From positions 372,001 through 436,000 of the forward strand of contig NZ_BDQK01000017.1 in the NCBI RefSeq assembly GCF_003864295.1: 64,000 nucleotides of DNA, given 5' to 3'. The stretch is from Aphanothece sacrum FPU1 (GTDB lineage: Bacteria; Cyanobacteriota; Cyanobacteriia; Cyanobacteriales; Microcystaceae). The stretch's first letter is position 1. Each line of letters begins with the position of its first letter. The position numbers were made by a program, and so were the translations under genes. Under the pieces are notes generated by a model. That model made no database searches, was not told the DNA's origin, and worked only from the letters and a program-made list of their open reading frames with translations. Positions 1 to 64,000 of the stretch are shown one piece after another.

Positions 1-2261
1 TCTGGAGTGGTTGGTTTCGTTAATTGTATCAGAACCGCGATCGCCGTTGGATTACCAGGGTCAATTTTTTCCAGACTTTCGGCCGTTTGTCGGCGAATTG
101 CTCCATCTTTAATAGTACGAATTAATTGAACTAAAACCGCGATCGCAGTAGCATTACCTTGACCAATCACTTCTAGACACTGAAATACTCGTCTTCTTAA
201 CGCGGGGGAAGGTTGATCATGAAGCAAATATACTAAAGCATTAATAGCCTCAAGATTTTTCTTACCAATTTTTTCTAACCCAGAAAAACCAATCTGACGG
301 ACTTGTTCAGTTTTTTGTGTTTCTATAAGATTAATAAAAGTAGCGATCGCTTGAGAATTACCAGGATCAATAATACCTAATGTTTCTGCTGCTAACCAAC
401 CCAAAGATTCCGAAGGAAATTTTTTCAAATATTGACCAGTTTTACGAATGGCCAGAGGGTTTCCTTTACCAATCATAGCTAAATAATGAAACCCTTCTGA
501 TGGTAAAAGGTGATCTTGAGGAGATTCAATTAAATTAAACAGAGACTCAATAGCTAAAGAGGGAATAAATTGTTTAATAGATTCTCGCGCATAATCAACT
601 AAGGGGTTCTGAGAAAATAGATTTTCAGAGTTACTTCCCCCTGTCTCGAAACCCCATTTTATTAATTGTTGACTCATTTCAGGGCCATAAGAACAAGTCG
701 AAAATTCTTTGACAATGGAGACAGCCAAAAAATAAGCCCGTAACCCATAAAAATTAACTGGGCCACAATCATCACAGAAAGTTATTAAAGCTTGAATAAA
801 GGCTTCTTTTTGCTCAATATCGATATCTTCTCGTCCTAACCAAAAACCCATAATTCCTTGCCACTGAGGGTCAAAAATTGGGAATTCTTGTTCAGATATT
901 GCCTTATGAGGTTGCTCGAAAAAAAACTTCCAATCATCAATTGCTAGAGACGCAAAATAATCTTGAAAACTGCGATCGCCGAAACTATAATAATAATTTT
1001 CTCCGGTTTCCCCAATAACTCCTCTAGGGACTAACCACTTTAACTGAACGGCTAACTTAACCCAAGCAGATTCTTCTCCTAAACTATCCTCAATCATCTT
1101 TTGAGATATAATAGAAGACCATTCCCCCTGACATTGAGCAGATAGAGCTAAAGTAGTCAAAGCGTTATTTAACTGTTGTTGTTGTTGGGGAGTAGTGGTG
1201 ATATTTTCGGCTTGCCATTGATAAAATTCTTTGATTAACTGTTGATAAAGTTGGGCAGTTGTTTGAGGTAAATGTCCCGGTGATTTTTGCCACAAACGAC
1301 ACAATAAAGCTAAACGTAAGGGATTTTTAATGAGATCATCAATCCATAGGTTGCCTAATTCATCAAGGGTTCGATATAATTGACGGACTAAATCTTCAGT
1401 TTCGGCTGCTTGTTCCAAAAAACTGACACTTGGACGGAAACACTGCTCAATAAATTGCTGAACTCCCACAGGATAAGACAATTCTTCTGTTTTATACAGT
1501 TCATAATGGGATAATGTTTGAGTTTGAGTTTGCCAAGTTTGAGTTTGACAAGAAACAATGACTTGACTATTATCTATCCATCCTTGGAGTTGTTGTTGTA
1601 AATATTCCAAGGTAGATGAAGGAGACTGACTCTCACCTTCTGCAAATAAATAGTCCATCCCATCTAATAAAAACCAAATATGACCGCTATTTAAGAGGTT
1701 TTCAAAAGATTCTTGCCAATTAATAATGGGAACAGTATCTCCCTTATAATAGTTAGAAGCTTGAGATAGCCATTTTTCGTAGAGATATTCTCTTAATGAA
1801 CTCGTTTTTAATATAGTAGGAGAAACCCAAATCGGTATATCATCTGTTTGTTCTAAAACCCAATGAGCAATTTTTTGTAGCATTAGGGTTTTACCAGACC
1901 CTGATTCCCCAATAATGGCTATTTTACGCCCTTGGGTGCCATTTTTTCCTAATTGTAATACCTGTTCAAAAAATTCTTCTTCTTGATAGATCTGACTAAC
2001 AGGAATTTGGAAAGTAGAATTAGTAAAAAACCCTGGTAACAAACTTCCTGTTGTTACTTTACCTTGATTTAATTGAATCAATGCTAAAGATATTTTAAAC
2101 CGATCTAAATCAGCCCCCATTTCATCGGGTTGGGTACTGATGGGGTTAATGGGTAAAGAATACTTCAGCATCAGGCGACCCACTTCTCTCCATTCTATCG
2201 CTTGGGCTGCGGAAGCATGAGGAGAGGTATCCTCTGTCGTGGATAAGTGTCTTTGGGACAT
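1..2261 (-). CDS. NACHT-type STAND NTPase with C-terminal HEAT-like repeats (3' end outside window)
   Basis: About 753 codons are visible and the frame runs off the left edge. ATG at 2261 is preceded by an in-frame stop, so it fixes the start. A Walker A motif GESGSGKT lies near residue 118, and a Walker B-like stretch WFLLDGMDYL about 85 residues later, as in NACHT NTPases. The C-terminal third carries repeats of the type GNxxAIxxLxxLI, separated by short helices, which fit the HEAT-like repeats of cyanobacterial NACHT proteins. Such STAND ATPases are signal-sensing oligomerising switches, and some act in phage defence; the role here is inference. No effector domain is seen upstream of the NTPase. 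It is transcribed in the same direction as obg, with no operon evidence. Confidence 0.8.
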   Translation of the reverse strand, partial: MSQRHLSTTEDTSPHASAAQAIEWREVGRLMLKYSLPINPISTQPDEMGADLDRFKISLALIQLNQGKVTTGSLLPGFFTNSTFQIPVSQIYQEEEFFEQVLQLGKNGTQGRKIAIIGESGSGKTLMLQKIAHWVLEQTDDIPIWVSPTILKTSSLREYLYEKWLSQASNYYKGDTVPIINWQESFENLLNSGHIWFLLDGMDYLFAEGESQSPSSTLEYLQQQLQGWIDNSQVIVSCQTQTWQTQTQTLSHYELYKTEELSYPVGVQQFIEQCFRPSVSFLEQAAETEDLVRQLYRTLDELGNLWIDDLIKNPLRLALLCRLWQKSPGHLPQTTAQLYQQLIKEFYQWQAENITTTPQQQQQLNNALTTLALSAQCQGEWSSIISQKMIEDSLGEESAWVKLAVQLKWLVPRGVIGETGENYYYSFGDRSFQDYFASLAIDDWKFFFEQPHKAISEQEFPIFDPQWQGIMGFWLGREDIDIEQKEAFIQALITFCDDCGPVNFYGLRAYFLAVSIVKEFSTCSYGPEMSQQLIKWGFETGGSNSENLFSQNPLVDYARESIKQFIPSLAIESLFNLIESPQDHLLPSEGFHYLAMIGKGNPLAIRKTGQYLKKFPSESLGWLAAETLGIIDPGNSQAIATFINLIETQKTEQVRQIGFSGLEKIGKKNLEAINALVYLLHDQPSPALRRRVFQCLEVIGQGNATAIAVLVQLIRTIKDGAIRRQTAESLEKIDPGNPTAIAVLIQLTKPTTP

Positions 2262-2312
2262 ACTCGCCGCCTTTTTCTACAATTAATATCGCGTGAACCC
2301 ACCCCCATCAAA

Positions 2313-3317
2313 TTATATTGTAACATTGGCCTGATCTAATGCTTGCCAAACCATTTGTAACAGTTCATCAAGTCCGCTTCTAGTCACCGCCGAAATTTGT
2401 TTAATGTTTTGTGAAGTAAGTTCGGTTAATTGTTGGCTGATTAAATTGAGGTTTTCGGGTTCTACTGCATCAATCTTATTAATAGCAATAATTTGCTGGC
2501 GATCGCTTAATCCCCGTCCATAGGCTGTTAATTCTTCTTGAATAATCTTATAATCGTGGATAGGATCATCTGCAGTTCCATCGATTAAATGCAGCAGTAA
2601 ACGGGTGCGCTCAATATGACGCAGAAACTCATGACCTAATCCTACACCTTCGTGGGCCCCTTCAATTAGTCCTGGAATGTCCGCAAATACTGTCCCATCT
2701 CCTGTGGGTTTACGCACTACTCCTAAATTGGGAATTAGAGTCGTAAAGGGATAATCAGCGATTTTGGGACGGGCAGAGGAAAGGGCAGATATCAAGGTCG
2801 ATTTGCCGGCGTTAGGTAAGCCAATAATGCCCACTTCTGCCAATAATTTGAGTTCTAATCTCAATTGTCGGATTTCTCCCTCTAACCCTGGTAAAGCATA
2901 GTCAGGGGCGCGGTTTTGGTTACTCAAAAAGTATTTATTGCCTATACCTCCTTTTCCTCCTTGGGCCACACATAACATTTGCCCATTTTCCACCAAATCC
3001 CCTAAAATTTCCTCTGTTTCGGCTTCATAGATCATAGTACCACAAGGCACTTCTACGATACAGTCATCACCACCGGCCCCAGTACGGTTATTCGGGCCGC
3101 CTCGTTTGCCATCATCGGCTTTAAAACGACGAGAATAACGAAAGTCTAGTAAGGTTTGTAGGTTATTCACCGCTACTAAAATTACCGAACCTCCTCGGCC
3201 CCCATTGCCTCCGGACGGCCCTCCAGCCGGGACATATTTTTCCCGTCGGAAGGCAACAATGCCATCCCCTCCTTTTCCTGCTTCGACTTCGATTTCAGCG
3301 TGATCAATAAATTGCAT
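2313..3317 (-). CDS. obg: GTPase Obg/CgtA
   Basis: 334 residues, a normal length for the short Obg form without the C-terminal OCT domain. Residues 1-158 form the glycine-rich Obg fold ([19 protein letters not shown] and many GG pairs). The G domain follows, with P-loop GLPNAGKS at 166-173, switch DIPGLIEGA and NKID specificity motif. The family is an essential large-subunit ribosome assembly GTPase, also linked to stress signalling. ATG at 3317 gives the family N-terminus MQFIDHAEI. It sits 11 bp downstream of the TerB/nitrogenase-C gene on the same strand, so co-transcription is likely. Confidence 0.97.
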
Positions 3318-3328
3318 AGAATATAAGT

Positions 3329-4018
3329 TTAAATGTATTCAGAGATATCTTCTTTACAATCATCCGATAGATAACATAAGGAACGAAAGCGTAACCCTAC
3401 CAATTGTTCGTATAAAGGATTTAGTTTACATAAGGGGGGAATATGAACGATTTTATGACCAAATAATTTAATATCTCGTTCAAATGGACATTGAGAGGGG
3501 ATCATTTTACAAATAAATCTTGCCAGACGTGGATCATGAATGTCCATGCCATCAAGCCAGTCTTTCAGGGGATGTAACAGATCAGGATGAGGATGAGGAG
3601 GACTACTTAAGCCACTTGTTGCCCCTTCGGCATCATAATGTTTAATGGGTTCACACAGGGTATGTTCCAGGACTTCTAAGGCATCTATTTTCAGTCCCAA
3701 GGCTTGACTAAACTGATGTAGAAGTTTGGCTTCAGGTTCGGAGTAAATGCCATCAGCGATCGCTACTAAAACTGCAGTTCTTAAGAAGTTTTCCCCTGTA
3801 TTTTTATCTTCCCCTAACACTTCAGCTAATTCTTCTGGAGTGATAGATTGATATATAACCCGATCTTGTTCCCCTAGGGCTAAATCTTGAGTAAGTTGGG
3901 CAATTAAGTTTTGTTCTTGGGCATCGTAGTTTCCGTCAGCCCAAGCAATAGTTAATAATGCCCGTAACCAAGCTGTAATTTGTTTTTTTGTATAGGGAGA
4001 TTTGACAACAGCAGCCAT
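3329..4018 (-). CDS. TerB-like / Mo-dependent nitrogenase C-terminal-domain protein
   Basis: 229 residues with two parts. Residues about 10-125 resemble the TerB/DjlA-type helical domain (acidic repeats such as [17 protein letters not shown] and [16 protein letters not shown], probably metal-binding). Residues about 150-229 match the Mo-dependent nitrogenase C-terminal family, with [13 protein letters not shown], the [20 protein letters not shown] stretch and conserved cysteines. The domain is named from nitrogenase-associated proteins of cyanobacteria, but its biochemical role is unknown, and no nif gene is present here. The stop lies 11 bp before obg, suggesting one transcript. I am confident of the family and not of the function. 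Confidence 0.8.
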
Positions 4019-4103
4019 AACAGCCTCTTAAAATCAACTTTATTGGGATTAAGAGGGAAATTCAGTTATTGATTCCCTCCTATTTCGAGTTTAACGGCAA
4101 GAT

Positions 4104-4685
4104 TTAGGGTTGAACAACTACAGGAATACCAATTTGCACGAACTCATATAAGGCTTTGACATCTTTGTTGCGCATTCTGACGCATCCGTGAGATACTGCT
4201 TGTCCCATGACGTTTTCTCCTGGAGTTCCATGAAAACCGATGTAATTTTTGCCATTAGTCCAGAAACCGATCCATCTTTCTCCTAGAGGACTTTTGGGGC
4301 CTGGAGGACTGACTTTACCATTCCAAGGGTTGCGCCATTGGGGATTTTCTATCATTTGCATGACTTTAAAATTACCTTTAGGGGTTTCCCAGCCTTTTTT
4401 CCCAACGGCAACCGGAAAACTAGCAAGAACTCGATCATTTTGGTAAGCATACACCCGACGTTCTTTCAATTTTAGCACTAATTGGGTTGCTATTACTTTA
4501 TTTTGAGTTGGGGGAGTTACTTGGGGGGGAGTTCCCGGAACAATGGGGGAGGTTTTTTCTGGGACGGTTCCAGAAGACTCCGCCGTCACATCAGAGGCGA
4601 TCGCTTGTCCTTGTAAACTGACTAAAGGTAGGGCAACAGTCCAACAGACTAAGGACAAAGAGATTAATGTTTGATTAAATGGCAT
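4104..4685 (-). CDS. L,D-transpeptidase (YkuD family), exported
   Basis: 193 residues. The N-terminus MPFNQTLISLSLVCWTVALP... is a signal peptide followed by a Pro/Thr-rich linker. The YkuD domain follows, with the signature HGTPGENVMG and the catalytic SHGCVRM near residues 164-170 (Cys nucleophile, His, Arg). The family cross-links peptidoglycan 3-3 or attaches proteins to peptidoglycan in the periplasm. The gene stands alone between the TerB-like gene and a repeat-rich gap. Confidence 0.92.
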   Translation of the reverse strand: MPFNQTLISLSLVCWTVALPLVSLQGQAIASDVTAESSGTVPEKTSPIVPGTPPQVTPPTQNKVIATQLVLKLKERRVYAYQNDRVLASFPVAVGKKGWETPKGNFKVMQMIENPQWRNPWNGKVSPPGPKSPLGERWIGFWTNGKNYIGFHGTPGENVMGQAVSHGCVRMRNKDVKALYEFVQIGIPVVVQP

Positions 4686-4790
4686 TTGTCTGAAATTCCT
4701 CTATATTGATCATAGATTGTTAATTAGCTGCTTTTTACCACAAATAATATAACATTCTAGAAAAAGATTTACAGATCCCACTCTGTCTAG

Positions 4791-4943
4791 ACCACAGACC
4801 TTATGTCTGATACTATAGGAACGAAGCCTCCTGAAGGGAGGCTAAATTAAACCCGCGTAGGCGGGTTTTGTTTTTATAGCTTAACCCTGAGCGGGTTTAA
4901 GCCCATAATTTCTAATAGTTTTATATACTATGTTCGGTAGAAC
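4791..4943 (+). mobile_element. Copy A of the 190-bp multi-hairpin element (left end missing)
   Basis: This copy fills much of the 4686-4989 gap. It holds hairpins AGAC/GTCT, GCCTCC/GGAGGC, AAACCCGC/GCGGGTTT and a TTAACCC/GGGTTTAA pair, and ends with GTTCGGTAGAAC, the inverse of the family's left terminus. The left terminal repeat is absent. A short GTTATCAG heptamer tract follows it. The family is described under 41240-41429. Confidence 0.7.
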
Positions 4944-4989
4944 TCAGTTATCAGTTAACTGTTATCAGTGAAGATAATGGGCAAAAGGA

Positions 4990-5364
4990 ATGTTGGGAAA
5001 GCATACTTTAGATGCTGCTTTTGGACAATTTGTCACCATCTTAAAATGGGTAGCATGGAAACGAGATGTTTTTATCGCCAAAGTTGATAAAAATCATACA
5101 TCTCAGATTTGTCCCAACTGTGGGTTTCATACAGATAAAAAACTGTTATCCCAAAGAGAACATAATTGTCCTGAATGTGGTTATTGTACCCATAGAGATG
5201 TAGCAGCAGCACAAGTTATCAGAAATCGTGGTGTAGAAGATTATGCGCTAGGGCTTAGCGTATCCGAAAATGTCTGTGGAGACGGTCTAGCGGGGGCAGC
5301 GATGTCTAGCCAAGAGTCTGTGAAGCAGAAACTCTTAAGTGTGAGCTTAAGAATCCCCCGTTAG
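4990..5364 (+). pseudogene. tnpB: TnpB (IS200/IS605 OrfB) C-terminal remnant
   Basis: About 124 codons survive of a normally ~400-residue RNA-guided nuclease. What remains is the region before the zinc finger (WKRDVFIAKVDKNHTSQICPNCG), the four-cysteine zinc finger (CPNC...CPEC) and the last RuvC segment (HRDVAAAQVI, which keeps the catalytic Asp). The N-terminal two-thirds, with the WED domain and first RuvC Asp and Glu motifs, is missing, and no full start region precedes it. No tnpA is nearby. It is a dead fragment as a nuclease, next to a well-preserved right end. Confidence 0.88.
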
Positions 5365-5392
5365 ACCGCCCAAGCGGTTAACGGCGGGAGTG
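5350..5392 (+). other. IS200/IS605 right end with hairpin (possible omegaRNA 3' part)
   Basis: Directly after the TnpB stop region is a strong hairpin at 5358-5384 (CCGTTAgACCGC / GCGGTTAACGG) followed by GGCGGGAGTGTCA. This arrangement is characteristic of cyanobacterial IS200/IS605 right ends. In intact elements the TnpB guide RNA scaffold ends here and the adjacent flanking DNA becomes the guide. The flank is the 3' end of adk. Confidence 0.65.
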
Positions 5393-5938
5393 TCAAAGAG
5401 CAGATAAAATCGTTTTTTCGACCACTTCTGAGGATGGTTCACCAGAAATTGTTAATAGTCGTTTAGTTCCTTCATAATATTCTAAAATTGGAATCGTTTG
5501 CTGTTTAAATAATTCAATACGACGTTCAATAATCTCCGGTTGATCATCCATTAGAGATCGGGTTAATGATCTTTGTTTCATTACTGTATTATTAACTTCT
5601 AAATAAATGGCATAATTAAGGGATTGATTGATCTTTTCTAACAAAAAATCTAATTCCTCTGCTTGAAAGGATGTGCGGGGATATCCTTCTAAAATCCAGC
5701 CGTTTTTTGATTCATTCTCTAACAAGAAATTAGTCATAAATTGAATCATTATTTCATTGGGTAATAATTCTCCTTTTTCGACATAAGCTTGAGCTTTTAA
5801 GCCTAATTCTGTTTTTTTGTCAATAGCTTCTCTAAGAATATTTCCCGTCGAAACCATAGCAATATTAAGAGTTTGACTCAGACGTTTTGCTTGAGTTCCT
5901 TTTCCTGAACCGGGGCCACCTAAAAGTACTAATCTCAT
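5393..5938 (-). CDS. adk: Adenylate kinase family protein
   Basis: 181 residues with P-loop GGPGSGKGTQ at 7-16, an AMP-binding region (STGNILREAI) and GYPRT near residue 85, as in nucleoside monophosphate kinases that convert AMP + ATP to 2 ADP. It is the short form lacking an extended LID with zinc cysteines. Cyanobacteria often carry more than one adk, and this one is not in a ribosomal-protein cluster. The stop codon lies exactly at the edge of the IS200/IS605 right end, so the last residues may have been altered by that insertion. It is 11 bp downstream of selO on the same strand. Confidence 0.88.
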   Translation of the reverse strand: MRLVLLGGPGSGKGTQAKRLSQTLNIAMVSTGNILREAIDKKTELGLKAQAYVEKGELLPNEIMIQFMTNFLLENESKNGWILEGYPRTSFQAEELDFLLEKINQSLNYAIYLEVNNTVMKQRSLTRSLMDDQPEIIERRIELFKQQTIPILEYYEGTKRLLTISGEPSSEVVEKTILSAL

Positions 5939-5949
5939 TTATCTACTCC

Positions 5950-7368
5950 CTATTTTTCCTGTAATTGTTGCACTAAGTTATTAAATGGTTGCCAATTATT
6001 TTCTACACTTATTGCTTCCCAAATTGATTCAATTAAAGGTCTAAGTAAGGCGATTTTAGGATTATAGTTATAGAGAGTTGTTTTCACTTCTTCTCTTTCT
6101 TCTTGGGAAAGTTTCTGTAAAATTGTATGATAAATTTCTCGCCAAGTTTTCCAATCTGCGGGAGGTAATTCACTATTTTCCAAAATCAAAGAACTATCTT
6201 GATACCATCCCTCATTAAATTGTTCAGCTAATTGTCTAAAAAAGTAGTGATAACCGATTTGACTTTCTTGCAAAACCTGTAGAGTTTTCTTTAATAAATC
6301 ATCTGCATCAAAACCGGAAATTTGCTCAAATCCCAATTTTTTAAGCATAAATCGACAATAATAGCTTTGATAATAATCTTCAAATTTATCTAAAGAACTT
6401 TCTAATTGAAAAGGAGAAAGAAGGGTCATAAAAGGTAATTGTAGCATCTCCAAATTTAACCGACAAATAAAGGGTTGATTTCCATAACTATAACGTCCCC
6501 CATAATCAAAATAAGCGGCGGTAAATTTAGGGTCATAAGTAGGAATAAAACTATAGGGGCCATAATCAAAACTTTCCCCCGTAATAGACATATTATCTGT
6601 ATTTAATACTCCATGACAAAATCCTGCCCCCATCCATTGAGCAACTAATTGGGCAACTCTTTTGACTAATTGCTGATAAAATTGATGATATTTTTGCTGA
6701 GAGTCTTCAATTTCTGGATAATAAATATGGATAACATGATCTAATAATTTTTGAATTAAATCGGAACGTTTGAGATAGTATAATCTTTCAAAAGTTCCAA
6801 ACCGAATATGAGAATGACTCATACGAATCATAACAGAAGAACGAGTCGGTGACGGTTCATCTCCTCGCCATAATCCTTCTCCAGTTTCAACTAAACTTAA
6901 ACACCGTGATGTCTTCACCCCTAAACCTTGTAATGCTTCAGCAGCTAATACTTCCCTGACACCTCCTTTTAATGTTAATCTCCCATCTCCTCCCCGTGAA
7001 TAAGGGGTTTGTCCTGACCCTTTAGTGCCAAAATCATATAAATGATTGTCTATCCCTCGTACTTGTCCATAGAGAAATCCTCTACCGTCTCCTAAAAAGG
7101 GGTTATACTCTCCAAATTGGTAGCCATGATAACGCAAGGCAAGAAAAGGACGAATTCCTTTAAATTTACCAAATGCTTCGATAAAATGACAATCTTCTAC
7201 CGTTGCAGGAGATAACCCTAATAAAGGTAATAGTTTATTATTCCGAAAACGCAGAATATGTTGGGGAAATTCGGCAGCGAAAACCTGGTCATAGTAATCA
7301 TTCCCTAGATGTTCTAAGGCCGGTTCATAGTTAAGTGTAAAAAAGGGATTATTTTGGTTTTCTGTCAT
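5950..7368 (-). CDS. selO: Protein adenylyltransferase SelO (YdiU family)
   Basis: 472 residues, in the family range. Family motifs are clear: [17 protein letters not shown] at about 114-130 (ATP binding, including the catalytic Lys), [20 protein letters not shown], and [13 protein letters not shown] followed by DYGP (metal and catalytic Asn/Asp). SelO is a pseudokinase-fold enzyme that transfers AMP to Ser/Thr/Tyr of redox proteins. The bacterial protein lacks the selenocysteine tail, as here. ATG at 7368 gives a normal N-terminus. It is followed 11 bp later by adk. Confidence 0.95.
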
Positions 7369-7429
7369 ATTAGTTAAATGATTGACTCGCTTAAATTGTA
7401 TCTGAAAAATTAATTATTGTTGTTATCAG

Positions 7430-9922
7430 TTAACTTTTTCCCTCCCATATTACCCCTGTTAAGTTAGCATCCCTTAAATCTGCCCCGTTTAAATTTGCCC
7501 CTGTCAAGTTAGCGTCTTGTAAATTAGCTCCTATTAATTTAGCTTTAATTAAACTTGCTTGAGTTAAATCTGCACTACTTAAATCTGCCCCTACTAATTT
7601 AGCACGATTAAGTTCTGTTTGTTGCAGATTAGCTTGTACTAAATTAGCCCCAATAAGATTAATATCACTTAAATTAAGTTTTTGTAGGGTGGCATTTTGT
7701 AAATTTGCTTGCTTAAAATTTCTTTCTCCTAACCCATAACGATATAATAATTCTCCTGTATCCGTAACTCTTAGTTCTCGTTGTTTTGGCTTCATAAAAG
7801 TCAGGGTGAAATTTTCTTTATTTTCTATTACTTTTTTGACTTCCTGATAAAAGGGATAATGACCTATTCCACTTAAATTAACCCATCCTTTAGAACGAGT
7901 TAAGGCGATCAATAATTGATGGCGCAATGATAAATTATTTTCAGCTTTGCCTAATTCATCCAATCCCACAATATAAACCATATCTGCTTCATGTCCTTTT
8001 GCCCTGTAGATTTGAGAAATAGTTACAGCACCTTCACACCAAAATTTATTAGGATTAGAATTACTATCATCGGGCCATTGATTACACTTTTCTGTTCCCG
8101 GAATAAAAATGTCGATTCCTTGCCTATTTAAGAAATTAGCAATTTGTTTTTGTCTTTGCTTCGCTTCATAAGAACTTCCTAAAATAATGACTAAAATTTC
8201 TCTACTTGGTCTCAATCCATCATAGCGTAAATTGTGTTTAATTTGTTGAGATAAAGCTATAATTTCTTGATGTCTCGATGAATAGATATTAAATTTAAGT
8301 AGAGAATCTTTCCACATTGATGGTAAAGGATTAACAGAATTATTATGATGTCTTTTTATAGTAATTTTTTCTCCTGATACTAAATTTCCTTCTATTTGAT
8401 AACCCAAGGTTTCCCATTCTTTTTTATGAGTCATTCCGGTTAACATTCCTCCTGGTCTTAACCATCCCATTCCTAACCCATGAGCCGCTATAATAATCGG
8501 ATGGGGAGTTCTATAACAAGTAGACATGATCTCTGTTTTGTTAATTTCATTGCCATAGCTTCCGGTGACTAAATTTCCTAATTCTTCTCCTAATAATTCT
8601 GTAGCGTTTGCTATTTTATTTGTGTCTAAACTTTGCAGTTCATCATAAGCCCAAATTAAGCGTTTTTGCTCAGGAGACATAGGATCACTTGGACGCAATG
8701 CTTGATAAGCTAACCAATAAAAAGGTTGTTTGCCTTGATAACTCCAAGTATCACTTATTAAGTCTTGTCCTTCATCAATTAAAATGGCATCAAATATTTG
8801 GGGTATCCCTGTTTTTTGTAATAAGTCAACACAGACTTCAGCTAATGCTTCATTGGGTTTTTGTATCCCAGTTTCATTAACACTTAATGGCATAACTCCT
8901 GTGACTTGACACAGATAACGATAAAATCCCATTTGTTGATGAGAACCCCAAGCATGAAAGACTTGTAAATATGGATTATTTTTTTGATAATGTTGCTGTT
9001 CATGACTAAAATATCTCATCCATTGGTCAATTTGTTGAATAATTTCGTCATAAAGACTACGAGAAAAAAAGATAAATACGAGCTTCCAATTAGGATATTT
9101 TAGGTGCATTATTGCTGCTTTTTGACAGAGTAAGACAGTTTTTCCCGATCCGGCTATTCCTCTAATTCGTTGACATCCTGGTGGTATTTGTTTAGCTATT
9201 TTTTCCTGTTGTAAATCAAATTTTGATAAATGCAGTCGCACTTTTTCTAAAACTTTTCCTTTACTTTCAGGATGGCTTAAAACTTTATGATGAGATGAAG
9301 AAAAAACCGCAGTTCCTGATAAGATTGACAGTAATAAATTCCATTGTTGATCACTTAAAACTTTTCCAGGAACAACTGAAGGAGTATCCATAATAGTTTT
9401 TTGAATAAATTCAGATGAGACTAAATGGTTTTTGAAGAGAATAGGGGGATTATTTGGCAGTTTCTTAAAACCTTTTTCTTCCCATTGTTGTTCAGTTATT
9501 AGGGGTAAAGCAACTAAGACTCTACTGGTTACTTGATTGTTCAGGATGGGTTCTTGTTGAATGTATTCTAATAAGCTAAATAATTGGTTTTCTGCTTGTT
9601 GATAAGGATTTCCGTAAACTACATAAAAGTTTTGATAGTTCCACCGATGTCCTTCAATACTAATAATTTGATCGGCAGTAATGGCTTTAACTTCAATAAT
9701 AATTAACCCTAACTCTGCATCCGCAATGAGGATATCCGGTTCTTGACGAGACTTTCCCCTAAGAGAAAAAATCGGATAACGCCAGTAACCGAGACACTTT
9801 CTGTGGTAAAATGCTCCTTGTATAGCTTCCCATACTATTTGCTCTGCTGCTTTTCCACTACGATGAAGGGGTTGAGTGGTAATAAAGTTTGAGGGTACAG
9901 TTTTAGAACTCACATTTGGCAA
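7430..9922 (-). CDS. NERD nuclease-UvrD-like helicase-pentapeptide repeat fusion protein
   Basis: 830 residues. Residues about 20-130 form a NERD (nuclease-related) domain (EQIVWEAI, the core PDILIAD...LIIIEVKA typical of PD-(D/E)XK-like nucleases). A superfamily 1 helicase follows: Walker A RGIAGSGKT near 255, DEGQD Walker B near 382, and motif VI-like LLIALTRSKGWV near 690. Residues about 735-825 are pentapeptide repeats (A[N/D]LxxANLx), a right-handed beta helix. NERD-helicase proteins probably process DNA; the pentapeptide tail is unusual and could mimic DNA. Predicted TTG start at 9922; GTG at 9913 is an alternative. It lies beside the CRISPR array. Confidence 0.85.
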   Translation of the reverse strand: MPNVSSKTVPSNFITTQPLHRSGKAAEQIVWEAIQGAFYHRKCLGYWRYPIFSLRGKSRQEPDILIADAELGLIIIEVKAITADQIISIEGHRWNYQNFYVVYGNPYQQAENQLFSLLEYIQQEPILNNQVTSRVLVALPLITEQQWEEKGFKKLPNNPPILFKNHLVSSEFIQKTIMDTPSVVPGKVLSDQQWNLLLSILSGTAVFSSSHHKVLSHPESKGKVLEKVRLHLSKFDLQQEKIAKQIPPGCQRIRGIAGSGKTVLLCQKAAIMHLKYPNWKLVFIFFSRSLYDEIIQQIDQWMRYFSHEQQHYQKNNPYLQVFHAWGSHQQMGFYRYLCQVTGVMPLSVNETGIQKPNEALAEVCVDLLQKTGIPQIFDAILIDEGQDLISDTWSYQGKQPFYWLAYQALRPSDPMSPEQKRLIWAYDELQSLDTNKIANATELLGEELGNLVTGSYGNEINKTEIMSTCYRTPHPIIIAAHGLGMGWLRPGGMLTGMTHKKEWETLGYQIEGNLVSGEKITIKRHHNNSVNPLPSMWKDSLLKFNIYSSRHQEIIALSQQIKHNLRYDGLRPSREILVIILGSSYEAKQRQKQIANFLNRQGIDIFIPGTEKCNQWPDDSNSNPNKFWCEGAVTISQIYRAKGHEADMVYIVGLDELGKAENNLSLRHQLLIALTRSKGWVNLSGIGHYPFYQEVKKVIENKENFTLTFMKPKQRELRVTDTGELLYRYGLGERNFKQANLQNATLQKLNLSDINLIGANLVQANLQQTELNRAKLVGADLSSADLTQASLIKAKLIGANLQDANLTGANLNGADLRDANLTGVIWEGKS

Positions 9923-10159
9923 TGGGTTGAGTGGATTTTTAGTCAGTACGTATCCACTTTACTCTATAAAAAGACATTTTAATTATACCAAATTTCACGA
10001 TCTTGTCAACCCGCATTTCATCGTTGATTATTGCTATAAATTCTCAATAATTTAGGGTAATTTTTGTATAGTGTGTTACTTTTTTTGGGGCTTGTTGCTA
10101 AAATAACAAAATATCATAATTATTTAATATTAATACTGTAATACTTTTTAAGCGGTCTA
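9923..10159. promoter_or_regulatory. AT-rich gap, likely CRISPR leader
   Basis: No gene is seen. The stretch is strongly AT-rich (for example around 10040-10150) and touches the first repeat. The repeat with a change in its 3' half is at the opposite end of the array, which suggests this side is the leader and that the array is read on the + strand. Hairpin strength argues for the other strand, so orientation is uncertain. Confidence 0.45.
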
Positions 10160-10410
10160 GTGATCAACGCCTTACAGCATCAAAGGTTGAGACAGTTTAA
10201 TCCAATAATTCTAATTAAAGACTTTAATAGAGTGATCAACGCCTTAGGGCATCAAAGGTTGAGACAGATACAAGGAGACTTAATCTCAAAGTGAATATGA
10301 TTATGTGATCAACGCCTTACGGCATCAAAGGTTGAGACAGACCTCAGTTTCTGCGAATAAACAATCGTAATCGAGTGATCAACGCCTTACGGCATCAAAA
10401 GTTGAGACAG
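10160..10410 (+). CRISPR. CRISPR array, four 36-bp repeats and three spacers
   Basis: Repeats lie at 10160-10195, 10232-10267, 10305-10340 and 10375-10410. All begin GTGATCAACGCCTTA and end GTTGAGACAG. Spacers are 36, 37 and 34 bp. The repeats are not identical: repeat 1 has ACAGC and repeat 2 AGGGC where repeats 3 and 4 have ACGGC, and repeat 4 has CAAAAG for CAAAGG. Inside each consensus repeat is GCC-TTAC-GGC; on the minus strand this becomes a GCC-GTAA-GGC stem with a GNRA-type loop. The array lies just past the 3' end of the cas operon. Confidence 0.95.
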
Positions 10411-10514
10411 AGCGACGGCTGAAAATCTTAATTTATCGATGCCCCTATTCAATATTACAAGCACCTCTGGTCAAATGGCTAGTGCGCTCCCCAAATTGGG
10501 ACATTGACTAAATT

Positions 10515-11213
10515 TTAGGCGTTTGATGGAGGTAAATTAAGCCAAGCGTTCTCAGGAGGGGAATTAGAAAAAAGGGGTGCAAAGACTTGAATTTTTGTAT
10601 TAGTGTTGTCTGCGCGATCAATCCAAGTAGTAAGACGACAAATTCCACGACTAGGAGGAGTATTATCTTTTATAGGACAATACCATTTGGCAAAAGGAAT
10701 ATTTTTGTCAGGGATGACTTTAATTTCATCAAACAAAAAGTTATTATCTCCTGCAAATGCTAGTCCATAGCGAGGTTCATCGAGTTCTCCATTAAGTCCT
10801 TTTATTATGCGATCGCATAATTCTTGACCAGCTTTTACTCCTATAATAAGAGAAAACTCAACTAATACTTCCCGACGAACTGGTGCAATCCAGTATTTAT
10901 TGCCATAAGTTTTTTTTGCTAGTTCTTTCCCTGATGCACCAACGGGATAATTATGAAGTTGTTGGGATAAAATGCTGGTTTCCGAATGGGAATCATTAGG
11001 AATACCAATAGCGATCTCCATTTCAGGCAAATCATCCCGAATCAGCGTAATAGGTTGATCAGTCGCTGTTCTCTGTTCAATTCCTGCTAAATTAAGCAAT
11101 ATCCCATAAACTGCAGAAGGAGAAGGAACAGGTGTAGTTGAGCGGTATGAACCCGACTGAAAAGGACGAAAAGAGGCAAAAGGAGCTTTAAGCAGCAGAA
11201 ACATTCTTAACAC
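10515..11213 (-). CDS. cas5: Cas5 (DevS-like), type I-B/Myxan Cascade
   Basis: 232 residues. The N-terminus FLLLKAPFASFRPFQSGSYRSTTPVPSPSAVYGILLNLAG is typical Cas5: an RRM fold with the glycine/serine-rich pocket that caps the crRNA 5' handle. In type I systems it bridges the large subunit and the Cas7 backbone. The start overlaps the cas7 end by 26 bp, indicating translational coupling. It is the last gene of the cas operon; the array is 104 bp beyond its stop. Confidence 0.9.
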   Translation of the reverse strand: MLRMFLLLKAPFASFRPFQSGSYRSTTPVPSPSAVYGILLNLAGIEQRTATDQPITLIRDDLPEMEIAIGIPNDSHSETSILSQQLHNYPVGASGKELAKKTYGNKYWIAPVRREVLVEFSLIIGVKAGQELCDRIIKGLNGELDEPRYGLAFAGDNNFLFDEIKVIPDKNIPFAKWYCPIKDNTPPSRGICRLTTWIDRADNTNTKIQVFAPLFSNSPPENAWLNLPPSNA

Positions 11214-12141
11214 CTCCTAAAAATTCATCGGCAATAGCATCAAATAATTGATCAGGATTTTTGAATAAGTGAACTCCGGCTTCAGTTAAATTCAACAATT
11301 CATTTTCATCCATTTGACGCACAATTTCACCCCCAATCCAAAATTCATCCCCTGGTAAATCACAGTCGTCGAGATCTCGTTTACCTAAACGATTTAATTC
11401 AGGAAAACTGCCGTCTTCTTCAAATCCATAGGTTTTGTATCCGGCGACTAATTTAGGGGTTAAACGTGCGACAACTGAACGGGGTGCAAATTCATAATAA
11501 GCTCTGGCGTGTCCTCCTGCTACACCATTTAATTGTGCGATCGCTTGTAATAAAGCTCTTATCCATTCGGGTTTTTCTAAACAATCTCGTTGTGATAAAG
11601 CAAAAGGATATTGAAAGGCAGTATGGGTTACTTCTCGATGCAGTAAAGCCGAGGTTGAGGCATTTTTCCAATAAGTTTTTTCGTTATTTTTGGTCTTGGC
11701 ATTGAGAGGAGATTGATGAAAAATGGCATCATACTTATAAGGACTCAAAGCAACAGCTAGATTACACCGAAAAATGCTATCTCTTTTAGGAGATAAGTTG
11801 AGTTCTCTCATTTTTTTGACATCATTAGTTTGTGCAACCATATAGCCAAATAAAAAGTCATCAGCGTACTTTTGGGCATTAGGATATTCTTTGAACTCTA
11901 CTGCTAATTGATCTTCGTCATGTATACGAGTACGATTATTAGGTTGATTAAGTAAAATCAGAGTTTCTCTCAGTGCATTTCGCATAGATTCAGGACTAAT
12001 AACGGCATATTTTTGTCCTTGTTTAATAATCTTTTGTAAAATAGTTCTGTTTTCTTCAGACTCACCTCGATAATTTCCAGTAGGCGCAGGATAAGTAAGA
12101 ACGCATACAAAAAGATTGAGATTAGTTTTAGATTCAGTCAT
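11188..12141 (-). CDS. cas7: Cas7 (Cst2/DevR family)
   Basis: 317 residues. The N-terminal LTYPAPTGNYRGESEENRTILQKI followed by ISPESMRNALRE is the DevR/Cst2 Cas7 signature. This RRM-fold subunit forms the crRNA-binding backbone of Cascade. A Gly/Ala-rich segment (QLNGVAGGHARAYYEFAPRSVVARLTP) in the middle also matches the family. It overlaps cas5 by 26 bp. Upstream, the cas8-cas7 gap contains a CRISPR-repeat relic. In Myxococcus the orthologue is part of the dev operon. Confidence 0.93.
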   Translation of the reverse strand: MTESKTNLNLFVCVLTYPAPTGNYRGESEENRTILQKIIKQGQKYAVISPESMRNALRETLILLNQPNNRTRIHDEDQLAVEFKEYPNAQKYADDFLFGYMVAQTNDVKKMRELNLSPKRDSIFRCNLAVALSPYKYDAIFHQSPLNAKTKNNEKTYWKNASTSALLHREVTHTAFQYPFALSQRDCLEKPEWIRALLQAIAQLNGVAGGHARAYYEFAPRSVVARLTPKLVAGYKTYGFEEDGSFPELNRLGKRDLDDCDLPGDEFWIGGEIVRQMDENELLNLTEAGVHLFKNPDQLFDAIADEFLGGVKNVSAA

Positions 12142-12186
12142 GGTTGATTATTTGCTGTTAATGTAAGAGATAATGAGGCCAAATAA

Positions 12187-12215
12187 GTGGCCAACGCCTA
12201 ATGGCATCAAAGGGA
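12187..12215 (+). repeat. CRISPR-repeat relic in the cas8-cas7 gap
   Basis: The first 27 bases match the array repeat at 23 positions: GTGgcCAACGCCTaAtGGCATC followed by AAAGG. It is in the same orientation as the array, so the cas mRNA carries its reverse complement with an ATGCC/GGCGT-type stem. It lies 46 bp upstream of the cas7 ATG. No second repeat is visible next to it. Confidence 0.75.
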
Positions 12216-12223
12216 AAGGAAAA

Positions 12224-13909
12224 TTAAGCTGCTTGATTGTTAGCATCTTTAGACTCGTCTTTCTTACTAGAGGAGAACTGACTAGAAAGAGCTAATAAAG
12301 TTAAGACCCGAATTTCATCAGTTTTATTAAATAAATCTTCAGCAAATTGAGAAAATTCATCTTTTTTTACAAAAGGATAAAGGGTACTAACAAAGTATTC
12401 AATAAAAGCTTGAGATTCACTCCGAGAACGAACAGCTAAAAAAGCTTCATTAGCTATTTTAGTTTTTTTCTCATTATATTCTTTCTGTTTTTGAGGATTC
12501 CCTTGACATTTATCCCAAGTTAGATCATATTTTGAATCTAGTTTACTTAACACATACTTCTGGCAAACCTGATAGACAATCTCAGCATATTGACGAATTT
12601 TAGTGCTTTGGTTGTTCATTTGATTTTTTCCTTGATTTTTTAAGATTTCAATGTTGAATAATTGACGAGCATCATGACTAAAATAGGGATCTTCTAGCCA
12701 TTTGCGAGGAATACGACTTAAGAGGGCATCAAAGCCAGTCCAAAGGGGAACTTCTGTTGATTCATCATCGGGAGTATTAGGTAAGGCTTGAAGACTTAAT
12801 AAATTGAGTAATCGTTGTTTGCGAAACCAAGGACACCAGTAGTTATCCTTAATTTGAGCATAGCGATCTGTCATAGTTGAAATAGGTTCAACATAGTTAA
12901 TCGATTGAAACTTAATACTATTACCAGATTTTTCAGCATGAATAATTTCAGCACCTAAAATAGACTTTCTGAGGCTTTGCTCGTCAAATCGGCGAGCAAT
13001 TCTATCTTGCAAAATAAAGAAGTCTAAAGCTCCTTCTTCAGCTAAATCAATCAGTGCTTCACGAGGAAGATAGCCTATTTTAGTATGATCTCTCGCTTTT
13101 AAAACTTTAGGAAAAGAACAACAAAAACTTTTTAAGTTAGCTACATCAGGGATAACAATAGCATAGCTATTAAATTCACGATTACCATCTTTGTTAATAC
13201 TAGAAGGTCGATAAATTTGGAAAATAAAAGGAGCAAAGTGCAAGAGAAATTGATAACGAATAATATCTTTAGTGGGGATATTTTCTGCCGTTGTTGCCAT
13301 TGCTCCTAAATAATAATTTCCTGATTGCCCTGTTGCCTTATCTGGTTGACTCAAATCCTTCCAAAGTTTTTCGGCATCTTGAGTGTAAACTTGGCCATCA
13401 CATCTGTTATTAAAAGGATTACGAGTAGCAGGAACTCCTCGTACAATATTCCAGAGCATATCTCGCCAGAGTTTGATCCATATCCGTTTATTGATATCTT
13501 CATCTGACTCATCCCAATCGGGTAAAAATGCACCTTGAGGAACAACAACTGTATAACGATATTCTTTAACAAGTTTGACTTTTCCCTTATTATCTTTTTT
13601 TTCTACTTCTCGAATTTCATCTTCGCTGTATTTTTTCTTTTTATCTTTTGTCGTTGTCCATCTTTCCTCGTTAAATGCTCCATAAGTAAAATCTAATAAA
13701 GCTTTCAGTCCTTCCAAATTCATCCTTAACGTGGCTTCATACTCATCAAGATGACTTAACTTAATAATGGCATTTTCCCTTTCTTCAAACCAAGGTTGGT
13801 TAGGTAAGTTTTGAACCATTAAAACTAACCCTGCTAATCCGGCTCGATGTTGAGAAGAAGGTAGTTCAGCTAACTGATAAGATAGTTCGATTATTTTTTG
13901 ATTTTTCAT
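12224..13909 (-). CDS. cas8: Cas8 large subunit (Cmx8/DevT-like)
   Basis: 561 residues. The opening (LPSSQHRAGLAGLVLMVQNLP) and the position between cas6 and cas7-cas5 fit the Cmx8/DevT large subunit of Myxan-type I-B systems. Cas8 recognises the PAM and recruits Cas3. No nuclease motif is visible. Assignment rests on operon position plus N-terminal resemblance, since Cas8 families diverge fast. The ATG overlaps the stop of the preceding small frame as ATGA, so cas8 was evidently translated after a gene that once lay upstream. Confidence 0.8.
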   Translation of the reverse strand: MKNQKIIELSYQLAELPSSQHRAGLAGLVLMVQNLPNQPWFEERENAIIKLSHLDEYEATLRMNLEGLKALLDFTYGAFNEERWTTTKDKKKKYSEDEIREVEKKDNKGKVKLVKEYRYTVVVPQGAFLPDWDESDEDINKRIWIKLWRDMLWNIVRGVPATRNPFNNRCDGQVYTQDAEKLWKDLSQPDKATGQSGNYYLGAMATTAENIPTKDIIRYQFLLHFAPFIFQIYRPSSINKDGNREFNSYAIVIPDVANLKSFCCSFPKVLKARDHTKIGYLPREALIDLAEEGALDFFILQDRIARRFDEQSLRKSILGAEIIHAEKSGNSIKFQSINYVEPISTMTDRYAQIKDNYWCPWFRKQRLLNLLSLQALPNTPDDESTEVPLWTGFDALLSRIPRKWLEDPYFSHDARQLFNIEILKNQGKNQMNNQSTKIRQYAEIVYQVCQKYVLSKLDSKYDLTWDKCQGNPQKQKEYNEKKTKIANEAFLAVRSRSESQAFIEYFVSTLYPFVKKDEFSQFAEDLFNKTDEIRVLTLLALSSQFSSSKKDESKDANNQAA

Positions 13910-14094
13910 TGTCCAAACCCTCGTTTTTCACAATAAAGTTGACTGGATGCGATCGCCTCCAACTGAGCTAAGTTTTTAGGAATAGGCAAAATATATCCTT
14001 CAGCATCAGGATTTTTAGCTTCTCTCAACTCTAAAAACTTTTTAATATCAGTATCTAAAACAGCATTAACTGAGTAATCATTGGAAAGCCTCAA
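13906..14094 (-). pseudogene. Small frame between cas6 and cas8, probable 3' remnant of a lost gene
   Basis: 62 codons from a TTG, ending in an ATGA overlap with cas8. The frame extends upstream only a few codons before a stop. A different frame just upstream (about 14098-14163) encodes another helical stretch that ends near the point where this one begins, as if one protein had been frameshifted. The peptide (ending LYCEKRGFGQ) is not recognised. Related operons normally carry cas3 at this position, and the tight overlap with cas8 fits the tail of a deleted gene. Calling it cas3 is inference. Confidence 0.45.
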
Positions 14095-14163
14095 TTGCTT
14101 TAGCAGTTGCTATTTCTTGATCGCCTGAATTTATTATATATCGTTTTCGGTTTTCTGCTTCCC

Positions 14164-14799
14164 TCACTGATGACTTTTAATAACAGGAATATTGGGATAA
14201 AATACGCCGCATCCAAGGCGACGTTTTCCCCCTAAACCATTAATTTGTAGCTTGATAGAATCCTCTTCACTTAAATTAGAAACCACAACACTAAACCCGA
14301 TAATGGTATAACTTCGATTGGGTTTATTAATTTTTAGAGTTAAACGCTTGGGTTCTCCTTCTTCATTCGCTGGAATCCCAATATTAGCCTCAATTTCTAA
14401 TGCTTGTAATTGTCGATAAGCAGCTTCTAAAAAAGTAGCTGGTTCGGTATAGCCTTTAATTGTAACTAACCTTGCTTTTAATGATTCAATTCCTTTTATG
14501 GTTTGTAATTCAGGATTACCGAGTTTTATTTGATATTCACCAATGCTTAAAGTTTGTCCTGCTAGTGGATAAACTAAGGCAATCGCTTCTACTGGTAATC
14601 TTAAATAAAGCCGTGAACGGGGAGTTAAAGATATTTTTCCTTCTTTATCAGGAATACCAGAAATTGTATTAATGGCTAATCCTTCAAGATGATGTATTTG
14701 AGGAATTTTTTGTGAGAGACTTCCTAACAATCGATGATTATGGTCTGCATAAAGTGTGTTTCCCTTGACTGGAAAGACAAGGTTTATGATGTTGTTCAT
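14164..14799 (-). CDS. cas6: Cas6 (Cmx6 type) crRNA endonuclease
   Basis: From ATG 14799 the protein has about 211 residues: MNNIINLVFPVKGNTLYADHNHRL matches the Cmx6 N-terminus. A TTG-started frame reaches back to 14889, but that extension has no family support and would contain the repeat relic. The glycine-rich C-terminal loop (INGLGGKRRLGCGVF) is the Cas6 RNA-binding signature; the His of ADHNH may be catalytic. Cas6 cuts the repeat RNA to make crRNA. It is first of the effector genes and follows the WYL gene. Confidence 0.88.
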   Translation of the reverse strand: MNNIINLVFPVKGNTLYADHNHRLLGSLSQKIPQIHHLEGLAINTISGIPDKEGKISLTPRSRLYLRLPVEAIALVYPLAGQTLSIGEYQIKLGNPELQTIKGIESLKARLVTIKGYTEPATFLEAAYRQLQALEIEANIGIPANEEGEPKRLTLKINKPNRSYTIIGFSVVVSNLSEEDSIKLQINGLGGKRRLGCGVFYPNIPVIKSHQ

Positions 14800-14828
14800 G
14801 AAAATTCCTATTGAAGTAAATATTTTTC

Positions 14829-14855
14829 GCCTTACGGTATCAAAGGTTGAGGTGT
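14829..14855 (+). repeat. CRISPR-repeat relic upstream of cas6
   Basis: CGCCTTACGGtATCAAAG followed by GTTGAG matches the array repeat at 23 of 24 positions; then the sequence diverges. It sits 30-56 bp upstream of the cas6 ATG, in the 5' leader of the cas transcript, antisense to it. Such near-identity in 24 bp is very unlikely to be chance. Confidence 0.85.
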
Positions 14856-14932
14856 TTGTGTAATTGGTATTGAGGAGACTGTCTGACAAGGAAGGTAAAA
14901 CCTACGCGTGCTTTAACATTCTGCTAAATTCC

Positions 14933-15520
14933 TCATAAATTGTAATGTTGACTCAATCTCTCAACTTCTGCTTGAAAGATTTTTTCTAAGTAGGTATCTG
15001 CCTTAAAATTAGGGTCACGTTTAAAAGTTTTATTAAGGATTTTTATTTGTTGAATACGGTCAATGCGAAACCAACGTATGGACTGTCTTTTATGACAAAA
15101 ACCAATGATATAAGGATTAGTCGCACGATAAACATGGACTAAATAAGGTTCGACAACTCGTTCAGAATATTGATTACGAGTTGCAGCATAATAATGAATC
15201 CAAATACGTTTAGAAGTACGACAGGTTTCTAACAACTTCTGCCATATTTCAGGGTCAAGGTTAAGTTCAGCCCCCCAACGAAAGACAATCCTTTCATCCG
15301 CTAACTGTTGAAGATCAATCCATCCATCTTTCTTGTTATATTCCAAAGGAGCCATCAAGCGATCTTGCAGAAAATGTAAATCATCTCGAATCGTTCTTTG
15401 TGTTACTTCTAATTGTTCGGCTAACATCGGTTGTGAGATACGCCCATGATTCCGAAGTAACCGATCCATTTGTAGCAGTCGTTCAAGACGACGCGGCGAT
15501 AAGGCAGTAGTTTGCCCCAT
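14933..15520 (-). CDS. WYL-domain transcriptional regulator of the cas operon
   Basis: 195 residues. Residues about 8-55 form a DeoR-type helix-turn-helix (RLLRNHGRISQPMLAEQLEVTQRTIRDDLHFLQ). Residues about 90-180 form a WYL-like domain (RIWIHYYAATRN..SERVVEPYLVHVYRATNPYIIGFCHKRQSIRWFRIDRI). WYL regulators often sit beside CRISPR-cas operons and can bind nucleic acid ligands. It is shorter than the usual ~320 residues: the linker between HTH and WYL is reduced. The stop is 134 bp upstream of the cas6 ATG on the same strand. ATG 15520 is used. Confidence 0.88.
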   Translation of the reverse strand: MGQTTALSPRRLERLLQMDRLLRNHGRISQPMLAEQLEVTQRTIRDDLHFLQDRLMAPLEYNKKDGWIDLQQLADERIVFRWGAELNLDPEIWQKLLETCRTSKRIWIHYYAATRNQYSERVVEPYLVHVYRATNPYIIGFCHKRQSIRWFRIDRIQQIKILNKTFKRDPNFKADTYLEKIFQAEVERLSQHYNL

Positions 15521-15713
15521 TGGAACCCCTCTAAAACCCTTGTTAAATCAATCTTAAGCAACTAATCCGGCAAAAAAACGTCTGCCTTCTAAATTTAGTC
15601 TTCCCACTTGGTACATTTTTCTATCATCTTTGACAAAAAAGTTTTCTTGTGCAGCCTGACCATCTTTTGGCAGGAGTCAAAGAAGACAAGTTATCATCAA
15701 ATAAGTTAAATTG
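15521..15713. other. Intergenic stretch with a short coding relic
   Basis: Within this gap a minus-strand frame of about 36 codons (15554-15661) encodes a peptide ending RLNLEGRRFFAGLVA before a TAA. It has no start and looks like the 3' tail of a gene whose body was lost. I do not recognise it. Nothing else is seen before the element at 15714. Confidence 0.3.
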
Positions 15714-15872
15714 GGTTCTATCGGACTTACTATGCTAAATTAATAATTAATGACAGACCTTATGTCTTATCCTATAAAGACTAAATTCGCCTGCGCGGAC
15801 TAACTTCTAGGTTGCGTAGGCAACCTTTGTTTGTATAGCTTAACTATGAACGAGTTAAGGTTTGACATTAGA
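15714..15872 (+). mobile_element. Copy B of the multi-hairpin element (right end missing)
   Basis: Begins GGTTCTATCGGACTTACTAT, then AGACcttatGTCT, a decayed GTCC hairpin, GGTTGCgtagGCAACC and TTAACtatgaacgaGTTAA. It lacks the right terminal repeat. See 41240-41429. Confidence 0.75.
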
Positions 15873-16005
15873 CCCAAGCAGCAAAAATAGCCAGCCCAAA
15901 GAATCGCCAAGGAACAGCAACATTATTAAATCCTTGGATTACTTGATTCCACTTTGTTGCCTGCGGTGCTGTCGCTTGCAGCTTCGCCTCGCGATAACAT
16001 AACAT
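15868..16005 (-). CDS. Candidate 45-residue membrane peptide, or relic
   Basis: ATG at 16005, just 4 bp past the mutS stop, opens a 45-codon frame whose last 20 residues (NNVAVPWRFFGLAIFAAWV) look like one membrane helix. The stop coincides with the truncated edge of copy B. The N-terminal part lies in a sequence that looks repetitive (GCGAGGCGAAGCTGCAAGCG). It could be the tail of a disrupted membrane-protein gene. No family is recognised. Confidence 0.2.
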   Translation of the reverse strand: MLCYREAKLQATAPQATKWNQVIQGFNNVAVPWRFFGLAIFAAWV

Positions 16006-16008
16006 AGT

Positions 16009-18663
16009 TTAATTATCTCCAAAAATATCTAACTGTTCTATTAATTCTCCTTTTGTTTTTGTGTCCTTGACAGGATTAACTTTTTTGATACCTTTTCGTA
16101 ATCCTAACGCAATTTTACTATGTTTTTCAATCTGATTCATCACTTGTTTAGCGCGAGTAATTACCGAGGGTGGTAAACCTGCTAATCTTCCTGCTTCGAT
16201 GCCATAAGATTTATCTGCACCTCCGGGACGAACTTGATGTAAGAAAATAATTTCATGAGCTAATTCTTGTACCGTGACTTGATAATTAGCCACATTAGAA
16301 AGAATAGACGCAAGTTCATTTAATTCATGGTAATGAGTAGCAAAAATCGTTCTTCCTTGGATTTCTGTGGCTAAATATTCTGCCACGGCCCAAGCAATAG
16401 AAAGTCCGTCAAATGTGGCGGTTCCTCTGCCAATTTCATCCAGTAAGATTAATGATTTATTGGTGCCATGATTGAGAATATTAGCTGTCTCATTCATTTC
16501 TACCATAAAAGTTGATTGTCCGGTAGCTAAATCATCCACTGCACCTACACGAGTAAAAATGCGATCGCTAATGCCTAATTTAGCGGAGGTTGCCGGAATA
16601 AAACTGCCTGTTTGTGCCATTAATTGGATTAGTCCCACTTGTCTCAAATAACAGCTTTTTCCACTAGCATTTGGCCCTGTTAAAATAATTAAATCCGGTG
16701 TATCTTCAGTTTTAGAATTACCGAGACGAGTTGAGTTAGGAACAAATAATCCGACGGCTAAAGATTGTTCGACAACAGGATGTCTACCTTCAATGATTTC
16801 GATTTGTCTTCCTTCCATAATTTGAGGACGACAATACCCTTGAAAAACTGCTACTTCTGCTAATCCTCCTAAGACATCAATAGCAGCAACTGCTTTGGCA
16901 ATATGGCGAATTTGTTGACCTTTTTGAGCGACTTCTAAACGTAATTCTACAAAAATTTCGTATTCTAATTTATTAAGGTCATCTTCGGCAGTTAAAATAC
17001 GATTTTCTCGTTCTTTTAATTCAGATGTAATGTAACGTTCTTCGTTAGTTAAGGTTTGTTTACGGACGTAATTATCAGGGGCTTGTTCTGCTTTACTGCG
17101 AGGTAAACTTATATAATAACCAAAGGTTTTATTATAGCCAACTTTAAGATTAGACACTCCCGTTCTCTGTCTTTCTGTTATTTCTAAATTAGCTAACCAT
17201 TGATGATCATCTTTGAGACGATGACGCATCATATCTAAGTCGGAATTAATACCATCTCGAATGACTCCCCCATCTTTTAAATGTAAGGGAGGAGTTTCTA
17301 CTAAATGGTTAACAACGTGCTTACCTAACTGTTCTAATTCAGGGGGAATAGTTTGTAATGCTTTTAAATAGGGAGAAGTTCCTAATCTGGCTAATTGTGA
17401 TAATTCAGTTAACTTAACTAAGGACTCAGCTAAAGATAATAAATCCCTGGCATTAGCTGTTCCTGCCCCTACTCTCCCCGTAATTCTTTCTAAGTCATAA
17501 ATATGTCGGAGTAGTTGACGTAAATCTTGTCGTAAAGAAGGATTATCATTTAACTCTTGAATGGTATCTTGTCGGGCAATAATTCCTTTAATACTAAGCA
17601 AAGGTTCTAACAACCAACGACGTAATGCTCGTCCTCCCATGGGTGTACAAGTTCTATCTAATGCCCATAATAAAGAACCATGAAAACTGCCATCTCTTAT
17701 AGTTTGAGTAATTTCTAAATTACGTCTAGTTTGATGGTCTAAAATAAGGAAGTCAACTTGATTATAAGTTCGTAAAGCTTGTAAGGGAACTTGATGAGCT
17801 TTTTGGGTATCTTCCAAGTATTCTAATAATCCTCCAGCAGCACGTATAGCTAGGGGTAAATGTTCACATCCCATCCCTTCTAAAGAACGAACTCCAAAGG
17901 TAATTAAAAGTCTCGGTTTGGCTTCATTTAAAGTAAAAGAAGTTTGCGATCGCAAGGAATAACAAAAACAGTCGGGTAAGTTATTGTTCAAATAGTCTGA
18001 TTTTTCCCCAGGACGGAGTAAACTATTAATATCAGGGGCATTAGTAGGAATTAAAATTTCTGAAGGTTGTAAGCGTAGTAATTCTAAATTTAGATTCGAT
18101 AATTCTTGAGATTGAGTAGTGAAAAACTCTCCGGTAGAAATGTCAGCATAAGCTAAACCCCAATGTTCTCCAGCTATAACAATTGCCGCTAAAAAGTTAT
18201 TACGTTTTGCTGTTAACATACCCTCATCTGTTAGGGTTCCTGGAGTTAAAAGTTTAGTGATTTTTCGTTCTACCATTCGCCCTTCAGCAGCAGCTTGAGC
18301 AGAATCTTCTACTTGATCACAAATAGCCAGGGCATAACCTTTTTCTACTAATAAACGACTGTAACGATCTAAGGCATGATGAGGAACCCCTGTCATAGCA
18401 ACTCGTCCAATTTCTTTACCTCCTTCTTTACTGGTTAAAGCTATTTCTAATTCCTGAGAAATGGTGACAGCATCCTGAAAAAAACATTCAAAAAAATCTC
18501 CCACCCGATACATTAATAAAGCATTGGGATATTGTTTTTTTACCGTCACATAATGTTGATTCATTGGTGTGAGTTTATCAAAATCAAGGTGACGATAATC
18601 TGTATGAGGAGATTTACTGGTGGCAATGTTTGAGGTGGGATTTGATTCTGAATAATTAGTCAT
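16009..18663 (-). CDS. mutS: DNA mismatch repair protein MutS
   Basis: 884 residues, full length. The N-terminal mismatch-recognition motif is present ([10 protein letters not shown], with the Phe-x-Glu that stacks on the mispair). The connector and lever domains follow, then the ATPase with Walker [10 protein letters not shown] near 650, LDEIGRGT Walker B and the ATHYHEL motif. It recognises mismatches and recruits repair. MutS1 in cyanobacteria is usually solitary, as here. ATG 18663 gives a usual N-terminal tail. Confidence 0.97.
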
Positions 18664-18704
18664 TGATCATCGTATCTGAAAACGCTATATATTAAGTATA
18701 TTAT

Positions 18705-18801
18705 GATTCTACTGGACTTACTATGCTAAATTAATAATGAATAAAAAGCTAAAGCCTTATCCTATAGAAACAAAGTCCGACGAACGCGGACTAAATTATA
18801 G
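18705..18801 (+). mobile_element. Copy C of the multi-hairpin element (truncated)
   Basis: Left terminus TTCTACTGGACTTACTATG, AGCTaaAGCCTT, then the GTCCGacgaacgCGGAC hairpin; the sequence then diverges and the right half is missing. The rest of the 18664-19061 gap shows no gene. Confidence 0.65.
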
Positions 18802-19061
18802 ATACAGTATTAAATATTATGATTTTTTCAGGTACGTTATTAAATGGTTGTTTAGATTTCTGGTAATATTTTAGGGACGGCCTGCGATCTCTAAAAAGGA
18901 AAGCAAACTCAAGTTTTTATCAATGAGTTTTCGTCTAAAGTTTCACTCTTAACCTTTGTTTGGCCTTTGCTCTTAGATCCCTTTCCAAAAGCCAAGAAAC
19001 ATTGTGTTAGTCACAATGCCTTACGAATAAAGATGTCTGTCAAGAAAGAACTGGGTGTCTG

Positions 19062-19094
19062 ATTAGTAGCATTTTACGGGCCAATGCTACTAAT
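19062..19094. terminator. Perfect 12-bp inverted repeat after rpoC1
   Basis: ATTAGTAGCATT ... AATGCTACTAAT with a 9-base loop, 17 bp past the rpoC1 stop. The T run lies on the + strand side, so it is not a textbook terminator for rpoC1, but its place right after the gene supports 3'-end formation or RNA protection. Confidence 0.5.
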
Positions 19095-19110
19095 TTTTGC
19101 CACTGGATGG

Positions 19111-20988
19111 TCAGACAGAAGCTAACGCTTCTTCAATGGTCTTATTGTAAATAATTCGCCCTAGAGTTGTTTTAATATATTGGACGATTACTTCCCCATC
19201 TTTTTCGCGAAGTTTCCGTTGACGATAGTATTTCATCACACTACCGTCCTCTAAAGTTTCCGTCTTGAGAACCTCATTATCCGGTTTATCCGTTGTCACA
19301 TCGCCTTGATAGCGTAACCAGATATAAGCGTGTAAATCAACAGCACCCTGTTGATAAGCATAAAGAGCATCATTAACACTGCCAAAATAAGAACCCCCGC
19401 CTTTTTGTGCTTTCGGGTTTTCTGCGGTGAGATAATAACAGCCTAATACCATATCCTGAGAAGGCGCAACAATGGGTCTACCCGTCGCTGGAGATAAGAT
19501 GTTGTGACAGGCCAACATTAATAAACGGGCCTCACATTGAGATTCTAAAGATAAGGGAACGTGAACCGCCATTTGATCCCCGTCAAAGTCAGCATTAAAC
19601 GCCGGACAGACCAAAGGATGTAACTGAATGGCTCGTCCTTCGACTAAAATAGGTTCAAAGGATTGAATCCCTAAACGGTGTAAAGTAGGGGCGCGGTTGA
19701 GTAATACAGGATGTCCCGTAATCACTTCATCAAGAACACCCCAAACGCTGGGATCACCGCGAACAATCAATTTTTTGGCGGCTTTAATATTATTGACCAA
19801 ACCCAAACGAATTAAACGGTGAATAACAAAGGGTTGGAACAACTCAATAGCCATTTCACGGGGTAAACCACATTGATAAATCTTGAGTTTTGGCCCCACC
19901 ACAATAACCGAACGTCCAGAATAGTCTACCCGTTTACCTAAGAGGTTTTGACGGAAACGACCTTGTTTTCCTTCAATAATGTCAGAAAGTGACTTGAGGG
20001 GACGATTATTAGCCCCTACCACTGTCCGGCCCCGTCGTCCATTATCAATTAAAGCATCCACTGCTTCTTGTAACATCCGTTTTTCATTACGGACGATAAT
20101 TTCTGGGGCTAGAATTTCTTGAAGACGAGACAAACGGTTATTACGGTTGATCACCCGTCGATATAAATCATTAAGGTCAGAAGTGGCAAACCGACCCCCA
20201 TCTAATTGCACCATCGGGCGTAAATCAGGGGGAATCACCGGAATAACGTTTAATACCATCCAATCTGGTCGGGAACCTGTAGCTACAAAATTATCAATCA
20301 CTCGTAGGCGTTTAATCAGCTTAGCCCGCTTCTGTCCTTTACTTTCAAGAATTTCTTCCCGCAGTTTTTCGGCCACTTCTTCTAAATTAATTTCTTCAAG
20401 AAGACGTTGTAAAGCTTCGGCCCCAATACCGACCTCAATACCCGACAGTTCCGAGTCTTCGGCGTATATTTGATCCTCAATTTCAATCCATTGATCTTCT
20501 GTCAGGAGTTGCTTATAACTCAAATTACTGGCATTTCCTGGGTCGAGAACCACATAAGCGTTAAAGTACACTATCTGTTCTACATCCCGTAGGGCCATAT
20601 CTAACAAGATACTCAGATAGCTAGGAATGCCTTTGAGATACCAAACATGGGTAACGGGGGCCGCTAATTTGATGAAACCCATGCGATGACGACGAACACG
20701 GGACTCGGTAACTTCTACTCCGCATCGTTCGCAAACGATCCCTCGGTGACGTACTCGTTTGTACTTACCGCACCAACATTCCCAGTCTTTGGAGGGGCCA
20801 AAAATTCGTTCACAAAATAGCCCGTCCATTTCGGGTTTGAGGGTTCGGTAGTTGATGGTTTCGGGTTTGGTCACTTCTCCGACTACAACTCCGTTGGGTA
20901 GACTTCTTTCTCCCCATTGACGGATGCGTTCGGGAGAAGCTAAGCCAATTTTTACATAGTCAAACCGTTGATCTGTTGGTCCTTTCAT
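19111..20988 (-). CDS. rpoC1: RNA polymerase gamma subunit RpoC1
   Basis: 625 residues, the cyanobacterial split beta' N-terminal half. Zinc-binding cysteines CWC...CERC are at about 70-88, and the catalytic Mg site [10 protein letters not shown] is present. It forms the active centre together with RpoB and RpoC2. Neither rpoB nor rpoC2 is adjacent: mutS lies downstream and a methyltransferase diverges upstream, as in Synechocystis, where rpoC1 is also separate. ATG 20988 gives [19 protein letters not shown], a family N-terminus. Confidence 0.98.
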
Positions 20989-21037
20989 TGGTTATTTTTT
21001 CGTGCCTCAAAGGCTGTTGGTCAGTAATAATAGGGGT

Positions 21038-21135
21038 GAGATGCTTAGAGTTAGTAGGTGAGAGTCCTACTGATTTTAGGGGTTGGCATCATCGATGGGG
21101 TTGGTGGTAAACTCATTTATATTCTGGGGCATCTC
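21038..21135. other. Candidate structured region upstream of rpoC1
   Basis: GAGATGC (21038) pairs with GCATCTC (21129-21135). Inside are AGTAGG/CCTACT and a CATCgATG pair, and a separate GTGGGGACAGTCCCAC-type hairpin follows at about 21147-21163. The 20989-21325 gap has no gene and holds both the rpoC1 and the methyltransferase promoters. The fold is by eye only; no known RNA family is recognised. Confidence 0.3.
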
Positions 21136-21325
21136 TTGATTAAAGGTGGGACTGTCCCCACAAGCTACGGATCAATTTTCGCAAGTCATCATTATAAGGT
21201 CAATTGACTATTATACAATTTTTTATTCGTTTTGGCTCGTTGAGTAGTGATCTTTCTCCTGATCTGACAAATAGTACCAATTTGATGTATAGTCGAGAAA
21301 AATTTATTAACAATTCTCAGAAGCT

Positions 21326-22255
21326 ATGATGGTTAAACCAATTATTAAAAAAATTCTTAGAAAATTACCTTATCTCAAGGATATTTTTGCTAAAGCTGAT
21401 CAAAGAGATATTTTGATGAAGGCTTTATTTGTGCCTCCTGGACATTTTTATTCCCCTATTCCTTCTCTTGAAGAAATTAAACTGAATGAGGCTAAAATTT
21501 TTGATATTTTTCCTCAAGAAATACCTGGTATCAATCTACAGCAACAAGAACAATTAAATTTATTAAATATTTTTCAAGCTTATTATGATGAACAACCTTT
21601 TAAACAGCAGAAAACAGAAGGTTTAAGATATTATTTTGAGAACGACTATTATAGTTATTCTGATGGTATTTTTCTTTATTGTATGATGAGATATGCCCAG
21701 CCTCAAAAAATAATCGAAATTGGCTCAGGTTTCTCCTCTTGTGTCATGTTAGATACCAACGAATTATTTTTAGATAAAAAAGTTTCTTGTACTTTCATTG
21801 AACCTTATCCTGAGCGACTTTTATCTCTGGTAGGAGATGAAGAAGGCAATAACTATACTCTCATTAAACAGAAACTACAAGACATTGATTTACAGTTTTT
21901 TCAGCAATTATCAAATAATGATATCCTGTTTATTGATTCTACTCATGTTGCCAAAACAAATAGTGATGTTAATTATATCTTTTTTGAGATACTTCCTTCA
22001 CTTAAATCTGGGGTATTAATCCATATTCATGATATTTTTTATCCTTTTGAATATCCCAAATCATGGATAATACAAGAAAAAAGAGCTTGGAATGAAGTTT
22101 ATATGCTCAGAGCATTTTTACAATATAATAATAACTTTAAAATAGAATTATTTAATAATTTTTTGACGTTATTTTTTGCTGATTTTTTTCAAGAAAAAAT
22201 GCCTTTATGTCAAAAAAATACTGGAGGAAGTATTTGGTTAAGAAAAATTCAATAA
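21326..22255 (+). CDS. Class I SAM-dependent methyltransferase family protein
   Basis: 309 residues. The SAM-binding motif I is KIIEIGSGFSSCVML near 132-146, motif II acidic end FIEPYPERL, and then ILFIDSTHVAKTNSD and VLIHIHDIFYPFEYP, as in Methyltransf_24-type enzymes. Substrate is unknown; many relatives modify sugars or polyketides. The region is AT-richer than neighbouring housekeeping genes, with a monocistronic setting (divergent from rpoC1), which fits acquisition, though this is weak evidence. Confidence 0.75.
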   Translation: MMVKPIIKKILRKLPYLKDIFAKADQRDILMKALFVPPGHFYSPIPSLEEIKLNEAKIFDIFPQEIPGINLQQQEQLNLLNIFQAYYDEQPFKQQKTEGLRYYFENDYYSYSDGIFLYCMMRYAQPQKIIEIGSGFSSCVMLDTNELFLDKKVSCTFIEPYPERLLSLVGDEEGNNYTLIKQKLQDIDLQFFQQLSNNDILFIDSTHVAKTNSDVNYIFFEILPSLKSGVLIHIHDIFYPFEYPKSWIIQEKRAWNEVYMLRAFLQYNNNFKIELFNNFLTLFFADFFQEKMPLCQKNTGGSIWLRKIQ

Positions 22256-22470
22256 TTTTTATTAATTAAAGTTAATAAAATATGAATATAGTTTATTGAC
22301 TTTCATTACTTAATATATATTATTAAAATACTCTAGGTAGAAAATGGAAGAACTATTATTACTGCAAGAAGCTTTAAGTATGATTTAAACTTGAAGATAT
22401 CTAACGTTTAGCAAAATCCATATACGACCCTAACAAAACCTTAACCCTAATCTGTTAATATAATTATTAA

Positions 22471-22660
22471 GGTTCTACCGGACAAGTTATGTTAAATCAA
22501 CGTCTACACCACAGACCTTATGTCTGATACTATAGAAACAAAGCCTCCCTTCGTCCGGCTAAATTAAACCCGCGTAGACGGGTTTTGTTTTTATAGCTTA
22601 ACCCTTCAAGGTTTAAGCCCATAATTTCTAATAGTTTTAGATACTAGGTTCGGTAGAACC
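22471..22660 (+). mobile_element. Copy D of the multi-hairpin element, full length (190 bp)
   Basis: Bounded by GGTTCTACCGGACAAG and CGGTAGAACC. The order is AGACcttatGTCT, left arm CTATAGAAACAAAG, a worn GCCTCC hairpin, AAACCCGcgtagaCGGGTTT, right arm TTTTGTTTTTATAG, and TTAACCC/GGTTTAA. The two arms can pair and enclose the middle hairpins. It is exactly as long as copy G. Nothing else is seen in the 22256-22693 gap apart from a 14-codon open frame at 22344. Confidence 0.8.
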
Positions 22661-22693
22661 ATTACTAATAACTTTTAATGGTAACTAAAAATT

Positions 22694-23689
22694 ATGTTTG
22701 ATCGCATTTTTACCTCTAGTTCTGAATCTGGAAAACCTAGCCTTCTTCGTCCCCGTAAAGGTGTAATTATTGGTGTGGGACAAGTAGGAATGGCCTGTGC
22801 TTATTCTCTTTTAATTCAAGATTGTTTTGACGAATTAATCTTACAAGATATTGCCGAAGATAAGGTAGAAGGAGAAGTCTTAGACTTGATTCACGGAATG
22901 TCTTTTTTACCTCCAACAGACCTTAAAGGGGGAACTCTGAAAAATGAGGGTAAAGATGCTGATATGGTTATTATTACAGCAGGAGCAGCACAAAAACCAG
23001 GAGAAAGTCGTTTAGAATTAGTCGGTCGTAATGTTAATATCTTCAAAAGTATTTTAGCTGATGTTGTGAAATATTGCCCTAATGCTATTTTATTAATTGT
23101 TAGTAACCCTGTCGATATTATGACCTATGCTACTCTAAAATTAACAGGTTTTCCTAAAGCGAGAGTTATTGGTTCAGGAACGATATTAGATACGGGTAGA
23201 TTTCGCTCTTTATTAGGCAAAAAATTTAATATTGATCCTCGTAGTGTTCATGGTTATATTTTAGGGGAACATGGAGATAGTGAATTTCCGGTTTGGAGTT
23301 TGGCTAATATTGGAGGAGCAAAACTTATTCCTGGAGAGTGGGAAGATTTACCCATTTCTGAACAAAATGAGTTAAATTCAGTTTTTGAAGAAGTTAAAAA
23401 TGCCGCTTATCAAATTATTAAACTTAAGGGTTATACTTCCTATGCTATTGGGTTAGCTGTTACCGATATTGTGAAGGCTATTTTACGTTCTCAAGAACGC
23501 ATTTTAACTGTGAGTAGTTTAATTAATGGTTTATATGGGGTGGAGGATATTTGTTTAAGTTTACCGACAGTTATTAATGAAAAAGGAATTCTTAAAACGG
23601 TTAATTTATCTTTGAACGAACAAGAACAAGCACAATTATTAAATTCTGCTAAAGTTCTAAAAGAAGTATGTGATCAACTTAAATTTTAA
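22694..23689 (+). CDS. ldh: L-lactate dehydrogenase
   Basis: 331 residues. The NAD-binding GVGQVG motif is at 27-32, with Asp after the second strand (LILQDIAEDK), indicating NAD preference. The specificity loop AGAAQKPGESRLELVGRN carries Gln at the position that is Arg in malate dehydrogenase, so lactate/pyruvate is the expected substrate. The active-site stretch GEHGDSEFPVWS contains the catalytic His. It would regenerate NAD in fermentation in the dark. ATG 22694 lies 33 bp after a repeat element, and no second start is needed. Confidence 0.93.
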   Translation: MFDRIFTSSSESGKPSLLRPRKGVIIGVGQVGMACAYSLLIQDCFDELILQDIAEDKVEGEVLDLIHGMSFLPPTDLKGGTLKNEGKDADMVIITAGAAQKPGESRLELVGRNVNIFKSILADVVKYCPNAILLIVSNPVDIMTYATLKLTGFPKARVIGSGTILDTGRFRSLLGKKFNIDPRSVHGYILGEHGDSEFPVWSLANIGGAKLIPGEWEDLPISEQNELNSVFEEVKNAAYQIIKLKGYTSYAIGLAVTDIVKAILRSQERILTVSSLINGLYGVEDICLSLPTVINEKGILKTVNLSLNEQEQAQLLNSAKVLKEVCDQLKF

Positions 23690-23829
23690 GAGACTTTTGC
23701 TAAAAAAATATGATCTCCCTAAATCCCCCTTCAAAAGGGGGACTTGTCATAAACAAACATTTTTTAAGAAGAGATCACAAGAGAACCACTTTAGGGCATA
23801 ATAAAATATTATTGTTAATTTTTAAGTCT

Positions 23830-24045
23830 ATGTCTCTTTCTAGAACTGAGGTTAAACAACTGTTAGAACGGCTAATTTTTGAAGAAACTGATCCCGAAGA
23901 CTGGGTACAAGATATTTGGGATTTAAGCGCGCTTCATGGAGAAAATGCGGCTAAATTATTCGATGTTTTTAAGGCTTTATTAGACTGTTGTTCAGAGGAA
24001 CAATTAAACAATTTATTGATCTCTTTGTATCAAGAACAATTGTAG
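23830..24045 (+). CDS. Hypothetical small acidic protein
   Basis: 71 residues from ATG 23830 (MSLSRTEVKQLLERLIFEETDPEDWVQDIWDL...). An upstream extension to 23710 is open but starts in low-complexity spacer and is not supported. The protein is acidic and likely all-helical. Not recognised. It follows ldh by 140 bp and converges on ilvH. Confidence 0.55.
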   Translation: MSLSRTEVKQLLERLIFEETDPEDWVQDIWDLSALHGENAAKLFDVFKALLDCCSEEQLNNLLISLYQEQL

Positions 24046-24068
24046 GGTGGGCATTGCCCACCTACTGA

Positions 24069-24587
24069 TTAAACCTTAGCTTCTAGAGACTTCAGATATT
24101 CCGTATTGACCCCAGATTCACGAGTTAGGGCAATTTTACCTGTTCGCGCTACTTCTCGAATACCAAACTTATTCAACATCTGAACAATAGCGACTAATTT
24201 ACCAGGATCGCCCACTACTTCTATAGTGACACTTTCTTCAGCAATATCCACAATTCTAGCGCGGAAAACCTGAGCTAATTCGATAACTTCAGCCCGGTTA
24301 GCAGCAATCGCATTGACCTTAACTAACATTAATTCCCGTTCCACACAAGGAATTTGAGTGATATCATTAACTTTGAGGACATTGATCAGCTTATAGAGTT
24401 GCTTGGTCAACTGTTCAATACTATTCTCATCCCCTGGCACTACCATTGTAATCCGGGATATGCCCACTTGTTCAGCAGGCCCTACCGCCAAACTTTCAAT
24501 ATTGAACCCACGACGGGCAAATAAACCAGCAATGCGGGTTAAGACTCCGGCCTCATCTTCAACTAAAACAGAGAGTGTGTGTTTCAT
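24069..24587 (-). CDS. ilvH: Acetolactate synthase small (regulatory) subunit
   Basis: 172 residues, the usual length. An N-terminal ACT domain ([34 protein letters not shown], valine-binding) and the C-terminal ALS-small domain (ELMLVKVNA..., [19 protein letters not shown]) are both complete. It activates the large subunit and confers branched-chain amino acid feedback. The large subunit is not in the window. ATG 24587 is used. Confidence 0.97.
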
Positions 24588-24747
24588 TCTAATTCAATCG
24601 CCAATTTCCTCAACAATTTAAGCCAATCAACTACAATATTTAGGGTGTTCTTTGATTAGTGTAATCATTGTTTATTCTATCACAAATATCTTAAGTCCTT
24701 TTTCTAATTTTGGTGGAAATTTTAAGGTAAACTTCCACCAAAAATTC

Positions 24748-24969
24748 GTAGGGGCGGGTTTATTTAACTTTTTTGTGAGAATCATGGATTTGGTAAAAAA
24801 CCCAGGGCGGGTTTATTTAACTTTTTTGTGAGAATCATGGATTTGGTAAAAAACCCAGGGCGGGTTTATTTAACTTTTTTGTGAGAATCATGGATTTGGT
24901 AAAAACCCAGGGCGGGTTTATTTAACTTTTTTGTGAGAATCATGGATTTGGTAAAAAACCCGCCCCTAC
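24748..24969 (+). repeat. Four tandem 52-53-bp repeats with palindromic ends
   Basis: Units start at 24752, 24805, 24858 and 24910. Each runs GGGCGGGTTTATTTAAC...GGTAAAAAACCC and joins the next as CCCA|GGGCGGG. The block begins TAGGGGCGGGTTT and ends AAACCCGCCCCTAC, so its outer ends are inverted repeats. The single-unit version occurs at 63389-63460. It fills most of the gap before the CHAT gene, together with a repeated TAATTTTGTCTACCTACTTA motif at 25000-25050. Confidence 0.9.
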
Positions 24970-25067
24970 TACAAAAATCCGCCCCTACAAATTTTGTGTA
25001 ATTAATTTTGTCTACCTACTTATAATTAATTTTGTTTACCTACTTATTAGTAAACTGCGATCGTTTT

Positions 25068-27785
25068 ATGTTCCGTCATTTTATCTCATTTTTTCTATTA
25101 ATTTGTCTCAGTTTATCCGCTAGTCTGGGCATAGCTAAACTAAGTGAGGTTAGGGTGATGGCTTCTGTACCTCCTTCTGAAATCCCTCAAATCCAGACCC
25201 AACCAGAAGAACAAGCTAAAGAATGGTATCGTCAAGGACAGTTAAAACAAGCTATTGAACTATGGCAAAAAATAGCTCAGGACTACGAAAAACAAGGCGA
25301 TAAACTCAATCAAGGGCGAATTTTGAGTAATTTAGCCTTAGCTTATTCTCAAGTGGGTGCATGGGAACTTGCACAAACTGCCATGACTCAAAGTTTAGAC
25401 CTACTGCAAAAACAAACCCTAGCCACCCCAAATCAGACTCGTTTACCCATTTTAGCAGAAGCGTTAAACGTTCAGGGAACCTTATTTTTAGCTAAAGGAG
25501 ACACTTTAGATGCTTTATCCACTTGGGAACAAGCAACCGCTACCTATAGACAAGTAGGAGACGAATTAGGGCTTTTTCGCACCCAAATCAATCAATCAAG
25601 GGCATTACAAGGGTTGGGACTGTATCGACCCGCTTGTGAGAAACTGGTCAAGTTATTGCTAAAAAATAGCTTAAGTTGTCAAAATATAGACCTTCAGTCC
25701 CTTAAACCTCTATTTACTGATTCTTTGTCTCCCTTACAACGGGAAGGTTTGCTAAGTTTAGCCTCTGTGTTGCGTCAACTGGATGGGGTAGATACTTCTA
25801 GGTGGATTTTAGAGCAATTATTAGATAAGTTACCGCAAGAAGATAAAGTGGCTTCTATTTGGCTTAATTTAGGGCAAACGTTACAAATGCAGGGAGAAAT
25901 TGAGGAAGCTCAAAAAAGTTATCAAATGGCGATCGCCGTTTCCTCTAGGGGTGAGATTCAATTAAAATCCCAACTCGCTCAACTGTATTTATTAGAGATA
26001 AAAGGAGAATGGCAGAGTATACCAGATATTATAGAAGCAATTGAGCAAAATATAGCAATTTTACCTGTTAATAAAACAAAAATTGATGCTCAACTTAATT
26101 TAGGTCAAAGGTTAATAGAACAAGCAAATATAAACGTTTATAGTCAAATTAAACTATATTGGCAGTTAATAGAAAATAAAATAACTCAGGCTCGACAAGA
26201 AGCTCAAAAGATTGGTTATGCGCGGGGGGAAACTTACGCATTAGGAAATTTAGGGGAACTATATGAAACATTGGCTTTAGCTAAACTATGTCAAAAAAAG
26301 CCGATTTCTAGTGAAAATTGTCGTCAAGCTTATCAATTCCAAGATAGGGAAAAATTAACATTAAATTCATCTCAACTTTGGCTAAAAGCTCAACAATTAA
26401 CCGAACAAGCTTTGATGCAATCTCAGGCATTACAAGCACCAGAAATGATCTATTTATGGCAATGGCAACTAGGGAGAATTTGGGGGGCTTCTGGACGCAA
26501 AGAGGAGGCAATAAAAGCCTATTTAGCAGCAGTTAATACCCTCAAAAGTGTCACGGCTGATTTAGGGGCAAATCGAGAATTTCAGTTATCATTTCAAGAT
26601 AAAATTGAACCTGTTTATCGGGAGTTATTGGGGTTATTATTACCAAAAAATAATAATGAATTAGTCTCCGAAGATAATTTAAACGAAGCTAGACAACAAA
26701 TTGAAGCTTTACAAATTGCTGAATTAAATAATTTCTTTCGTTCTATTTGTGTTGAAAGTCAACCCGTTGATGTAGATAAAATTGATATTTCAGCCGCTAT
26801 TTTATATCCCATTATTTTAAGCGATCGCTTAGTAGTTTTATTAAGTATTCCTAATCAACCTTTACAGGTTTATGTTACCTCTATAGACAAAAAAGAATTA
26901 GAAAAAGTTGTCGAACAATTACGTTATACTATTGTGATTCGTAGTCAAAGGGAATTTTATGACTATGGACAACAAGTTTATCAATGGTTAATTAAGCCTT
27001 TTATTCAACAATTAGAAAACGCAGAGATTAAAACCTTAGTATTTGTTCCTGATGGAGTATTTCGTAATATTCCCATGGCTACTTTATATGATGGTAAACA
27101 ATATTTAATAGAAAAATATCGAGTAGCTTTAACACCTGGACTGACGTTACTTTCTCCTGAAGCGTTACAAAAAAAAGGTTTAAATACCCTATTTGCTGGA
27201 TTAACAGAAATTGCCGAAAAACCAGGGTTAACCCCTTTATTATTTGTCAATGAAGAATTAGATGCAGTTCGCTCTCAAGTAACTAGTACCGTTTTGCTTA
27301 ATCAACAATTTACCTTAACTGATTTACAGCAAACTTTGCAATATAATTCCTTTACCATTGTGCATTTTGCCACTCATGGTCAATTTAGTTCCCAATTTAA
27401 AGATACCTTTATTTTGACTTGGAATAGTTTGATTAATATTCTCGAATTAGAAGAACTTCTTCAGAAAAATGATATCAAAGGAACTAAACCCATTGAGTTG
27501 TTAATATTAAGTGCTTGTGAAACGGCTACGGGCGATCGCCAAGCGGCATTAGGATTAGCAGGATTCTCTGTTCGTGCGGGTGCGAGAAGTACAATTGCAA
27601 CACTTTGGTCGGTTAATGATCAAGCTTCGGCTGCTTTAATGGATCAATTTTATCGTCAATTAGCTACTCAAAATGTCTCAAAAGCAGAAGCTCTTAGAAA
27701 AGCACAATTAGCATTATTAAAAAACCGTTGGTATCGTCATCCTTTTTATTGGTCTCCTTATATTTTAGTGGGAAATTGGCTTTAA
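25068..27785 (+). CDS. Exported TPR-CHAT (caspase-like) protein
   Basis: From ATG 25068, 905 residues; a TTG frame opens at 25032, but ATG gives a clean signal peptide (MFRHFISFFLLICLSLSASLG). Residues about 60-540 are TPR repeats. Residues about 610-905 are a CHAT domain with the His of VHFATHGQF (about 770) and Cys of LILSACETATGD (about 817), the caspase-like dyad. CHAT proteases are known in death and defence circuits, and TPR-CHAT proteins are common in cyanobacteria. Secretion suggests an envelope target; partner unknown. No effector gene is adjacent. Confidence 0.9.
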   Translation: MFRHFISFFLLICLSLSASLGIAKLSEVRVMASVPPSEIPQIQTQPEEQAKEWYRQGQLKQAIELWQKIAQDYEKQGDKLNQGRILSNLALAYSQVGAWELAQTAMTQSLDLLQKQTLATPNQTRLPILAEALNVQGTLFLAKGDTLDALSTWEQATATYRQVGDELGLFRTQINQSRALQGLGLYRPACEKLVKLLLKNSLSCQNIDLQSLKPLFTDSLSPLQREGLLSLASVLRQLDGVDTSRWILEQLLDKLPQEDKVASIWLNLGQTLQMQGEIEEAQKSYQMAIAVSSRGEIQLKSQLAQLYLLEIKGEWQSIPDIIEAIEQNIAILPVNKTKIDAQLNLGQRLIEQANINVYSQIKLYWQLIENKITQARQEAQKIGYARGETYALGNLGELYETLALAKLCQKKPISSENCRQAYQFQDREKLTLNSSQLWLKAQQLTEQALMQSQALQAPEMIYLWQWQLGRIWGASGRKEEAIKAYLAAVNTLKSVTADLGANREFQLSFQDKIEPVYRELLGLLLPKNNNELVSEDNLNEARQQIEALQIAELNNFFRSICVESQPVDVDKIDISAAILYPIILSDRLVVLLSIPNQPLQVYVTSIDKKELEKVVEQLRYTIVIRSQREFYDYGQQVYQWLIKPFIQQLENAEIKTLVFVPDGVFRNIPMATLYDGKQYLIEKYRVALTPGLTLLSPEALQKKGLNTLFAGLTEIAEKPGLTPLLFVNEELDAVRSQVTSTVLLNQQFTLTDLQQTLQYNSFTIVHFATHGQFSSQFKDTFILTWNSLINILELEELLQKNDIKGTKPIELLILSACETATGDRQAALGLAGFSVRAGARSTIATLWSVNDQASAALMDQFYRQLATQNVSKAEALRKAQLALLKNRWYRHPFYWSPYILVGNWL

Positions 27786-27813
27786 AAAATCCTTCCAGGA
27801 CTTATCAACCTGC

Positions 27814-27890
27814 TAAGTACCACGCGCAAAATTAATTGCACAGTCTCCGGCGCGGGTTTTGATAAGTAGGTAGGCAAAATTAATTACATA
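27814..27890 (+). repeat. Small repeat element (TAAGTAC...AAAATTAATTGCACAG)
   Basis: The left part is nearly identical to 63316-63365 (AAAATTAATTGCACAG.CTCCGGCGCGGGTTTTGAT), and it ends with AAGTAGGTAGGCAAAATTAATTACA, a copy of the opposite end of that element. It appears to be an internally deleted or rearranged copy. Confidence 0.6.
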
Positions 27891-28030
27891 AAACTGATAT
27901 AATGTGGTATATTACGTCACCCATTCGGTTTACGTCCTCTTTGGACTTGCTTAATTTTCACAAAACAGCTACAATGAAGTCTAATTTTTGTAAATGATCG
28001 AACCTTCAACATCACTCACTCTTGTGAGAA

Positions 28031-29881
28031 GTGGAAGACAAGCGATTTAGTTTAATTTTAAGAGAACCGTATATGCACCAACTCAAGCAATACTCGGTTG
28101 CAGAAACACTTGAAAAAGACTTAGGAGATCCCTTAGATCCTAATAACATAATGTCTTTTAAACAAGTAGTTGACATCGATGAGACGGAAGAATTTCCTCA
28201 CTCACAGATCGAATGGCTTTACAATTGGAAACTGCAACATTATTATGTTCCGGCGGAGTGTGGTGGGGAGTTTACCTCTTTTGAGGAATTTGTCGCATTT
28301 GTTCGAGTTTTAAGTCGTCGAGATCAAACTATTGGTATTGCTTTTACAACTCTTTTTTGGTCATTTATTACTTGGATGAGTGGAAGCGATGAACAAAAGC
28401 AAAAATTAGCCAATTATATTAAAAATGAACAGGGGACAATGTGTTTAGGTTATTCTGAACGAGAACATGGAAGTGATCTAGTTGGGGGTGATCTAACAGC
28501 GAAAAAAGTATCAGGAGGTTATATTCTCAATGGGGAAAAATGGCCAATTAACCGAGCAACAATATCGGGAATTTCCTATATTTTAGCTAAAACTGCTCCC
28601 GAAGGTGGGGCCAAATGTTTAACCTTATTTATGGTGAACAAGCGAGAATTAGATCCAGAAAAATATTACAATTTACCTAAAATTCTGACTCATGGAATTC
28701 GGGCTTCCGATATGAGTGGAATTGGCTTTAAAGATTGTTTTGTTCCTGATTCAATGCGCCTAAAAAATGAAGGAGATGGCTTAGAAATTGCCCTAAAAGG
28801 GTTTCAAATTACTCGTACTTTATGCGCTGCTTTCTCATTAGGGGCAGCAGATACAGCCTTAAGAACAACTCTTAATTTTGCTTCAAAACGTATTGTTTAT
28901 GGGAAAACAGTATTTGATCTTCCCCAACCTCGTCAAACATTGGTAGATGCTTTTTTAGATTTGTTAATCTGTGATTGTGAAACCATTGGATCAGCTAGAG
29001 GATTTCATGTAGTTCCCGAACAATTTAGTGTTTGGGCCTCTGTGGTGAAATACTTTGTCACCACTCAGTTAGAAACCATGATCAATAATGTTTATGTGGT
29101 GTTAGGTTCTCGCTTTTATATGCGCGAAGAACACGACTGGGGAATCTTTCAAAAGGTACTACGAGATAATTCTATTATCAGTATGTTTGATGGTAGTACG
29201 GTTGTAAATTTACACGCCCTGATATTACAATTGCGTCCACTGACAAAATATCGTAGTCGCAGAAAGTCAAATACAATGGCAGAAATTCAAGGACGACTAG
29301 AAACGATTTTTTCATTAGAAAAACCTCTGCCTACCTTTACACCAACTGAGTTAGAATTATTTGGACGAGGCATAGATGATCCCTTACAAGGGTTAGAAAT
29401 TGCCTTACAACAACTTGAAGATTTAAAACAAACATCTGATCTAGATGAACAAGTGTTAGAAAACCTCTTACAATTGGGTAATCTAGTTTTAGAGGAATTA
29501 GATAATCATGATCAATTAATTGCTAATTCAAAATTTGAATATGGTCATGATCAGTCCCCTGAATTGTTTGAAATTGCCAAAAAATATTGTAATCTTCATG
29601 CGGCCGCCGCTTGTTTACATATGTGGCTTTATAATCGCACAATTTTAGGAGACTTTTTTGCTAAGGGAGAATGGTTAGTTTTGAGTTTACATCGACTATT
29701 ACGAACAATAAGACATCTTCCTTATTGTCTCAGTGAAATCTACGTCGAAAATACTGCTCAAGAACTGCTAAAACTATACAAAGAAGATAAACTATTTTCA
29801 ATAGTTCCTTTTCAACTTGCTCAATCACAATCACCAGAGGATAAACCCTATGCAACTTCAGGACTCCAGCTTAAAGCTTAA
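28031..29881 (+). CDS. Acyl-CoA dehydrogenase-like flavoprotein
   Basis: 616 residues from GTG 28031; ATG 28073 (MHQLKQYSV) is an equally plausible start. The ACAD fold is clear: LGYSEREHGSDLVGGDLTAKKVSGGYILNGEKWPINRA and the FAD-binding region. At about 386-389 the sequence is FDGS where canonical enzymes have YEG, so the usual catalytic Glu appears as Asp. A ~200-residue C-terminal helical extension follows. The ACP gene overlaps its 3' end by 32 bp, so the substrate is probably an ACP-bound acyl chain. Confidence 0.85.
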   Translation: MEDKRFSLILREPYMHQLKQYSVAETLEKDLGDPLDPNNIMSFKQVVDIDETEEFPHSQIEWLYNWKLQHYYVPAECGGEFTSFEEFVAFVRVLSRRDQTIGIAFTTLFWSFITWMSGSDEQKQKLANYIKNEQGTMCLGYSEREHGSDLVGGDLTAKKVSGGYILNGEKWPINRATISGISYILAKTAPEGGAKCLTLFMVNKRELDPEKYYNLPKILTHGIRASDMSGIGFKDCFVPDSMRLKNEGDGLEIALKGFQITRTLCAAFSLGAADTALRTTLNFASKRIVYGKTVFDLPQPRQTLVDAFLDLLICDCETIGSARGFHVVPEQFSVWASVVKYFVTTQLETMINNVYVVLGSRFYMREEHDWGIFQKVLRDNSIISMFDGSTVVNLHALILQLRPLTKYRSRRKSNTMAEIQGRLETIFSLEKPLPTFTPTELELFGRGIDDPLQGLEIALQQLEDLKQTSDLDEQVLENLLQLGNLVLEELDNHDQLIANSKFEYGHDQSPELFEIAKKYCNLHAAAACLHMWLYNRTILGDFFAKGEWLVLSLHRLLRTIRHLPYCLSEIYVENTAQELLKLYKEDKLFSIVPFQLAQSQSPEDKPYATSGLQLKA

Positions 29882-30263
29882 TGAACCCCAAACCGTAACT
29901 AACCCGGTAGAGGCCCTACAAATGTGGCTAATCAAGCAGTTAGCTGAACAATTATCTCATGATCCTAGCACCATTAAAGTTAGTGAACCTTTAACTCGTT
30001 ATGGACTCGACTCCATTGATGCTGTAACCTTAGTAGGAGACTTAGAAGATTGGCTAGATATGAAACTTCCTGATACTTTATTTTGGGATTATCCAACTAT
30101 TGCTAAAGCATCTCAATATTTAGCCGAAAATTTTGATATTACCGGGGCATTAGATAACTTAAAAGCAGAAGAATTAACCACCGTAGTTCCTAACAATAAA
30201 GCCTCGGAAAATTTGGCTGAAAATAAAAAAGGTTGGGGTGGTCTTTTTGGAAGGTTTAAATAA
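29850..30263 (+). CDS. Acyl carrier protein
   Basis: 137 residues from ATG 29850, overlapping the dehydrogenase by 32 bp in another frame; the open frame reaches 29817 but only the ATG has a usual start. The core (RYGLDSIDAVTLVGDLEDWLDMKLPDTLFWDYPTI) has the DSI phosphopantetheine motif near Ser-56, as in ACPs of polyketide or acyl-AMP-ligase pathways, rather than the fatty-acid AcpP (DSL). The C-terminal 40 residues are a Lys/Asn-rich tail. It probably carries the acyl chain between the flanking enzymes. Confidence 0.9.
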   Translation: MQLQDSSLKLNEPQTVTNPVEALQMWLIKQLAEQLSHDPSTIKVSEPLTRYGLDSIDAVTLVGDLEDWLDMKLPDTLFWDYPTIAKASQYLAENFDITGALDNLKAEELTTVVPNNKASENLAENKKGWGGLFGRFK

Positions 30264-30290
30264 AACTGGACTCATGAACCAGCATCACTT

Positions 30291-30318
30291 GTAGGGTCAA
30301 TTCATGAATTGATCCTAG
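30291..30318 (+). repeat. Near-perfect palindrome GTAGGGTCAATTCATGAATTG...
   Basis: A 28-bp near-palindrome in the gap between the ACP and MBOAT genes. Related palindromes with the same GTAGGGGTCAA arms occur at 46552, 57726 and 58849. Confidence 0.6.
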
Positions 30319-30375
30319 CAAAAGACCCAATATCTAGAGGCGTTGTGTAAGTCGAGTAAAAGATAAATTTATGAA

Positions 30376-31833
30376 ATGAACTATTCTGATTTTTCGTTTT
30401 GGTGGGTATTAATTTTATTTAGCGTTCCCTATTTTACGGTGCGCTACATTGCTAAATCTTTTAATTTATGGCGAGGTATTTTTGATACTATTGGGGTTTT
30501 AGCCTTATCCCTTATTTTATTTCTTAATGCCAGTCGTTCTAGTTTTGTTATTTTTATTTTTGAAGTTATTTTTAACTACTTGATGGTGTGGTGGATGTTA
30601 CGCCTTCAAGGAGGGAAAGCTAAATTAATTGCCACTATTGTTATTGTTATTAATATTGGTATTTTAGCTTATTTTAAATATCTGACTTTCTTTGTAGAAG
30701 ATCTCTTAGGAATATTCTTAAATATTCCTGATAATTGGCAACAAACCTTTCCGATTCCTGTTAGAAATCAAATTCCCCCTGGACTGTCATTTTATACATT
30801 TCAAATGGTCGGTTTTGTGGTTGACTCATTAGCTGATCGCAAAAAGAAACCGATTGGAATTCTTGATTACATGAACTTTGTATCTTTTTTCCCTCAAATT
30901 GTAGCAGGGCCAATTGAACGTCGTAAAGATTTATTTCCGCAAATAGAATCCTTTCGTTTTAAATTTACTATTGATAATTTTGAGCAAGCATTTAAGTGGA
31001 TATCTCTAGGATTTTTTATGAAATTTGTCTTAGCTGATAATATTGCTCCATATATTGACTTAACTATTAGTAATAATGCTTGGACAGTTTGGTTTTTTGC
31101 CTTATTATTTACCTTAAGAATCTATTTTGATTTTGCTGGTTATAGCTTTGTAGCTGTAGGTTTAGGGCATTTTTTAGGAGTTAATATAACAGTTAACTTT
31201 TTAGCCCCTTATACTTCACAAAGTATTAATGAATTTTGGCGACGTTGGCATATTACACTTAGTACCTGGTTTCGAGATTACGTTTTTTTACCTTTAATGG
31301 GATCAAATAAAAAATGGGCTGCTTTTTACCTATTTTTAACCTTTACTTTATCAGGATTTTGGCACGGTGCAGCCTGGAATTTTATTATTTGGGGAGCATA
31401 TCATGGGGCATTATTATTAGTATTACGTTATTTAGGTCGGCCCTTTTATGGATTAATTGGTAATTATGTCCCTCGTCCCCAGATTATTTCTTGGGGTTTA
31501 ACCTTTGGTTCTGTCATTTTTGGTTGTCTTTTCTTCATGGAAACTAACAGTCATCGTCTCTTAACTAAGTTACATACTTTAGTGACTCCTGGGGCTTATT
31601 CTTGGGATAATTTTCAAGGAGTTTGGTCATCTTATACTGTCAATGAGGTATCAGCATTAGGACTGGTTTTAGTTCTGTCTACGTTGATTTTATTAATGGA
31701 ACATATCGCTGTTTGGCAAGGTAAATTTGAATATGAATTATTATTGTCTCGCTGGGTGTCTCCAGTATTATTAGCTTTAACAATTTTACTAGCGGCAAAT
31801 ATTCCATCTGAGTTTATTTATTTTGAATTCTAA
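30376..31833 (+). CDS. MBOAT family O-acyltransferase
   Basis: 485 residues with about ten to twelve membrane segments. MBOAT hallmarks are FWRRWHITLSTWFRDYVFLPL (His about 292) and SGFWHGAAWNFIIWGAYHG (catalytic His about 330), as in AlgI/DltB-like enzymes that move acyl groups across the membrane to sugar or lipid acceptors. Its stop overlaps the ATG of the next gene (TAATG). With the ACP and dehydrogenase upstream, it may take a modified acyl group and export it; no acceptor is evident. Confidence 0.92.
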   Translation: MNYSDFSFWWVLILFSVPYFTVRYIAKSFNLWRGIFDTIGVLALSLILFLNASRSSFVIFIFEVIFNYLMVWWMLRLQGGKAKLIATIVIVINIGILAYFKYLTFFVEDLLGIFLNIPDNWQQTFPIPVRNQIPPGLSFYTFQMVGFVVDSLADRKKKPIGILDYMNFVSFFPQIVAGPIERRKDLFPQIESFRFKFTIDNFEQAFKWISLGFFMKFVLADNIAPYIDLTISNNAWTVWFFALLFTLRIYFDFAGYSFVAVGLGHFLGVNITVNFLAPYTSQSINEFWRRWHITLSTWFRDYVFLPLMGSNKKWAAFYLFLTFTLSGFWHGAAWNFIIWGAYHGALLLVLRYLGRPFYGLIGNYVPRPQIISWGLTFGSVIFGCLFFMETNSHRLLTKLHTLVTPGAYSWDNFQGVWSSYTVNEVSALGLVLVLSTLILLMEHIAVWQGKFEYELLLSRWVSPVLLALTILLAANIPSEFIYFEF

Positions 31834-33077
31834 TGAATAACAAACCTTTAATTAATATATGTGTTTTAGGCGGGGGATTTGGTGGACTTTATACAGCCTT
31901 ATCTCTGACTCGTTTTTCTGAGATAAAATCAGGACAATATCAAATTACGTTAGTAGAAAGAAATGATTCTTTTTTATTTACTCCCTTATTATATGAGTTA
32001 ATTACGGGAGAATTACAACGGTGGGAAATTGCCCCATCTTATCAAAAATTATTAGCAGGAACCCCCATTAAATTATGTCAAAATACTGTTGAAGGAATTG
32101 ATCTTAAAACTCGTCAAGTTAAACTAGATGATGATCAATTATTAAGCTATGATTATTTAATTTTAGGGGTAGGAACTCAAAACCGTTGGGCGGATATTCC
32201 AGGGTTAAAAAATAATGCTTTAACTTTTCGTACATTAGCCGATGTAGAACGATTACAAACTCAATTACATTTATTAGAAACATCGGAACGTCAACGAATA
32301 AGATTAGCCGTCATTGGGGCCGGCCCGAACGGAATTGAACTATCTTGTAAATTAGCTGATCGTCTGGGAAAACGAGGAGAAATTGTTTTAATTGAACGAG
32401 GAAATGAGATCTTAAAATGGTTTTCTCAGGGGGTACGTTCAGCTTCTTATAAAGCTTTAGATTCTCGTCGTATACAATTATATCGACAAACCAACGTTAA
32501 TAAAATTGCTGAAGATTCTATAACTTTAATTCGTCAAAAAGAACAAGAAACTTTACCGATTGATTTAGTTATCTGGGTAGGGGGAACCCAATCAAGATCA
32601 TGGATTAAGGCGTTAAACTGTCAACAAAATGCCCAAGGAAAACTGTTAACCCTTCCTACATTACAACTAATGGATTATCCAGAGGTATTTGCCTTAGGTG
32701 ATTTAGCAGAAATTCATCAGACTAAACAACAAATTCCTGCTACAGCACAAGTGGCTTATCAACAGGCAAGTTGTGCGGCTAAAAATTTAATTGCCCTTAT
32801 AAAAAATAAACCTTTAAAAGCATTTTATTATTTACATCTTGGGGATATGCTAACATTAGGAAAAGGAGAAGCAATTGTCTCTAGTTTTTGTCTGAATATT
32901 GAAGGATATTTAGGGTCTATTATTAGACGACTTGCTTATATTTTTCGCTTGCCAACTACTCGTCATCGACTCCAAGTTTTAAGGAATTTATTACAAAAAA
33001 GCTTGTTAAAAATAAGACGTTTTTTTCGGTGGCGATTAACTAGATTATTATTAGCAAAGTCCGCTAAAAATTATTAA
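31833..33077 (+). CDS. Type II NADH dehydrogenase-like NAD(P)/FAD oxidoreductase
   Basis: 414 residues. The FAD-binding GGGFGGLYTA at 10-19 and NADH-binding AVIGAGPNGIEL near 150-162 place it in the NDH-2/Ndb family. The C-terminal part (MLTLGKGEAIVSSFCLNIEG...) is a likely peripheral membrane anchor with basic residues. It oxidises NAD(P)H and reduces quinone. It overlaps the MBOAT stop by one base, so it is translated with it; whether it serves the acyl pathway or respiration is open. Confidence 0.85.
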   Translation: MNNKPLINICVLGGGFGGLYTALSLTRFSEIKSGQYQITLVERNDSFLFTPLLYELITGELQRWEIAPSYQKLLAGTPIKLCQNTVEGIDLKTRQVKLDDDQLLSYDYLILGVGTQNRWADIPGLKNNALTFRTLADVERLQTQLHLLETSERQRIRLAVIGAGPNGIELSCKLADRLGKRGEIVLIERGNEILKWFSQGVRSASYKALDSRRIQLYRQTNVNKIAEDSITLIRQKEQETLPIDLVIWVGGTQSRSWIKALNCQQNAQGKLLTLPTLQLMDYPEVFALGDLAEIHQTKQQIPATAQVAYQQASCAAKNLIALIKNKPLKAFYYLHLGDMLTLGKGEAIVSSFCLNIEGYLGSIIRRLAYIFRLPTTRHRLQVLRNLLQKSLLKIRRFFRWRLTRLLLAKSAKNY

Positions 33078-33130
33078 TAATCAACCGTTGTAGGGGTGAA
33101 CGACCTTCATTTGCGTCAACTTAGTCCAAA

Positions 33131-33195
33131 ACGCCAACAGACTAAAGTCTGTGGCTATACGAACAAAGTCCGACGAGCGCGGACTTTCTGTTTAT
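33131..33195 (+). mobile_element. Copy E fragment of the multi-hairpin element
   Basis: Only AGACTaaAGTCT, the left arm CTATACGAACAAAG and GTCCGacgagcgCGGAC remain, with no terminal repeat. Confidence 0.6.
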
Positions 33196-33303
33196 CCCCA
33201 ACCCCTAACCCCAATCTTGACTTTTGCCTACTTGTCACCCCCTACGGATAACTGGTTTAAGCTATTGAAATAAGAAATCAACTCATAAGAGGAAATGAAC
33301 ATA

Positions 33304-33552
33304 ATGGATGCTTTTAGCCTCGTTCCCCCTGATTGGAGTCAAAATGCTATTCATGGATTAAAATTTTGTTGTCCTCGTTGTCATGAGGCCGCCAGTAAAG
33401 CACAACGAGTTTGGATTAACCGACGGGCCCCCGTTTTATGTGAAGATTATCGTCGTAAATGGCAAGAATTTTATCACTGCGAATGCCAACAAGCTTGGTG
33501 GGCCTGGAATAGCGATCGCCCCCCATCTGAGTTAACAAAACCGACGGAGTGA
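33304..33552 (+). CDS. Hypothetical small Cys-rich protein
   Basis: 82 residues from ATG 33304; ATG 33295 is too near the AGAGGA ribosome-binding site (33287-33292) to be the natural start. It has CCPRC near the N-terminus and HCEC near residue 60, a likely zinc site, with a Trp-rich tail (WWAWNSD). Short zinc-binding proteins of this kind recur in cyanobacteria without assigned role. I do not recognise the family. Confidence 0.6.
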   Translation: MDAFSLVPPDWSQNAIHGLKFCCPRCHEAASKAQRVWINRRAPVLCEDYRRKWQEFYHCECQQAWWAWNSDRPPSELTKPTE

Positions 33553-33631
33553 TTATGTTAAGTAAACCGAATAAAACGCAATATTGGGCAGCGTTTATTT
33601 GTTTAGGGAATCCAGCCGCCTTGAAAAATTA

Positions 33632-33718
33632 GGTGTTGCTGATTGATGGTATGATTCTTATCTTGCGCAAAGAATCAACGCAAAGAATAGTTGTTTCATA
33701 CCCTGATTCAGCAACGCC
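33632..33718 (+). mobile_element. 87-bp MITE-like element with GGCGTTGCTGA ends
   Basis: The 33553-33940 gap has no gene. GGTGTTGCTGATTGATGGTATGA at the left pairs (imperfectly) with TCATACCCTGATTCAGCAACGCC at the right. Terminal GGCGTTGCTGAA is seen in IS-type transposons. It is followed by GGTTGGGTTGAGGCACGAAACCCAA, a short repeat also at 53925, and a solo AACCTGAGTTCG motif at 33790. Confidence 0.65.
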
Positions 33719-33940
33719 GTATTATAGGTTGGGTTGAGGCACGAAACCCAATACCCAAAACGATAGCAAAAGTCCCTCACTTCTATTAACCTGAGTTCGG
33801 GTTTATCCAGTCATCTAGTAAGTAAAACTTAACAAAGATTTCTAAAAATATTAAATTCTAAGATTAATTACAATCCCTTAATAAATATTTAAAAATAGAG
33901 AAAAATAATGATAAGAATAAATTTCCCTTAACGGTGAGCT

Positions 33941-35056
33941 ATGAGCAGTTTTCATCCTTCTTGTCCCATTGATGAGGTTTCTGATAACCCTTCTCATCCC
34001 ATAGAACATTTAATCCTAACTGTCCAAAAACTCTCTTTAGCTCGTGATCTAGAGACAGTCATGTATATTGTTAAACACGCAGCCCGTAAACTGACTCAAT
34101 CGGACGGTGCTACTTTTATTTTACGGGATGGAAGCAATTGTTTTTACGCAGATGAAGATGCGATCGCTCCTTTGTGGAAAGGAATGCGTTTTCCTCTGGA
34201 TATTTGTATTGGGGGTTGGACTATGAATAATCGTCAACCTGCGATTATTCCTAATGTTTTGGGAGATAGTCGTATTCCTTATGAAGCTTATAAACCTACT
34301 TTTGTTAAAAGTTTATTAACCGCTCCTATTCGTCGTCTTGATCCGATTGGAGCGATCGGTATTTATTGGTCACAATATCATGAATCGACTCCAGAAGAAA
34401 TTAAATTATTGCAAGCATTAGCAGATTCAACCGCGATCGCAATGGAAAATATTCAGGTATATTCTGAATTAGAAAAACTGGTAAAAGAGCGCACAGCAGA
34501 ACTTGAATTAGCTAATCAAAATTTAGTTGAAGAAATTAGTTATCGACAACAAGCAGAAAAAGAAGTTAGACAACTTTCTCTCACTGATGAATTAACTCAA
34601 TTATCTAATAGAAGGGGGTTTAATTTATTAGGAGAACATGAATTAGATATTGCTCGTCGTCATCATTATTACTGTACCTTATTTTTTATCGATCTCGATG
34701 GCTTAAAACTGGTTAATGATACCTATGGGCATGAAATTGGCGATCAAATGATTAAAGATGCGGCTAATCTTTTTAAGCAAACTTTCCGAGATGTGGATAT
34801 TATAGCTCGTTTAGGAGGAGATGAATTCGTTATTTTAACCGCAGCAGAAGTAATCTTTGATCAGCAAGCAGTTTATCAAAGATTACTTAATAATTTAGCT
34901 AAATTTAATCAACAATCTAATCAACCTTATCAACTTTCTTTTAGTGTTGGACAAGTCAAGTATAGCCCTGAATCATCAGATTCTTTAGAAAGTTTGCTCA
35001 CTCAAGGGGATCAAGCAATGTATCTACAGAAAAAAGGCAAACATCGATATCATTAA
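33941..35056 (+). CDS. GAF-GGDEF diguanylate cyclase
   Basis: 371 residues. Residues about 25-170 form a GAF domain (DLETVMYIVKHAARKLTQSDGATFIL ... IGGWTMNNRQP) and a coiled linker follows. The GGDEF domain spans about 205-371 with DELTQLSNRRGF, LGGDEFVIL and DQAMYLQKK, so an active cyclase making c-di-GMP is expected. An RDVD five residues before GGDEF fits the inhibitory I-site. The input ligand is unknown. Nothing suggests an operon partner. Confidence 0.94.
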   Translation: MSSFHPSCPIDEVSDNPSHPIEHLILTVQKLSLARDLETVMYIVKHAARKLTQSDGATFILRDGSNCFYADEDAIAPLWKGMRFPLDICIGGWTMNNRQPAIIPNVLGDSRIPYEAYKPTFVKSLLTAPIRRLDPIGAIGIYWSQYHESTPEEIKLLQALADSTAIAMENIQVYSELEKLVKERTAELELANQNLVEEISYRQQAEKEVRQLSLTDELTQLSNRRGFNLLGEHELDIARRHHYYCTLFFIDLDGLKLVNDTYGHEIGDQMIKDAANLFKQTFRDVDIIARLGGDEFVILTAAEVIFDQQAVYQRLLNNLAKFNQQSNQPYQLSFSVGQVKYSPESSDSLESLLTQGDQAMYLQKKGKHRYH

Positions 35057-35076
35057 AGAAGAAAAAGCCCCGACTA

Positions 35077-35203
35077 AGTAACTGGACAAAAATAAACGTT
35101 ACGGTGAAGTGAGCAGGGGAGCGCCGGAGCGCCGGAGCAGGGAGAGGGGTTACAACCTAGTTACATTTCTTAACATAGTATTATTTATTTATGTCCGACT
35201 ACT
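35077..35203 (+). mobile_element. 127-bp MITE, copy 1 (AGTAACTGGACA ends)
   Basis: Ends AGTAACTGGACAAAAATAAAC and (reverse) AGTAGTCGGACATAAATAAA are imperfect terminal inverted repeats. The middle has a GGAGCGCC tandem run. TA flanks both sides. The right end supplies the stop of the GH13 remnant at 35199. The near-identical, inverted copy is at 58719-58846. Confidence 0.85.
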
Positions 35204-35582
35204 TAGCATGATTAAACACCCCATCTAAAACAATTTTTAATCCTCGTTGATGGGCTTCTTTTAACAACTTGTCAAATGCTTCATTACCCCCTAATAAAGG
35301 CTCAATTTGATAATAATCATGAGTATGATAACGATGATTACTTGCTGAACGAAAAATAGGGGTAAAATAAAGGGCTGTCACCCCTAAATTTTGCAAATAA
35401 TCTAATTTGTCAATCACTCCCCAGAGGTTCCCCCCCTTATATCCTTGAAAAGTCGGGGGACTATTCCAGTCTTCTAAGGGAACATCGAGTAACCATTGTT
35501 GTTGAGGGGGGACACTTCTAGCAAAAGCATCAGGATAAATTTGATAAAAAATAGCATTTTTTACCCAGTCAGGAGTGGTCAT
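35199..35582 (-). pseudogene. Glycoside hydrolase family 13 N-terminal fragment
   Basis: 127 codons begin like an alpha-amylase/cyclomaltodextrinase ([54 protein letters not shown]). The chain stops right after GVFNHA, well before the catalytic Asp/Glu of a ~450-residue enzyme, and the TAG belongs to the end of the MITE. Nothing of GH13 is seen beyond it. It is therefore a truncated, non-functional gene. Confidence 0.9.
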
Positions 35583-35583
35583 T

Positions 35584-35625
35584 TCAGTTATCAGTTATCA
35601 GTTATCAGTTATCAGTTATCAGTTA
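35584..35625 (+). repeat. AGTTATC heptamer tandem tract
   Basis: Five tandem copies of a ~7-bp TCAGTTA unit between the GH13 remnant and argC. Heptameric STRR-type tracts are common in cyanobacteria; related ones are at 4945, 44711 and 50965. Confidence 0.8.
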
Positions 35626-35741
35626 CCAATTGATAATTAATTCTGTTGAAAACCTCTACTTTCAAGGAAAAAGAAAAAAAGTTCATTTCTTTCAATTCTC
35701 CTTATTTCTAGAGATAGGTAATTATCAATTATCAATTAATC

Positions 35742-36800
35742 TTACGGGTAGAAACATAATTGAGGTAAACCAAGAGTTTCCTCCCATCCCATCATCAGAT
35801 TTAAACATTGTACTGCTTGTCCAGCTTGACCTTTAATGAGATTATCAATAGCAGAGAGGACAATCACGCGATCGGTGCGATCATCGGTTTCGATGCCAAT
35901 GTAACAAAGATTCGTCCCACAAGCCCATTTTGTTTGAGGATAAGTGCCATTCGGGAGAATTTTAACAAAAGGAGACGACCGATAAAACGCGCTGTAAATG
36001 GTCAAAATATCGTCCCTAACTAACCCTGGATCTCTTAAAGTCGCATAGACAGTCGCCAGGATACCTCGTACCATAGGGATTAAATGGGGCGTAAACTGCA
36101 CCCTAACTTCATGACCCGCTAATTCTGAGCAAACTTGTTCAATTTCTGGGGTATGACGATGTTTAGCAACTCCATAAGCCCCAAAAGAACCATCAGCCTC
36201 TGATAATAATAAATTAATTTTACCTTGACGGCCGCCCCCTGATGCGCCTGATTTTGCGTCAATAATAGCGGTTTCTGGGACAATTAAACCTTGTTTGAGT
36301 AAAGGAGATAAGGCCATTAAACTTGCGGTAGGATAGCATCCTGGACACCCCACTAAAGAAGCGGATTTAATTTCTTCACGGTACAATTCAGGGAGTCCAT
36401 AAACCGCTTTAACCGCCGTTTCCCCATCAGTGCGGTCTTTATTGTACCAACGAGTATAAGTCTGTAAATCTTTAAAACGGTAATCCGCCGATAGATCTAA
36501 TACTTTAACCCCTTTAGCTATTAATGGGGGGGCTAAATCACAAGCAAGTCCATTAGGAAGTCCCAAAAAGACCGCCTGACAACGAGCAGCGATAACGTCT
36601 GTATCAATAGGTTCAATGGTAAAATTAACACGGTGGCCCAAGTGGGGATAAATATCACTGTAGAGCTTTCCAGCACTATCCTTGCCACCTAGATAGACAA
36701 TTTCTACGTTAGGGTGTTCTAGTAACAACTTTACCAATTGTACCCCACCGTATCCTGAAGCCCCAATAATGCCAACTGGTATGCGTTTTGACTCACCCAT
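35742..36800 (-). CDS. argC: N-acetyl-gamma-glutamyl-phosphate reductase
   Basis: 352 residues from ATG 36800, preceded by AGGAAG nine bases upstream; the open frame to 36833 gives a non-homologous extension. GxSGYGG ([12 protein letters not shown]) is the NADP-binding site, and [13 protein letters not shown] holds the catalytic Cys, with a His of the [12 protein letters not shown] stretch. It makes N-acetylglutamate semialdehyde in arginine synthesis. Standalone, as is usual in cyanobacteria. Confidence 0.96.
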
Positions 36801-37085
36801 AAGTATCACTTCCTGACAATCTTCAATGATCAATATAATTCATGGCCGAATTGTAATCTTAAATGCTGGTAATGAATCAGAAGTTTTGCTAAAGGAATTA
36901 TGAAAAAAGGTGATTTACTTTAAAGAACAACAACTAGACTTATTCGCTGACAGAACTTCAACCTAAACTTTTGTGAGTAATCAACTCAGACTTTGGTTTT
37001 AATTTTTTAATGATAAAATGAAGTGTTAAAACGAGGGTTTTCTATACAAATTAAAACAAACTGAATTAGGATTTTTATGTAAAGT

Positions 37086-38489
37086 ATGAAATTATCACCA
37101 ATTAAGATAATCGGGGTTAAACCGCTTCTGTGGGTGGCGATCGCGGTAACTCTAGCCATTTTTCTACTAAACTTCTATTTAGTAGGCTTTGGGGTTTATG
37201 GGGATGGCATTGGTTACTATACTCCCCTGCGTTCTCTGATTTTTGACGGAGATCTCAAAATTTCTAACGAATACGAATATCTCTCCCATTCTGCCTCTAA
37301 CTTTGGTGGAGGTGTTCGGGTAGATAAAGGCATTCCAGACTATAGTAAATATACCTTGGGCATGGGCTTAGTCCTCTCTCCCTTTTTTGCATTAGGACAC
37401 CTAGTCACCTTAATGTTAAAGACCCTGGGCTTAAATGTTGTCCCTAATGGACTATCTTGGCCTTACGAATTATTTTACTGTCTTGGTAGTATTGGATTAG
37501 GAATCGCTGGCTTAATTATCTGTTATAAAGGGGCCCGATTATTTTTTAGTCAAACCCCATCCGTTTTAGGAGTAGCTGGAGTTTGGTTTGCTTCTCCCCT
37601 CACCTTTTATTTATCAATAGAATCATCCATGTCTCATGGAGTCTCTCAATTTCTGATTTCTCTATTTCTCTATATTTGTATCGCTACTCCTTGGATAAAA
37701 CAACGCCGTCAACAAATTTTATTAGGACTATTATTAGGCTTAGGCGCATTAGTTAGACCTCAAGACGTTTTATTTATGAGCGTCCCCATTTTGATGATTC
37801 TAGCCACTATAATCACTGATTGGCGCAAAACTGATCATTCCGATACTAAATCTACTTTAAAGCCCTATCAAATAGCGCTCGCCTATGGTCTACCCTTAGT
37901 TATTATTGCCTTAGTTACAGGTTTAATGCAAATTCCTCAACTTCTGATTTATCAGTGGCAATTTGGCAGTTTTTTTAATATACCTTATTTACAGGAAGGG
38001 GCAGCCGAGGGCTATCAGGCAAGTTTTCATTGGGTCAACCCCGCCATCTTAAATGTCCTGTTTTCAGGCTTTCATGGACTATTTTCCTGGCATCCCTTAT
38101 TATTTTTAGCTATTATTGGCTTAATTTTGGTAAGAAAACGGTTTCCTACCCTGGTCTGGATTCTTTTTATTGCCTTTGCGTTACAAGTATACTTAGTCGC
38201 TGCTTGGTGGTGTTGGTGGCAAGGATCAAGTTTTGGTGGCAGAATGTTTGCTAATTGCAGCTTTATTTTTGTTTGGGGATTAGCTGCTTTATGGGATTAT
38301 TTCCCCTCCCATCCCTGGAAAATCGTAGGAATAGTCACCACCGTGTTTTTTATGGGCTGGAACGCCCTGTTGGTCTTACAATATGAATCAGCCATGATTC
38401 CCTCAGAAGCACCCGTTACTATGGGGCAGATTGTGCAGAATCAACTGTTTGTCATTCCTTACTTTATCAACCATCTGCTTAAGCGGTGA
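37086..38489 (+). CDS. Polytopic membrane protein, GT-C glycosyltransferase-like
   Basis: 467 residues with about ten membrane segments. Residues about 40-75 (GDGIGYYTPLRSLIFDGDLKISNEYEYL) contain an acidic pair in the first loop, as in GT-C enzymes that use polyprenyl-phosphate sugars; a long loop with NFGGGVRVDKG follows. The C-terminal third has WWCWWQGSSFGGR. Acceptor is unknown and the family match is weak. Ends 77 bp before psbT. Confidence 0.6.
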   Translation: MKLSPIKIIGVKPLLWVAIAVTLAIFLLNFYLVGFGVYGDGIGYYTPLRSLIFDGDLKISNEYEYLSHSASNFGGGVRVDKGIPDYSKYTLGMGLVLSPFFALGHLVTLMLKTLGLNVVPNGLSWPYELFYCLGSIGLGIAGLIICYKGARLFFSQTPSVLGVAGVWFASPLTFYLSIESSMSHGVSQFLISLFLYICIATPWIKQRRQQILLGLLLGLGALVRPQDVLFMSVPILMILATIITDWRKTDHSDTKSTLKPYQIALAYGLPLVIIALVTGLMQIPQLLIYQWQFGSFFNIPYLQEGAAEGYQASFHWVNPAILNVLFSGFHGLFSWHPLLFLAIIGLILVRKRFPTLVWILFIAFALQVYLVAAWWCWWQGSSFGGRMFANCSFIFVWGLAALWDYFPSHPWKIVGIVTTVFFMGWNALLVLQYESAMIPSEAPVTMGQIVQNQLFVIPYFINHLLKR

Positions 38490-38566
38490 ACTAATAAAAA
38501 TAAGCTGATATTTATGGCTTTTTTTTGATAGACTAGGTATGCAAGCAATTTTAGGAAATTATTAAG

Positions 38567-38662
38567 ATGGAAAGCGTTGCTTATATTCTTATATTGACCA
38601 TGATGATAGCCGTATTGTTTTTTGCGATCGCGTTTCGGGAACCTCCTCGCATCCAAAAGTAA
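38567..38662 (+). CDS. psbT: Photosystem II reaction centre protein T
   Basis: 31 residues: MESVAYILILTMMIAVLFFAIAFREPPRIQK would be one helix plus the family C-terminus FREPPRI, nearly the known PsbT. It spans the thylakoid membrane beside CP47 and D1 and helps stabilise the PSII dimer and acceptor side. It is often missed because of its size. psbB is not adjacent here; nrdR follows 196 bp downstream. Confidence 0.95.
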   Translation: MESVAYILILTMMIAVLFFAIAFREPPRIQK

Positions 38663-38706
38663 ATTTAGGTTATCCATACTAAAGTTAACCCCCTTAAAAA
38701 TTTTAT

Positions 38707-38768
38707 CTGAGCCGATTTTACCGAATCTTGATTTAGCTTTGTCTAGATAAAGATTAAGGGCGGCTCAG
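38707..38768 (+). terminator. Stem-loop downstream of psbT
   Basis: CTGAGCCG (38707) pairs with CGGCTCAG (38761-38768), with an inner AATCTT/AAGATT stem; a T run follows at 38775. Likely the psbT terminator or a structured 3' end. Confidence 0.5.
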
Positions 38769-38858
38769 TATATTCTTTTTTGATCCGAATCTCAGGCTTG
38801 TGTTGAAAACCGTTTGTGACTTTCTCACGCTTAATTTTTCCTTGCCACGGACAGTCTT

Positions 38859-39383
38859 ATGCAATGCCCCTACTGTCATTATACCAATAGTCGTGTTCTA
38901 GAATCCCGTTCTTCAGAAGGGGGACAAAGTATTCGTCGTCGTCGGGAATGTTTGAACTGTAAACACCGCTTTACGACTTATGAACGTATTGAATTTGTGT
39001 CTATTACCGTTATCAAACACGATGGCAAAAAAGAATCTTTTGACTCTTCTAAATTATTGCGAGGAATGGTAAGAGCTTGTGAAAAAACAGGTATTTCTCA
39101 TCAACGTATCGAAACTATTGTCGATGATATTGAAGCCCATTTACAACAACGTCCCCAAAGAGAAGTAAGCAGTCAAGAGATAGGAGAGTTGGTACTAGAA
39201 TATTTACGAGATGAAAACGAAGTGGCTTATATTCGCTTTGCTTCCGTTTATGGTAGATTTCAAGGGATTAAGGATTTTGTGGCTACCCTTAACCAGTTAC
39301 AACAAGATAGACTTGCAGCGACTCCTTCACCTTGGACAGAGCCTTTGGTTGACTCGGCCCCTGCTTTGTCTAGGAGCGAATAA
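38859..39383 (+). CDS. nrdR: Transcriptional repressor NrdR
   Basis: 174 residues. Zinc ribbon CPYC...CLNC at 3-34 with [20 protein letters not shown], then an ATP-cone domain ([16 protein letters not shown]). It senses ATP/dATP and represses ribonucleotide reductase genes at NrdR boxes. ATG 38859 begins MQCPYCHY, the family N-terminus. Placed after psbT, not beside an nrd gene. The last ~25 residues are variable. Confidence 0.97.
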
Positions 39384-39446
39384 TCCATACCCACCATCTT
39401 AAGTATTGTAGCTGATTATACATTTTATACCAAGATGTCGGGAGAG

Positions 39447-39589
39447 CCAGCCTTATCCTATAAAAACGAAGTCCGACGAGCGCGGACTTATTTGTAGGTT
39501 GCGTAGGCAACCTTTGTTTGTATAGCTTAACTCTTGAGAGTTAAAGTCTCTTATTGGTAATAATTTAGCATAACTTGTCCGGTAGAACC
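39447..39589 (+). mobile_element. Copy F of the multi-hairpin element (left end missing)
   Basis: AGCC hairpin, GTCCGacgagcgCGGAC, GGTTGCgtagGCAACC and the perfect TTAACTCTtgAGAGTTAA, ending ATTTAGCATAACTTGTCC then GGTAGAACC. The left terminal repeat is absent. It occupies the 39384-39693 gap, which has no gene. Confidence 0.8.
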
Positions 39590-39693
39590 CAATCTTTAAG
39601 ATGGTGGGTTACGACGCGTCCTAAATCTTATTAGTTTTCCGGTCAAAATTGTTGCCGCGTCTAACCCACCCTACGAATCATAAGCTTTACTTA

Positions 39694-40527
39694 TTAAATT
39701 ATAGATGTTTCATTAAGAAATAGGTCTGTTGAAGGGGTTCGCCATAACTTTTCTAATTCATTAGCGGGCATAGTTAGATATAAAATATCCCCAGATTGTA
39801 GAACAATTTCTAACAAATCCCAACTATGAATATTCTGTTGTTGTCTTTCTAAATAAAGAGGAACAAAATTTCCATTCATTGCTGCTTGTGGTAATTTTTG
39901 TCCACACAAAGGATGATTTGGTGTAATGAGAGTAGCTAAAGCAACCCATAACAAATCATCAGTGATGCCATTCCCTAAAATTCTACCGCCAAGAGCGGCA
40001 GCAGCAAAGGAAGGAGTAGCTAATTCTGCGGGACATAAGACAGTTTCAAAGTCAAAAACCTCTTGTACTGACCTAGCAAATTGAGCTTCATGAGAACGTA
40101 ATACAACCGAAATATTCGGAGCGATCGCTTTATTGCCTAATGCTGCAAAAGAAAAAATCGGGGCCGCTAGGGCCGCAACACTCATACTTACGTGATCTGG
40201 TAAAGTTTGATCGAGTCTTTCCCCTAAAGTATTGTTAAATAAACGATTAATAATGCGAATATGGGGATTAAGTAACCTTGCTTGGGTTAAGACCCCCAAA
40301 TTCACGGCATCGTCATGACTTGCTAATACGAGGGTCTGTGCATGATGAATACCAGCTTTTGCCAAAGTTACTGGCGATCGCAATTCACCGACAATAATTT
40401 GGGGTTCTTCTTGTCCTAAGATGGGGCGATCACTGATTCCAACAACTGATGCACCCTGTCGTCTCAATAAGCTAAAAATCTGATAGCCAGTTCGGCCTAA
40501 ACCGCAGACAATAATTCTAGGTTTCAT
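39694..40527 (-). CDS. TrkA-N/RCK-type NAD-binding protein
   Basis: 277 residues. N-terminal Rossmann GLGRTGYQIFSLL (residues 9-21) and a TrkA-C-like second half (VPLYLERQQQNIHSWDLLEIVLQSGDILYL). Such proteins gate potassium channels or transporters on the cytosolic face. There is no membrane segment, so the channel must be elsewhere. It is possibly a RCK subunit of a K+ uptake system. Confidence 0.8.
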   Translation of the reverse strand: MKPRIIVCGLGRTGYQIFSLLRRQGASVVGISDRPILGQEEPQIIVGELRSPVTLAKAGIHHAQTLVLASHDDAVNLGVLTQARLLNPHIRIINRLFNNTLGERLDQTLPDHVSMSVAALAAPIFSFAALGNKAIAPNISVVLRSHEAQFARSVQEVFDFETVLCPAELATPSFAAAALGGRILGNGITDDLLWVALATLITPNHPLCGQKLPQAAMNGNFVPLYLERQQQNIHSWDLLEIVLQSGDILYLTMPANELEKLWRTPSTDLFLNETSII

Positions 40528-40661
40528 GAAATGGCACGATGATAAAAAATTAAATCAAATTAAGTTTTAATCATCCATTATTATCTATAATCGTGATAAT
40601 AATCTGTAGCTATTTACACTACTTTAATGATTTATTTTTTGTCATGTCAATAGTAGTTAGC

Positions 40662-41201
40662 TTAAGGAAAGCGATCGCTATGTTGATAGAATCTTAATCT
40701 ACCTGGGCCAAGATATAATCCTTGAGGTTTTTCTCCTGTAGGATAAGCAGTGATTCCGAAGAGATAAACGCCTCCAATTTCAGGATTTATTTTAGGTTTA
40801 AGTCCTACGGTTATTGTGTTCCCTGGAGGCACAGGAGGATCTAAAATAATGGTAATCTCATTAGTATCTAAATTTTGTTTAGCTTTAGCAACTGTTAGAG
40901 AATTACCTCGGTTAAGGGGAGTTCCTTCAAAGGCCAATGTTTCTGTTAAATCATAACTAATAATTTCTGCTCCTTGACTTTGTTTAATGGTCAATTTTTG
41001 CAGAGATTCTCCTACATTCTTAGGTAATTCAATGGTAACATAATAATTAGCCCCCCAGGCTCTAATACTACTTAATGTAGTCACCATATCAATGAGGCGT
41101 GGAGATTTATTAAAAATAGTGATTCCATTACCCAACTCAACAGCTAATATTGGACTAGCACAAATAAGCAAAATACTGGTAATTTCTAATAATTTTTTCA
41201 T
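40662..41201 (-). CDS. DUF2808 exported protein
   Basis: 179 residues with a signal peptide (MKKLLEITSILLICASPILA). The body has the DUF2808 pattern of a beta-rich periplasmic domain (WGANYYVTIELPKNVGESLQKLTIKQSQG, PPVPPGNTITVGLKPKINPEIGGVYLFGITAYP). The family is largely cyanobacterial, with unknown function and often stress-linked. Upstream gap to pnp is filled by copy G. Confidence 0.85.
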   Translation of the reverse strand: MKKLLEITSILLICASPILAVELGNGITIFNKSPRLIDMVTTLSSIRAWGANYYVTIELPKNVGESLQKLTIKQSQGAEIISYDLTETLAFEGTPLNRGNSLTVAKAKQNLDTNEITIILDPPVPPGNTITVGLKPKINPEIGGVYLFGITAYPTGEKPQGLYLGPGRLRFYQHSDRFP

Positions 41202-41239
41202 AAAAGATTGAGCCAGAACATGAATATAAGGGTAATATA

Positions 41240-41429
41240 GGTTCTACCGGACAAACTATGCTAAACTAACAATTAATAAAAGGCTAAAGCCTTATCCTAT
41301 AAAAACGAAGTCCACCTTCGTGGACATCCATTATAGGTTGGGTAGGCAACCTTTGTTTATATAGCTTAACTATGAACGAGTTAAGGTCTTTTATTTGTGA
41401 TGATTTAGCATAACTTGTCCGGTAGAACC
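41240..41429 (+). mobile_element. Copy G of the multi-hairpin element, full length (190 bp)
   Basis: Best copy. The termini GGTTCTACCGGACAAAC... and ...CTTGTCCGGTAGAACC are inverted repeats of about 26 bp (ATGCTAAA/TTTAGCAT continue the match). In order inside: AGGCTaaAGCCT, arm CTATAAAAACGAAG, GTCCACcttcGTGGAC, GGTTG/CAACC, arm CTTTGTTTATATAG, TTAACTatgaacgAGTTAA. Both arms can pair (with a G-U), so the whole can fold as TIR stem, two outer side hairpins, and a central stem with two inner hairpins. No ORF lies within. Confidence 0.85.
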
Positions 41430-41505
41430 AAAAGCTTTAATAAAATTAACGGTTCAAAGTTCATTAAATAAATAATGAACCATGAACCAAAAACGAAGTG
41501 ACTAA

Positions 41506-43662
41506 TTAAACAGGAGTTACGGCTTTCCGGGCGGCGGCAGCCTCATCAGGATGTATTCCTAAACGAGTTAAATTAAGACGACCTTTAGCGTCAATTTCGC
41601 GCACTTTGACGATAACTTCATCGCCTACGGCCACCTCATCTTCGACCTTACCGACTCGTCCCTCGGCTAATTGAGAAATATGGATCATTCCCTCTTTTCC
41701 GGGAAGAACTTCCACAAAAGCCCCAATTTGGATAATACGGGTCACTCGGCCCATATATACTTCTCCTTCATTGAGTTTGCGGGTCATATTGTAGATAATT
41801 TGTTTAGCTTTTTCCGCTTTTTCAGCTTCAATAGCGGCGATAGTTACCGTACCATCATCCCCAATATCAATCTTAGATCCGGTTTGCTCTGTAATACCCT
41901 TAATGGTCTTACCACCAGGCCCAATGACTAATCCAATCATATCAGGATCGATCTTCATGGTCAGTAAACGAGGAGCATAAGCAGATAATTGAACACGAGG
42001 TTCAGGGAGAGTCGCCAGCATTTTATCTAGAATATGTAAACGGGCCGGTAATGCTTGCTGGATGGCTTGAGCAACCACTTCCATGGGTAAACCCGTTATT
42101 TTCATATCCATTTGTAGGGCCGTGATACCGCTATCGGTTCCTGCGACTTTGAAGTCCATATCTCCTAAAAAGTCTTCAATTCCTTGAATATCAGTCAGGA
42201 TACGCACTTCATCCCCTTCTTTAATCAAACCCATAGCCGCCCCACTAACAGGCTTAACAATGGGAACTCCCGCATCCATTAAAGCTAAGGTTGAGCCACA
42301 AACTGACCCCATAGAAGTTGAACCATTAGAAGACAATACCTCTGATACCACCCGCAACACATAAGGAAACTCACTTTGAGGGGGTAAAATCGGTAAAATC
42401 GCCCGTTCGGCTAAGGCCCCGTGACCAATTTCGCGCCGTCCAGGAGAACGCATGGGACGAGTTTCTCCCACGGAAAAAGGCGGAAAATTGTAGTGATGGA
42501 GGTAACGTTTTTCGTCTTCAGGGTGCAGATCATCCCCCAAGTCTTGAGCATCTCCGGGAGTTCCCAAAGTTGCTAAGGAAAGCACTTGAGTTAGACCCCT
42601 GTTAAATAATGCGCTACCATGAACTCGTGGGGGTAACAAACCCACTCGACAGGAAATAGGGCGCACTTCGTCAAGTTTTCGTCCATCAACACGAACTCCC
42701 TCATTAACAATTTGAGAGCGCATTAACTGTTTGGTTAAATCTTTGTAAAGATTGCTGACCACTTTAGAACTTTGGCTGGCCGCTACTTTAACTGGATCTT
42801 CCTCTGGAAGTTCAGCGATCACATTGGTGATGGTCGTTTCTTTGATCTCATCTAGAAGTTTATCTCGGCCCGTTTTATCGAGATCGTATTGTACCAGAAC
42901 TTTTTTAATGGATTCTGAAGACTGTTGTCGTAAGAAGCTTTCGAGAGCTTCATCGACGGCTGGAGGTTCGGCAGTTGCTAATTCAAGGCCTAACTCTTGC
43001 ATGATCTCTGACTGGGCTTTAATTAAGTCCCGAACCGCCTCATAACCAAAGTCAATCGCTTCAATGATATCTTGTTCTGGGAGTTGATTGGCACCTGCTT
43101 CTATCATCACCACCCCGTCAGGAGTGCCAGCCACCACCAAGTCTAAATCTCCGGTGTTGATTTCTTTGTAGGTGGGGTTAATAATAAAATCATCTCCGAC
43201 TAAACCCACTCTTACCGCAGCCATGGGGCCAAAAAAGGGTATTTGCGCCTGAATGACCGCAATAGAAGCCCCTGTTACCGCTAAAACATCGGGAGGCACT
43301 TCTTCATCCATCGACAGAGTAGTCGCAATCACTTGAATATCATCCCGTAACCAGTGAGGAAACAAGGGACGTAAGGGACGATCAATTAAACGACTGATAA
43401 GAATAGCTTTTTCTGGAGGACGACCTTCACGCCGTAAAAATCCTCCTGGAATACGCCCGGCCGCATAAAGTCTCTCTTCATAATCAACTGTCAAGGGCAG
43501 AAAATCAATTCCCTCTCTCCCTTTTGCTCGTGTTGCTGTCACCAAAACTGCCGTATCTCCGGATCTGATTAAAACTGCTCCCCCTGATTGTGGGGCAAGC
43601 AGTCCTAGTTTTAGTGCAATATCCCGTCCGTCAAAGGATATTGATTTGTCAAACTCTTGCAT
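41506..43662 (-). CDS. pnp: Polyribonucleotide nucleotidyltransferase (PNPase)
   Basis: 718 residues from ATG 43662 ([20 protein letters not shown]); the frame is open to 43716 but that extension is non-homologous. Two RNase PH domains, then KH ([15 protein letters not shown]) and S1 ([33 protein letters not shown]). It degrades RNA phosphorolytically and, in cyanobacteria, can also add heteropolymeric tails. Standalone gene here. Confidence 0.97.
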
Positions 43663-43965
43663 GTAGCGTTGGTTCCTTTTTTTATCACGTTTCTTCTTCT
43701 GTGGCAATCGTAACATTTTTTAGGCTATCTAGTTCTGCTTTCTCCCCTACACCTCGTACGGGCTGGTTTTTCACGTTATATTTCAAAGCATATCAAAGTT
43801 TTTAAAAAATATATACTGGTTTTTTAAAAAATATATACTGGTTTTTCAAAAATTTATGCAGGTTTAAGAATGCGATCGCTATTCTATAAAACTCTATAGT
43901 AGAAAGGCTGTTAACACATGAGTTATAATCATGAAAATAAATAGAAATTTATAGTGGTTATTATT
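43663..43965. other. AT-rich gap with 24-bp tandem tract
   Basis: No gene. Contains two exact, adjacent copies of a TTTTTTAAAAAATATATACTGG unit plus a degenerate third (about 43795-43862), and promoter space for the phytochelatin synthase gene. Nothing else is seen. Confidence 0.6.
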
Positions 43966-44682
43966 ATGAGTCCCTTGATTTCACGAATTTTAATGATCGG
44001 ACTATGTTTTATTCCGAGTGAATTAATTGCTCAAACGTTACCCTTAACTCCTAACCTAATTAATTTTAATTCATCAGAAGGAGAAACTTTTCTGATTGAA
44101 AGTACAGCACGTCAAGATTATATTCCCTTAAGTATTCAGTTTGAAACCCAAGAAAACGGTGCTTTTTGTGGAGTAGCAAGCATGGTAATGGTACTCAATG
44201 CTTTATCTATTCCTGCACCAAAAGCACCGGAATGGAGAAAATATAAACGTTTCACTCAAACCAATATTTTTGATAACCCAAAAACTCAAGAAGTGATGAC
44301 GAAAGACATCGTATCAAAACAGGGAATGACATTACAACAATTAGGACAATTATTAGCAAGTTATCCAATAAAAGTTGATATAAATTATGGCAGTGAAGTT
44401 ACTTTAAAAGAATTTCGTCAGCGTCTTATTGATAATTTAAAACAACCGAATAATTTTGTTTTAGTTAACTATTTACGTTCTACTATGGGTCAAGAAAAAG
44501 GGGGACATATTTCACCAGTTGCAGCTTATCATCAACAAAGCGATCGCTTTCTTATTTTGGATGTATCCCGTTACAAATATCCTCCTGTATGGGTAAAAGC
44601 TGAAGACTTATGGCAAGCCATTAATACTAAAGATTCTGCTTCTGGTAAAACCAGAGGATTTGTCTTAGTCAGTGTTGAATAA
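43966..44682 (+). CDS. Bacterial phytochelatin synthase-like protein, exported
   Basis: 238 residues from ATG 43966 (GTG 43954 is also open); a signal peptide (MSPLISRILMIGLCFIPSELIA) follows. Papain-like catalytic triad: Cys-68 in AFCGVAS, His-181 in GGHISPVAAY, Asp-199 in ILDVSRY. The H-D spacing of 18 equals that of plant enzymes. Cyanobacterial half-length homologues mainly cleave glutathione to gamma-Glu-Cys and make little phytochelatin; the role here (thiol turnover or metal stress) is inference. Standalone. Confidence 0.9.
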   Translation: MSPLISRILMIGLCFIPSELIAQTLPLTPNLINFNSSEGETFLIESTARQDYIPLSIQFETQENGAFCGVASMVMVLNALSIPAPKAPEWRKYKRFTQTNIFDNPKTQEVMTKDIVSKQGMTLQQLGQLLASYPIKVDINYGSEVTLKEFRQRLIDNLKQPNNFVLVNYLRSTMGQEKGGHISPVAAYHQQSDRFLILDVSRYKYPPVWVKAEDLWQAINTKDSASGKTRGFVLVSVE

Positions 44683-44710
44683 TTGACAATGGATAATTGA
44701 TAATGGGACA

Positions 44711-44799
44711 ATTCATAATTCATAATTCATAATTCATAATTCATAATTCATAATTCATAATTCATAATTCATAATTCATAATTCATAATTCATAATTTA
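44711..44799 (+). repeat. ATAATTC heptamer tract (about 12 copies)
   Basis: Pure 7-bp tandem repeat between the phytochelatin synthase and phosphoesterase genes, with its mirror (AATTATG) at 45919-45952. Confidence 0.9.
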
Positions 44800-44825
44800 T
44801 TTAAACTTTACTTTTTAAGACAAAT

Positions 44826-45920
44826 ATGAGTTATAATCGTCGTCAATTTTTAATTGTTACCGGAGGATTAATGGGGGCAGGAATGGCTACCTTAACCCAT
44901 CAAGTTTTCAGTCGCAATAATAGTTTTAGCCCTCCCAAATCTCAGCCTATTTCATCTGAAAAACCTCTAATAAGTCAACCAGTTGCCGTTGCACCTGATG
45001 GCTTATTTGCACCCGTAAAAGGAGATGTTAGAATTGTTGTTATTAGTGATCTTAATAGTCAATATGGATCAACCACTTATGAACCAGAAGTTGATCAAGC
45101 GATCGCTTTAATTCCTGACTGGAAACCCGACTTAGTATTATGTGGAGGAGACATGATTGCTGGACAAAAGAAATCTCTTACTAAAACACAAATACAAGCT
45201 ATGTGGTCAGCCTTTGATAATCATATTACGGCCCCGTTAAGACAAGCAAAAATTCCCTTTGGGTTTACCATGGGAAATCATGATGCGTCAGGGGCAATTA
45301 ATCAAGGTAAATTTATCTTTGAGTCAGAGAGAGAATTAGCCTCAGCTTATTGGAATGAACCCACTCATAATCCTGGATTAAACTTTATTGATAAAGCCAA
45401 TTTTCCCTTTTATTATACCTTCAAACAACAGGATATTTTTTATTTAGTGTGGGATAGTTCTACTAATATTATTTCTCCTGAACAATTAACTTGGGTTGAA
45501 CGAAATTTAAACAGTCAAGAGGCACAAAAAGCTAAATTACGTCTAGCTATTGGTCATCTTCCGTTGTATCCAGTTGCAGTAGGAAGGGATAACGGCGGCA
45601 ATTTTATGAATGAAGGAGAAACCTTGCAAAAATTATTAGAAAAGTATGACGTTCATACATATATAAGTGGTCATCATCATGCTTATTATCCAGGGAAAAA
45701 AGGTCAATTAGAATTACTTCATACTGGTGCATTAGGAGGAGGGCCCCGTAAACTTTTAAATAGTGATTTACCCCCTCGAAAAAGTTTAACTGTTGTCGAT
45801 ATTGTCTTAACTTCTGGAGGGACAATTTACACAACTTATGATATGCAAACTTTAAAAGTTATAGACATCAAAACCTTACCGAAATCCATTGGTAAAGTTT
45901 CGCGTAGAGATTTGCTATAA
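44826..45920 (+). CDS. Tat-exported metallophosphoesterase
   Basis: 364 residues. The N-terminus MSYNRRQFLIVTGGLMG is a twin-arginine signal. The calcineurin-like core shows ISDLNSQYG (first metal motif, with Asn where D-x-H is usual), GGDMI, GNHD, GHLPLYPV and GHHHAYY. It would hydrolyse phosphomono- or diesters in the periplasm; substrate unknown. Nothing indicates an operon. Confidence 0.88.
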   Translation: MSYNRRQFLIVTGGLMGAGMATLTHQVFSRNNSFSPPKSQPISSEKPLISQPVAVAPDGLFAPVKGDVRIVVISDLNSQYGSTTYEPEVDQAIALIPDWKPDLVLCGGDMIAGQKKSLTKTQIQAMWSAFDNHITAPLRQAKIPFGFTMGNHDASGAINQGKFIFESERELASAYWNEPTHNPGLNFIDKANFPFYYTFKQQDIFYLVWDSSTNIISPEQLTWVERNLNSQEAQKAKLRLAIGHLPLYPVAVGRDNGGNFMNEGETLQKLLEKYDVHTYISGHHHAYYPGKKGQLELLHTGALGGGPRKLLNSDLPPRKSLTVVDIVLTSGGTIYTTYDMQTLKVIDIKTLPKSIGKVSRRDLL

Positions 45921-46250
45921 ATTATGAATTATGAATTATGAATTATGAATTATCAATTAGGTTCCTGTTAGTGCTTGAAAGCTTTGTATAATAATGGCTA
46001 AAGCCATCACTACGAACTTTTCTATTGTGACTTTTAATTCAGGGAATTGGTATTACTTACAAAGAAATTAGGTGAAGGATTTCTTCACCTGCTGGTTGAT
46101 ATTTCTAAAGAAAATGTTATGTTATGTTTTCTTTTTTTATATCAGTAGCCCAGGCAATTAGGACATTTTTAAAAGCTCAAACAAGGACGATGACAAAGGT
46201 TTGACTGTTGCCTACTGCCTTCTGCTATATCTTAAATTTATGCTAAAAAT
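45921..46250. other. Gap with two hairpins, no gene
   Basis: AATGGCTaaAGCCATC (about 45991), AGGTGAAG/CTTCACCT (about 46069-46090) and AAAGAAAA...TTTTCTTTTTTT (46108-46138), the last a probable terminator. No coding frame is supported. Confidence 0.5.
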
Positions 46251-46451
46251 TTAATTATCGAGGGTCATTTCAGAAGATTTATTTAAAGGCAAAAATTCAG
46301 ACTCTTGATTTTGCAAAGATTCTATCCATTCGTTAAGCAAATCATCCCCCCAAAGTGAAACCATACGAGTTAGATAATAACTATAATTATCTTCGGGAAA
46401 ATTATCAATATTTGGATAAGCTAGGGTCAATAATTCTAACATGATTTTCAA
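46251..46451 (-). CDS. Hypothetical 66-residue acidic protein
   Basis: MKIMLELLTLAYPNIDNFPEDNYSYYLTRMVSLWGDDLLNEW... has a normal ATG and good composition, though no recognised domain. It could be a real small protein; nothing else occupies this strand. Confidence 0.35.
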   Translation of the reverse strand: MKIMLELLTLAYPNIDNFPEDNYSYYLTRMVSLWGDDLLNEWIESLQNQESEFLPLNKSSEMTLDN

Positions 46452-46551
46452 TCAGATTGTTATTTAGCATCGGATGTATCTAATATGCTTTATTAGTTCA
46501 TCTTCTTCAGTGATGGAAATCCTATTTAAATCGTGATTTTAATCATAATGT

Positions 46552-46598
46552 GTAGGGGTCAAACACAGGCAAGATGCTTGTGCCACCTTGACCCCTAC
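46552..46598 (+). repeat. GTAGGGGTCAA hairpin repeat
   Basis: GTAGGGGTCAAacac...ccTTGACCCCTAC, an 11-bp inverted repeat with a 25-base loop, just before the YbaB gene. Related hairpins are at 57726 and 58849. Confidence 0.75.
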
Positions 46599-46621
46599 CA
46601 ATAGATTTAGAGTTTAGTCCC

Positions 46622-46951
46622 TTACATCCCAGGAAGATTTAAACCACTGGTGAGTTCTTCCATTTTTGAGCGCATGGTATCAGTAGACTCAACATAAGCA
46701 GCTTTCATCGCTTCTGTTACCAAATTAGCCAAAGACTCAGCACCTTTTTCTAAAGCTTCTGGGGCAATAGTAACGCCACGAGGTTCTTGGTTGCCACTCA
46801 TAACCACTTTGACCAGTCCATCCTCGCTACTACCCTCAATCTCCATTTGTTCTAATTCTTCTTGAAGTTTTTGCGCCCCAGCTTGAACCTGTTGCGCCTT
46901 TTGAAAAGCTTCTTGAAGTTCTTTAATTTTTCCTAATCCAAATCCTGCCAT
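46622..46951 (-). CDS. YbaB/EbfC nucleoid-associated protein
   Basis: 109 residues. Long N-terminal helix ([33 protein letters not shown]) and the family motif [21 protein letters not shown]. Dimeric DNA-binding protein of the nucleoid. It follows murC and murB on the same strand, an order found in many cyanobacteria. Confidence 0.94.
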
Positions 46952-47046
46952 AAGTCTTTAATGGTATTTTTAATGATAATTAACCAGAGTCTCACAAGAA
47001 GACTCCATTTGTTAATCTTAATCTTTCTTTGTCCTTTGTTACCATT

Positions 47047-47985
47047 TTAGAGAACAGAAAACTCCCCAAGAATTTTAACTTCAGGCTCTAATAAAACAGA
47101 CCAACGGGACTCTACTTGTTCCTGAACATGATGAATTAGCCGAAAAATGTCTTCAGCCGTTGCCTGACCACAATTAAGAATAAAATTAGCATGACGTTGA
47201 GACACTTCCGCATCTCCAAGACGATAACCTTTAAGTCCTAATTCTTCAATTAACCAACCGGCCGCATGGGGAGTGGGATTACGAAAAACACTGCCACAAC
47301 TAGGCTTATCATAGGGTTGAGAACTTTTACGCTGTTGTAAATTATTCTGGGTGGTAGCCATCACTTCTTCCCTAGTAAACCCAGGTTGCAGTTGAAACGT
47401 TGCTTCAATCACCAAACGTTGATCTCCTTGTAAGGCAGAAGTACGATAACTGTAATTGAGTTGTTCTGGGGTCAAAGTTGCTACGGTTCCATTGGGAGAG
47501 ACAACCAGCGCACTGACTAAACAATCAGCCGCAGATTGATTGTGAGCCCCGGCATTCATCACCACCGCACCGCCAACGGTTCCAGGGATACCTACAGCCC
47601 ATTCTAAGCCACGCCAACCCAGTTTAGCTACTTGCCAAGCTACCTTTGCTATGGGTTCCCCTGCCGCCACTGTAATGCGTGCTGAGTCCATATCCACTTG
47701 CCGATGACGTAAATGGCGGGTACTCAAAACCAATCCATCAATACCGCGATCGCTAATCAGTAGATTAGAACCAGCCCCTAAGAGCATCAGAGGTAAATCT
47801 TGTTGTTGAAACCAGTCGAAGGTAGCTTGTAAATCTTCCCAAGTGCGGGGGGCCGCATACCATTCGGCTTTTCCTCCCACCCGATAGGAAGTATGGGAGG
47901 CTAGAGAAACATTAGGATAAATATGGTAATCACTGGCACACAGTTGGATAGGAGACAATGGGGGGCAGGATAAACTTAGGCTCAT
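47047..47985 (-). CDS. murB: UDP-N-acetylenolpyruvoylglucosamine reductase
   Basis: 312 residues; FAD-binding SYRVGGKAEWYAAPRTWEDL and GAGSNLLISDRG, then GCGSVFRNP with the catalytic Ser. It reduces UDP-GlcNAc-enolpyruvate in peptidoglycan synthesis, directly after murC in the pathway and in the operon. Stop is 96 bp before the YbaB start. Confidence 0.97.
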   Translation of the reverse strand: MSLSLSCPPLSPIQLCASDYHIYPNVSLASHTSYRVGGKAEWYAAPRTWEDLQATFDWFQQQDLPLMLLGAGSNLLISDRGIDGLVLSTRHLRHRQVDMDSARITVAAGEPIAKVAWQVAKLGWRGLEWAVGIPGTVGGAVVMNAGAHNQSAADCLVSALVVSPNGTVATLTPEQLNYSYRTSALQGDQRLVIEATFQLQPGFTREEVMATTQNNLQQRKSSQPYDKPSCGSVFRNPTPHAAGWLIEELGLKGYRLGDAEVSQRHANFILNCGQATAEDIFRLIHHVQEQVESRWSVLLEPEVKILGEFSVL

Positions 47986-48104
47986 GGGCTTAATGACAAG
48001 TAGGAGAGGTCAACTGAAAGGGAGGACTGATAATCAAGAGAATTGTTTCCCAAGTTTTCGCTTAAAACTCGGAAAATTTTCCTTGGTTTAACGTAATATT
48101 GCCA

Positions 48105-49514
48105 TTAAGAAGGATCGTAACTGGCTATTACTTGGGGGATAATTTGATTGAGATTACCCGCTCCCAGAAACAGAACTAAATCCCCTGATTGGAGAATTTC
48201 TGGCAATAATTGGGTTAAACTCGATAAATCGGGTTCGTAAATGACTTGAGAGTGATGTTGTTTAACTGCTTCGGCCACATCTTGACCTTGGAGATGAGAA
48301 ATATTAGCTTCTCCGGCACTATAAATGTCCGTTAAGATGACCAAATCGGCCGCTTTGAAGGACGTAGCAAAATCCTCTAAAAAGGTCATAGTGCGAGTAT
48401 AACGATGAGGCTGGAAGATAGCTACGACACGAGAGGAAGACTCAGAGCCTAATTTTGAACGAGCGGCTGAGAGAGTGGCTTGGATTTCGCTGGGATGGTG
48501 AGCATAATCATCAATAAAAGTAATTCCGTTACATTCTCCCCGAAACTCAAAGCGTCGTTTTGCTCCTTCAAATGACTCTAACCCTTGGGCAATGACATCA
48601 AACTCCAGTCCTAGCTTACGTCCAACCGCGATCGCAGCTAAGGCATTACTAACATTATGTTCTCCAGGAATGGTTAGGTGCATTTGACCTAAATACTGGC
48701 CCCATTCCCAAACATCGGCTGTTGTACCATTGACATCATAGGTAATATTTTTAACGGTATAATCAGCTTGTTTAGCAGGATCAAGACTGTAAGTAATCGT
48801 AGGATTTAATTGAGTGCTGATCCGTTCACAATCTAGACATCCCACTAGAATGTCACATTGAGACTCAAACACCTGAAAAATTTTCACCACATCTTCCAAA
48901 CTTTCATAGTGATCAGGGTGATCGAGTTCAATATTAGTCACTACTCCAATATTAGGCCAATGTTTAGTTAACGAACCATCGGACTCATCTGCTTCAGCTA
49001 CCAAATAATCCCCATTACCTAAACGGGCGTTTCCATCCCAGGCGGTCACTTCTCCTCCCACAATGATAGTAGGATCGAGTCCCCCCACCAACAGTACATA
49101 ACCGATTAAACTGCTGGTGGTGGTTTTACCATGAGTACCAGCTACACCAATACTTTTATAATCTTTAATTAAAGCCGCCAAAACATCAGAACGGTGAAAA
49201 ACCGGACAGCCTTTTTCTACGGCCGCCGTATATTCTGAATTATTTTGAGCGATGGCCGTTGAACAAATAACTTGAGGTAAAGGATCAGTACAAATTCCAT
49301 CAAGAGGCTGAAAAAATTCTAAATTAGTTGGTTCTTGGCGGCTAAAGATGTGAGTTCCCACCGCTTCTAATCGTTCTGTAATATGACTTGACCGTAAATC
49401 GGAACCAGAGACTCGAATCTGACGCTTGGCTAGGACATAGGCCAAGGCTGACATTCCGATTCCGCCGATACCAATGAAATGGAAAGGTCTTCCGCTAAAA
49501 TCTACCGTTTTCAC
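48105..49514 (-). CDS. murC: UDP-N-acetylmuramate--L-alanine ligase
   Basis: 469 residues. GTG start at 49514 preceded by GAGGAG eight bases upstream. N-terminal FIGIGGIGMSALAYVL, ATP loop GVAGTHGKTTTSS near 117-129, and central FIDDYAHHPSEI. It adds L-Ala to UDP-MurNAc. First gene of murC-murB-ybaB. Confidence 0.97.
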   Translation of the reverse strand: MKTVDFSGRPFHFIGIGGIGMSALAYVLAKRQIRVSGSDLRSSHITERLEAVGTHIFSRQEPTNLEFFQPLDGICTDPLPQVICSTAIAQNNSEYTAAVEKGCPVFHRSDVLAALIKDYKSIGVAGTHGKTTTSSLIGYVLLVGGLDPTIIVGGEVTAWDGNARLGNGDYLVAEADESDGSLTKHWPNIGVVTNIELDHPDHYESLEDVVKIFQVFESQCDILVGCLDCERISTQLNPTITYSLDPAKQADYTVKNITYDVNGTTADVWEWGQYLGQMHLTIPGEHNVSNALAAIAVGRKLGLEFDVIAQGLESFEGAKRRFEFRGECNGITFIDDYAHHPSEIQATLSAARSKLGSESSSRVVAIFQPHRYTRTMTFLEDFATSFKAADLVILTDIYSAGEANISHLQGQDVAEAVKQHHSQVIYEPDLSSLTQLLPEILQSGDLVLFLGAGNLNQIIPQVIASYDPS

Positions 49515-49799
49515 CGTTGCATCTCCTCACACACCACACTATTTAGAGTAAAACGTTTTAGTGAACTGTCCCGACGCTGACGCAAGCGTACAGCGAAAAT
49601 GGGCTTCTTATTCAACAGATATTGATTACGGGTTATGATATCAAAAACTGACCCGTTAATCATTAAGATAGGCCCATTTGCTTAAATAGGCAAAAAAAAA
49701 TTATGGTTTGGGTATTAATAATTTTCAGTCTTTAGGGTATGATTGGGGTCATTAATAATGTTTTAATTGATTTAAGTAAGACACAGAGGGCAAGAAGCA

Positions 49800-50813
49800 G
49801 TGATTAGAGTAGCAATCAATGGGTTTGGGCGTATTGGACGTAATTTTTTACGGTGCTGGTTAGGACGGGAAAATAGTCAGTTGGATTTAGTAGGGATTAA
49901 TGATACCTCTGATCCAGCAACTAATGCCCACCTGTTGAAATATGATTCGATGCTCGGCAAATTAAATGCTGACATCCAGGCAGACGAAAATTCCCTGATT
50001 GTTAATGGCAAAACCATCAAGTGTGTTTCTGATCGTAACCCCTTAAACTTGCCTTGGGCGGAGTGGGGCGTTGATTTGATCATTGAAGCTACTGGGGTTT
50101 TTATTACGGATGAAGGGGCTTCTAAACATATCTTGGCTGGGGCCAAGAAAGTCTTGATCACCGCTCCTGGTAAGGGTGCTAATATAGGTACTTTCGTTGT
50201 TGGTGTTAACCACGAAGACTACGATCACGACAAATTCAACATTATCAGTAATGCTAGTTGTACCACCAACTGTTTAGCTCCTGTGGTTAAAGTCCTGCAT
50301 GAGAACTTCGGTATCATTAAAGGTACTATGACCACTACTCACAGTTATACTGGAGATCAACGTATTCTCGATGCTAGTCACAGAGATTTACGTCGGGCGC
50401 GGGCGGCGGCGGTTAATATTGTTCCTACTTCTACCGGTGCTGCTAAAGCGGTTGCTTTGGTTATTCCTGAAATGAAAGGCAAATTAAATGGAATCGCTAT
50501 GCGGGTTCCTACTCCTAATGTTTCTGTCGTAGATTTAGTAGTGCAAGTTGAAAAAAGCACTATTGCTGAACAAGTCAATGAAGTGTTAAAAGAGGCGGCT
50601 GAAGGAAAAATGAAGGGTATTCTTGAATACAATGATTTACCTTTAGTTTCTTCTGACTATCGCGGAACTGATTCTTCTTCTATCATTGATGCTAGTCTCA
50701 CCTTGGTTATGGGTGGGGATATGGTTAAAGTGATTGCTTGGTATGACAACGAATGGGGTTATTCTCAACGGGTTGTTGACTTAGCTGAAGTTGTTGCTCA
50801 AAAGTGGAAATAA
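49800..50813 (+). CDS. gap2: Glyceraldehyde-3-phosphate dehydrogenase (Gap2-type)
   Basis: 337 residues from GTG 49800 ([27 protein letters not shown]). Catalytic NASCTTNC is near 153, and [17 protein letters not shown] matches the Gap2 form that works with NADP(H) in the Calvin cycle. The distinction from Gap1 rests on this signature. A classical terminator follows 40 bp downstream. Confidence 0.95.
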
Positions 50814-50852
50814 TCGACTTAGTGCGGTAAATTATCTATACCTGAAACTTAT

Positions 50853-50881
50853 CCCCCGTACTTTAAATCGGGGGTTTTTTT
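50853..50881 (+). terminator. Intrinsic terminator of gap2
   Basis: CCCCCG-tactttaaat-CGGGGG followed by TTTTTTTT. Confidence 0.93.
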
Positions 50882-50895
50882 CAACAATGAACAAT

Positions 50896-50964
50896 AGACA
50901 TCTCCAAAAACAAAGATTTCACTGCGATGCTACAAGGGTTTGAGGTTAATTTCTGGAGATGTCT
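50896..50964 (+). repeat. 69-bp element bounded by AGACATCTCCA / TGGAGATGTCT
   Basis: An 11-bp perfect inverted repeat with a 47-bp interior, MITE-like, inside the gap2-permease spacer. Confidence 0.55.
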
Positions 50965-51063
50965 AATGGACAATGGATAATGGATAATTCATAATTCATA
51001 ATGGACAATGGATAATTCATAATTCATAATGGATAATTCATAATTCATAATTCATAATTCATA
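50965..51063 (+). repeat. ATGGATAATTC/ATAATTC tandem tract
   Basis: Mixed GGACAATGGATAAT and ATAATTC units that run right up to the permease ATG. No ribosome-binding site can be read inside. Confidence 0.85.
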
Positions 51064-52245
51064 ATGTCTGTTTCTCTACCTCCTATTGTTCAAATTAGTC
51101 CTATACGTTGGATATACAAAAATCTATTTAGCACTTGGTATAACAGTCTTTTAACAGTTATTAGTCTGTTATTTGTATATTGGATAAGTTCAACTTTTTT
51201 GATTTGGGCCTTTACTCTAGCTCAATGGGGAGTCATTGGCGCAAATTTACGCTTATTTTTTGTTGGTCAATATCCCGTCGAATTATTATGGCGAACTTGG
51301 ACAACTTTGGCGATTATTATGGGTTTAGGAGGTTTATCTTGGGGTCTATTAATTCGTAGTCAACCTCTATTTAATCTTATTAATTTAACCATTTTAGGAA
51401 TTTTAGCAGCTTTGTCTATTTTTGTCGCTATTCCTGTCGGTATTCTGGCCACTCTTAAACTGCTAGGAATGCTAATTTTATTAGTTTTTATAGCATTTTT
51501 TGCACAAAAATTAGGTGAAAAAATTCCCACTCTAGTCACTTGGTTATCATTAATTTGGTTATCAAGTTTTTTTATTATTCTCTGGTTATTAGAAGGCGGA
51601 TTATTTTTACGAACAGTTAGATTAGATGAATTTAGCGGCTTAATGCTTACGCTTTTAGTCTCTGTTGTCAGTATTGTTTTATCCTTTCCTTTTGGGGTTT
51701 TATTAGCATTAGGAAGACAAAGTTCTTTACCCGTAATTCGTTGGTTATCTATTGCTTATATTGAATTAATCCGCGCTTTACCTTTAATTGGTATTTTGTT
51801 TATGGCTCAAGTCATGTTACCTTTGATTTTACCCGAAGGAGTGCGTCTAGAAAGGGTTGTAAGAGCGATGGCTGGTGTTACTTTATTTAGTGCAGCTTAC
51901 TTAGCAGAAAATGTGCGCGGGGGGTTACAATCCGTTCCTAAAGGACAAATAGAAGCAGCTAAAGCTTTAGGTTTAAATAGTGTTTTTGTTTTGACTTTTA
52001 TCGTTTTACCCCAAGCATTAAAAGCAGTTATTCCTAGCATTGTGGGACATTTTATTAGTTTATTTAAAGATACTTCCTTATTAGCTATTGTGGGATTAGT
52101 AGATTTATTAGGAATATCTCAATCGATTTTAGGTAATCCTAAATTTATCGGTCGTTATGCCGAAGTTTATTTATTCATAGCAATTATTTATTGGGTATTT
52201 TGTTATTCTATGTCTTGGGTAAGTCGTCAGTTAGAAAAAACATAA
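51064..52245 (+). CDS. natH: Amino-acid ABC transporter permease (NatH/AapM/BztC-like)
   Basis: 393 residues with about eight membrane segments; the second half carries the EAA loop (IEAAKALGLNSVFVLTFIVLPQALKAVIP). The N-terminal long extension fits the second permease of general/acidic amino-acid transporters (BztC/AapM). The partners (binding protein, other permease, ATPase) are not adjacent, and the start lies directly on the repeat tract. Symbol is by resemblance to the N-I transporter and tentative. Confidence 0.8.
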   Translation: MSVSLPPIVQISPIRWIYKNLFSTWYNSLLTVISLLFVYWISSTFLIWAFTLAQWGVIGANLRLFFVGQYPVELLWRTWTTLAIIMGLGGLSWGLLIRSQPLFNLINLTILGILAALSIFVAIPVGILATLKLLGMLILLVFIAFFAQKLGEKIPTLVTWLSLIWLSSFFIILWLLEGGLFLRTVRLDEFSGLMLTLLVSVVSIVLSFPFGVLLALGRQSSLPVIRWLSIAYIELIRALPLIGILFMAQVMLPLILPEGVRLERVVRAMAGVTLFSAAYLAENVRGGLQSVPKGQIEAAKALGLNSVFVLTFIVLPQALKAVIPSIVGHFISLFKDTSLLAIVGLVDLLGISQSILGNPKFIGRYAEVYLFIAIIYWVFCYSMSWVSRQLEKT

Positions 52246-52251
52246 AATAAC

Positions 52252-52335
52252 GGTTCTACTTTACTCTTAAACCCGCGTAGGCGGGTTTTGTGTTTATAGC
52301 TTAACCCTTAAGGGTTTAAGTTTATTATTTTGGTT
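52252..52335 (+). mobile_element. Copy H of the multi-hairpin element (internal deletion)
   Basis: Starts GGTTCTACTTTAC, then AAACCCGCgtagGCGGGTTT, arm, and CTTAACCCTTaAGGGTTTAAG; the central part of the family is missing. Confidence 0.6.
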
Positions 52336-52364
52336 TTGAGTAGGTGGGAATAAATATAGAAATT

Positions 52365-52703
52365 ATGGCACTACAAAATCCTTTTAGCTTAAAAGAAGGC
52401 GATATTTTACCGATTCAAGTATTGTTCCAAGGGACATTAATTAATAATCCCTTAGTTGAATATTTAGGGCAAACAATTAGTGTTAGTAATAATGGAATAG
52501 CATTGATTCCCATTGGTGCATCAGGATTGCAAGTTATTGAAGCAAGTTATACTGATCCTAACTCCAACAATCCACCGATTTCTTATGCAGCAACCTTGAC
52601 CGCACAATCAGTTCTCGAACCCCAATCTTTAGGATTATTAACAGCAACAACGGCCTTAGGAATCAGTCAAATTTTGAATCGTCGAATGAAAAAGAAAGCT
52701 TAA
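52365..52703 (+). pseudogene. C-terminal piece of a DUF4198-like exported protein
   Basis: 112 residues from ATG 52365 (GTG 52344 is the open start; an in-frame stop precedes it). The segment ISVSNNGIALIPIGASGLQVIEASYTD...PPISYAATLTAQ resembles the end of DUF4198/NikM-type periplasmic proteins, with a C-terminal membrane segment and basic tail (RRMKKK). No signal peptide or N-terminal domain is present and copy H sits directly upstream, so the gene is probably 5'-truncated. A metal-uptake context fits the B12-related neighbour, but function is inference. Confidence 0.5.
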
Positions 52704-52743
52704 CAATTGCTATCGTCAATAATCAGTAAAATGGAAAGAATCA

Positions 52744-52893
52744 AGGGTTCTGATGGGGAACAGCCATCAGAGGTAACGGGGAAAACTCGGTGTAAGTCCG
52801 ATACTGTCCCGCAACTGTGATTTTAAGATCAGTTATGAATCTTTTAATAACTGAGTGAAAGAGTCAGGATGCCCACCCTATTGTTAACTGTTG
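52744..52893 (+). promoter_or_regulatory. Cobalamin riboswitch
   Basis: Paired CTGATGG/CCATCAG, then GGTAACGGGGAAAACTCGG, TGTAAGTCCGATACTGTCCC, CGCAACTGT and GAGTCAGGATGCCCACC are the conserved B12-box parts of cobalamin riboswitches. The ATG of cbiX lies 22 nt after its end. High cobalamin should lower cbiX expression. Confidence 0.95.
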
Positions 52894-52914
52894 TCACTCA
52901 TCTGCGAGGTATAG

Positions 52915-53880
52915 ATGATCACTCAAGCGTTTGCTTCCCCAACAGGGGAAATATTGCCCCCATTGCCCCTAAAACGACCTCTATTGATGATTGGTCATGG
53001 AACTAGGGATCTCGATGGTAAACAAGCTTTTCTCGATTTTGTTGAAGCTTATCAAGCTTTAGATACGTCTCGTCCGGTTATTCCCTGCTTCTTAGAATTA
53101 ACAGAACCTTTGATACAAGAAGGGATTAAAGAATGTGTCGCTGCAGGTTTTACAGAAATGACGGCCCTACCCATACTATTATTTGCGGCCCGTCATACGA
53201 AATTTGATGTCACCAATGCTTTAGATCACGCTAAACAACATTATCCCGGACTAAAGTTCCATTATGGACGACATTTTGGCAATACACCTCTGCTATTAGA
53301 CCTTTGGCGATCGCGTTTAGCACAACTAGACACAGTAACCATCCCACCGGAAGATACAGTATTATTAATTGTGGGTAGAGGTTCGAGTGATCCCGATGCT
53401 AATAGTGATGTCTATAAATTTTCACGTTTGTTGTGGGAAGGAAGTCATTATCGCACAGTAGAAACCTGTTTTATTGGTATTACTCATCCCCGTTTAGAAG
53501 AAGGGTTTGAACGGGCCCGACTTTATCAACCAAAACGCATTATTGTGTTGCCTCATTTCTTGTTTACGGGGGCCTTAGTTAAGAAGATTTTTGAGATTTC
53601 AGCCCAACAACAAGGGCAGTATCCAGACATTGAATTGATTAATTTGCCTGAAATTGGTTTTACCTCTGAACTGTTTTCTATTGTACGAGAACGGGAAATT
53701 GAAAGTCAACTGGGACAAACTCAGATGAATTGTGAAATGTGTAAATTCCGTCTCGTATCAGCTTCTGAGAATCATTCTCATGATCATCACCATCATCATG
53801 ATCACCCTCATTCTCATGAACCGGAAGATCCCTATGCCAATGTAGACAAATATCATCGAAAAATTTGGCAAGTTCCTTAA
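52915..53880 (+). CDS. cbiX: Sirohydrochlorin cobaltochelatase (CbiX-like)
   Basis: 321 residues. Two CbiX-type halves: first [15 protein letters not shown] (His of GHGT), second [14 protein letters not shown]. Metal ligand His of ARHTKFDV and of HFLFTG are present. The C-terminal tail is a His run ([16 protein letters not shown]), typical of metal storage in CbiX proteins, after a CEMC motif. It inserts Co2+ into sirohydrochlorin for B12, under the riboswitch. Confidence 0.95.
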
Positions 53881-54148
53881 GGATAAGGAGACTTTTGTCG
53901 GGGTAATTCATGAATTACCTCTGTAGGTTGGGTTGAGGAACGAAACCCAACTTACAATCTATGATCTAACTTGATTTTTAAATTCATAGATAAATAATTG
54001 AGTATTGAATAATTTGTGAAACTGCCATCTTGCCTGTTATTTTTCATTAAAGATTATATTTTATTAATTAACCCGATTTGGTGTTGACGAAAACCCCCAC
54101 TCAAGGTAGATAATAAAAGCAGCGTAATATTTTTTTAATAATCAGGCC

Positions 54149-54505
54149 ATGAACTCCTCTTTTCTCCCACCCGAAGATTTACCCCCTCCCGTCCCCATTG
54201 ACTATCCTTTACGACGCAAACTCGATGAAGTCGTCAGTAAATATTTTTACCAAACCTGCGATAGTCACACACAACGAGTATTATCTCAATGTGGATGGTA
54301 TCTAACCACTTGTAACACCGCTTTAACCTTAGTAATTATTTGTCCAGATTCTCGCAGTAATTGGGAAGTTTTACAATATCTTCCCTCCTGTGGTAAATAC
54401 TTAAAAGAATTTGCAAATCTTGCCAAAATTCGAGTATATCCCGCACCAGGAGAAGGAACTGCTATGGAAGTTTGGGCAGGAGGACAAATCGCTTATCAAA
54501 ATTAG
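54149..54505 (+). CDS. Hypothetical 118-residue cyanobacterial protein
   Basis: Residues 1-30 are Pro-rich; the rest (YFYQTCDSHTQRVLSQCGWYLTTCNTALTLVIICPDSRSNWEVLQYL...) looks like an alpha/beta domain with four Cys. Not recognised. It is 35 bp upstream of the CocE-like gene, same strand, so co-transcription is possible. Confidence 0.6.
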   Translation: MNSSFLPPEDLPPPVPIDYPLRRKLDEVVSKYFYQTCDSHTQRVLSQCGWYLTTCNTALTLVIICPDSRSNWEVLQYLPSCGKYLKEFANLAKIRVYPAPGEGTAMEVWAGGQIAYQN

Positions 54506-54540
54506 TTTAAGCTAGAGATTAAACTAACAATTAAATAGGA

Positions 54541-56157
54541 ATGTTAAGCGTTAAACAAGAAACCCTATCAATGGTAACACGGGACGGAATTCGCCTGGAT
54601 GCGGATATTTATTGTCCTGATAGTTCTGAATCTTTTCCTGTCTTGTTGATGCGGCAACCTTACGGAAGAAAAATTGCTTCAACAGTAGTTTATGCTCATC
54701 CTATTTGGTATGCTTCCCAAGGGTATATTGTAGTTATTCAAGATGTACGGGGACGGGGAACATCTGAAGGAGAATTTGAACTTTTTACCGATGAAATAGA
54801 AGATGGATTAGATACTATTAATTGGGTTTCTCAACTTCCAAAAAGTACAGGAAAAGTGGGAATGTATGGTTTTTCCTATCAAGGGATGACCCAATTATAT
54901 GCAGCTTCTGGTAATCATAAAGCCTTAAAAACAATTTGTCCTGCTATGATCGCTTATGATTTATACAGCGATTGGGCCTATGAAAATGGGGCTTTTTGTT
55001 TACAAGGAAATCTAGGATGGGCGATTCAACTAGCGGCAGAAACTGCTAGATTACAGGGGGATACTATCGCCTTTCAAAAATTATATCAGGCCTCTCGTAA
55101 TTTACCTTTATATGATCCCATTCCTGCTAATCCAAATCTTTTACGAGAAGTAGCGCAAAATTCCTTTTATCATGATTGGTTAAATCATCCCTATCCTGAT
55201 GATTATTGGGGAAATTTATCTCCTAAAAATCTCCTGCAAATGACCGATTTACCCATGTTACATATTGGAGGATGGTTTGATACTTATTTACGAGGTACAC
55301 TCAATCTTTATAAGGCAATGGTAAGTCGGAGTCAATTTCCTCAACATTTGATGATTGGCCCTTGGGGTCATCTTCCTTGGAGTCAAAAAGTTGGCTCTAT
55401 TAATTATAGCAAAGAAGCGATTAGTTATGTCGATAAATATCAAATTCAATGGTTTGATTATTTTCTAAAAAACAAAAAAACTACCTTGATAAATTCTCCT
55501 TCTGTTAGCTTATTTGAAATGGGAACTAATCAATGGAGATATTTTGATTCATTTCCTAATAATCTTCATAATTCTTATTATTTATTTAGCCAAGGATTGG
55601 CTAGTATTAGAGAAGATGACGGACAATTAATAGAGTCTCCCCCAATAGAATCAAGTAGAGATATTATCGTTCATGACCCTTGGCGACCTGTTCCATCTTT
55701 AGGAGGTCATGCTAGTATACCATCAGGATCATTTGACCGTTCTGATATTGATTGCCGTTCCGATGTTTTAACTTATACATCTGAACCGTTAAGGGAATAT
55801 TTATCAATTATTGGTGAAATTTTTCTTGAGTTATATTGTACGGCTGATACTCCAAGTTTTGACTTATGTGCAGTGTTATCTCAAGTTTATCCTGATGGGA
55901 GAGTTTATAATTTTACTCAAGGATATATTCGGGTTGACTCTGATGAAGTTCCTATTAAAATTCCTTTGCAAGCAACTTGTATAAGAATTGAGGCAGGAAA
56001 TTGTTTAAGATTAAGTTTAAGTGGTGCTTTTTTTCCGGCTTATCCTATCAATACAGGAACAGAAAAATTGCCTAATGAAGAGCGATTAATTGATGCTACA
56101 ATTATTACATTAACGGTCAATTGTGGCGGTAATAAATCTTCTCAAATTATACTATAA
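54541..56157 (+). CDS. CocE/NonD family hydrolase
   Basis: 538 residues. X-Pro dipeptidyl-peptidase (S15) fold: MVTRDGIRLDADIYCPD, RGRGTSEGEFE, nucleophile GFSYQGMTQ (Ser about 115), HIGGWFDTYLRG with Asp, and a C-terminal jelly-roll (from about 330). It may hydrolyse esters or acyl peptides; substrate unknown. Ends 5 bp before copy I. Confidence 0.9.
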   Translation: MLSVKQETLSMVTRDGIRLDADIYCPDSSESFPVLLMRQPYGRKIASTVVYAHPIWYASQGYIVVIQDVRGRGTSEGEFELFTDEIEDGLDTINWVSQLPKSTGKVGMYGFSYQGMTQLYAASGNHKALKTICPAMIAYDLYSDWAYENGAFCLQGNLGWAIQLAAETARLQGDTIAFQKLYQASRNLPLYDPIPANPNLLREVAQNSFYHDWLNHPYPDDYWGNLSPKNLLQMTDLPMLHIGGWFDTYLRGTLNLYKAMVSRSQFPQHLMIGPWGHLPWSQKVGSINYSKEAISYVDKYQIQWFDYFLKNKKTTLINSPSVSLFEMGTNQWRYFDSFPNNLHNSYYLFSQGLASIREDDGQLIESPPIESSRDIIVHDPWRPVPSLGGHASIPSGSFDRSDIDCRSDVLTYTSEPLREYLSIIGEIFLELYCTADTPSFDLCAVLSQVYPDGRVYNFTQGYIRVDSDEVPIKIPLQATCIRIEAGNCLRLSLSGAFFPAYPINTGTEKLPNEERLIDATIITLTVNCGGNKSSQIIL

Positions 56158-56162
56158 ATTAT

Positions 56163-56330
56163 GGTTCTATCGGACAAGTTATGCTAAATTATTACAAATG
56201 ATAGACCTTAATTCTTAAGAGTTAAGCTATACAAACAAAGGTTGCCTACGCAACCTAGAATGGCTGTCCGCGCAGGCGGACTTAGTCTTTATAGGATCAG
56301 ACATAAGGTCTGTCATTAATTATTAATTAG
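56163..56330 (-). mobile_element. Copy I of the multi-hairpin element (inverted)
   Basis: In reverse order: GGTTCTATCGGACAAGTTAT end, TTAATTCTtaAGAGTTAA, CTATACAAACAAAG arm, GGTTGCctacGCAACC, GTCCGCgcagGCGGAC, arm, AGACataagGTCT; the far terminal repeat is missing. Confidence 0.8.
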
Positions 56331-56393
56331 TAGGGGCATAATTATCTATTATGCCCCTCAACAAATTAGAACTTAAAATAACTCTTGACTAAT

Positions 56394-56867
56394 TTAAGTT
56401 CCTCCAAATGTTTCTTTAAGAATTTCATCATTATCATCAGCAATCGTCGCTACTAAAGTAATGGCGCGAGAAATTTCTCCAGGAGATAAATCAGCAACCG
56501 TTCGTTGAGTTAATACTACTACTTTGTCTTGCATAATACCGAAACAAGTTTCAAAAGTTTCTCCCCAGTTCATTTCTAGTAATTTTCGCATTAACCCCAG
56601 TTGATCTTTAGCAGGTAATTGTAATACTGGGGCCCAAACTGTTAATAAATCTTCGTCAGTTTCTCCTGTCAGTTGAACAAAGGTTTCCACACTGCCATAA
56701 TGAAACTTCCAGACATATCCTTGTTCATCATGCTGAACCATTGCAGTGTCATTTTGTTGTAAACTACCAATGACGGTTTCTATCACCTCTTGATGGGTGC
56801 TATTTGTTTGGATAAAGTCATCAGGTAGAGGAGTTTCTATTGCCATTTCAGTGATTGAATTTGTCAT
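56394..56867 (-). CDS. YbjN-domain protein
   Basis: 157 residues with the YbjN/CesT-like fold (VIGSLQQNDTAMVQHDEQGYVWKFHYGSVETFVQLT, AVTLVATIADDNDEI). Such proteins are poorly characterised, acting in stress or as chaperones. No operon partner. Confidence 0.8.
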   Translation of the reverse strand: MTNSITEMAIETPLPDDFIQTNSTHQEVIETVIGSLQQNDTAMVQHDEQGYVWKFHYGSVETFVQLTGETDEDLLTVWAPVLQLPAKDQLGLMRKLLEMNWGETFETCFGIMQDKVVVLTQRTVADLSPGEISRAITLVATIADDNDEILKETFGGT

Positions 56868-57040
56868 AGTTTTTAGTTAATTATAGTTAATCCTGAGTAA
56901 TTTAATGACGACTTAGAGGTTATTCTGTTATTATTATCCGTTTTAATGGTATCTGATAGGACAAAATTTTATTAAGTTTGTCGTCAGTTAGTCTCAGGTT
57001 AAGGGAAAATAACTCTAGCACTTGCCGTTAATTAAACATT

Positions 57041-57685
57041 ATGCAAAGTTTTCGTGAGCGATTTTCCCCTGAAACTTCTTCTTGTTCAGTCACAGAGGAA
57101 GATACGCGATCGCGCATTTTACAAGCAGCTTTGCGTCTGTTTGCGGCTAAGGGTTATGATGGCACAACTACGAAGGATTTAGCAACGGCGGCTAAAGTAG
57201 CAGAAGGTACGTTATTTTGCTATTTTCCCAATAAAAAAGCCATTTTGGTTGAGGTAGCAACCACAGGTTGGGTAGACATTTTAACGGACTTACTGACAGA
57301 ATTGAGTGAAATGGGAAGTTATAAGGCTATAGCGCAAGTAATGCGGCGGCGTATGCTGCGAATGCGAGAAAATAGCGATTTATTGCGGGTTTGTTTTATT
57401 GAGACTCAATTTCATCTAGATTTAAAAGAACGGATTCAATCAGAAGTTATTGCTAAAATGACGGATGTAGCAGAGGCTTTTTTTGAAACGGCCATGGAAA
57501 GAGGCATTTATCGTCCCATGAACCCGAAAATTGTCGCTCAAGTATTTTTAGGAATGTTTGCGATCGCGGGATTTTCTTCTGAGACAGTTATTGATCCTCA
57601 TGCGTCTCCCCAAGCATTACAAGAGATGGCCGAAGGTATTGCGGATATTTTCCTCTATGGAGTTTTGTCTGGTGAGTCTAAATAA
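57041..57685 (+). CDS. TetR/AcrR-family regulator
   Basis: 214 residues. N-terminal HTH (RSRILQAALRLFAAKGYDGTTTKDLATAAKVAEGTLFCYFPNKKAIL) is typical TetR; the C-terminal ligand domain is unassigned. Target genes are not evident: the adjacent YbjN gene diverges and could be one, by inference. Confidence 0.93.
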   Translation: MQSFRERFSPETSSCSVTEEDTRSRILQAALRLFAAKGYDGTTTKDLATAAKVAEGTLFCYFPNKKAILVEVATTGWVDILTDLLTELSEMGSYKAIAQVMRRRMLRMRENSDLLRVCFIETQFHLDLKERIQSEVIAKMTDVAEAFFETAMERGIYRPMNPKIVAQVFLGMFAIAGFSSETVIDPHASPQALQEMAEGIADIFLYGVLSGESK

Positions 57686-57725
57686 TCGGAGAGATTAAAG
57701 CTATAGCATTACCCGAAAAGTTTAA

Positions 57726-57753
57726 GTAGGGGTCAACGGCCGTTGACCCCTAC
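57726..57753 (+). repeat. 28-bp perfect palindrome
   Basis: GTAGGGGTCAACGG and its exact complement, with no loop. Shares its arms with 46552 and 58849. It lies 40 bp past the TetR stop. Confidence 0.85.
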
Positions 57754-57807
57754 ATGGCAAGGTTTCGCCGGATAACAAATGTCCTAACTTTAATGCGTAA
57801 TGCTAAG

Positions 57808-58052
57808 TAACCTGAGTTCGATATAACTGAAATAGCCAAAACCTTTGTCCAGCTTGGCTTAAGAGGTTTCATTATCGGGTTGTTTCTGCTGCTTATTAAG
57901 AATATTCTCAATAAAGAATCAATAAAGCCCGCGATCGCGGGCTTTTTGTCATTAACTGAAACTAATTGATAATAGTAAATTTAGACTATTCTGCTTATAA
58001 GTATTCTTAGATATAAGTTTCAGATGTTCGCTTTATGTCGAACTCAGGTTTA
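57808..58052 (+). repeat. 245-bp element bounded by AACCTGAGTTCGA inverted repeats
   Basis: Left AACCTGAGTTCGA, right TCGAACTCAGGTT. It contains a terminator-like hairpin (57924-57947), and no ORF is supported. It fills the 57686-58065 gap. Confidence 0.6.
57924..57947 (+). terminator. Strong hairpin AAAGCCCGCG/CGCGGGCTTT plus T run
   Basis: Perfect 10-bp stem with an AT centre overlapping a HIP1 site, then TTTTT. It would end a + strand transcript, for the TetR gene 240 bp upstream or for an unannotated RNA inside the 245-bp element. Confidence 0.85.
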
Positions 58053-58065
58053 TAACATATCCGAA

Positions 58066-58683
58066 TCAAATTAAAACTTGAAAAATTTGATTTGGGGTGA
58101 GATTTAATTCAGGAAAAATCTGAGAAATAAGCTGATCTTTATCTCGAAACTTACTGATCTGATATTCTCCATCAACCAAGTTGCAAACAGAGATTGTGGG
58201 TTGTTTGGGATTACCAATAAAATTACGTCCACCCAAAGCTGCATAATCTATAATCCAATATTCAAGAATCCCCATTTCCTCATAAGCAGCAAATTTTAAG
58301 TGGTAATCATCACGCCAGTTAGTTGAGACTACTTCAATCACCAAGGGGATGGATAAACCATCACTAAGGATGGATTTTTTTTTCCATAATTTTTCGTTAA
58401 CTAGATTAGCGCGGTTTACCACTAATACATCTGGAAAATAACCAGAATTTTGGCTATCAGGTTTAATAATAGTTTGGTTGGGAATCAAATAAGGAAGGTC
58501 TAATTTGTCAATCATTACACTAAGTTTAATTGTCAAAAATCCTTTAACTTCTTCGTGTTCTCCTACTGGTTGTGCCATTTCAATAATATTTCCATTATGT
58601 AGTTCGTAACGAACCCCAGAATTTTCAGGAAGCCAATCGACAAATTCCTCGAAGGTAACAACTTTTGGTGAGGTTTGGATCAT
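58066..58683 (-). CDS. Uma2-family endonuclease-like protein
   Basis: 205 residues of the PD-(D/E)XK type: YELHNGNIIEMAQPVGEHEEVKG, YFPDVLVV, IPLVIEVVSTNWRDDYHLKFAAYEEMGILEYWIID. Cyanobacterial genomes carry many such proteins, with unproven role. ATG 58683. It lies beside the MITE copy 2. Confidence 0.88.
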   Translation of the reverse strand: MIQTSPKVVTFEEFVDWLPENSGVRYELHNGNIIEMAQPVGEHEEVKGFLTIKLSVMIDKLDLPYLIPNQTIIKPDSQNSGYFPDVLVVNRANLVNEKLWKKKSILSDGLSIPLVIEVVSTNWRDDYHLKFAAYEEMGILEYWIIDYAALGGRNFIGNPKQPTISVCNLVDGEYQISKFRDKDQLISQIFPELNLTPNQIFQVLI

Positions 58684-58718
58684 TGTTTTAAAACTTGCTG
58701 ACGATAAAAAAATTAATT

Positions 58719-58846
58719 AGTAGTCGGACATAAATAAACAATACTATGTTAAGAAATGTAACTAGGTTGTAACCCCTCTCCGGCGCTCCGGCGCTCCGGC
58801 GCTCCCCTGCTCACTTCACCGTAACGTTTATTTTTGTCCAGTTACT
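58719..58846 (-). mobile_element. 128-bp MITE, copy 2
   Basis: Reverse complement of the 35077 copy apart from the GGAGCGCC run (three units here, two there) and one base. Termini AGTAGTCGGACA and (reverse) AGTAACTGGACA. Confidence 0.85.
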
Positions 58847-58848
58847 TT

Positions 58849-58897
58849 GTAGGGGTCAAACACGCCGCAAGATGCTGCGTTCCACATTGACCCCTAG
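58849..58897 (+). repeat. GTAGGGGTCAA hairpin repeat
   Basis: GTAGGGGTCAAacac...caTTGACCCCTAG, immediately after MITE copy 2 and 15 bp before the flv2 stop. Confidence 0.7.
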
Positions 58898-58911
58898 CAT
58901 ATTTATTAATA

Positions 58912-60642
58912 TTAACGGCCCGATTTTCGATGTTGAATCGCTGTTACTCCTTCTGCTTCTAATACATCTCCTTGATTAACAATTCCATAAATTAACCAAT
59001 GATCTCCTGCTTCAATTCTTTGCTGTACTGTACATTCTAAATAAGCTAAAGCATCGGTTAAAATACAACAGCCATTATCAGCCATTTTGGTATTAACCTG
59101 ATTCAAAGGATTCTCCACAGTAGGATCAGTAAAATGTCGTCTAATATTTCTTCCTTCTTTGAGGATATTTAAGACAAAAGATTCCCCTAATTCTAAATCA
59201 GAATTATTGCCTTGTTCTTGACTAATTGCTATCATTAATCCAGGAGGATTAAATGTAGCTTGAGATACCCAAGAAGTCAAAAACCCGTTATGGGTTCCGT
59301 TTTGATGAGTAGTCAGAATACAAATAGACCCGATAACTCGTCCTACGGCTTGTTCTGTGCGGTCAATGTGAGTCTCGGTTAATCCTTGACGGTTAATACG
59401 TTGTTTTTGCTTTTTCTTGAGAGTTTGGGCGAATTCTGACCCCGCTTGTTGACATTCTTGTAAAGCAGTTTCATCAGGAGTAAACCGGATACGCAAGGGG
59501 TTAAAGCCAAAACGATAGTTTGCATCCCGTAATTTGCCTGAAATCAAGTCAATAGCTTCACCACTCCAACCATAGGAACCAAATACGCCCGCTAACTTCG
59601 TTTTAGACGCGCTGGCTAAAACTATTCCTAAGGCGGTTTGTATTTGTACAGGTGCATGACCTCCCAAAGTAGGTGATCCCATGATAAACCCGTCGCACTC
59701 CTCTACTGTGCGTGCGATCGCATCAGGTTCAACAACTTCACAGTTTAGCAAGTCCACCCCAACCCCATTATCAATCAATCCTTGGGCGATCGCATTAGCT
59801 AAAATGGCGGTGTTACCATAAGCCGACGCATACAACAGGGCAACTTTGAGGGTTTGGCTTTTTTGTTGTTGACACCATTGACGATAATCATAGGTAAAGC
59901 GACTGAGACTATAACGTACGATGAAACCATGACCAGGGGCGTAATATTTAGCGGAAAATGCTTCGATTTTGTCTAAAATAAGCCCTACTTGTTTAGCTTG
60001 GGCAGCGTGGAGACAGTCAAAATAGTAGCGGCGATCGCTGTCTAATTGTTTCCAGTCATCATCAAACACATTATCATGACACAGATGCACCCCAAATAGT
60101 TTATCAGTATAGAGGATGCGGGCTTGAGGGTCATAAGTCAAGAGTCCATCGGCCCAACGAGGAGTCGGAACCAAAAGAAACTGTAACTGATGCCCTTGTC
60201 CTAAGTCTAGGGTATCCTCAGAACGCACTACACGGATTTGGGATTCCCAATGAGGAAAACTGACTTTTATAGCATTTGCGGCTGGTTTAGAGCAAATTAG
60301 GGTCACTTGAGGACATTTTTCTAAGATGACCTTGAGGGTGGCTATGCGGTTAGGATTAACATGGCCTAAAATCAAGTAATCTAATTGACTTAAATCCAGA
60401 TGTTGTTGTAATTCTTCGATAAAAATGTTAGTAAATGACTCCCCTGGAGGATCAATTAAGGCAGTTTTATCAGCTTTAATTAAGTAAGAATTAGCTGTTG
60501 TTCCCTTTTCTAAAGCGTATTCTACTTCAAATTTTAGGCGATCCCAAGTACGAGAACGAAATATGGTCGTATTGGTTGCCAAAGTAGCAATTTGAACATC
60601 ACGGGGACGAGTATTTATGGGGTTTAAAGTGGGTGTAGACAT
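58912..60642 (-). CDS. flv2: Diflavin flavoprotein Flv2
   Basis: 576 residues: a metallo-beta-lactamase-like domain to about 260, a flavodoxin domain about 265-415 and a flavin-reductase domain about 430-576. The first iron-ligand motif, H-x-E-x-D-H in canonical proteins, reads HVNPNR (94-99), so Glu, Asp and the second His are lost. Non-canonical ligands are the known mark of Flv2, which pairs with Flv4. They form an electron sink on the PSII acceptor side at low CO2. Last gene of the operon. Confidence 0.95.
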   Translation of the reverse strand: MSTPTLNPINTRPRDVQIATLATNTTIFRSRTWDRLKFEVEYALEKGTTANSYLIKADKTALIDPPGESFTNIFIEELQQHLDLSQLDYLILGHVNPNRIATLKVILEKCPQVTLICSKPAANAIKVSFPHWESQIRVVRSEDTLDLGQGHQLQFLLVPTPRWADGLLTYDPQARILYTDKLFGVHLCHDNVFDDDWKQLDSDRRYYFDCLHAAQAKQVGLILDKIEAFSAKYYAPGHGFIVRYSLSRFTYDYRQWCQQQKSQTLKVALLYASAYGNTAILANAIAQGLIDNGVGVDLLNCEVVEPDAIARTVEECDGFIMGSPTLGGHAPVQIQTALGIVLASASKTKLAGVFGSYGWSGEAIDLISGKLRDANYRFGFNPLRIRFTPDETALQECQQAGSEFAQTLKKKQKQRINRQGLTETHIDRTEQAVGRVIGSICILTTHQNGTHNGFLTSWVSQATFNPPGLMIAISQEQGNNSDLELGESFVLNILKEGRNIRRHFTDPTVENPLNQVNTKMADNGCCILTDALAYLECTVQQRIEAGDHWLIYGIVNQGDVLEAEGVTAIQHRKSGR

Positions 60643-60790
60643 GATTTTTTCCTGTAATAATTTATAGAAGTCTCAATCATCATTTATTCTAAGTAGGTGG
60701 TAATAAATAAACGAATGGCGGTAGTAACAGTTAACTGATAACTGATAACTGTTAACTGAAATGACCACCTACTTACATTCCTAAAGCAAT

Positions 60791-61333
60791 TTATTCAATC
60801 AATGAGGAAGAATGGACATAAGAATTTTTGGATTCACCAACGGTTTGTTTTAAGCTATTTTTGCGACGTTGAGATACTTGTTCTTCAGGATCAATGTGTT
60901 CAAAAGTAGGAGGCAACCAGACACGAATCACCATTAAAACACCCAAAGAAAGTAAAAATGCACAAACTGCTAAAACTTGTGTACCTTGAGTTTCTAAAAT
61001 GCCTCTAACAATGATTTCTCGTAATACAGAAACTATCGCTACTTCAACAGCAACTCCGATAGAAATGCGCTTTTCTTGTAGGTAAATAATCAACAAACGG
61101 AACAATTCAACCCAAATTAACAGGGATAAAATATCGGCTGTGACCACATTAAATTCTACTGGAGGCAGCAAAGACAAGAACATTAACCGAATTTGCAATA
61201 CCATGAAGCCAAATAGCCCAATACACAAAGAAATCACAATTAAATCTTGCACTAACTCCAATGCTTGTACCACTGGGTTAACATTCAGTAAGCCATTTTT
61301 TTCAGGAGGTGACGACTCAATTGATTTATACAT
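60791..61333 (-). CDS. PsiE-like membrane protein of the flv operon (Sll0218-type)
   Basis: 180 residues with about four membrane helices (LVQDLIVISLCIGLFGFMVL, LSLLIWVELFRLLIIYLQ, VAVEVAIVSVLREIIVRGI, VLAVCAFLLSLGVLMVI). In Synechocystis the gene between flv4 and flv2 encodes a thylakoid protein that stabilises PSII. Its presence confirms the operon. It is 69 bp from flv4 and 148 bp from flv2. Confidence 0.88.
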   Translation of the reverse strand: MYKSIESSPPEKNGLLNVNPVVQALELVQDLIVISLCIGLFGFMVLQIRLMFLSLLPPVEFNVVTADILSLLIWVELFRLLIIYLQEKRISIGVAVEVAIVSVLREIIVRGILETQGTQVLAVCAFLLSLGVLMVIRVWLPPTFEHIDPEEQVSQRRKNSLKQTVGESKNSYVHSSSLIE

Positions 61334-61402
61334 TTTTATTCAGTGATAAATGTTGATTTTTGACCGTTCATTGTTAACAGTTAACTATTAACTATTAACT
61401 AC

Positions 61403-63133
61403 TTAGTAATGATTTCCCACCTTACGATGATGTACAGCAGTCACTCCCTCTACTTTAGATAAACGTCCTGTTTGCACTGTGCTATAAATAATCCAGTGAT
61501 CACTAGCTTCCAGGCGACTGGTGACGGTACATTCCAAATAAGCTAAAGCATCGGCTAAAATAGGCGAACCATTGCGAGATTGATGGGTTTTAATGCCAGC
61601 AAAGCGATCGCCACCAGGGGGAAACCTTTTGAGAAAATGTTTCATTAACCCCTGATAATTCCCTTCTTCTAAGATATTTAGAACAAAAGTATTATCTACC
61701 TGCATTAAAGATTCAATGGCCCGATCTTTAGCCACCGCGATCGCCACTCCCAAGGGTTCTAAACTCGCTTGTGTTACCCAAGAAGCTAACATAGCCCCCG
61801 AAACTTCGCCTTTTTGGACAGTAATTAAATATAAACCGCCACTAATGCGCCCTAAAGCCTTTTCTAAACTAGAATCAATGGATTTCATCTGTTTAATAGT
61901 GCGATCGCGGGTTAACCACTGTCCTAAATCGGTTCCTGCTTCCTCTGCCAGCTTCTCGGTGGTGGCTGTAGGCGCATTTTTGATTAAAATGGGGGAAAAA
62001 GCTTCAGTTAAGCCAATTTCTTGAAATTTATTGCGTAGGGGGTAAATAGGTTCATCTTCTCCCCCACCAGACTCAAATAAACCGATGGCTTGTTTGCCAT
62101 GAACTGCGGCTAAAATGGTACTCAGGGCAGTTTGAGCGATAGCATTATGTTGAGAAGGCATTCCGATGACTAAACCCTTAGCCTCATGGACAAATTCTCG
62201 CGCTTCATGGGGATCAGTCTCACTAAGATTAACTAAATCGACCGTTACTCCTGTTTTAAGGAGTCCTTGGGCAATATCACGCCCAATTTGCTCACTATAG
62301 CCATAATCTTCACTATAGAATACTACTACTAGATTATCAGTTTTGGCTTGTTCCTGACTCCATTGTTGATAAGAATTGAGCCATTGAGGAATATGATGGT
62401 GAAGTAGGGGGCCATGACCAGTAGCAACGGTTTGGATATCTAAGTTTTGAATGCGTTTGAGGGCAGCTAATACAGAACGAGCATTTGGCCCCATTAAACA
62501 ATCATAATAATACTGAAAATCTTCTGTGAGTAAATCCGGTTCTTCGTCATAAAGATAGTCATCACAGTAGTGCATTCCAAACACATCACAAGTGTAAAGA
62601 ATATGAGTTTTTTTATCATAAGTAAAAATGGTATCTGGCCAATGCAAATTAGGGGCAGACACGAATTCTAACTCATGTCCATTGCCTAAATCTAAGGTTT
62701 CACCACTTTTAACAATTAAGGAATTAAAGGATTGATGTACCATATTTTCTAGAAATTGGATGGCAACCTTTGAGCCAACAATAGTGACTTGAGGGGCTAA
62801 ACTTAGCACATTTTTGACTAACCCACTGTGATCTGGTTCAGTATGACTAATAATCAGATAATCGAGGGTAGAAAAATCAATTAAATTGGTTAATGCTTCT
62901 AAATACAAAGATTCAAATTTTTGATGAGAAGTATCAACTAAAGCCGTTTTTTCTCCTTGAATTAAGAAAGAATTATAAGTAGTTCCATTTGTTAAATCAA
63001 ATTCAATATCAAACCGATCTCTATCCCAGTCTAAAGAACGAATTACTGTCGTTTTTTCGGCAATTTCTCTATTTTGTATTGTTAAACGACTGGATACATT
63101 AAAATCCTGAGAACGAACATTGAGTGCAACCAT
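61403..63133 (-). CDS. flv4: Diflavin flavoprotein Flv4
   Basis: 576 residues with the same three domains as Flv2. The iron motif is intact: HTEPDH at 97-102, then CDVFGMHYCDD and TGHGPLLHH, so iron binding is expected. First gene of the operon (transcription toward lower coordinates). ATG 63133 gives MVALNVRSQDF. In Synechocystis a CO2-responsive antisense RNA covers this gene's 5' region; none is evident by eye. Confidence 0.96.
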   Translation of the reverse strand: MVALNVRSQDFNVSSRLTIQNREIAEKTTVIRSLDWDRDRFDIEFDLTNGTTYNSFLIQGEKTALVDTSHQKFESLYLEALTNLIDFSTLDYLIISHTEPDHSGLVKNVLSLAPQVTIVGSKVAIQFLENMVHQSFNSLIVKSGETLDLGNGHELEFVSAPNLHWPDTIFTYDKKTHILYTCDVFGMHYCDDYLYDEEPDLLTEDFQYYYDCLMGPNARSVLAALKRIQNLDIQTVATGHGPLLHHHIPQWLNSYQQWSQEQAKTDNLVVVFYSEDYGYSEQIGRDIAQGLLKTGVTVDLVNLSETDPHEAREFVHEAKGLVIGMPSQHNAIAQTALSTILAAVHGKQAIGLFESGGGEDEPIYPLRNKFQEIGLTEAFSPILIKNAPTATTEKLAEEAGTDLGQWLTRDRTIKQMKSIDSSLEKALGRISGGLYLITVQKGEVSGAMLASWVTQASLEPLGVAIAVAKDRAIESLMQVDNTFVLNILEEGNYQGLMKHFLKRFPPGGDRFAGIKTHQSRNGSPILADALAYLECTVTSRLEASDHWIIYSTVQTGRLSKVEGVTAVHHRKVGNHY

Positions 63134-63315
63134 ATGCTGCTGCCTCCTGTAAATTAAATGGTTATGAATGAATCTCTATGTCACCTATCATGACTTGATT
63201 TTAGGTATTTGTAAAATGCCAATTTCTGAAGTGAAGTATAATTATAATTTATAGGTTTGAGGTTTAATGATTAGCATTACCTCTAGAGTCAGTTGATGAA
63301 TTGACTTGACGGCAG

Positions 63316-63492
63316 TAAGTACCTACGCAAAATTAATTGCACAGCCTCCGGCGCGGGTTTTGATATAGTCGTAATGCTTAAGTAACAAAGGTAGTAGGGG
63401 CGGGTTTATCTGGTTTTTTGGTAATAATCATGGATTTATGTAAAAAACCCGCCCCTACAAATTTTATGTAATTAATTTTGTCTACCTACTTA
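63316..63492 (+). mobile_element. 177-bp MITE with TAAGTACCTACGC ends
   Basis: Left TAAGTACCTACGCAAAATTA and right (reverse) TAAGTAGGTAGACAAAATTA are imperfect inverted repeats of about 27 bp. Inside is a GTAGGGGCGGGTTT...AAACCCGCCCCTAC unit, the single-copy form of the 24748 tandem. It fills the 63134-63611 gap, which has no gene. Confidence 0.65.
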
Positions 63493-63611
63493 TCTCTAGA
63501 ATCAATAGGTAGGTGAGGGAACTTGTACTTGAAGAAAACCGTTAAAGTAGAAAGAACCCGTGACAATAAATAATTATCAGTTAATAATTAATCACTCATT
63601 AGTAATCGCTT

Positions 63612-64000
63612 ATGTTATTAGCTTTTCAGTTTCAATCTCCTAGCCCGATCTTATTTGAACTTGGGCCAATTGTCATCCGTTGGTATGGATTTTTAATTGC
63701 CTCGGCGGTTTTAATTGGGGTCACTTTATCACAATGGTTGGCTAAATATCGTCATGTTAATCCTGATTTAATTGGGGATTTAGTGATTTGGTTAGTCATT
63801 GCGGCTATTCCTTGCGCTAGACTTTATTATGTAATTTTTGAATGGCAAGAATACGCCCAACGTCCCGGAGATATTATTGCGATTTGGAAAGGAGGAATTG
63901 CCATTCATGGGGCTATTCTGGGAGGAACATTAGCGACCATTATTTTTGCCCGTATTCATAAAACCTCTGTTTGGCAATTAGCGGATTTAGTAGTTCCCTC
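63612..64000 (+). CDS. lgt: Prolipoprotein diacylglyceryl transferase (5' part)
   Basis: About 129 residues are visible, running off the right edge. [24 protein letters not shown] is the Lgt N-terminus, and [13 protein letters not shown] contains the conserved His-Gly. It adds diacylglycerol to the lipobox Cys in the membrane. ATG 63612 is used. Confidence 0.93.

Follow-up and report, generated by a model that had tools for sequence, protein, structure and literature searches.

The interspersed repeat represented at positions 22,471 to 22,660 is probably a two-layer element: the shell of an ISL3-type MITE carries a four-hairpin core, which would be the cognate fold of a Y1 (HUH) transposase of subclass 1.2, in a REPtron-like arrangement. 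The window, that is, the whole 64,000-nucleotide stretch analysed, spans C17:372001-436000 of the 4.49-Mb genome of Aphanothece sacrum FPU1. As the preliminary description had recognised, 22471-22660 is a single copy of a repeat of about 190 bp. To recover further copies we aligned 30 of them (alignment A1) and derived a covariance model, termed R1, which was used together with a model of the core alone, termed R2. The features of the window are as follows.

22471..22660, + strand: focal element copy, ISL3-type MITE shell with four-hairpin core (R1 match, 168 bits)
22471..22497, + strand: left terminal inverted repeat, 27 bp, one mismatch relative to the family consensus
22634..22660, - strand: right terminal inverted repeat, 27 bp, inner half diverged, GGTAGAACC end intact
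22512..22526, + strand: hairpin H1, CAGAC/GTCTG (sequence, RNA and DNA folds, family stems)
22530..22543, + strand: 5' arm CTATAGAAACAAAG (pairing with the 3' arm)
22543..22559, + strand: hairpin H2, damaged in this copy (sequence, family stems, DNA fold)
22566..22585, + strand: hairpin H3, AAACCCG/CGGGTTT (family stems, covariation, DNA fold)
22584..22596, + strand: 3' arm TTTGTTTTTATAG (sequence, folds)
22597..22617, + strand: hairpin H4, CTTAACC..GGTTTAAG (sequence, family stems, DNA fold)
4765..4944, + strand: element copy (R1, 142.3 bits)
15714..15905, + strand: element copy (R1, 149.3 bits)
18705..18882, + strand: element copy, decayed (R1, 71.4 bits)
33137-33195: element fragment
39404..39589, + strand: element copy (R1, 158.2 bits)
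41240..41429, + strand: element copy, well kept, used as the structure reference (R1, 223.1 bits)
52231..52318, strand not given: core remnant (R2, 38.4 bits)
56163..56346, - strand: element copy (R1, 177 bits)

The focal copy lies between a methyltransferase-domain gene and a lactate/malate dehydrogenase gene, the start codon of the latter being 33 bp beyond the element, and its flanking 8-mers, ATTATTAA and ATTACTAA, agree at seven of eight positions. At gathering score, the scan of the window against Rfam returned a cobalamin riboswitch alone (RF00174, 52727-52894, 56.5 bits), and the elements themselves matched no family; around the focal copy (22300-22800), a single sub-threshold CRISPR-DR28 match (E 0.99) was recovered and nothing at E <0.9. 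Other repeats in the window comprise a tandem one of 53 nt and short ATAATTC-type ones in arrays (24752-24984, 44706-44800 and 50968-51062).

The family comprises at least 150 scored R1 matches in this genome, including one overlapping pair on C4, and at least 45 in a genome of another genus of the same family (G007). Between 27-bp inverted ends, each unit has H1 followed by a 14-nt arm, then H2 and H3 separated by a linker, and finally the second, matching arm and H4. These ends (GGTTCTACCGGACAAGTTATGCTAAAT) occur at 119 genomic sites with at most three mismatches, against none for a reversed control pattern. A 21-mer of the ends was found in one of 58 relatives, namely this genome itself, and was not found in the genome contig collection, from which records near this genome may be absent; a DNA similarity search of plasmid and phage collections with the repeat gave no match. 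By a simple ORF test, the midpoints of none of the 150 copies fall inside ORFs of at least 100 aa, compared with 2210 of 3000 random points, and 51 of the 150 lie between convergent genes versus 18 between divergent ones. Relative to co-directional flanking genes, 48 copies are in the same and 33 in the opposite orientation (p 0.12), indicating no clear strand preference. In six copies (L016, L034, L056, L058, L063 and L064) another palindromic repeat, TAGGGGTCAACGGCCGTTGACCCC or a variant of it, lies around H3/H4 with a GGCAAGATGCGGCGTTCCA-type stretch nearby, which looks like either nested insertion or the swapping of a module.

The outer shell of the element is an ISL3-type MITE, a kind that is already known, as follows from the shared ISL3 ends, the 8-bp duplications and the existence of versions lacking the core. 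Exact 8-bp target duplications flank 19 of the 78 copies with both ends intact, against a mean of 0.28 and a maximum of 3 in 500 rounds of random pairing, and 10 of 21 copies in G007. The preliminary description had suggested looking for an insertion sequence (IS) with the same ends, and such a search recovered a 1418-bp IS in a relative (G012). It has five end pairs there, three of which were read, one with an exact 8-bp duplication, and it codes for an ISL3 transposase (DDE_Tnp_ISL3, E 7.3e-73). In A. sacrum itself, a 326-bp relic bears such ends and a 57-aa frame with an ISL3 fragment, the ends of both the IS and the relic being of the type GGTTCTAC(C/A)G(A/G)AC. One search of this assembly with the G012 protein gave partial matches only, namely the 326-bp element, a gene that is truncated and contains a stop, and a third, weak hit. 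Core-less versions with ISL3-type ends are represented by an 82-bp element in this genome (C16:337796-337877) and by 161-163-bp MITEs in other genomes (L267, L269-L273, L281 and L282), with L267 also holding an ISL3 element of 1427 bp flanked by an exact 8-bp duplication. We considered as an autonomous element of this genome two end-like sites 2.87 kb apart (C17:281667-284537, L214), and discarded it, as they enclose TerD-like frames (by eye) and no recognised transposase; these facing MITE-type ends could be either a pair of solo remnants or a composite. According to the accessible part of PMC11448079, a MITE of 187 nt from Microcystis, which has 8-nt repeats, has been attributed to ISL3, and it resembles the present element in its ISL3-like inverted ends, its 8-bp duplications and its dozens of copies or more. 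They differ in that the Microcystis ends start with GGCTCTTCG and ours with GGTTCTACCGGAC, and in that our element holds a four-hairpin core that is also found independently.

This core is a separate and more widespread repeat, and in the loci read it occurs without clear ISL3 ends. Across the order, R2 matches were recovered in 120 of 291 genomes and 53 of 122 genera; in the phylum sample, 35 of 292 had matches at E 1e-5, every one of them in the family or order of A. sacrum. We printed 28 R2 loci, several of them picked by score, and the core was visible in 27, the remaining one (L298) being offset. All 27 share one layout, in which an outer palindrome, an CTACACAAACAAAG-type arm, an inner palindrome, a linker, a second inner palindrome, the matching arm and a further outer palindrome follow one another, while the palindromes vary freely between loci. 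Sites resembling ISL3 ends (13-mer, at most three mismatches) lay within 150 nt of 3 of the 28 loci, with no convincing pair. The foot of the arm is ATAG in the MITE cores of A. sacrum, and elsewhere GTAG in 19 of 27 loci by eye (13 of 27 by script) and ATAG in 6. The arm sequences were not found in a search of open-access papers.

The same kind of fold also accompanies a transposase gene, which in A. sacrum lies on another contig.

C1:259356-259763: Y1 transposase gene, 135 aa from the first Met

This gene is flanked by tandem cores, two upstream and four downstream, the last one weak, so that arrays of four-hairpin units surround it rather than one subterminal hairpin per end as in IS200/IS605; the stems and foot of these units differ from those of the MITE cores in the same genome. 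The protein carries the motifs DHIH, WQ and YIKNQPQHH, which fit subclass 1.2 as given in Table 1 of PMC6006769. It scores 74.5 bits against the NCBIfam IS200 model NF033573 (cut-off 55), falls below the cut-off for REP-associated tyrosine transposases (NF047646, 27.8 bits versus 80), and matched the ISHp608 transposase 2a6m (E 1e-13) and seven other chains in sequence-profile searches. Judged by these motifs, the putative partner enzyme matches TnpA_Y1 subclass 1.2.

To place this association in a broader context, we surveyed ten genomes with 76 Y1_Tnp matches, of which 30 were scanned together with L215 and ten later stretches (L428 repeating L326). Among genes bearing the subclass 1.2 motifs, seven of nine had an R2 core within 500 bp (weak at L332, none at L338 and L434), versus none of 31 distinct Y1 loci lacking the motif (18 of another type and 13 not classifiable), where one weak match lay about 1.2 kb away. 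In relatives from three genomes (G044, G096 and G137), half a unit is present on one side of the gene and a whole unit on the other, by eye. A scan of the genome contig collection recovered 79 loci of Y1 relatives, 71 of which retain the Y-x-x-x-Q-x-x-H-H motif. In 31 loci an R2 core was detected no more than 300 bp from the gene, on both sides in 11 of them, and the remaining 48 had none at that distance; by identity, 29 of 50 relatives at or above 43% had such a core, versus 2 of 29 below. Core density around the 79 loci was 1.04 per kb near the gene and 0.028 far from it. Because the cores are intergenic, we recomputed the enrichment per non-ORF base, which gave 10.0 to 10.5-fold across three flank sizes. 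A letter-free pairing descriptor, which recognises 54 to 82 of the 150 A. sacrum copies depending on its setting, was run at three settings over 54.8 kb near and 497 kb far, with near-to-far match counts of 17:3, 30:16 and 31:6 and matches in both identity groups.

The association extends to quite different arm sequences, as in a Microcoleus locus (L421), and to other phyla. Loci with non-cyanobacterial titles had a core nearby in 15 of 23 cases, an Anaerolineae locus (L418) being without a match; Poribacteria, Gemmatimonadetes and Armatimonadetes are represented by one metagenome-assembled locus each, and L347/L427 and L348/L426 are apparently the same loci in two collections and thus not independent. 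Three genomes with at least 15 cores each (G007, G056 and G199) had no recognised subclass 1.2 gene. In addition, more distant subclass 1.2 genes at L406, L407 and L410 lie directly 3' of an apparent conserved frame of unknown function (by eye). The recurrence of the same kind of fold beside a Y1 gene in cyanobacteria and in other bacteria suggests that the fold is the target of the enzyme. The preliminary description would have been refuted had no transposase been associated with the repeat; a Y1 gene adjoins the cores.

The fold itself was examined at the level of single copies, isolated cores and the family. As RNA, the focal copy folds at -60.9 kcal/mol (z -6.9, none of 200 shuffles as good) and as DNA at z -5.0; the 41240 copy reaches z -9.0 as RNA, both strands alike. 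The preliminary description had drawn a nested scheme, in which the arms enclose two hairpins and the other two lie outside. This arrangement is reproduced in the DNA folds of two cores with the ends removed (22510-22617 and 41278-41386), each showing H1, arms enclosing two hairpins, and H4. It does not always appear in minimum-energy folds of whole copies, where terminal repeats and arms dominate, and in the DNA fold of the whole focal copy the arms pair differently. Seven cores from five genomes folded as DNA gave z of -3.5 to -13.3 (in one, 1 of 200 shuffles was as good), and the full nesting was the minimum-energy fold in those two cores only; the arms are unpaired in L215, both inner hairpins are fused into one long hairpin in L293, and the pairing of L196 and L395 departs from the drawn scheme.

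The named matched stems are present in the family, namely GTCCAC/GTGGAC, GTCCGC/GCGGAC, GCCTCC/GGAGGC, GGTTGC/GCAACC, AAACCCGC/GCGGGTTT, the TTAACTCT/AGAGTTAA type and AACCCTT/AAGGGTT. The focal copy itself has a damaged H2 (GCCTCCCTTCGTCCGGC); it is in the 4765 copy that the GCCTCC/GGAGGC stem is clean. We tested covariation, as had been proposed, in an alignment of 159 copies (139 from A. sacrum and 20 from G007), which left out 11 of 150 and 1 of 21 matches, respectively, the former for falling outside 165-202 nt. By mutual information, 13 of 40 tested pairs exceeded a tree simulation of independent columns (per-pair P<=0.01, uncorrected for the 40 tests), with rates fitted by parsimony and the tree taken from the same alignment as tested; two of these pairs lie in H1, four in H2, five in H3, one in H4 and one in the arms. 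The matched changes of the nested fold are thus real. A set of 32 cores, 31 of them distinct, spanned eight genomes; in it, 94.3% of cells were paired, double-changed cells numbered 117 versus 39.1 +/- 4.9 in shuffles, and the score was 0.400 versus 0.179 +/- 0.011 shuffled and at most 0.096 with partners slid, in a test that favours the structure since the latter was drawn from the same sequences. No excess was seen in how many pairs had a double change (13 versus 11.7 shuffled) or in how many pair types occurred (30 versus 32.3). Together with the same fold in other letters across many genera, the covariation supports the earlier proposal that a mechanism acts on structure, as RNA or single-stranded DNA, besides the ends.

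Paired changes can also arise without selection, if one arm is copied from the other while single-stranded. Such template switching, or hairpin-templated repair, would yield both matched changes and flipped loops, and several features are as it would predict. Both loop orientations occur on the same stem in three hairpins: CTTC 10 / GAAG 2, CTGC 21 / GCAG 1 and CTAC 1 / GTAG 1 on the GTCCGC/GCGGAC stem of H2; GTAG 111 / CTAC 3 on H3, across four 5' stem variants; and TTTA 28 / TAAA 3 on H4. One copy (C1:92007, row L040) now has H2 as a perfect 20-bp palindrome, and these flips and this palindrome point to DNA-level events. The lack of a G-U preference agrees with such copying, as does the slower change of stems on the tips of the tree (3.5-5.4 changes per site versus 10.1 at unpaired core sites, from one tree of elements that may recombine), which also means that constraint or repair may act after insertion. 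Yet constant repair should act on tips and inner branches alike, whereas double changes are relatively rarer on tips: for H1-H3, double changes to single breaks stood at 15:33 on inner branches versus 6:108 on tips (p 3e-5), and of the 20 independent branch-by-helix double changes, inner branches carried 13 and tips 7. This surplus of double changes on inner branches suggests that structure is kept in spreading lineages, while settled copies mostly decay. Template switching also does not explain how the four hairpins and two arms come to be shared, in different letters, by many genera, nor why the fold lies beside one transposase class. Although this process could make part of the paired changes, it is unlikely to be their sole source.

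A functional RNA, in which transcribed copies would fold and act in cis (as a terminator or on mRNA stability) or in trans, appears less probable still. The intergenic position of all 150 scored copies and the excess between convergent genes agree with such a role, as do RNA z values of -6.9 to -9.0, the focal copy folding more strongly as RNA than as DNA; yet an intergenic position is equally expected of tolerated insertions, the two strands of the 41240 copy fold near-equally, orientation shows no clear bias against co-directional genes, and the elements match no Rfam family at gathering score. A structured RNA read from one strand is expected to tolerate G-U pairs more than A-C mismatches. 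In H1-H3, where a Watson-Crick pair had changed on one side, the outcome was G-U 35 times and A-C 48 times (p 0.19), so that neither strand shows a G-U excess, which makes single-stranded DNA the likelier form. Single-stranded DNA is accordingly favoured over RNA, given also the lack of strand preference and the adjacent gene for a single-stranded-DNA transposase. As a separate observation, the H2 hairpin at L279:608-631 scores 37.3 bits against CRISPR-DR28 (gathering score 35) and is a possible source of false CRISPR calls; a CRISPR identity was rejected, as the units are dispersed and not regularly spaced.

Lastly, a plain ISL3 MITE with incidental inner palindromes would account for the ends, the 8-bp duplications and the copy number and has parallels in the core-less MITEs and the Microcystis MITE, but it is very improbable, being already disfavoured by a core that occurs without clear ISL3 ends and that covaries.

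We compared the preferred reading, a fold of the Y1 enzyme carried in an ISL3-type shell, with known repeat systems. Elhai and co-workers reportedly described in 2008 small dispersed repeats of Nostoc, 21-27 nt long, with compensatory changes and partly within minitransposons; they resemble the present repeat as small cyanobacterial repeats with matched changes, and we know of no transposase partner for them. REP, REPIN and BIME repeats with their TnpA_REP (RAYT) enzymes, the REPtrons, are likewise intergenic multi-copy palindromes clustered at a Y1 HUH gene, and REP dimers with GTAG ends inside and structured spacers are on record, according to the accessible parts of PMC3733652, PMC6006769 and PMC8266576. 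As those sources describe them, a REP is one palindrome of 20-40 nt and TnpA_REP a class-2 enzyme with Y-x-x-x-N-P, whereas here the unit is four hairpins with a closing arm helix (about 110 nt) and the partner is IS200-like with Y-x-x-x-Q. The GT[AG]G foot of the REP hairpin is missing in A. sacrum, which has ATAG instead, and the GTAG REP dimer was therefore set aside as an analogue only. In the portion of PMC6006769 available to us, subclass 1.2 is found mostly in Cyanobacteria and Bacteroidetes, is entered as 'no' for REP, and is generally without terminal IS200-type structures. Our genes agree with that subclass in DH[IV]H, WQ, YIKNQ..HH, low copy number and occurrence in cyanobacteria, and differ from it, as published there, in that many are flanked by four-hairpin repeats and that motif-bearing relatives occur in Chloroflexi and others. 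Searches of open-access papers turned up no account of the four-hairpin repeat or of any tie between it and subclass 1.2.

These comparisons suggest how the two layers could have come together. The shell, about 40 bp on each side including the 27-bp inverted ends, would be a non-autonomous ISL3-type transposon moved by an ISL3 DDE transposase that left the 8-bp target duplications. The core, which extends over about 110 nt from H1, through H2, the linker and H3 within the two arms, to H4, would be the cognate repeat of TnpA_Y1 subclass 1.2 and would fold when the DNA is single-stranded, for instance on the lagging-strand template. Folded single-stranded DNA is what Y1 enzymes of the IS200/IS605 group work on (accessible part of PMC6006769), and the TnpA_REP of E. 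coli makes its cuts close to REP structures (accessible part of PMC8266576); by analogy, the Y1 enzyme may bind and cut at the folded core. Were the enzyme to read the fold, stems would stay paired while their letters drift. In this lineage the core was presumably captured inside an ISL3 MITE and then spread by the ISL3 route, in that order. As the MITE moves by its ISL3 ends, Y1 activity is unnecessary to explain its copy number.

At a broader level, and with rather less assurance than for the two-layer reading itself, we lean towards the view that an arm-closed four-hairpin single-stranded-DNA fold serves as the substrate of subclass 1.2 in cyanobacteria, in Chloroflexi and at single loci of Poribacteria, Gemmatimonadetes and Armatimonadetes. 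It would form a composite REP-like system in which pairing is kept over sequence, raised to high copy number here by an unrelated DDE (ISL3) element. A Y1 class listed in print, in the accessible part of that source, as having no partner repeat would thereby gain a candidate one, and an abundant cyanobacterial palindromic repeat its likely enzyme. Since many copies show matched pair changes within the fold, how an HUH enzyme reads its substrate may be learned from natural variation, and a core of single-stranded-DNA type nested in a DDE-type MITE would represent a second route by which such repeats reach high copy number.
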